From a virus: DNA of 25,434 bases. Where the stretch lies: positions 1 through 25,434 of IMG/VR virus record IMGVR_UViG_3300037468_000662. One strand, written 5' to 3'. The position numbers and the translations under genes are program-made. Shown piece by piece: positions 1 to 25,434 of this stretch (position 1 is the stretch's first letter; every line of letters begins with the position of its first letter). The notes beneath the pieces are model-generated. The model worked only from the letters and a program-made list of their open reading frames with translations. It was not told the origin of the DNA and made no database searches.

Positions 1-960
1 CTGCCGTTCCCGACATGACGAAGGCTGTGTAAGTCGAAGAAATCGTCGGATTCGGATAGCTTCCACTTAAGTCGCCACTTGCCGTTCCCGACATGACGAA
101 GGCTGTGTATGTTGGAGAAATCGTTGGATTCGGATAACTTCCGCTTAAGTCGCCACCCGCAGAACCAGTCAGAGAACTAGAGATTGTTTTTGGCTCCCAA
201 TTAGAAGTTCCAGAATTCCAAGCAAGAACTTGATTATCAAGTGGTAAACTAGAAGTTATATTGAAACCTTGAATCTTTACAACAGAAGGGCTTGGATAAC
301 TTCCGCTAAGGTCACCACCTGCAGAACCAGACATGACGAATGCTGTATAAGTCGAAGAAATTGTTGGGTTGGGATAACTTCCGCTAATGTCGCCTCCTGC
401 CGTTCCAGACATAACGAAAGCTGTGTAAGTTGAAGAAATCGTTGGATTCGGATAACTTCCGCTTAAATCGCCACCAGCAGAACCAGACACAACAAAAGCC
501 GTATACGTAGAAGAAATTGTCGGATTCGGATAACTTCCGCTAAGATCTCCTCCTGCCGTTCCAGACATAACGAAGGCTGTGTAAGTCGGAGAAATCGTCG
601 GATTCGGATAACTTCCAGTAAGGTCACCACCCGCAGAACCAGATATATCAATAGCGAATGTTCGTGGTTCCCAATTAGAAGTTCCAGAATTCCAAGTAAG
701 AACTTGATTATTAGAGGGTAAGCTAGAAGTTATATCGAAACCTTGAATCTTAGCAACAGAAGGATTAGGATAATTTCCACTTAAGTCGCCACCTGCCGTT
801 CCAGACATGACGAATGCTGTGTACGTAGAAGAGATTGCTGGATTAGGATAACTTCCGCTTAAGTCTCCTCCCGCAGAACCCGACACAACGAATGCTGTGT
901 AAGTTGGAGAAATCGTCGGATTAGGATAACTTCCAGTAAGGTCACCTCCTGCAAAACCAC
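1..960 (-). repeat. Imperfect ~78-bp coding repeats within a 474-bp duplication
   Basis: Each ~78-bp unit encodes TYTAFVMSGTAGGDLSGSYPNPTISS with small variations (GSA or GTA, SPT or SST). The sequence around the two QVLTWNSG inserts is nearly identical at about 190-270 and 664-745, offset by 474 bp (158 codons). This suggests that a block of several units plus the insert was duplicated. All units stay in frame and lie within the fibre gene. Confidence 0.8.
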
Positions 961-1162
961 AAGATGCAGCCACTATCATTGTCCACGTTGCTGGAGAATT
1001 ATCTATAAGAATCCAAAAAGAGTTATTATCTGTCTGAAATGCAACCTTACCAACATCTCCACTAGCGAATCCAGAAGCGGCCTCACGCTGTGATGATGAA
1101 AGATATGTGTATGCATTTAAAACATGTATATCTAATCCTGTAAGATTTCTATGAAATGCCAT
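1..1162 (-). CDS. Tail fibre protein with GDLSG.YPNP repeats, 3' end outside window
   Basis: The frame is open from an ATG at 1162 to the left edge (387 codons, no stop), so the C-terminal part is missing. The start overlaps the TAA of the preceding gene (TAATG), which supports coupled translation. The N-terminal ~80 residues (MAFHRNLTGLDIHVLNAYTY...) include FASGDVGKVAFQTDNNSFWI, a module seen at the start of many phage fibres. Ten copies of GD(L/I)(S/T)G(S/N)YP(N/S)P follow, most embedded in a ~26-residue unit (TYTAFVMSGTAGG + GDLSGSYPNPTIS). Two inserts of about 30 residues carry QVLTWNSGTSNWEP. The GDLSG.YPNP repeat is established in phage tail fibres; receptor specificity would lie in the unseen C terminus. 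Role as an adhesin is inferred. Confidence 0.85.
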   Translation of the reverse strand, partial: MAFHRNLTGLDIHVLNAYTYLSSSQREAASGFASGDVGKVAFQTDNNSFWILIDNSPATWTMIVAASCGFAGGDLTGSYPNPTISPTYTAFVVSGSAGGDLSGSYPNPAISSTYTAFVMSGTAGGDLSGNYPNPSVAKIQGFDITSSLPSNNQVLTWNSGTSNWEPRTFAIDISGSAGGDLTGSYPNPTISPTYTAFVMSGTAGGDLSGSYPNPTISSTYTAFVVSGSAGGDLSGSYPNPTISSTYTAFVMSGTAGGDISGSYPNPTISSTYTAFVMSGSAGGDLSGSYPSPSVVKIQGFNITSSLPLDNQVLAWNSGTSNWEPKTISSSLTGSAGGDLSGSYPNPTISPTYTAFVMSGTASGDLSGSYPNPTISSTYTAFVMSGTA

Positions 1163-1449
1163 TATTTCACCACCGCTTCACCGCTCTCATCTATTACAAT
1201 GACTCCGGTGTTGTCAAATATTAAACCTAAGGAAGAAACAAGAAGCTGGCTGAGTGTAACTGGAGAAGGATTGAACACATCAGTAAATGTTAAATTGCCA
1301 AGTCCATCATATTCTACTCCAATTAAACATATACTTCCAGACACGTCAAAGCCAACGGTTGTTCCGTTGACCTTGACGCGAATTACATTATTATCTTTTG
1401 CGAGACCTTGCTCGTTATCTACTTCTACGGGACCAAGAAAGAGAGGCAT
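1162..1449 (-). CDS. Small unknown protein in the fibre cluster (95 aa)
   Basis: I do not recognise this protein. It starts MPLFLGPVEVDNEQ and looks mainly beta-stranded: alternating hydrophobic stretches such as NVIRVKVNGTTVGFDV and SICLIGVEYDGLG, with a C-terminal GVIVIDESGEAVVK. There are no cysteine clusters, signal peptide or membrane segment. It lies 29 nt after the repeat protein gene and overlaps the fibre gene by one base (TAATG). It is probably a virion component or a fibre attachment or assembly partner, by position only. No clear Shine-Dalgarno sequence precedes the ATG at 1449, so the start is less certain than those of its neighbours. Confidence 0.6.
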   Translation of the reverse strand: MPLFLGPVEVDNEQGLAKDNNVIRVKVNGTTVGFDVSGSICLIGVEYDGLGNLTFTDVFNPSPVTLSQLLVSSLGLIFDNTGVIVIDESGEAVVK

Positions 1450-1478
1450 TCATCAGTAAATATGATAAACTAACCAGT

Positions 1479-2756
1479 TTATACCGGTTGCCAAAATACT
1501 TCTACATTAACGCCTTCTTGACCAGTTGCAACACCATCGAAATGAGCTTGAAGAATTTCTCCAGCATCCCACGACGAAGAAGCAAATGATGTAGCATTAT
1601 TCACACCGTAATTACCAAGAGATGTTGAAAGTAAAAGTCTAGTAGAACCAGAAAAAATACTTCTTGCAACACCACTTGTAATAAGACTTAAGTCAATCGT
1701 GCTTGCTTTAGTTGATGTAGAACCAGAATATGTTGCCCACGCAGCAACTTCAAGAATTGTACGATTTTGTCTTGTATACGCAGAACCAATAACTGGACTT
1801 CCCATTCCAACTGTCCCAGACATCGCAAATCTTGTTGAAAATGAAGCAGAAGCTCCATAGAATAGAGACACATGCGAAGATGACAAACTAGTAAATCTCG
1901 TAGAAAGAGTATTTAGCGCTCCAGAAGTCGCAGTATACTTCGGAGAAAGAGTATCAAGTGCTCCAGAAGTTGCAGTAAATCTTGTAGAAAGAGTATTTAG
2001 CGCTCCAGAAGTCGCTGTGTATCTCGTAGAAAGAGTATTTAGCGCTCCAGAAGTCGCTGTGTATCTCGTAGAAAGAGTATTTAGCGCTCCAGAAGTCGCA
2101 GTATACTTCGGAGAAAGAGTATCAAGTGCTCCAGAAGTTGCAGTAAATCTCGTAGAAAGAGTATTTAGCGCTCCAGAAGTCGCAGTATACTTCGGAGAAA
2201 GAGTATCAAGTGCTCCAGAAGTTGCAGTAAATCTTGTAGAAAGAGTATTTAGCGCTCCAGAAGTCGCAGTATACTTCGGAGAAAGAGTATCAAGTGCTCC
2301 AGAAGTTGCAGTAAATCTCGTAGAAAGAGTATTTAGCGCTCCAGAAGTCGCTGTGTATCTCGTAGAAAGAGTATTTAGCGCTCCAGAAGTTGCAGTAAAT
2401 CTCGTAGAAAGAGTATTTAGCGCTCCAGAAGTCGCTGTGTATCTCGTAGAAAGAGTATTTAGCGCTCCAGAAGTCGCTGTGTATCTCGTAGAGAGAGTAT
2501 CAAACGCTCCAGAAGTTGCGGTATAATTCGCGGAAAGAGTATCAAGCGCTCCGGAGGTCGCGACAAAAGACTCAGACAACGCAATAAACGAAGAAGAAAG
2601 AAGTGTACCAGATGCTGCAGTAAAACTAGTTGCGAAATTATCAATTTTTACAGAATTTCTATAATGAGCAGCATCTTCTGCTGCTCTTTTATGAAAATTC
2701 CATACGCCTCTTCTAGTAACAGTTTCTTCGAGATCGAGAAATGGTGTTCTTGCCAC
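1479..2756 (-). CDS. Repeat-built fibre-like structural protein (425 aa)
   Basis: The start codon is GTG, preceded by a strong GGGAGGGA ribosome binding site, 16 nt after the sheath gene. Residues 1-64 begin MARTPFLDLEETVTRRGVWNFHKRA and lead into degenerate repeats. Residues 65-288 are sixteen consecutive 14-residue repeats of the form TATSGALNTLSTRY/F, with a DTLSPKY variant that alternates regularly in the middle. Residues 289-425 form a non-repetitive C-terminal domain rich in Ser/Thr and beta strand, ending in a WDAGEILQAHFDGVATGQ region and FWQPV. A repetitive shaft with a terminal head is typical of trimeric phage fibres. No enzymatic motif is visible. It sits where T4 has the tube gene 19, but it does not look like a tube protein. 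Tail or head fibre is inferred. Confidence 0.8.
   Translation of the reverse strand: MARTPFLDLEETVTRRGVWNFHKRAAEDAAHYRNSVKIDNFATSFTAASGTLLSSSFIALSESFVATSGALDTLSANYTATSGAFDTLSTRYTATSGALNTLSTRYTATSGALNTLSTRFTATSGALNTLSTRYTATSGALNTLSTRFTATSGALDTLSPKYTATSGALNTLSTRFTATSGALDTLSPKYTATSGALNTLSTRFTATSGALDTLSPKYTATSGALNTLSTRYTATSGALNTLSTRYTATSGALNTLSTRFTATSGALDTLSPKYTATSGALNTLSTRFTSLSSSHVSLFYGASASFSTRFAMSGTVGMGSPVIGSAYTRQNRTILEVAAWATYSGSTSTKASTIDLSLITSGVARSIFSGSTRLLLSTSLGNYGVNNATSFASSSWDAGEILQAHFDGVATGQEGVNVEVFWQPV
1893..2564 (-). repeat. Tandem 42-bp coding repeat, 16 units
   Basis: Sixteen consecutive 42-bp units encode the 14-residue repeats of the fibre-like protein. Many are identical or nearly so at the DNA level. 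Part of the array alternates NTLSTRF and DTLSPKY units, giving an 84-bp higher-order repeat. All units preserve the frame, so loss or gain of units by slippage or recombination would change shaft length without breaking the gene. The array is also open on the other strand, which creates a spurious repetitive reading frame at 2017-2526. Confidence 0.95.
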
Positions 2757-2772
2757 TTTTTAGTTCCCTCCC

Positions 2773-5106
2773 TTACTCGCCGAAGCTTACGCCGGCATTT
2801 GTGATAATAAATGAAAGATCGATAAATTCAGCAGATTTTGTTGGCTGAAGGAAAATCTTTCCTGACATAATGTTTCTGTCAACAACATCTGGAGTATTCG
2901 TAGTAGAATCCATCACAACTCTGAATCTCTCAATACCCTGATTCTGACGAATATTCTCAAGAATTGGATTAACAAGATTACTAAATCTCTGCCACGTAGC
3001 TGGATTGTTGGGCTCGAAAAGAAGATATTTGGCAGCAGAAGCAATTGTCTTCTTAGCAAAGATAAGAAGTCTACGAACGTTTATACGATCAAGTGCCGAA
3101 GACTTAACTTGAAGCGTCTTCTGACCGAACACGACAATACCTTCATTCGGGAATGTTGCAATTGGATTGATACGATTATCATAAAGGTCGTTTCTATCCT
3201 GGAAGTTCAAACGATCAACAACATCAATAATATCAAACTGTCCAAGACCTCCACGATTCAAACCCGCTGGTGCAAAGAATACTTGACCGACTCTATCAGA
3301 GAATGCAATCGCTCCCATTACAGCAACAGATGGAGAAATTCTTACGATCCTATTGCTTGTCTTATCGTTAAGTTTAAGATCTGGATAGTAGCAAGCAGTG
3401 TAGTTATCATCAATTTCGCGATCTTTAAGCGAACCTACAACTTCTGCTACAGAGCTTCCAGTAACATCCATAACATAAAGAGCATCTGCACGATCATTAA
3501 CGAGTGTACGCGCATAATCTGCAACTTTAAGGTTATGAACTCCAGGAATTGCAAGGAGATTCATATCAAATGCATCAGGATTCGCAATCGTGTCAAGAGC
3601 TCTCTTAAGAGAAACAACGCCGATGTTCGTATCAGTTGCGTTATTTGCTAAATAAAGAGGATCTTCAACTCTCAAATCCCAACCATCAAATCCACCGTAG
3701 AACGGCATTGTAAACTTCTGAAGAGATGCAGACACATAAAGTGGCTGATAATCTGTAGAAGCTGTATTATACCACCAGACTCTCTTTCCATTAACATCAT
3801 AAGACGAACTTAGATAGCTTAGAGAGAAATCGGCATCATTTTCGACATACGAAGAAGCACTATCTGGACGAGCACGCATACGATCGGCAATACTACCAGA
3901 TGTAAAACAAACTCCCCAAGAAATATTTGCATCGATATTTCCATTTCTATCTTTCGAAACAGGAGTATAAGGAAGTGAAGGAACAGTAGCTCCTCCTGTA
4001 AACTCTAGTTTTTCATATCCACCAAATCCCCAAGGAAGAGCTTCTGCTGGAGAATTTGCAGTTGTATTCATTTCAATTCTAATATATCTACTCTTATTTG
4101 GGAATGTACCATTTGCAATAAACTTGCGCTGTGTAGTATCAAATGTTTCATACACATCACCAACTTTTCTTGCAACATATGCTTTGCTATTCGGATCAAG
4201 TGTGCAACCAGTAAATGTTTCATAAACAACTTGACGCTGATCTGTATCACTAAACTGTCTTACGACAATATCAAATGTTCCATAAGGAGTTGCAAGAGGA
4301 GAAACCGAAGGCTTAATATTCATAATCTGCACTTTGATTTCGTCATTTGTTGCACGTCCATCACCAAGTGTATGGAACTTAAAGAGATCAAACTCTAAAC
4401 CACCAAGTGGTTGCGACTTCACCCAAGTTGTATCACCATGCTCAAAATCACGTGTAAAATTAGTTAATGAACCAGAAATTCTATCAAATGTCCAGCTACT
4501 CTTACCTCCAGAAAGTATAGAAGCTGAAGGAGCAGCATAACCAAAAACACGATAAATATAATGATAGTATGTATCATTTTTGGTTGGATCAGTGTTTAGA
4601 ACCTTTCCAATATAATTTGCAGAAGATGTAAGGAAAGATGCAGTAGCAACAAAAAGATTTGTAGCACCCGATAAAATTCTAAACACAAACTCATTAAGAC
4701 TTGTAGTTCCAGACAAACGAACATTGCTTGCAGAAAGACCATTATCAAGATGAATCTCTGCAAAAATCTGACCAGTTGAAGCTTTATCTATCACACCTAA
4801 AATTGCACCAACTGTATATCCGTTTGTCGCAGCCGTACCATCTGCATGTCCAAGAACTCTAACTGTAGTAACTGCACCTGAATTCTTTAGATAGTTCTTT
4901 ACGCAATATGGAAGCTGATACTTTGGATCTGTCTGACCAAATCTCGAAACAAACTGATCAAATCCCTGCGAAAAAATTGGAACAAATGCTGGACCTTTCA
5001 ATGTTCTTCCAACAAGCATTCCTCCGATTCCAGCAACACCTTGTGCGAGAAAGGACTGATCTACCTCGGTAGTAAAAACACCTGGTGAAACAAATTTTTG
5101 TGCCAT
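2773..5106 (-). CDS. 18: Contractile tail sheath protein (T4 gp18-like, 777 aa)
   Basis: It polymerises around the tail tube and contracts to drive the tube through the host envelope. The N terminus (MAQKFVSPGVFTTEVDQSF, then GIGGMLVGRTLKGPAFVP) and the C-terminal domain (WQRFSNLVNPILENIRQN, then GIERFRVVMDSTTNTP and GKIFLQPTKSAEFIDLSFII) are typical of myovirus sheath proteins, in which the C terminus carries the conserved polymerisation fold. At 777 residues it is longer than T4 gp18 (659); the extra length is in the variable middle domains. A GGGAG site lies 9 nt before the ATG. It follows the gp15-like gene after an 87-nt gap holding a candidate late promoter, so it may have its own strong transcript. 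The gene symbol is by homology to T4. Confidence 0.95.
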   Translation of the reverse strand: MAQKFVSPGVFTTEVDQSFLAQGVAGIGGMLVGRTLKGPAFVPIFSQGFDQFVSRFGQTDPKYQLPYCVKNYLKNSGAVTTVRVLGHADGTAATNGYTVGAILGVIDKASTGQIFAEIHLDNGLSASNVRLSGTTSLNEFVFRILSGATNLFVATASFLTSSANYIGKVLNTDPTKNDTYYHYIYRVFGYAAPSASILSGGKSSWTFDRISGSLTNFTRDFEHGDTTWVKSQPLGGLEFDLFKFHTLGDGRATNDEIKVQIMNIKPSVSPLATPYGTFDIVVRQFSDTDQRQVVYETFTGCTLDPNSKAYVARKVGDVYETFDTTQRKFIANGTFPNKSRYIRIEMNTTANSPAEALPWGFGGYEKLEFTGGATVPSLPYTPVSKDRNGNIDANISWGVCFTSGSIADRMRARPDSASSYVENDADFSLSYLSSSYDVNGKRVWWYNTASTDYQPLYVSASLQKFTMPFYGGFDGWDLRVEDPLYLANNATDTNIGVVSLKRALDTIANPDAFDMNLLAIPGVHNLKVADYARTLVNDRADALYVMDVTGSSVAEVVGSLKDREIDDNYTACYYPDLKLNDKTSNRIVRISPSVAVMGAIAFSDRVGQVFFAPAGLNRGGLGQFDIIDVVDRLNFQDRNDLYDNRINPIATFPNEGIVVFGQKTLQVKSSALDRINVRRLLIFAKKTIASAAKYLLFEPNNPATWQRFSNLVNPILENIRQNQGIERFRVVMDSTTNTPDVVDRNIMSGKIFLQPTKSAEFIDLSFIITNAGVSFGE

Positions 5107-5170
5107 TCGTTAAATCTCCCTATTGATAGGACAAGAAGCTATTTTTAATTAGATGTGAACTACTAGAGAA

Positions 5171-5202
5171 GTCACTTTTTTATAAGTTTACGTCACTTTT
5201 TT
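5171..5202 (-). repeat. Direct repeat AAAAAAGTGAC, two copies, upstream of sheath gene
   Basis: Two copies of AAAAAAGTGAC (minus strand) begin 21 bp apart, at 5171-5181 and 5192-5202. The upstream copy supplies the final Lys codons and TGA stop of the gp15-like gene. The downstream copy overlaps the candidate promoter TATAAAAA. A 21-bp offset is about two helical turns, so the copies would face the same side of the DNA. Protein binding is speculation. Confidence 0.45.
5177..5184 (-). promoter_or_regulatory. Candidate late promoter before the sheath gene (TATAAAAA)
   Basis: Read on the minus strand the gap before the sheath gene contains TATAAAAA, one base from the T4 late promoter core TATAAATA. 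It lies about 70 nt upstream of the sheath ATG, leaving room for a leader with its GGGAG site. It sits between two copies of AAAAAAGTGAC. Assignment rests on motif likeness and position only. Confidence 0.4.
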
Positions 5203-6035
5203 GATGAAAAAATTAATTCTAGTTCCATAAAATCATCAACGAAATGAGACTCTTCACTTTTGAAATTAAGAGAGAATGATGTTCGTTCAACTTTTGCTAC
5301 AGTTTTCTCTCCCTCTGGTTGAGTATGCGTATACGCTGGAACACGAACACTCATTGTGTATCTTACTATACGTTCTTGATCTGTGAATTCTTGGAAATTG
5401 CTTTCATGATTTGCCGATTCTATAAGCCCTACAAAATATCCTCCAACAATCTTCTTTCTATCTTCAAATTGTTCTCCTGTTGGAGCATGTCTTCCATCAT
5501 TATCTATTGGCATAACAAATGATTTTTGCATATCAAGTTCAAAAGCAATCTTCTCTATTATGTTGTTCATTTGCACGATGTATTGTGTCTGAATTACTAT
5601 TTCATATACCAAAATAGAAATATCTGGAAATGGTAATGTAGTAACTTCGTACACTGCACTTGAATGCATTTTCTGTAGTTGCTGATTTCTACTAGAAATA
5701 GAATTCATGAGAAGATTTGTTTTAGGAGAAATCAACTTTGATATTTGCATATTAGGAGTTTCTACTCCTAATGCAGACATAGAAGTATCTTGCTCTATAC
5801 CATTTCTGTGAATACTTATAATTGGTAAAATTAAAACTCCATTTGTATCTCTAAATCCAGATTTAATACTTCGAGATGTCCAACGCTCACCTGCAGCAAA
5901 AATCACAGGAACTTTTTTGCGATCAAATCCTGGACATTCAACATGAGCATCGACAGTTTTGCTAAACCAATCTGTTATAGCTTGATCTATTGTCTCTATT
6001 GAAAAATTTGGAATTTCTACTTTCTCTTCAGCCAT
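5193..6035 (-). CDS. 15: Tail terminator / sheath stabiliser (T4 gp15-like, 280 aa)
   Basis: T4 gp15 caps the tail tube and sheath and joins the tail to the neck. Similarity to gp15 as I recall it is spread over the protein: KKVPVIFAAGERWTSRSI matches the RVPITYASKEHF region, LILPIISIHRNGIEQD matches ILPRINLHL, and ISILVYEIVIQTQYIVQM followed by IIEKIAFELD matches IYELSIFTRYEDDMFQIVEQILPYF. Length 280 compares with 272 in T4. The context between gp14-like and sheath genes fits. The gene overlaps the serine protease gene by 19 nt; an AAGGA site lies ~13 nt before the ATG. The call was made from remembered motifs, without an alignment. Confidence 0.7.
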   Translation of the reverse strand: MAEEKVEIPNFSIETIDQAITDWFSKTVDAHVECPGFDRKKVPVIFAAGERWTSRSIKSGFRDTNGVLILPIISIHRNGIEQDTSMSALGVETPNMQISKLISPKTNLLMNSISSRNQQLQKMHSSAVYEVTTLPFPDISILVYEIVIQTQYIVQMNNIIEKIAFELDMQKSFVMPIDNDGRHAPTGEQFEDRKKIVGGYFVGLIESANHESNFQEFTDQERIVRYTMSVRVPAYTHTQPEGEKTVAKVERTSFSLNFKSEESHFVDDFMELELIFSSKK

Positions 6036-6754
6036 TTTCTTGAACTATTCCTTATTGGTCCACGAAGATAATTTATGTTAGTACAAAACGTTATGTGCCC
6101 ATATCTTGCTTCAACTTTTGTAAGAATGCAAAAAAGTTTTCCACGATAAAATATTCCACTTCCGCTTGCACCTGGAGCAGATGGATTTGAAATCACCAAA
6201 TCTCCATCTCCATCTACACCAGCGAATCTACCTTCTGAGGCTATAACTAGATACCTACCAAAATATCCATGAGGAGCACCAACATTATAAACTTTTGCTC
6301 CTAATGGAGGATCTCTATCTGCCAAGCTTACTTGATCACCAGCAATTCCGTCTACGGCTAAAATACACACATCATTATTTTCATCACTATAAACAACTTC
6401 AGCAGAATAAGTGTAACCTTCTGCTGTCATAACTGAAATGCTTGAAGATATATGTTTCATCGTCGTACCATCTGCAAATGTTACAATTTCCTTAATCGCA
6501 CACACATGATTTGCAGTTGCTACAATACTTCTTCCTAGTGAAGAATCTTTTTCAACAACGACACCAGATCCCGTTGATACGAAAGATCCTGCACTATATG
6601 TCATATTCTTAATAACTTTAACTGCTCCGCGCATCATACTCTGAATGTCTAAAGCATCTCTATCGTCAGTTACTCCCCATCCAGTTTGAGCACAAGAACA
6701 ACTACACAACAAACAAAAAATAGAAAAAATACTAACGACAAATTTACTTTTCAT
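6017..6754 (-). CDS. Exported trypsin/HtrA-like serine protease (245 aa)
   Basis: The N terminus (MKSK, then hydrophobic FVVSIFSIFCLLCS) looks like a signal peptide. It is Cys-rich (14, 17, 19, 21), and LCSC at 16-19 is a weak lipobox, so lipidation is possible. The rest is a single chymotrypsin-fold protease domain: His83 in VATANHVCAI, Asp128 in ENNDVCILAV and Ser197 in APGASGSGIF form the expected triad. VGAPHGYFGRY before the Ser matches the HtrA/DegP pattern. There is no PDZ domain; the protein ends soon after the fold. It lies between gp14-like and gp15-like genes and overlaps the latter. No good ribosome binding site is visible: the ATG is preceded by GCTGGTATAAAAAA. Substrate unknown; cleavage of host envelope or virion proteins are both possible. 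Confidence 0.8.
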   Translation of the reverse strand: MKSKFVVSIFSIFCLLCSCSCAQTGWGVTDDRDALDIQSMMRGAVKVIKNMTYSAGSFVSTGSGVVVEKDSSLGRSIVATANHVCAIKEIVTFADGTTMKHISSSISVMTAEGYTYSAEVVYSDENNDVCILAVDGIAGDQVSLADRDPPLGAKVYNVGAPHGYFGRYLVIASEGRFAGVDGDGDLVISNPSAPGASGSGIFYRGKLFCILTKVEARYGHITFCTNINYLRGPIRNSSRKWLKRK

Positions 6755-6769
6755 TTTTTTATACCAGCA

Positions 6770-7282
6770 TCACTTGTTTATACTCAAGGATTGTTCGACA
6801 GGATGCGTATTGTCGATCCCTTGATCCTTTTGATTTCCTATTTGAAATTGACCTTCGCGAGATGGAATACACACACACTTAGTCATTATTTTGTTGTTTA
6901 CTTGTCCAAATACAATTTGTGGTCTTGTAACACTTGTTATTTCAAACACAACTTGACCAAACTCTATAAAATCACCTTCTCTTGGTGACACATTTCTTTC
7001 TTCTAATTCCTTTGTATGAAAATATATTTCTGCAGAAAATTTACTATCTAATGTAAAATCAGTTGAAGAAACAGATGGATTGTCATACATCACAAGAGCA
7101 TTTATCTCTACTGGATAAAACCATGTTTTATTTATAGCCTCGTTATAAAGACTATTTATTTTTGTATGTTCACCTGAAATTGAATAATAAATTACAGATT
7201 GCCCAATCACAGATTGAATAAGCTCTTTGTTTATGTCATTAATAAAAGCAATTTCACGATCTGTAATAAATTTACGCGACAC
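6770..7282 (-). CDS. 14: Neck protein (T4 gp14-like, 170 aa)
   Basis: T4 gp14 and gp13 together seal the portal after packaging and form the tail attachment site. The layout resembles gp14: an N-terminal helical part (DREIAFINDINKELIQSVIG), a central VEINALVMYDNP strand region, and a C-terminal VSPREGDFIEFGQVVFEITS followed by PQIVFGQV, parallel to the REGDLIYF...LFEIKFV segment I recall for T4. It is shorter than T4 gp14 (256). The start is GTG with AATAGGAG 8 nt upstream; the alternative ATG codons lie too far inside. A TATAAATA octamer occurs inside the gene at 7129-7136. The family assignment is moderately sure and rests on pattern and gene order. Confidence 0.6.
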   Translation of the reverse strand: MSRKFITDREIAFINDINKELIQSVIGQSVIYYSISGEHTKINSLYNEAINKTWFYPVEINALVMYDNPSVSSTDFTLDSKFSAEIYFHTKELEERNVSPREGDFIEFGQVVFEITSVTRPQIVFGQVNNKIMTKCVCIPSREGQFQIGNQKDQGIDNTHPVEQSLSINK

Positions 7283-7296
7283 TGTTTAATCTCCTA

Positions 7297-7791
7297 TTAT
7301 TTAACTTCTCTTTCTCTTGGCTGCGGAACAAACACTTCAAACTTATCTACTCCAAATCTAAAATGTCCATAAGGTTTTATATTTGCTGGAAATTTTTTAT
7401 TTTTATCGTTTTTGTGCATTCTATAAATTTCAGCACGATCTTTTGCGTATTCTTTTTTTACTATGTTAGAAAGAGTATCTGCATCTGTAAGATACCATCC
7501 ATTTCTATTTTCCGTACCTTGTATCTCAATTCTTGTCCAAATTCTTCCGTGATGATTCCAAGTTCTAGTACCTTCTTTATCAAGTTGCTTTAAACGACCT
7601 CCAGGCTTTTCTCCTTCTTGATCAAAACTTGATAAAAAGAAATCATCGAAATAAGGCCAAATAAATGCATAAACTCCATATTTTTCTGGTGCATCTTCGT
7701 TATTCTTTTGTTTAACAGGAGAAAGACCTCCTACTCTAGAAAGCTTTATTCCTTTACTTTCTATAAGAAATACATTAATAAGCTTAACCAT
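7297..7791 (-). CDS. Unknown protein between the neck genes (164 aa)
   Basis: Not recognised. The protein is hydrophilic and mixed: an N-terminal strand MVKLINVFLIESKGIKL, an aromatic segment KYGVYAFIWPYFDDFFLSSF at about 37-56, a basic Lys-rich region (HKNDKNKKFPANIKPYGHFR) and a C-terminal KFEVFVPQPREREVK. There is no signal peptide, membrane segment or cysteine cluster. An AGGA site precedes the ATG and the gene starts 6 nt after the gp13-like gene, so it is in the same operon. By position it may be another head-tail connector or a neck-associated virion protein, but nothing in the sequence proves this. Confidence 0.65.
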   Translation of the reverse strand: MVKLINVFLIESKGIKLSRVGGLSPVKQKNNEDAPEKYGVYAFIWPYFDDFFLSSFDQEGEKPGGRLKQLDKEGTRTWNHHGRIWTRIEIQGTENRNGWYLTDADTLSNIVKKEYAKDRAEIYRMHKNDKNKKFPANIKPYGHFRFGVDKFEVFVPQPREREVK

Positions 7792-7797
7792 ATACCA

Positions 7798-8913
7798 CTA
7801 TCCTATGTAAATCATAAGAGGAATATTCTTAATTGACTCATTTATCATTTGAGACATTTCTGCTTCTTTTGCTATAAGTTTATCATACGTTGTATCTTCA
7901 AGAAGATCTTTTAATTCCTGTCGAAGCATATCTTGCTCAGCTCTGGCATCTGAAATAAGTTCTGGACCATTAAGTGTAAGATCTCCATTTGGAATTGGAA
8001 TCGTTGTCATTTTACCTCTAATTTGACCAAGCGTTTCTTTTGCAAGCGCAAAAGAAAATTTCCTTATCCAATGTTTTGACAATGAATTAAGATTCGAATA
8101 CATTATGTTTCCAAATGGAATATTCGCAAGATTCGCAACACCATCCAATGAAGGATCATTCGTATCTGGATTAACTGGATCTTTACTTCTAGCATATGTA
8201 AAATGTAATGTCATATCTGATTGAGGAGTCGGATACAGCGTCAACTCATTATTATGAAGCGCATAACTATAATTTGATCTTCTTATCTTGTTAGACATCT
8301 TAAACTGCATACCTCTTAAAACATCTTCCCAAATCGGTAAAAGATAAAAGATAGTTTCTGGAGTAAAAGATTCAAATGAAAATTGATTATGCAGATAGTT
8401 CACTGCAGATGTTGTACCAAAAAATCTATAAGCAGACATTGGAGAAAAATGAAATATCTCTTTTATGAATGCTCTGCTTCCTGACAGCGAAGACGAAAGC
8501 GCAGAATTAAGATCATACTTTTGGACTCCACCTTTAAGCTCTATAGAAGCACTGAGAAGTGCGTGAGGCCCATTTAAACCTGCTTCCTCACCAAAAGGTT
8601 CTGCCATCTTCTTTTGGAACTCAAGTAATTTATTCGGATATTTTTGTTCAGAACCTGAAAGAGATGATACTGACGATCCGAGAAATGTTGTTAATACTGA
8701 TTTTGCTTGATACTGATTCACAATTGCAGAATACTCAAGACATGCTTCTTCAAAACTACGATAAATATGAGAAGAACTTAACTCTACATGCATAACAGGA
8801 TCGCCTAATTTACGACGAGTCCAATCAACTATTTTGTCTGCATCATTTTGAAAGTCTACATCATTATCAAAAATACCAAATGCTGTAGAACCTGACCCTG
8901 GAACAAAAGCCAT
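7798..8913 (-). CDS. 13: Neck protein (T4 gp13-like, 371 aa)
   Basis: T4 gp13 docks on the portal after packaging and, with gp14, closes the head. The diagnostic part is residues ~28-65: DWTRRKLGDPVMHVELSSSH, then IYRSFEEACLEYSAIVNQY, matching the 'RRLGAP.I.VEL....VYDCI.RAIELYGEYH' opening of T4 gp13. A central Ser/Gly-rich stretch (SSLSGS) is followed by a folded core (TLYPTPQSDMTLHFTYAR) and a C-terminal helix region (LGQIRGKMTTIPIPNGDLTL). It is longer than T4 gp13 (309). The AGGAG site 7 nt before the ATG fixes the start; TATAAAAA lies between the site and the ATG, so it is unlikely to be this gene's promoter. It follows the DUF5661-type gene by 12 nt. Confidence 0.75.
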   Translation of the reverse strand: MAFVPGSGSTAFGIFDNDVDFQNDADKIVDWTRRKLGDPVMHVELSSSHIYRSFEEACLEYSAIVNQYQAKSVLTTFLGSSVSSLSGSEQKYPNKLLEFQKKMAEPFGEEAGLNGPHALLSASIELKGGVQKYDLNSALSSSLSGSRAFIKEIFHFSPMSAYRFFGTTSAVNYLHNQFSFESFTPETIFYLLPIWEDVLRGMQFKMSNKIRRSNYSYALHNNELTLYPTPQSDMTLHFTYARSKDPVNPDTNDPSLDGVANLANIPFGNIMYSNLNSLSKHWIRKFSFALAKETLGQIRGKMTTIPIPNGDLTLNGPELISDARAEQDMLRQELKDLLEDTTYDKLIAKEAEMSQMINESIKNIPLMIYIG

Positions 8914-8925
8914 TTTTATAGTCTC

Positions 8926-9147
8926 CTAGTGTTTTTCTATTTTTTTAAGTTTCTTATAGTAATCTGGATCTTCTTTAAGGTGATCCATTGCAATCTCTTC
9001 CGCAACCTTGGCATCATCTGTATGTTCCATCTCTACTTTAATGCCGGCTGCAAGTTGAGTCTTATCAAAATCTAAAGGTTTATTTTTGTCAGCTAAACCA
9101 CCATGCATTTTATCACGAAATACTTCTTTTAAAGATGGTGTCTTCAT
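8926..9147 (-). CDS. Small DUF5661-type protein (73 aa)
   Basis: I place the start at the ATG at 9147 (MKTPSLKEVFRDKMHGGLAD), which has AGGAG 6 nt upstream; a longer frame to 9195 has no such site and would reach the terminator. The C-terminal half, with KVEMEHTDDAKVAEEIAMDH followed by LKEDPDYYKKL, matches a small family often found in phage and bacterial genomes that I know as DUF5661. The pattern 'E.EHT.D...A.EIA.DHL.E.PDYY.KL' is characteristic. Its biochemical role is not established. It is the first gene after the capsid terminator and so probably opens the neck transcription unit. No promoter is clear in the short gap upstream. Confidence 0.75.
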   Translation of the reverse strand: MKTPSLKEVFRDKMHGGLADKNKPLDFDKTQLAAGIKVEMEHTDDAKVAEEIAMDHLKEDPDYYKKLKKIEKH

Positions 9148-9202
9148 TTCAAGTCTCCTAAAATATGTAGGTTTGAAGATGCAGAAAGAACACAAATTAA
9201 GA

Positions 9203-9239
9203 AAAATGAAACGGACCCGTAAAGAGTCCGTTTCATTTT
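9203..9239 (-). terminator. Intrinsic terminator after the major capsid gene
   Basis: A perfect 14-bp stem (AAAATGAAACGGAC with GTCCGTTTCATTTT) and a 9-nt loop lie 28 nt after the capsid stop codon. On the minus strand the stem runs into TTTTTC, a short U tract. The stem is near symmetric, but all genes here read leftwards. It would end the head transcript, consistent with a strong, separate capsid message. Confidence 0.9.
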
Positions 9240-9266
9240 AAGCTATGTTAGCTTGTTAAGCTTGTG

Positions 9267-10937
9267 TTAGATTACGTTCATGTCCTGAACAATAACCGTT
9301 CCGTAGAAGTCGCTACGAACTAGCTTCTTCGCGTAACGAGTCATCACGCCCTTACGTGGCGTAAAGTCTTCAGGAGCATAAATGGTTGGAGTTACAATTA
9401 GTGGCACGTACGGTGCATAAACGTAACCTGTCTCAAGGAAGCTAGATCCCTTGTAACCAACAAGAATCTTATTACGAGGGAAGTACGGATCCTTGTAAAC
9501 CGTGAAACGATTATTGAGAGTACCAACTTTCTCTGTACCAACAGTAAACATGTTCTCCTTAGGATCCATGCTTAGAACTGGCTTGTAAAGAACTGATGCT
9601 TCAAAAATCGTCGAAACATCTGGAGAAGTAACAATAAAGTTTGCCGCTCCACGAAGCGTCTTACGATGAATGTTATTTGCAACATCGATGACCGTTTCAA
9701 TTAGAGTCTCATACCACTCTCTAACTGTACCAGTGAATGTTGCACCATCAACGGCAGTACCAGTCGTCTTGTCAACAAAATTGCCTGGCTTACGACTCCA
9801 ATAGAAGTTTGCACCAGTCGCGTTGAAGAGAAGATCTGCAAGAATTTCTCTGTCGATTTCAAGTGCAATGGCTTCAGAAAGAACTTGTGTAAGCTCAACT
9901 TCTGCATCAAGATTCTGATATGCAGCAAGGTCTTGCGCAAGCTCAGGAGTCCACTTGGCACGTAGCTTACGGGTTTCTGCTGTAACAGCAATCGACTGAA
10001 TTCTAAAATCGATTTCAGGAATAACTGGCATCGGAGCTGCGCCCATATCAGATTCCCAAGCAGTTGCAACACGAGAACCAGAAGTTCCACCAGTGAGAGT
10101 CGAACCAACGACATAAGAAATCTTAAGAGCACTGTACGACGTTGCAGTTCCAGTATAAATACAAACAAGATCATTACCAGACCTAACTGTATGACGTCTA
10201 TAGAATACAAGAGTTGTTGGACACTGAACTGGTGTACCATCAGTTGAGCTACTAGCAGAAGTAGAACCGTTAGCACAAGGAACCCACTGCTTAAGTGTAG
10301 CAGTATCACTAATCGCACCTGCATAGGCCGCAGTTGTCGAATAACCATTTACTAATGTCATCTTCTTAAGAGTGCCAGCGGCAACGGACGCAGAAAGATC
10401 TGGATCCCAACCAATGTCTGCAAGAGTTGCACTTGCAATCGATGCAGAGAAAGTTCCAGTAGAAACTTTCTCACGCTGCGAAAATGCTGTTCCCAGGTTA
10501 TAAAGACCACCTGTTGCAAGATTCTCAGTACCTGGACTTGTTTGATTACCGAAAAGTGATCCACCAACTGCGAAATCATCAGCCTTGTTACCAGCCTTAA
10601 GGCTATCCCATCTATAATCTAGATAGAAAAGAAGTCCCGATGGAAGACTCATCGGTTGAACGCTAACTAGTTCGTTAGCAATGAGACCACCGAAAACTCT
10701 ACGAACAATCGGAAACGCAACATTCTGAAAACCGATAATGTCAGAAGTATTTGACGACTCTGTTAGAAGTTGCGCAGCCTGATTTTCAAGAAGACGCGCC
10801 ATTGTCGAACGATCACGCTCCTTGAGACCTTCAAGAAGGCCCGTTCTATCCCACTTCTTAATTAACTTCTGAGATTCAGCAAGACGATCTGGTCTTGAGA
10901 TACCTTCAGAAAGTTCCCTCATATCAAAATTAGACAT
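9267..10937 (-). CDS. 23: Major capsid protein (T4 gp23-like, 556 aa)
   Basis: This HK97-fold protein forms the hexamers of the head shell. The N terminus (MSNFDMRELSEGISRPDRL) to residue ~60 looks like the removable propeptide: QLLTE at 56-60 followed by SS fits the gp21 cleavage rule (I/L)xE|(A/G/S). VAFPIVRRVFGGLIANELVS and VQPMSLPSGLLFYLDYRW match the highly conserved gp23 opening of the mature protein. A Gly/Ser/Thr-rich region at about 130-290 corresponds to the insertion domain. NIHRKTLRGAANFIVTSPDV and the end, MTRYAKKLVRSDFYGTVIVQ, are further family hallmarks. AAGGAG precedes the ATG by 7 nt. It lies 37 nt after gp22 and is followed by a strong terminator. No separate vertex protein gene (gp24) is in the window. 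Confidence 0.95.
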   Translation of the reverse strand: MSNFDMRELSEGISRPDRLAESQKLIKKWDRTGLLEGLKERDRSTMARLLENQAAQLLTESSNTSDIIGFQNVAFPIVRRVFGGLIANELVSVQPMSLPSGLLFYLDYRWDSLKAGNKADDFAVGGSLFGNQTSPGTENLATGGLYNLGTAFSQREKVSTGTFSASIASATLADIGWDPDLSASVAAGTLKKMTLVNGYSTTAAYAGAISDTATLKQWVPCANGSTSASSSTDGTPVQCPTTLVFYRRHTVRSGNDLVCIYTGTATSYSALKISYVVGSTLTGGTSGSRVATAWESDMGAAPMPVIPEIDFRIQSIAVTAETRKLRAKWTPELAQDLAAYQNLDAEVELTQVLSEAIALEIDREILADLLFNATGANFYWSRKPGNFVDKTTGTAVDGATFTGTVREWYETLIETVIDVANNIHRKTLRGAANFIVTSPDVSTIFEASVLYKPVLSMDPKENMFTVGTEKVGTLNNRFTVYKDPYFPRNKILVGYKGSSFLETGYVYAPYVPLIVTPTIYAPEDFTPRKGVMTRYAKKLVRSDFYGTVIVQDMNVI

Positions 10938-10974
10938 ACATATTCTCCTTAATCCTTAGTTGTTTGCAGTCTGC

Positions 10975-12087
10975 TTACTTGAGAAGCCCCGCCAGTTTCC
11001 GCATACGCGCATACTTGTCGTCCTTCCCATTGTCCACAGACTCACTGAGGACTTTCTGATTGGGTGCACCGCTGGTGCGCGCTCTTTGGGCATTTACAGA
11101 AGGTCTACGAATCTTCGATTCGGACATAAGATTCGAAGCCTTAAACGACTTAACAATTGCTTCATACACCATCTTAACTTGATCAATCGTCTTAGCCTTG
11201 TCAATCGACTCGAGAACAACTGTCTTTTGCTCTGTAGTAAGACGACCATTGCTGTTAAGAATTCTATTAACGTGAAGAACCTTAGCATTAAAAAGATTAA
11301 CTTCATGAAGCTTACCACCAAGATACTTCACAATCTTTGTGAGTTTAACGTTATTCGCACGAAGACGCTTATTCTCATGAAGACCGCGTTGAATCATTTC
11401 CTTGACAGTCCAATCCTGCTTAGCTGGAGGCTCTTCCTTCTCCCAAGGATGCTCTCCCTTCTTAAACTCAGCAATTCCAGCAGTAGGATCAACTTCATCT
11501 AGCTCACCAGACTTAGTTGGCTCACTAAATGCTTTCTTAACCTGTACTTCGGTTTGAAGAGCCGATTCGTAAACCTTACGAAGTTCAGCTTCAGAAATTT
11601 CAACTTCTTCTTCCATATCAGACATACCTTCTACTTCAGATGTTTCTTCGTCGTCTAAATTTGGAATATCACCTTCAAACTGAAAGCTTTCTTCTTCTAC
11701 TTCTTTTGCTTTGCACGGTACTTCTTCACCTTCAGCATCTTCAGTATCTTCTGCTTCGGATAGTTGTGGAAAGAAACTCGTAAGAGATTCATCAAAATTC
11801 TGCTCGTCCATCATATTTTCTCCTTGTGTACTATTTTCTTGAAATTTTCTTGCAGCAGGAGACATGTAATCTCCTCTCTGCGATTGACTAAATTCTTTAT
11901 CACCATCTCCTGGTCTGAGACCTCTTTTTTCGTTTAACATTCCTTTGATGCTGCTTTCTAAAAGAGTTCTAATTTTTGGTGCCATCGCATCAATTAATTC
12001 ATTTTTTGCCGCCTCGATGGCGACCTCTTTAAGAGACTTAGCATCATTCACTGCTTCTTTAATAAGTTCTCTTCCTTCTTTTGCCAT
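10975..12087 (-). CDS. 22: Prohead core scaffold (T4 gp22-like, 370 aa)
   Basis: It forms the internal core on which gp23 assembles and is then degraded by gp21. Evidence is position directly before gp23, strong charge and helix content, and an acidic middle (DAEGEEVPCKAKEVEEES...DLDDEETSEVEGMSDMEEEVE). The C-terminal ~150 residues are helical and basic (ENKRLRANNVKLTKIVKYLG) and end in YARMRKLAGLLK, a tail typical of gp22 relatives. Possible gp21 sites occur: LLE|SS near 43, LSE|AE, ISE|AE. At 370 residues it is longer than T4 gp22 (269). AAGGA lies ~8 nt before the ATG. A TATAAAAA motif lies just upstream of the gene, so gp22 and gp23 may share a late transcript. Confidence 0.8.
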   Translation of the reverse strand: MAKEGRELIKEAVNDAKSLKEVAIEAAKNELIDAMAPKIRTLLESSIKGMLNEKRGLRPGDGDKEFSQSQRGDYMSPAARKFQENSTQGENMMDEQNFDESLTSFFPQLSEAEDTEDAEGEEVPCKAKEVEEESFQFEGDIPNLDDEETSEVEGMSDMEEEVEISEAELRKVYESALQTEVQVKKAFSEPTKSGELDEVDPTAGIAEFKKGEHPWEKEEPPAKQDWTVKEMIQRGLHENKRLRANNVKLTKIVKYLGGKLHEVNLFNAKVLHVNRILNSNGRLTTEQKTVVLESIDKAKTIDQVKMVYEAIVKSFKASNLMSESKIRRPSVNAQRARTSGAPNQKVLSESVDNGKDDKYARMRKLAGLLK

Positions 12088-12142
12088 CTTTTTTTTCCTT
12101 AATGAAAAATAAACTTCTACATCTAAATAAAGTAGAAAAAAT

Positions 12143-12150
12143 TTTTTATA
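12143..12150 (-). promoter_or_regulatory. Candidate late promoter before gp22-gp23 (TATAAAAA)
   Basis: Immediately after the TAG stop of the bS21 gene the minus strand reads TATAAAAAATTTTTTC, about 56 nt upstream of the gp22 ATG. It is one base from the T4 late core TATAAATA and repeats the motif found before the sheath gene. A start here would give an mRNA carrying scaffold and major capsid, the two most abundant head proteins. Motif and position only. Confidence 0.4.
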
Positions 12151-12408
12151 CTATTTTTTGTGTTTTCTCGTCACATTTATTTGTTCTGTTCTACGAAAAC
12201 GTGATCTTACAAGCTTTCTGCGTCTTTTTTCTGATGGTTTTTCATAACCTTTACGAAGATACACCTCTTGAAGAATTCCATCATTTCTAACTTTCTTCGT
12301 AAATCTCTTAACAAAACGCTCTGGAGACTCATCTTTTCTAGGTGTAACTTCTAAATATTTCGAAATAATAGGATCACGACTATCTTTTTGTTCTTCGTAT
12401 CTACTCAC
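12151..12408 (-). CDS. rpsU: Ribosomal protein bS21 homologue encoded by the phage (85 aa)
   Basis: bS21 binds the 30S platform near the anti-Shine-Dalgarno end of 16S rRNA and aids initiation. Residues 29-73 match bacterial bS21 along its length: PERFVKRFTKKVRNDGILQE aligns with [21 protein letters not shown] of E. coli, and YEKPSEKRRRK aligns with YEKPTTERKRA. A ~28-residue N-terminal extension (SRYEEQKDSRDPIISKYLE) and a basic tail (RKHKK) are extra. The start is GTG, overlapping the previous stop (GTGA), with AGGAG 7 nt upstream inside the preceding gene, so translation is coupled. Phage-borne bS21 is known from marine phages. Lying among head genes, it would be made late. Modulating host ribosomes toward phage mRNA is the favoured but unproven role. 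Confidence 0.88.
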   Translation of the reverse strand: MSRYEEQKDSRDPIISKYLEVTPRKDESPERFVKRFTKKVRNDGILQEVYLRKGYEKPSEKRRRKLVRSRFRRTEQINVTRKHKK

Positions 12409-12887
12409 TTTTTGCTCCTAATAAATGAAGGTTTCTTTGAATTCTTTATTTTCTTTTTCTTAGTTTTTCTTTTCTCATCAAGAAGATGAGTATCTACTCC
12501 ATACCAATGAGCTGCAGCTTCCCACATACCATTGAAAGGTGAAACATCAAATGACTCATTCACAAAATTATCAATATCGTTCACACCAATCGATTCGCTA
12601 ATAATATTCCTAAGATAAAGACGAAGCACATGTTCTTCAGTAACTGACTTTTTTGATCCAACTCTGTCATCGACTTTCGATCCTTGACCAGTCATTGGTC
12701 CCCAATTTACTGCTCCTTGACTTTTGTACAAATTGTATGCGCCAAGAGGTGCAGAAAAATCAAGTTTAGGATCAATAACATAAGAAAGACACGACTCTTC
12801 ATCCATCTTTTCTTTCTTTTTCTTCTTCTTTACCTCGTTAATAACTTCGGCTACTATCACCTTAAGCTCTTCTAATGTTATTCTCAT
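12405..12887 (-). CDS. Unknown head-cluster protein with basic ends (160 aa)
   Basis: Not recognised. It opens with a helix, MRITLEELKVIVAEVINEVK, followed by a run of lysines (KKKKKKEK) and ends in a very basic tail (KRKTKKKKIKNSKKPSFIRS). The middle contains IISES at about 98, which fits the prohead-protease rule (I/L)xE|S, and GMWEAAAHWYGVDTHLLDE. N-terminal helices of the 'MKIT...L..II.E.I' type are common on phage head proteins and may act as capsid-targeting signals. It sits between two head genes and its stop overlaps the bS21 start. A basic, possibly processed internal head or core protein that contacts DNA is a reasonable inference. GGAG lies 8 nt before the ATG. Confidence 0.65.
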   Translation of the reverse strand: MRITLEELKVIVAEVINEVKKKKKKEKMDEESCLSYVIDPKLDFSAPLGAYNLYKSQGAVNWGPMTGQGSKVDDRVGSKKSVTEEHVLRLYLRNIISESIGVNDIDNFVNESFDVSPFNGMWEAAAHWYGVDTHLLDEKRKTKKKKIKNSKKPSFIRSKK

Positions 12888-12930
12888 TTTATTTCTCCAA
12901 ACTTAAATAGACAATTATTATCTTTTTTGA

Positions 12931-13662
12931 TTAAAGATCTAATTTCGCCAGTTCTTCCCAAACGTTTTCATCTGGAAGTATTTCAAGATTCTCTTTCCAA
13001 CCTATTCCGTAAAGATCTCTTGAATTTTTTGTTGCATTTCCTAAACCTGTTGAAAATCCAGAACCACCAACCACAAGAATCGCTGATGGAAACTTCATAA
13101 ATTCACCACCATGCTTGTCTTTAGGATCTGAAACCTCTGGAGTACCAGAGTTGACTCTGTCAATCCATGTTTCTAAACTTTCATCAGTTTCATCATGATA
13201 ATATGGAGATTCTGAATTATCAACGTGCTCAGGATCAAAAGGAGGAGGCATTATGGCTTCAATCTCGACCTTGTTATCTTCATCATCCCATGGTTTAATT
13301 GGATCTTTTCCCCACCCCTTAGACATTCCAGGAATTGATGAACCCAAATAAGATCCACCTTTACCAGAAATTGTAAAATTCATAGGAGTTCCCATTGCTT
13401 CTGAAACTTCATCCCAAATTGTGTTATTTGTATCTTTAGGTGTCAGTGTCATTGCATGAGAAGCGCCAGCACCTCCAGACCCTCTATCATATGGTTTAGG
13501 TTGACCGTACATATCTTCATCATCTTTATCTGTTGAAACAACCATCATTGGACGAGATAGACCCATTCTATTACCAGAACTATCGGGACGAATTCCTACC
13601 GTAGCGGAAAAACATCCATCTTCTATTAAGAATTTTAAAATATTCCAAGAACTGTTTTTCAC
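12931..13662 (-). CDS. Unknown head-cluster protein (243 aa)
   Basis: Not recognised. The start is GTG, overlapping the previous stop (GTGA), with AGAGGA upstream. The protein is acidic, low in hydrophobic residues and rich in Gly/Pro/Asp: DRGSGGAGASHAMTLTPKD, GKGGSYLGSSIPGMSKGWGK and IMPPPFDPEHVDNSESPYYH. A more ordered end carries SAILVVGGSGFSTGLGNATK and ENVWEELAKLDL. There is no signal peptide, membrane segment or metal motif. Such composition suggests an extended, partly disordered structural protein. It lies between the gp21 protease and gp22, where T4 has nothing, so it may be a lineage-specific core or decoration component. Function unassigned. Confidence 0.65.
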   Translation of the reverse strand: MKNSSWNILKFLIEDGCFSATVGIRPDSSGNRMGLSRPMMVVSTDKDDEDMYGQPKPYDRGSGGAGASHAMTLTPKDTNNTIWDEVSEAMGTPMNFTISGKGGSYLGSSIPGMSKGWGKDPIKPWDDEDNKVEIEAIMPPPFDPEHVDNSESPYYHDETDESLETWIDRVNSGTPEVSDPKDKHGGEFMKFPSAILVVGGSGFSTGLGNATKNSRDLYGIGWKENLEILPDENVWEELAKLDL

Positions 13663-14186
13663 ATTCTATTCCTCTTTAAAAATTCTTCCACTGGTATTTC
13701 TAATCTTTTTCGTTGTTCTTCTATTTCACGAAGTTTGTCATGAGTTGAATTTTGCTGAGGCTTATTCGAAGAAGCAATACCAGCAATCTTTTTCACATTA
13801 TCCATTTTAAACGTATCGAGAGGAACTCCTTCATCTCCAAAACGAGAATCTACTGGCATATTTGATATAGGTCCTTGTGGTACAATATCTACACCTTCAT
13901 ACAAAAAAGATAATGGATTACCTTTTAAAAACTTATCTTTTGTAGAAGATTCATTGTAAATACCTTTATGCTCGCTCTTCTGAATTTCTGGTATTGCTTC
14001 TTTAAATTCTTCTTCTTCATCTTCACTTTCACGAAGAATTGACGAAAAATTATGACTCATTTGTTCTAAAATAATTTTTTTAATAAAAATTTCAGAAATT
14101 ACTTTTTGTGCTATACTAGGAAGTTGTTTTTTAACTTCGTTAGCAACAATTTGACTTATTAAGTTTTTAAGTTCTCCTGCTCGCAT
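13659..14186 (-). CDS. Unknown head-cluster protein, possible prohead core component (175 aa)
   Basis: Not recognised. The N-terminal ~45 residues form a long amphipathic helix (MRAGELKNLISQIVANEVKK, then QLPSIAQKVISEIFIKKIIL), of the kind that begins many phage internal head proteins. SILRE at about 49-53 followed by S fits the gp21 cleavage rule. An acidic run (EDEEEEFKE) follows. The central part is extended (IVPQGPISNMPVDSRFGD, then VPLDTFKMDNVKKIAGI) and the end is a charged helix (KLREIEEQRKRLEIPVEEFL). The gene starts 7 nt after the protease gene with GAGGA before the ATG and overlaps the next gene. A processed core protein is inferred from context. Confidence 0.65.
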   Translation of the reverse strand: MRAGELKNLISQIVANEVKKQLPSIAQKVISEIFIKKIILEQMSHNFSSILRESEDEEEEFKEAIPEIQKSEHKGIYNESSTKDKFLKGNPLSFLYEGVDIVPQGPISNMPVDSRFGDEGVPLDTFKMDNVKKIAGIASSNKPQQNSTHDKLREIEEQRKRLEIPVEEFLKRNRM

Positions 14187-14193
14187 TTTTTCC

Positions 14194-14787
14194 TCACTTT
14201 ATTACAATACTATTTAATGCTCTAAAAATTCTATCTGCTTTACAAAAAGTAGTACGAAAATTACGTTCATTTGCTTCTCTAAAAAGATATGCTCCAGGAG
14301 TAGAAGGTTCAGATACTATATCAAAACAAATGATTTGATAATCAGGTTGAACAACATCATAACCAAAATTATCTAATTCTGTACTCCCTACACCGCGACT
14401 AGAAATTCCAACCTGTACACCGCTTTCTAATAATGTCTCAAGTGTCTTTCCTTTAGGTGTAGGAAGCACCTCGAGACGTCCATGCACCTCATCTCCAATC
14501 CACCATATTTCCCTAAATATATGAGATACTCTATCAAGAGAAATGGTCGAAGAATCAGGATGATCAAGTTCACCAACTGCGCGATTTTCTCTAACTGCCT
14601 TAAGATAATTATCTATTTCTCTACGTAAAATAGGTGTAGGATATTTTCTTTTATTCTGATTTCCTTCATTTCCATGTTGAATCTTACCAGAAAGTATAAG
14701 CTTTCCTTCATTCTTGTCACGAGATTCCTTTATAAGAGATGCGTTAAGGTTGAGAGGAATCCATTCTACAAGAAGCTTCATAGACAT
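14194..14787 (-). CDS. 21: Prohead core protease (T4 gp21-like, 197 aa)
   Basis: It is the maturation protease that cuts scaffold and capsid propeptides, normally after (I/L)xE. The catalytic His is in AVGELDHPDSS (His76) and the Ser in QVGISSRGVGS (residues 127-132), both diagnostic of the T4 gp21 family, which has the herpesvirus-protease fold. FDIVSEPSTPGAYL at about 155-168 is the conserved third segment. NEGNQNKRKYPTPILRREID near 40-59 is also typical. Length 197 is close to T4 gp21 (212). Its ATG overlaps the preceding stop (TAATG), with AGGAG 9 nt upstream. Likely targets in this window are gp22, gp23 and several unknown head-cluster proteins. Confidence 0.93.
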   Translation of the reverse strand: MSMKLLVEWIPLNLNASLIKESRDKNEGKLILSGKIQHGNEGNQNKRKYPTPILRREIDNYLKAVRENRAVGELDHPDSSTISLDRVSHIFREIWWIGDEVHGRLEVLPTPKGKTLETLLESGVQVGISSRGVGSTELDNFGYDVVQPDYQIICFDIVSEPSTPGAYLFREANERNFRTTFCKADRIFRALNSIVIK

Positions 14788-15983
14788 TAACTTAATCTCC
14801 TATACTTCTGTGCAAGTAATTGCTTTAAAAGAGAAATTTGAAGAGACGAAAGATCAGAAACAAAACCGTCAATTTCATCTTGAAGTTTCGTTAAATACGC
14901 ATCTCTTGAACTTATTGCATCTTTAAGTTCGTCCATGTTGTCTAGAACACGCTCTTGCACGGTAATAAGATCAGCTCTAAAAAGTTTTGCGACATCTGGA
15001 TCTACTTTCGTTAAATCAACTTTTGCTCTATCTGAAATTTTTATAATTGGAGTTCCAGTATCACTAATATAAATGTAAATTGGTTCTACTTCAACATTAC
15101 TCATTACTGAAGAAAATGCCAAATAAATCTTATCGTTTTTTGAACTATGCTTAATACCAAAATTCTTTAGCTTAACTGCTTTCTTATCTATAGATTTTCC
15201 TATTACTTTAAAAGCGTCATCAAGCATTGCTTGAGTTTTCTTTTCTATGTTACGCTGAAGATTCTGTAATTTTTTGTCAGCAGCAATCACCTGTTTTGAA
15301 ATTCCACTAAGATAATCTTCCCAACTACTTTCTTTCTTAGAATTTGCACTACTTTCATTAAAAAGAGACTCTAAAATAACTTTAGATAATGCTTCACGAA
15401 TGTTATCAAGTCCTTCCTTTCTTGTTTTGTTAGCAATTGGACGAGCCTTTTTCCTTTCAACTCCTTTCTCTTTTGCCCATTCACGTTCTTTCTCTGCTCT
15501 TTTCTTTGGATCTTTCATCAATCTTGCAATTTGCAAACGAAGTCTTTTTAATTTATTCATATCTTTTGGTGGAAATCTTTGAAGTTCAGCTTGTTTTGCA
15601 CCAATTTTTGTAGGAAAATCTCCTACAGGTCGCGCTTCACGTTTCTTTCCTTTATTTGGAGAATAAAGAACGTAACCACCACCACCAGCTTTCTTTCTTA
15701 CTATTTCTTTAATTTTCTTACGAATAGTTTCTCTAATAACATGATTTCGAATATTGTTAACAACTTCTTCAAAATTACAATTATCAAGATGCTGACCTAT
15801 TTCTTCTGCTTTTTGTTCGTCCATACCGGAAAAATACGATAAAACATGACCTTCATTAATATCTGGGTTAAGCTTAATCAAATCATCTAGTCTTTCTTTT
15901 CTTTTTTTAATTCCTGAAGGTATGGGCATTTGAAATCCCATCATGCTTCCACCTTCCGTTCCTTCATCAATTTCGTTATTCAT
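14787..15983 (-). CDS. Unknown head-cluster protein, highly basic middle (398 aa)
   Basis: Function not recognised, though it resembles conserved hypothetical head-cluster proteins of other large phages. An acidic/neutral N-terminal part (MNNEIDEGTEGGSMMGFQMP, DDLIKLNPDINEGHVLSYFS) leads to a very basic stretch at about 85-190 (RKKIKEIVRKKAGGGGYVLY, RPVGDFPTKIGAKQAELQRF, RLMKDPKKRAEKEREWAKEK). Around 200-215 lies SKVILESLFNESSA, with possible gp21 sites. The C-terminal half has folded strands (VEPIYIYISDTGTPIIKI) and long helices. It lies between portal and protease, where T4 has core genes 67 and 68, so it may be a positional analogue, but it is much longer. It overlaps the preceding gene by 8 nt with GGAG 9 nt before the ATG. 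Confidence 0.7.
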   Translation of the reverse strand: MNNEIDEGTEGGSMMGFQMPIPSGIKKRKERLDDLIKLNPDINEGHVLSYFSGMDEQKAEEIGQHLDNCNFEEVVNNIRNHVIRETIRKKIKEIVRKKAGGGGYVLYSPNKGKKREARPVGDFPTKIGAKQAELQRFPPKDMNKLKRLRLQIARLMKDPKKRAEKEREWAKEKGVERKKARPIANKTRKEGLDNIREALSKVILESLFNESSANSKKESSWEDYLSGISKQVIAADKKLQNLQRNIEKKTQAMLDDAFKVIGKSIDKKAVKLKNFGIKHSSKNDKIYLAFSSVMSNVEVEPIYIYISDTGTPIIKISDRAKVDLTKVDPDVAKLFRADLITVQERVLDNMDELKDAISSRDAYLTKLQDEIDGFVSDLSSLQISLLKQLLAQKYRRLS

Positions 15984-16836
15984 TTGATATTAGCTCCTCA
16001 CAAAGCTTTTGGTACAAAAGTATTTCTTGAACGACAGAATCATTAATCTTAAGAGTATCAAGATTAATAAGAATATTCTTAGCCTCAACCATTCTTTCTT
16101 TCATGACAGAATCTTCACGTATTTCTTTCATCAAAAAAGATCTTTCAATTATTCCCAATATTCTATCTCTACTGTCACAAATAATTTTCCTTATGGAAGA
16201 AAAATCATCTGTTACTATTGCGCGTGTATAATTTTCTAAAATAATCTTTTGATTTTTGCTTAATGAATTTCCATATTTTTCATTAAAATTCTTCGATGCT
16301 ATCGAAAGCACAAGATTATCTATTTCACGATCACATTCAACTGCTTGTTCGTTATTCGAAGTCACCATGTAGTTAATAAGTGCTTCTTCCAATTTAACTC
16401 TTTGAATATTTTCAGAAAGTTTACCTTCAGAAGAACATGCGTCTACTAAAAGTTGAATTGTTGCAAGTGTACGATAATCATGTAAACGATACTTTGAAAA
16501 AAAATCTTTACCAAAATTATAATTTATTTCTTTAATAAGATTACTTTTCTTTATATCAATTGTTTTACGATCAAGTGATTTTACGGCAAGCATAACTTCT
16601 GAAATAACTTTAAGGGCTTCTTCACGCTTAAGACCTCTAGATTCTTTTATAACTTTAAATAATTCAAGCTCAGATGAAAGAAGAGAATCTTTAGAAAAAT
16701 ACTTTTTAAGAATAGCATGTGTGCTCCTAAAGCCAGACTTATCATCCTCAATTAATTGAGAACACATATGTCTAATAAGAAACTCATATACAAGTCCTAA
16801 ATTTCTTTTTTTGTTGTGCTTAAAGATCGAAGCCAT
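15976..16836 (-). CDS. Unknown all-helical protein after the portal (286 aa)
   Basis: Function not recognised. The opening KHNKKRNLGLVYEFLIRHM is a pattern I associate with a conserved phage protein next to the portal. The remainder appears almost wholly alpha-helical (SSELELFKVIKESRGLKREE, VDACSSEGKLSENIQRVKLE, IRKIICDSRDRILGIIERSF). There are no membrane segments or metal motifs. It sits directly after the portal gene and overlaps the next gene by 8 nt. By position it corresponds to T4 gene 67 or 68, minor prohead core proteins that shape the head; no sequence likeness can be claimed. TGGAG lies 9 nt before the ATG. Confidence 0.68.
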   Translation of the reverse strand: MASIFKHNKKRNLGLVYEFLIRHMCSQLIEDDKSGFRSTHAILKKYFSKDSLLSSELELFKVIKESRGLKREEALKVISEVMLAVKSLDRKTIDIKKSNLIKEINYNFGKDFFSKYRLHDYRTLATIQLLVDACSSEGKLSENIQRVKLEEALINYMVTSNNEQAVECDREIDNLVLSIASKNFNEKYGNSLSKNQKIILENYTRAIVTDDFSSIRKIICDSRDRILGIIERSFLMKEIREDSVMKERMVEAKNILINLDTLKINDSVVQEILLYQKLCEELISNE

Positions 16837-16905
16837 ATTGTTATGTCTCCATGTTACAGATTATGATGTAATTAGATGATCGTATTCATTTACAGCTTAT
16901 GAATT

Positions 16906-18810
16906 TCATTTTTCGAGCTTTCTTAATGCAGATTTGACATCTTCATCGATATCGCCTACTTCTTTAATAGCAGCTTTCACTTTCTCTTCAAATAAAGAAC
17001 GAAATGTTCTTGGAGCAATCGAACTCAAGCTAGATTCAGAAAATGGTCTAGTCACAAGTCTTTTAAGTACTTTGTCTGGATCAGATGACGATTTCTTTTT
17101 TGAACCAAAAACAATTTTATTAAGATTCTCTCCTGTAGAAAAAAGATCTTTTCCTTTACAAACAGATACTTCGGCACTATCTCCTTCGCTACCAGGATTT
17201 CTTTTTTCTATCATCTCAGTTCCTTCTCCATCTTCCATTCCTCCTCCACCGCCCATAACTCCATCACTTAATATATGATCAATGCTTTCTGGTTTTACTT
17301 CTTCACCAGCCGCTGGAGCTTCAGCTGCCGATTCACCACCTAATGTTGTAGGAAGTTCTTCTTCTCCTGGAACTTGTTCTGCTTCTGGTTGTCCTTCTTC
17401 TGCTGGAAGTTGCATTTGCTCAAGCGAAAGATCTTCAAGCTTATCAACTTTTTTACCTTCTCGAATATTAGTTATGTCTTCATCATTAAAATTAAAGATT
17501 CTCTTATAAATTGTTTCTCTATCTAGAATTCCTTCCTGCGCAGATCCAGCTATTTCAAATCTCATACGCCAAAGTTCTAACTTCTGTTGCTCAGAAATCG
17601 TAGAAGGATTTGCCATGTCAATCTTGAAATTGACAAGTTGCTCACTTTCATATCCTAATAGATAAAGATGAATAATCGCAATTTTATTCAACTCAGAGAT
17701 AAAGATTCTTTGAATTCTTTCTATTGTTCTCGCAAAACGAACATCTTGTTGTGCAAGAGTTGCTTTAGATCCTACGTCACCCTCATATCCAAGATAACTT
17801 TTTGGAATTTTAATTGCTGCAAAAAGTTTACTTTGAATATACTGAACGTCATCTATGTCACCAGTAAATTGTCCACCAGGAAGAGTTGTAATGTCAGATG
17901 ATCTATCTCCACGAACAGGAATAAAATAGTCTTCGTCAACTGAAAGAGGATTGTACCTTAAATCAACTCTTCCAGTTGATGGATCAACAATCTGATTACG
18001 TCGAAGTTTATTTTTAATAAGCTCCATGAACTGATCAATTTGATCTGGCGGAACATTCCCAACATCAATTTTGAAAACTCGTCGTTCAGGAGAACGAACA
18101 ATTCGATAAACAAGCATCGCATCTTCAATAAGAATTAATTGACGCCAAATACGTCTAGCAGGTTCTATTATACTAGAACCATAAGGAAGAAAATTGTCAT
18201 TTCCAAGAAGTCTAAAATGAATAACTTGCCAATTCTCAAGAATCATATTTCCTTGAGTTAACCACCTAAATCTAACTGCAAATGGATCTTCTTTATCGTA
18301 TCCTTCTTCTCTTTCAATTTCATTAATTGGAATTGGCAAAAGATTTAGAATACCATTTTCATCTGACGCGTCAACGAATAAAAGAAAATCTCCATACTTG
18401 CAAAGATTTCTAATCCAACTCCAAGCATTAAACTCAATATTAAGAATGTCAAAGAAAAGAGTTTCTAAAACTTCCTTTATTTCATTATCGTCAGATATAA
18501 TATTGATTATACGACCACGCTCATCAAAAGATGTACATTCATCTCCATAAATATCAAGAGCAGATGCAAGTTCAGGAGTAAACTCCATTTCTGAGTAATC
18601 TGCATAACGACTTATTCTTTCATACTGTCCATACGCAGCCATGGAATGAATATACAGATTTGATAACTCTTTCTTGTACGCTCTCGCAGTACCTTTTGGC
18701 TCATAAAGTTTTTCACCAGCAGCAATTTTATGTCGAATAACAGGACCACTGCGAAAAAGTCTTGTTAATCTTTTCCAAACACTTTCTTGTTTTTGAATAA
18801 AGTCAGACAT
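16906..18810 (-). CDS. 20: Portal protein (T4 gp20-like, 634 aa)
   Basis: The dodecameric portal sits at one head vertex, starts head assembly and is the channel for DNA. Residues 1-~420 carry the conserved gp20 body: ELASALDIYGDECTSFDERG, ILENWQVIHFRLLGNDNFLP, YGSSIIEPARRIWRQLILIE, YRIVRSPERRVFKIDVGNVP, and VQYIQSKLFAAIKIPKSYLG followed by GSKATLAQQDVRFARTIERI. It is ~110 residues longer than T4 gp20 (524). The extra C terminus is acidic and Gly/Pro/Ala-rich (EEGQPEAEQVPGEEELPTTL, GVMGGGGGMEDGEGTEM), then has a helical end with FSESSLSSIAPRTFRSLFEE. It starts 3 nt after the terminase, with AAAGGGG before the ATG. Confidence 0.93.
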   Translation of the reverse strand: MSDFIQKQESVWKRLTRLFRSGPVIRHKIAAGEKLYEPKGTARAYKKELSNLYIHSMAAYGQYERISRYADYSEMEFTPELASALDIYGDECTSFDERGRIINIISDDNEIKEVLETLFFDILNIEFNAWSWIRNLCKYGDFLLFVDASDENGILNLLPIPINEIEREEGYDKEDPFAVRFRWLTQGNMILENWQVIHFRLLGNDNFLPYGSSIIEPARRIWRQLILIEDAMLVYRIVRSPERRVFKIDVGNVPPDQIDQFMELIKNKLRRNQIVDPSTGRVDLRYNPLSVDEDYFIPVRGDRSSDITTLPGGQFTGDIDDVQYIQSKLFAAIKIPKSYLGYEGDVGSKATLAQQDVRFARTIERIQRIFISELNKIAIIHLYLLGYESEQLVNFKIDMANPSTISEQQKLELWRMRFEIAGSAQEGILDRETIYKRIFNFNDEDITNIREGKKVDKLEDLSLEQMQLPAEEGQPEAEQVPGEEELPTTLGGESAAEAPAAGEEVKPESIDHILSDGVMGGGGGMEDGEGTEMIEKRNPGSEGDSAEVSVCKGKDLFSTGENLNKIVFGSKKKSSSDPDKVLKRLVTRPFSESSLSSIAPRTFRSLFEEKVKAAIKEVGDIDEDVKSALRKLEK

Positions 18811-18813
18811 CTT

Positions 18814-20478
18814 CTACCCCTTTGAAAGTAGCCAAGAAAAATCTGCTATTTCTCCGTTTGGCATTCTAATTTGTAATGTTTGACCAATATTTTCAGTAAA
18901 AGATCCCATCTGTCTTTGAGAAACAAAGTTGGGATTTTTTGAAGCTCCAGGAATATCAACGTTCGTTGTTTTAAACGTTGAAATTGTTTCAAGCATTTTC
19001 TTTTGCGCTTCAACATTAACGAAATTTGGAGAAATTGCCGTATCTCTAATCCAAGCACCGATTGCGGCAGCAACTATAAGATCATCATTATATCCTCTCA
19101 TAGCTTCGGGTCTACCATTTAACCAAATAAATGTTCTTAATTCTTCTACTAACCTCTTTGATCTTATTATTAATGAACGATTTCTAATATATTCTTCTAA
19201 TTTCGCTATTACTAAGGGTCTTGTTCTAGATGACATCGTAAATCCAGAAACAAGATCGTCTGTTGATGGACCATAAAATGTATTTACAGATTCCCCTGGT
19301 TTGCTATCACTTCTTCTCGAATAATATACGTTAGGATATGAAGCAAGTTTAACATGTTCAATGCAAGCAAGACCAATCGAATTGTTCTCTATCACAAGCA
19401 TCGCGTTATTATACTCTATGCCAGTTTGACACAGCAATCTTGCAAATTCATCTGGTGGTATCTTTCCATAATACTCAGCATTTTGTTCCATATTATCTGA
19501 ATTCCACACATGAAATGCTGAATGATCTTTTCCGTCACCTCTAGCAACATCTGCAGTTATAAAATAACGTCGACCAGCAATTGGTTTCCACCACACAAAT
19601 AAGTTTCTATCACTCCACTCTCTAAATTGTGCATTTAATGAACCCTGTTCGAGCCATTCCATACATTCTGCAGATACGACAGTATCTCCCGATGCATTAA
19701 AGTTACATTCAAGTTCTTGCGCAATTTCTCTAGGAGACATATTCTTTGTCTCTTTAAGATACCAATCTGAAACTTTGAATCCTGGTCTATTAGGATCATC
19801 TCTAATATTTGCGATTCGCTCAGGGTGCAGCCACCACATCAGCTTATTCGAGTGAAACTCACTTCCTTTCCTTTCAGAGTCCATAAACAGCTTGTGGAAA
19901 GTGTTACCGACGCCACTCGGAGTGGACAGAACCACAACCCTGCCTCCTGCCTGAACTGTTGGTAACAATCCTGTCCATAGTTCATCCATATTCTTAATAA
20001 ATGCTGCTTCGTCAATTATTAAAAGAGAAAGAGCTTCTGAACGACCAGCATCATCTGAAGATGCGACGGCTTTAATAATCGATCCATTTGTTAATTCTAA
20101 TGACATTTTGTTATCAGTTGTAATATCTGCTAACATCAACCAAGATGGAATTTTCTTTAAAGCAGTTTGTACCTTCCTGATAATATTCTTAGCTGTCTCT
20201 GCTTTAGTCGCCATAACAAGAATATTTTTATCACGATGAAATAACATTAGCCACGCTGCAAATGATGCTGTCACCTCAGAAATACCTAACTGCCTCGCTT
20301 TTAAAATGATATTAAAACGATGCTTAAGATAATCTTTTACGATATCTTCCTGATATGGGAACATTGTAAAAGGAATAAGACCACGAACTGGATGTCGAAT
20401 CTTTACATACTTTCTTATAAAATAATTAGGATCCTTTCCACATCTTACAATTTCATTTCTGAGATGCTGTTTATTCAT
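18814..20478 (-). CDS. 17: Terminase large subunit (T4 gp17-like, 554 aa)
   Basis: This motor ATPase and headful nuclease packages DNA. N-terminal ATPase: Walker A variant KARQLGIS at 60-67 (T4-type, lacking the usual GxxGK), Walker B LLIIDEA at 152-158, and coupling motif VVLSTPSGVG near 183-191. C-terminal RNase H-like nuclease: Asp310 in YFITADVARGDG, Glu364 in AMLVIENNSIG and Asp465/466 in GYNDDLIVAAA give the metal site. Length 554 is near T4 gp17 (610). The start ATG overlaps the previous stop (ATGA). The portal follows after 3 nt. No small terminase gene (gp16) is recognised in the window. Confidence 0.95.
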   Translation of the reverse strand: MNKQHLRNEIVRCGKDPNYFIRKYVKIRHPVRGLIPFTMFPYQEDIVKDYLKHRFNIILKARQLGISEVTASFAAWLMLFHRDKNILVMATKAETAKNIIRKVQTALKKIPSWLMLADITTDNKMSLELTNGSIIKAVASSDDAGRSEALSLLIIDEAAFIKNMDELWTGLLPTVQAGGRVVVLSTPSGVGNTFHKLFMDSERKGSEFHSNKLMWWLHPERIANIRDDPNRPGFKVSDWYLKETKNMSPREIAQELECNFNASGDTVVSAECMEWLEQGSLNAQFREWSDRNLFVWWKPIAGRRYFITADVARGDGKDHSAFHVWNSDNMEQNAEYYGKIPPDEFARLLCQTGIEYNNAMLVIENNSIGLACIEHVKLASYPNVYYSRRSDSKPGESVNTFYGPSTDDLVSGFTMSSRTRPLVIAKLEEYIRNRSLIIRSKRLVEELRTFIWLNGRPEAMRGYNDDLIVAAAIGAWIRDTAISPNFVNVEAQKKMLETISTFKTTNVDIPGASKNPNFVSQRQMGSFTENIGQTLQIRMPNGEIADFSWLLSKG

Positions 20479-20870
20479 TTCATCTCAAAACACCGCCAGG
20501 CAGTATAATAGTATCTCTCGTTTAGAGAAACTTTTTGAACGGTGTAATCACGCAATTCTTTATTTTCTGTGATACTAAGTTTTTGCTTAGTTCTTGACTT
20601 ATACTCTTTTTTAAGAAATTTAACAATTTCAGAAAGAGCATCATCAACATGTTTTTCAACTTCTTTAATTCGAGTTGGTAAAAACATCTCATACGTAGTA
20701 TAAAAAACTTTCATTGTGTCGCCAACAAAATCTACTCGAAATGCTTCTGTTGGAGCAGAAGGAGAATGAAACTTTCTATCTTCTACTATTTGACGAAGCA
20801 CCTTATACTTTTCGTATGGATCCTCGAATTTATTGTATTCTTGTACTTCAAAACTCTCTGGTTTATCCAT
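20475..20870 (-). CDS. Unknown protein upstream of terminase (131 aa)
   Basis: Function not recognised. The protein is charged and mixed: EYNKFEDPYEKYKVLRQIVE near the start, a strand region (FRVDFVGDTMKVFYTTYEMF), a helix rich in Glu and Lys (RIKEVEKHVDDALSEIVKFL, KKEYKSRTKQKLS), and a C-terminal VSLNERYYYTAWRCFEMK. There is no signal peptide, membrane segment or clear HTH. Its stop overlaps the terminase start by 4 nt (ATGA), so the two are translated together. The position invites comparison with the small terminase gp16, but the sequence does not support that. AGGGAG lies 9 nt upstream of the ATG. Confidence 0.68.
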   Translation of the reverse strand: MDKPESFEVQEYNKFEDPYEKYKVLRQIVEDRKFHSPSAPTEAFRVDFVGDTMKVFYTTYEMFLPTRIKEVEKHVDDALSEIVKFLKKEYKSRTKQKLSITENKELRDYTVQKVSLNERYYYTAWRCFEMK

Positions 20871-20941
20871 GTATAAAACTCCCTAAAGAACAAAGTTCAA
20901 TTTTAAATAGATCTGCATTGCAAAAATGTGTAAATTTACTG

Positions 20942-21160
20942 TTATCCTACACCGTACTTATCTACGAACTTAGATAGTTGTTCTTCTTTTGGTCTCCATC
21001 CATCGCGCCATCTTTGCTCACGTCCGTCTATAAATTCAAGAAAACAACTCATACAACATCCCCAATCATAATATGTGTTTGTCGATTTTCCTTTCATCAA
21101 AAATTCGCAAATAGGACAACAAATTGGAACAGTCAACTTCTTTCTTTCTTCTTCTGTCAT
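20942..21160 (-). CDS. Small zinc-ribbon protein (72 aa)
   Basis: Two Cys pairs, CPIC at 15-18 and CMSC at 36-39, about 18 residues apart, are the expected ligands of a zinc ribbon; extra Cys at 14 and 35 flank them. The rest is GREQRWRDGWRPKEEQLSKF, a charged tail. I take the ATG at 21160 because it overlaps the preceding stop as ATGA; a TTG at 21172 would add four residues. Zinc-ribbon proteins of this size occur in many large phages and may bind nucleic acid or regulate transcription, but no specific role can be read here. A 70-nt gap with no evident signal follows before the next gene. Confidence 0.7.
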   Translation of the reverse strand: MTEEERKKLTVPICCPICEFLMKGKSTNTYYDWGCCMSCFLEFIDGREQRWRDGWRPKEEQLSKFVDKYGVG

Positions 21161-21456
21161 TTTATCACCCAAAATTGAAGCAATTCGTCAAATGTGTTAG
21201 ATTCTCCAACAAGATGCATAGAAATTGTAGAAATTCCATCAGCAACATTTTCATCTATTACAAAAGAACAATTTATTTTCCTTCCCCACCTTTTCACATC
21301 AAAATTCATTAATTTACGATCTGAATCCCATATAGAAATATCTGAAAGGTGACTACTTTTAAAGAAATCTTGGTTCAAAACTATTTTAATATCATATTTT
21401 CCAAGTTCATGATACGTTTCTCTTAGATTAAAAACTATAAATTTATTAATTTTCAA
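21157..21456 (-). CDS. Unknown small protein (99 aa)
   Basis: Not recognised. The frame begins at a TTG (21456) preceded by GAGAGAG about 7 nt upstream, two bases after the stop of the previous gene; no ATG is available nearby. The protein is strand-rich: KINKFIVFNLRETYHELGKY, YDIKIVLNQDF, LMNFDVKRWGRKINCSFVID, and VADGISTISMHLVGESNTFD with a terminal LLQFWVIK. This is compatible with a small beta-sandwich. There is no signal peptide or membrane segment. The compact overlap with its neighbours supports it as a real gene. Confidence 0.6.
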   Translation of the reverse strand: MKINKFIVFNLRETYHELGKYDIKIVLNQDFFKSSHLSDISIWDSDRKLMNFDVKRWGRKINCSFVIDENVADGISTISMHLVGESNTFDELLQFWVIK

Positions 21457-21458
21457 CT

Positions 21459-22250
21459 TTATTCTCTCTCAAATGGTCTCCACTCAAGACTTCCACCAAA
21501 AAATGTAAAAGTTCTATCTGCTACAACTGACCAGACAGAAGGACCTAAAGAAAATTTGCCAAGTTGATACTTTACACCGACTCCAAATAATGCGCCGCTT
21601 GACGATGCACCGACTTCTCCAATAATACTTATTTTTTCATACCACTTTCTCATCACAATATATTTGCTAACTGCTGAAACTTCAATATTTACCCCAATGT
21701 CTTCTTCACTAGAAGAAACATTTGCATGCCATTTCATATCTTTATCCTGCGATAAAGCCAATACTAGTCTTAACGGTCTATTCTGCTGAATACTCACATA
21801 GGCGTACGCAGGATCTGTCATTGTAAACCCTTTAATACCAATATAACCAAAATCTTTATTAAAGTCCACACGCTTTCTAACTGTCTGCGAAGTACCTGGT
21901 ACATCAGATTGTGTTGCGTCAATCACAGATTCATACTTCTTTTTCCAAAAAACAACAAGTTTCGTAATTTCTGCTATTTGCTCATCTCGTTTATTTATTT
22001 CTGCTAATAATAATTTTTCGTGTACGTTATTTTCTGCCAATAAAGACTCAAGATTACCAACTCTTAATGACGAATTTCTATAAAGATCTTTTTGAACTTC
22101 TATTGTTTTATCACGACTAACAATTTCATTTTGTAACTCTATATTTTTTTTCTCAAGAGAAGAAACAACTACTGCTCCACGAATAAGAACAACAAAAAAA
22201 GATACTACAATGACAAGCAACAAACCGTATTTCTTAATAAACTCTAACAT
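21459..22250 (-). CDS. Membrane-anchored coiled-coil protein, spanin-like layout (263 aa)
   Basis: The N terminus MLEFIKKYG is followed by one membrane segment at about 9-30 (LLLVIVVSFFVVLIRGAVVV), then a predicted coiled coil at about 31-110 (LEKKNIELQNEIVSRDKTIE, EKLLLAEINKRDEQIAEITK). Residues ~125-263 form a beta-rich domain (FGYIGIKGFTMTDPAYAYVS, IGEVGASSSGALFGVGVKYQ, FTFFGGSLEWRPFERE) with alternating strands like outer-membrane or lipid-binding proteins. An N-in/C-out anchor with a periplasmic coiled coil resembles an inner-membrane spanin, but spanins are shorter. It follows the small two-helix membrane protein gene by 3 nt (CGGAG before the ATG). A lysis role is a guess; envelope attachment or a virion role are alternatives. 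Confidence 0.7.
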   Translation of the reverse strand: MLEFIKKYGLLLVIVVSFFVVLIRGAVVVSSLEKKNIELQNEIVSRDKTIEVQKDLYRNSSLRVGNLESLLAENNVHEKLLLAEINKRDEQIAEITKLVVFWKKKYESVIDATQSDVPGTSQTVRKRVDFNKDFGYIGIKGFTMTDPAYAYVSIQQNRPLRLVLALSQDKDMKWHANVSSSEEDIGVNIEVSAVSKYIVMRKWYEKISIIGEVGASSSGALFGVGVKYQLGKFSLGPSVWSVVADRTFTFFGGSLEWRPFERE

Positions 22251-22253
22251 TGT

Positions 22254-22517
22254 TTACTCCGTAGGTTTTCCTTCTAAATCACATGGACATGGAAACTTCT
22301 TATCTGTAAAACGTCTAGCGACATATGCTCCCAATGTTGGAGCAAGGAGTGCAGCCATAGACGCAGCATCGACATTACCGAAGTTTAAACTAAAAGAAAG
22401 AATATTGAGTGTAACGTCAGAAACAACGTATTTAAGGAGAATAACAATAAATCCAATAAAAGTCATTGTTAAAATTGCATCTGGCTTACCTTCTGTATTA
22501 GTTATCCAAAGTTTCAT
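22254..22517 (-). CDS. Small two-helix membrane protein, holin candidate (87 aa)
   Basis: Two hydrophobic segments are visible at about 14-33 (AILTMTFIGFIVILLKYVVS) and 50-67 (DAASMAALLAPTLGAYVA), followed by a charged end with CPC and EGKPTE. AAGGAG lies before the ATG. Small proteins with two membrane helices followed by an anchored coiled-coil gene are consistent with a lysis cassette, and holins of this class exist. No endolysin gene is in the window, so the call is uncertain. I associate the end of helix 2 (APTLGAYVARRFTD) with conserved small membrane proteins of other large phages. It lies 10 nt after the nuclease gene and 3 nt before the anchored protein gene. Confidence 0.65.
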   Translation of the reverse strand: MKLWITNTEGKPDAILTMTFIGFIVILLKYVVSDVTLNILSFSLNFGNVDAASMAALLAPTLGAYVARRFTDKKFPCPCDLEGKPTE

Positions 22518-22527
22518 TTTATTCTCC

Positions 22528-25434
22528 TTATAAAACCTCTATATGAGCATATCCGTCATCGTCAGTTTGAATTTCTATCATATTGTCTACAAGATCTTTC
22601 ATTGTATCTAAATGACTTATCACTATAACGTGATCAAATATTACTCTTAAATAGTCAAACATTTTGCTCATACTCTCAAGATTTTTAGAATCAAGTTTTC
22701 CAAAGCCTTCATCTATAATAAACACATTTGTTTTAGGCAAACTAGAAATATTCAAAAGAGCCATTCTTAATGCAACTGATGCGATCATCTTCTCTGCACC
22801 ACTGCCAAGTTCAAGAAGTCTACTTTTGTATTGACCGTATTGAAGATACAGTCTTATCGTTTGCTCTTCATTATCATGTTCTATAAACACATCAAAATCT
22901 GCGACACTTGAAAGAATCTTGCAAATTTCTTCATTAATAAGAGGTAGTTTCTGAGTAAGAATATTATATGCAATTCCGTCTTTGCCCATTGCACTAATGA
23001 AATACTCAAAAGCTTCGTAACTTTCTCTTACATCATTTAGTTGATCTAACTGTTGTGATACATCTACAAGAGATGATTCAATTGATCCTAATGACCTTGT
23101 TAAAGAATCAATTTCTGTATCTAAAGTTTTTACTTTTGCCGTTAATAAAAGTTTATTAGATTTAAGAGTCGAAATACTTTCTTCAAGATCACTATTCTTT
23201 TTAATATCGTCTTTTGCTTTTTCGTACTTGGAAATATCTTCAATCACATTATTACGATCATTCTCAAGATTTTTAGTCTTCAACTTCAAAACTTCTACTT
23301 GTAAATTGAATGTATCTTTAATACCATTTGCATCTTTAATCTTTTGCTGAAGATCAAGATTATTTTTTAAATTCGACACACATTCTTCTTCAACGGAAAT
23401 TTGATCTAACAATAATGAAATTTCTTCATTTACTTCGTCTATTGCTTTTTCGAGATCGATAATCGCATCTTTCGATGCAAAAGCATTTATAAGAAATTTG
23501 CACCTTGGAAACGAATCTTTACATGGAACTTCATTTAACAATAAAACATTTTTTTTATGTGTTTGAAGACTTTGAATATTTTGTGATAGCGACACATCAC
23601 ATACAGACAGCATATTCTTCAAACTCTTTAATTCCGCATCATGAAAAGAATAATCTTCACAATCGAATGATTGAAATTTCTCTGACAGTCTGCTAATAAG
23701 CTCATCGCATTTTTCAATTTGAGAAATTTTATCATCAAGATTTTTTGTTAATATGCTTATCTCATTTTCAATTTTTAGTAATCTTTCAGCAGCACCTTGT
23801 CCATCTACATTCTCTATCTTTACAACCATTCTTGTTTTTTCTACGATTAACTCATTAATTTTTTCTATATCTTCTTTAAGATCACTTTCTTCTTTTAGTT
23901 TATTATTTATTTGGTTTTGACAAACTAAAATTTGTTTCTTTAAACTAAGAACACGATTATCAAGATCGTTATCTTCCATGTCATTAAGCTTCGCAAGAAT
24001 ACTTTTGCTTTCTTCTTTCGCAAGAATACACTTTTGATCAAATGAGTCAAGGTCAAGAAAACGATAAAGAATCTCTTTTCTCTTTGTCTCCTTACATGCT
24101 ATGATATCAAGAGCATTCCATTGCGCACTAAGAGATGTGAGCATAAAATCATCAAATGTACCAAGATACTTTCTAATAGTGCGTTCTGTTTCTGGACGTA
24201 AAGTACCATTAAGATTTACCTTAACACCATCTTTATCTGTCACAAAGAAATTTACAGACGTCTTTCCCCATTCTTTTGCTTCATTAAACTTACGTTGTCC
24301 AAATTTAACGCGTTCTATAGTTCTTTCTATCATGCAACTTCTATCTCCGATTGAAACCTCTGCAATAGAAGTTGCAATATCTTTGTTATCATTAATAAGA
24401 AAGATATTCTTATTCACTCCGCGAGTTGTAGAATCGAAAAACGTTTCCATCATAACATCAACAAAGTTTGACTTACCAGCGGCATTTTGTGCAAAAACGC
24501 CAATTAGTCCACCAATTGACTCGAAATTTACAACGTTATTTTCTCCAAAATTAAACATATTACTCCAACACATCTTCTTTATATTCCAAGATGTATTACG
24601 AGCAGTATCATCATTTCTGTCTACGTGTGCTTGATATTTTTTATTAAGCTCTACAACTCTATCTAAAACTTTTGTATTAGAACATTTTTCACTTAAAAAA
24701 TCTCTAATAAGACGTTCCTGAACGTGCACACTTCTTAAATTTTCAATATCTACACTCGTTTTACCAACATTTGCTTTTTGAGATCCAATGTTTTTAGCAG
24801 ACAACGTTATAACATCGTATGGTTTAAACGATTTTTTGATTAATCTTTCTATAGATTTCTGTTCTACAAGCGTAATTGTTCTTGGAGGAATAACTCTAAT
24901 ACGAGATCCTTCTTCTACGCTAACATCTGGAATAGAAAGATCATCGTTTAATTTGATCGTATAAAATCTTTTACCACCCTCAACAATAACTGGTGCGACA
25001 GAAAACATGTCTTTACTATCAATATCCCAAAGTAAAAACCCCTTTCCTAGCTCTTCTCCAAAATTCTGTTGTATTAATGATCCAGCATATGCGATTCTAT
25101 TGTTTGTAAAGAATTGTCTTTTATGAATATCTCCAAGCATTGCAAAATCAAGACCATCGAAAATGCTTATGTCATACTCAGTATGCGTCATTCTCCAATT
25201 GGAGTCAATGACACACGAAGAAACAGAACCGTGAAAAAGTCCAATGTTAATATCATCTTTTACGCTTGACCAATCTAGAGATGATGGAAAATTATTTTGA
25301 TCTGCAAGAGAAAATACCCAAAAATTAAACTTACTGAAACCATTGTAAACTTTGCTAAATGCAAGACCAGATTTCTTATGAAGAAATACACGATCAGAAG
25401 ACAAATTCTCTACAATGGGAGTTAAAGCATCTTG
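22528..25434 (-). CDS. Fused Mre11-Rad50 recombination nuclease (gp47-gp46 type), 5' end outside window
   Basis: The frame is open to the right edge (968 codons visible); an internal TTG at 25404 is not a real start. Positions below count from that TTG. Residues ~1-265 are the C-terminal part of an Mre11/SbcD nuclease: LFHGS at 56-60 and MLGDIHKRQ at 89-96 (GHIH-type motif), then IAYAGSLIQQNFGEELGKGF. Motifs I-III lie beyond the edge. Residues ~272-958 are a complete Rad50/SbcC ATPase: Walker A AQNAAGKSN (305-313), a long coiled coil (~460-800) with apex C-x6-C at 628-635, signature LELGSGAEKM (864-873), Walker B NVFIIDEGFGKLD (893-905) and H-loop VIVISHLD (926-933). In T4 gp47 and gp46 are separate proteins that process DNA ends in recombination-driven replication. 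Confidence 0.88.
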   Translation of the reverse strand, partial: QDALTPIVENLSSDRVFLHKKSGLAFSKVYNGFSKFNFWVFSLADQNNFPSSLDWSSVKDDINIGLFHGSVSSCVIDSNWRMTHTEYDISIFDGLDFAMLGDIHKRQFFTNNRIAYAGSLIQQNFGEELGKGFLLWDIDSKDMFSVAPVIVEGGKRFYTIKLNDDLSIPDVSVEEGSRIRVIPPRTITLVEQKSIERLIKKSFKPYDVITLSAKNIGSQKANVGKTSVDIENLRSVHVQERLIRDFLSEKCSNTKVLDRVVELNKKYQAHVDRNDDTARNTSWNIKKMCWSNMFNFGENNVVNFESIGGLIGVFAQNAAGKSNFVDVMMETFFDSTTRGVNKNIFLINDNKDIATSIAEVSIGDRSCMIERTIERVKFGQRKFNEAKEWGKTSVNFFVTDKDGVKVNLNGTLRPETERTIRKYLGTFDDFMLTSLSAQWNALDIIACKETKRKEILYRFLDLDSFDQKCILAKEESKSILAKLNDMEDNDLDNRVLSLKKQILVCQNQINNKLKEESDLKEDIEKINELIVEKTRMVVKIENVDGQGAAERLLKIENEISILTKNLDDKISQIEKCDELISRLSEKFQSFDCEDYSFHDAELKSLKNMLSVCDVSLSQNIQSLQTHKKNVLLLNEVPCKDSFPRCKFLINAFASKDAIIDLEKAIDEVNEEISLLLDQISVEEECVSNLKNNLDLQQKIKDANGIKDTFNLQVEVLKLKTKNLENDRNNVIEDISKYEKAKDDIKKNSDLEESISTLKSNKLLLTAKVKTLDTEIDSLTRSLGSIESSLVDVSQQLDQLNDVRESYEAFEYFISAMGKDGIAYNILTQKLPLINEEICKILSSVADFDVFIEHDNEEQTIRLYLQYGQYKSRLLELGSGAEKMIASVALRMALLNISSLPKTNVFIIDEGFGKLDSKNLESMSKMFDYLRVIFDHVIVISHLDTMKDLVDNMIEIQTDDDGYAHIEVL

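Follow-up and report, generated by a model that had tools for sequence, protein, structure and literature searches.

Gene content of the locus

The window analysed here is a metagenomic viral contig of 25,434 nucleotides (IMG/VR virus record IMGVR_UViG_3300037468_000662, positions 1-25,434). It encodes a major head protein and a tail sheath, and its phage can therefore be described as myovirus-like. At the edge of the contig, open-frame reading and a PHROG scan place a fused Mre11(SbcD)-Rad50(SbcC) gene (22528..25434, minus strand, as are all features of the gene given below; 968 codons plus stop), the 5' end of which lies off the contig. The frame 25434..22528 is open at the contig end and reaches its first stop at 22528-22530; an earlier note on this DNA had read the SbcD-type region and the Rad50 ATPase as running on without a stop between them, and this is what the frame contains. 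Aligned with its relatives, the window protein starts (QDALTPIVENL) about 10 residues past GNHD, and it comprises the later phosphodiesterase part (LFHG, GDIHKRQ, GSLIQQNFGEE), the capping domain and the entire Rad50. Motifs I-III are unreadable in the window because the contig stops about 10 residues after the expected place of GNHD, and for the same reason the nuclease activity of this protein cannot be read from the window. The PHROG scan matches residues 191-961 to the SbcC-like phrog_77 (E=2.4e-43); Pfam gives sub-threshold matches alone, the protein being divergent.

Downstream of the fusion gene, also on the minus strand, lie conserved genes for a TM protein, a coiled-coil protein, three small proteins and TerL (18814..22517), in the same order in five relatives (L087-L090 and L092). 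The portal gene (16906-18810) follows this block.

Domains and motifs of the window protein

Residues 1-128 (25051..25434) are the remainder of the Mre11 phosphodiesterase, which begins right after motif III, as judged from the model and from alignment with the Microcystis phage Mel-JY01 protein and L005. Motif reading and alignment locate motif IV, LFHG, at residues 66-69 with His68 (25228..25239), and motif V, GDIH, at residues 101-104 (25123..25134; GDIHKRQ, 101-107), in which Asp stands where GHxH usually has its first His; GSLIQQNFGEE follows from residue 118. The capping domain (residues 129-212, 24799..25050), with predicted strands at 132-182, is assigned from the AlphaFold model and from the match of a full-length relative, L090, to nuclease and capping structures. 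A predicted helix-loop-helix (residues 236-274, 24613..24729) and, in the model, a short linker (residues 275-281, 24592..24612) lead from the Mre11 helices to the first Rad50 strand.

The N-lobe of the Rad50 ATPase (residues 282-462, 24049..24591), delimited by structure match, contains the Walker A sequence AQNAAGKS at 315-322 (24469..24492; NAAGKS, 317-322), in which GKS is invariant in a 45-sequence alignment. In the model, the ascending coiled coil (residues 463-634, 23533..24048) and the descending one (residues 648-816, 22987..23493) run for about 170 residues each way, and between them lies the hook apex PCKDSFPRCKF (residues 637-647, 23494..23526), recognised by motif reading and comparison with relatives as C638-x6-C645. 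The C-lobe (residues 821-968, 22531..22974; motifs, model and structure match) carries, on motif reading, the signature GSGAE at 877-881 (22792-22806), the Walker B/D-loop region (22690-22728; Walker B IIDEG at 906-910) and the H-loop (22606-22623; SH at 940-941). Walker A, signature, Walker B and H-loop thus sit at the two ends of the coiled coil, as they should in a Rad50/SbcC protein. Features of the Mimivirus R555 type are likewise present: the motif IV His and a motif V of GDxH form (LFHG, GDIH), and an Mre11-like phosphodiesterase followed by a Rad50 ATPase in one uninterrupted frame, the Mre11 part being partial in the window and complete in the relatives.

Predicted structure and the Rad50-binding helices

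The AlphaFold models have a mean pLDDT of 82 for the window protein and 83.5 for L090. Their pTM is about 0.5 and the coiled coil is flexible; domain packing is not established by the models at this pTM. Structure prediction, which the earlier note had proposed as a check, gives nuclease and capping domains, two helices and a Rad50 head beginning at residue 282. The L090 model matches SbcD/Mre11 nuclease and capping structures over residues 1-302 (Z 23-26) and Rad50/SbcC heads over residues 372-1062 (Z 24-29), and the window model matches Rad50/SbcC and SMC heads over residues 281-968 (Z 24-30). Among viral folds, giant-virus DNA repair exonucleases match best, with more than 1,100 aligned columns (BFVD), and BFVD holds many giant-virus and phage homologs of fused length.

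It had also been suggested that the fusion may remove the C-terminal Rad50-binding helices of Mre11, with the segment RVVELNKKYQAHVD acting as a linker. Neither suggestion agrees with the models. Both contain two helices between the capping domain and Rad50 (236-247 and 254-274 in the window protein, 327-341 and 345-365 in L090), and the segment, residues 259-272, falls inside the predicted second helix; the actual linker is likely the stretch of about 7 residues at 275-281. We infer that the helix pair at 236-274 is the Rad50-binding helix-loop-helix of Mre11. The assignment draws on the position of the pair and on the helix predictions, because the comparison with PDB structures spans nuclease and capping domains and barely includes the helix-loop-helix stretch (302-373 in L090); it is in line with the report that the Rad50-binding helices (HLH) and the capping region are retained in most fusions (Yoshida et al. 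2011, PMC3175470).

Fused relatives in viral sequences

A profile search of IMG/VR, from which the best 80 of at least 556 relatives were kept, and a further search built around the window, which contributed 16 new loci (six being close ones at 44-61% identity, L087-L092, of which L091 is cut by a contig end), gave a set of 97 IMG/VR loci, L002 included. In 95 of the 97, drawn in this way, GDIH and the P-loop share a single open frame; of the other two, L002 breaks off ahead of the nuclease and L102 matches weakly and in part. GNHD is present in all 95 fused loci and the motif I pattern in 91 of them. Motifs I-III stand in the same frame in the nearest full-length relatives (L087-L090 and L092; 44-48% identical), examples being ISDVHIRN, GDTAHTKT and GNHD in L087, L088, L090 and L092. 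The same fusion, which the earlier note had proposed to look for in other phage genomes, occurs also in an isolated phage, Mel-JY01 (WWT39521.1; 1066 aa, 99% of the query), with every nuclease motif in frame; this one protein matches Metallophos (E=4e-11) as well as AAA_23 (E=1.4e-14), both above the Pfam cut-off. PHROG profiles for SbcD (phrog_100) and SbcC (phrog_77) likewise match within one protein. The central claim of that note, Mre11/SbcD and Rad50/SbcC in one polypeptide, is borne out by the single frame in the window and by these full-length fused relatives.

A single metagenomic contig with a missing 5' end might suggest an assembly chimera, or a lost stop codon that joined two genes. 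The same frame is uninterrupted, however, in 95 of 97 independent viral loci, from many metagenomes, and in Mel-JY01, which rules out a frameshift or assembly artefact and excludes chance or sequencing error; moreover, fusions had been reported in 2011 on the basis of independent data (PMC3175470). We regard a merely apparent fusion as having practically no probability.

In 16 phage contigs of 30-237 kb, no gene other than the fusion clearly matches SbcC; two marginal coiled-coil matches were seen in one contig, and separate metallophosphatase genes, where found there, encode short stand-alone proteins. With 95 of 97 loci fused and no other clear SbcC match in the large contigs, this architecture is ordinary for the phage group of the window. 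A search of plasmids returned partial Rad50/SbcC matches, none reaching 80% of the query.

Phage-type fusion genes were also seen in two records whose labels are those of bacterial chromosomes or MAGs, a WOR-3 MAG (L111, CP070664.1) and a Methylococcaceae MAG (L110). As L110 also has TerL and portal-like genes, its fusion gene probably comes from phage DNA that was placed in the same bin as the MAG.

The nuclease site

Motif V reads GDIH in 95 of 95 fused loci, a count that is not independent since GDIH was also a selection criterion. Six split phage proteins have GHYH or GHFH (4/6), GHIH (1/6) or GDLH (1/6) at this place. We considered a reciprocal His/Asp swap, in which GDxxH would accompany GDIH, and dropped it: GDxFH is normal in archaeal and eukaryotic Mre11, which leaves the Asp of motif V as the one unusual feature. 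In Mimivirus R555, too, Asp replaces a metal-binding His (His206) (Yoshida et al. 2011, PMC3175470).

A separate deviation is found in motif I of L065, L071, L073 and L077, which have SDIQ and not SD[IV]H, a change of a metal-site His to Gln, with GNHD and GDIH intact.

Because of the motif V Asp, and of DxQ for DxH in four relatives, nuclease activity of the window protein is a matter of inference. Both substitutions, together with the conserved place of the gene upstream of TerL and portal in the window's clade, would suit a fusion that has lost its nuclease activity and has a structural role, tethering DNA as SMC proteins do, perhaps in connection with packaging. Such a role is nonetheless unlikely: nearly all members keep DxH, GNHD (95/95), His in motif IV and the second motif V His, Asp is also able to bind metal, and the motif V substitution is shared with Mimivirus R555 (PMC3175470).

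The hook variant

The C-x6-C hook (VPCGxxFPxC[KR]F) occurs in the window protein and in L002, L087-L090, L092-L096, L098, L100 and L108-L110, while L099 has yet another variant; C-x6-C thus extends over a large clade of phages. These sequences form one clade (first tree, SH-aLRT 98), the sister clade of which has DPxCxxC; the classical CxxC zinc hook is absent from the apex sequences compared in the window's clade. When IMG/VR was scanned for the VPCGxxFPxC[KR]F apex alone, 79 of the 80 proteins among the matches listed (to L201) were Rad50-like. The variant hook leaves the window protein within Rad50. A brief literature search found no published account of a C-x6-C hook.

Relatives cut within the nuclease domain

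Five relatives (L133, L158, L163, L204 and L214) carry the fused gene as two ORFs, the break lying in the nuclease domain immediately behind motif V. The upstream ORF closes with GDIHKxQ and a tail of the type RExELxIDExDLxxYPGAE, and the downstream one opens with MSKKxRI...WIAYPGS. Stop and start codons overlap as ATGA or GTGA in L158, L163, L204 and L214, whose two halves both bear conserved tails, and there is a short overlap in L133; because of these overlaps, the halves are probably coupled genes and not errors. In L135 the halves are separated by a short ORF, and in L004 (LR756508) by one whose matches are HNH-type and TnsA-like. In the tree, the cut forms nest within the fused family, and about three changes are needed to account for them, at least two being forced by supported branches. 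Gene fission by a homing endonuclease is known for the ribonucleotide reductase of Aeromonas phage Aeh1, and the pattern seen here, by analogy, resembles fission of that kind. An Rfam intron search of L004, the window and L003 gave no match. The window protein is not cut at this site.

Taken together, the hook and the cuts suggest, tentatively and at somewhat less than even odds, an enzyme rebuilt at its hook in the window's clade, the arms of which may join differently or by another metal site, and elsewhere in the same large family re-cut within the catalytic domain of Mre11, with nuclease halves that would have to reassemble in trans.

Gene neighbourhood and proposed mechanism

In the window's clade, the fusion gene lies directly upstream of the packaging region, with no evident early replication operon there. 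In other relatives the gene next upstream is for a primase, and some have a RuvC-like gene there as well; these calls were read from sequence in IMG/VR and MAG loci and are annotated in Mel-JY01. SMC-like nuclease systems can act in DNA conflict, and on that general ground the main role of the fusion might lie in attack on, or remodelling of, host or competitor DNA and not in the replication of the phage itself. No defence-type neighbours were seen, however, and both the primase and RuvC-like genes preceding the fusion in some relatives and its standing as the phage's only clear SbcC match (16 contigs) fit housekeeping recombination; we consider a conflict role very improbable.

Very probably, the window gene supplies the phage with an Mre11-Rad50 (SbcD-SbcC) complex of its own, made as a single chain. 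Its N-terminal half would consist of the Mre11 nuclease, dependent on Mn, followed by the capping domain and the helix-loop-helix that binds Rad50; the linker of about 7 residues would join this half to the Rad50 ABC-ATPase head, with its coiled-coil arm and Cys-based hook. Two chains may dimerise via Mre11, via the heads in their ATP-bound state and via the hook into an M2R2 machine like that of the split proteins; the 1:1 stoichiometry, as the earlier note had argued, follows from the one-chain architecture. Binding and hydrolysis of ATP would gate access of the nuclease to DNA ends, and the 3' single-stranded ends produced may serve recombination-dependent replication and break repair, as has been proposed for T4 gp46/47 and Mimivirus R555.

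Comparison with known systems

The fused architecture is not new. Mre11-Rad50 fusions were described in 2011 for Mimivirus R555 and twelve others, including Bacillus phage 0305phi8-36 (Yoshida, Claverie & Ogata 2011, PMC3175470), so that the central claim of the earlier note is correct yet known, and the window is a further example. The same authors argued that such fusions are mainly viral and abundant in aquatic viruses, probably phages, and proposed a role in end processing during recombination-dependent replication (PMC3175470). The family collected here supports, at scale, their inference that the fusions belong largely to aquatic phages, and a tethered 1:1 complex may suit structural work. 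Less expected than the fusion itself are the C-x6-C hook and the natural re-splitting of the nuclease domain.

With R555, the window protein and its relatives share an N-terminal Mre11 and a C-terminal Rad50 in one chain, the retained HLH and capping regions and the motif V Asp, GDxxH being readable in the full-length relatives. R555 has 1,351 aa, compared with about 1,060 aa in the relatives of the window protein, which is shorter and belongs to a tailed-phage clade; the window protein has the C-x6-C hook, the R555 hook being outside the comparison. The proteins of Mel-JY01 (WWT39521.1, 30% identical) and of the huge phage LR756501 (about 22%) are likewise full-length fusions with all motifs in one frame, but have a CxxC hook and another gene neighbourhood. 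T4-type gp47/gp46 and SPO1/K-type SbcD/SbcC share the domains and the presumed reaction, yet are encoded by two genes, an arrangement that the earlier note had given for T4 and that holds for T4-like and many other phages, and they mostly have a GHxH motif V and a CxxC hook. Split phage proteins fall outside the fused clade in the tree, where the very divergent ones, as well as LR756501, sit on long branches and their position is unsure. Finally, the structures of E. coli SbcCD and of T. maritima and M. jannaschii Mre11-Rad50 have the same head and nuclease folds (Z about 23-30), but consist of separate subunits, at 14-20% identity.
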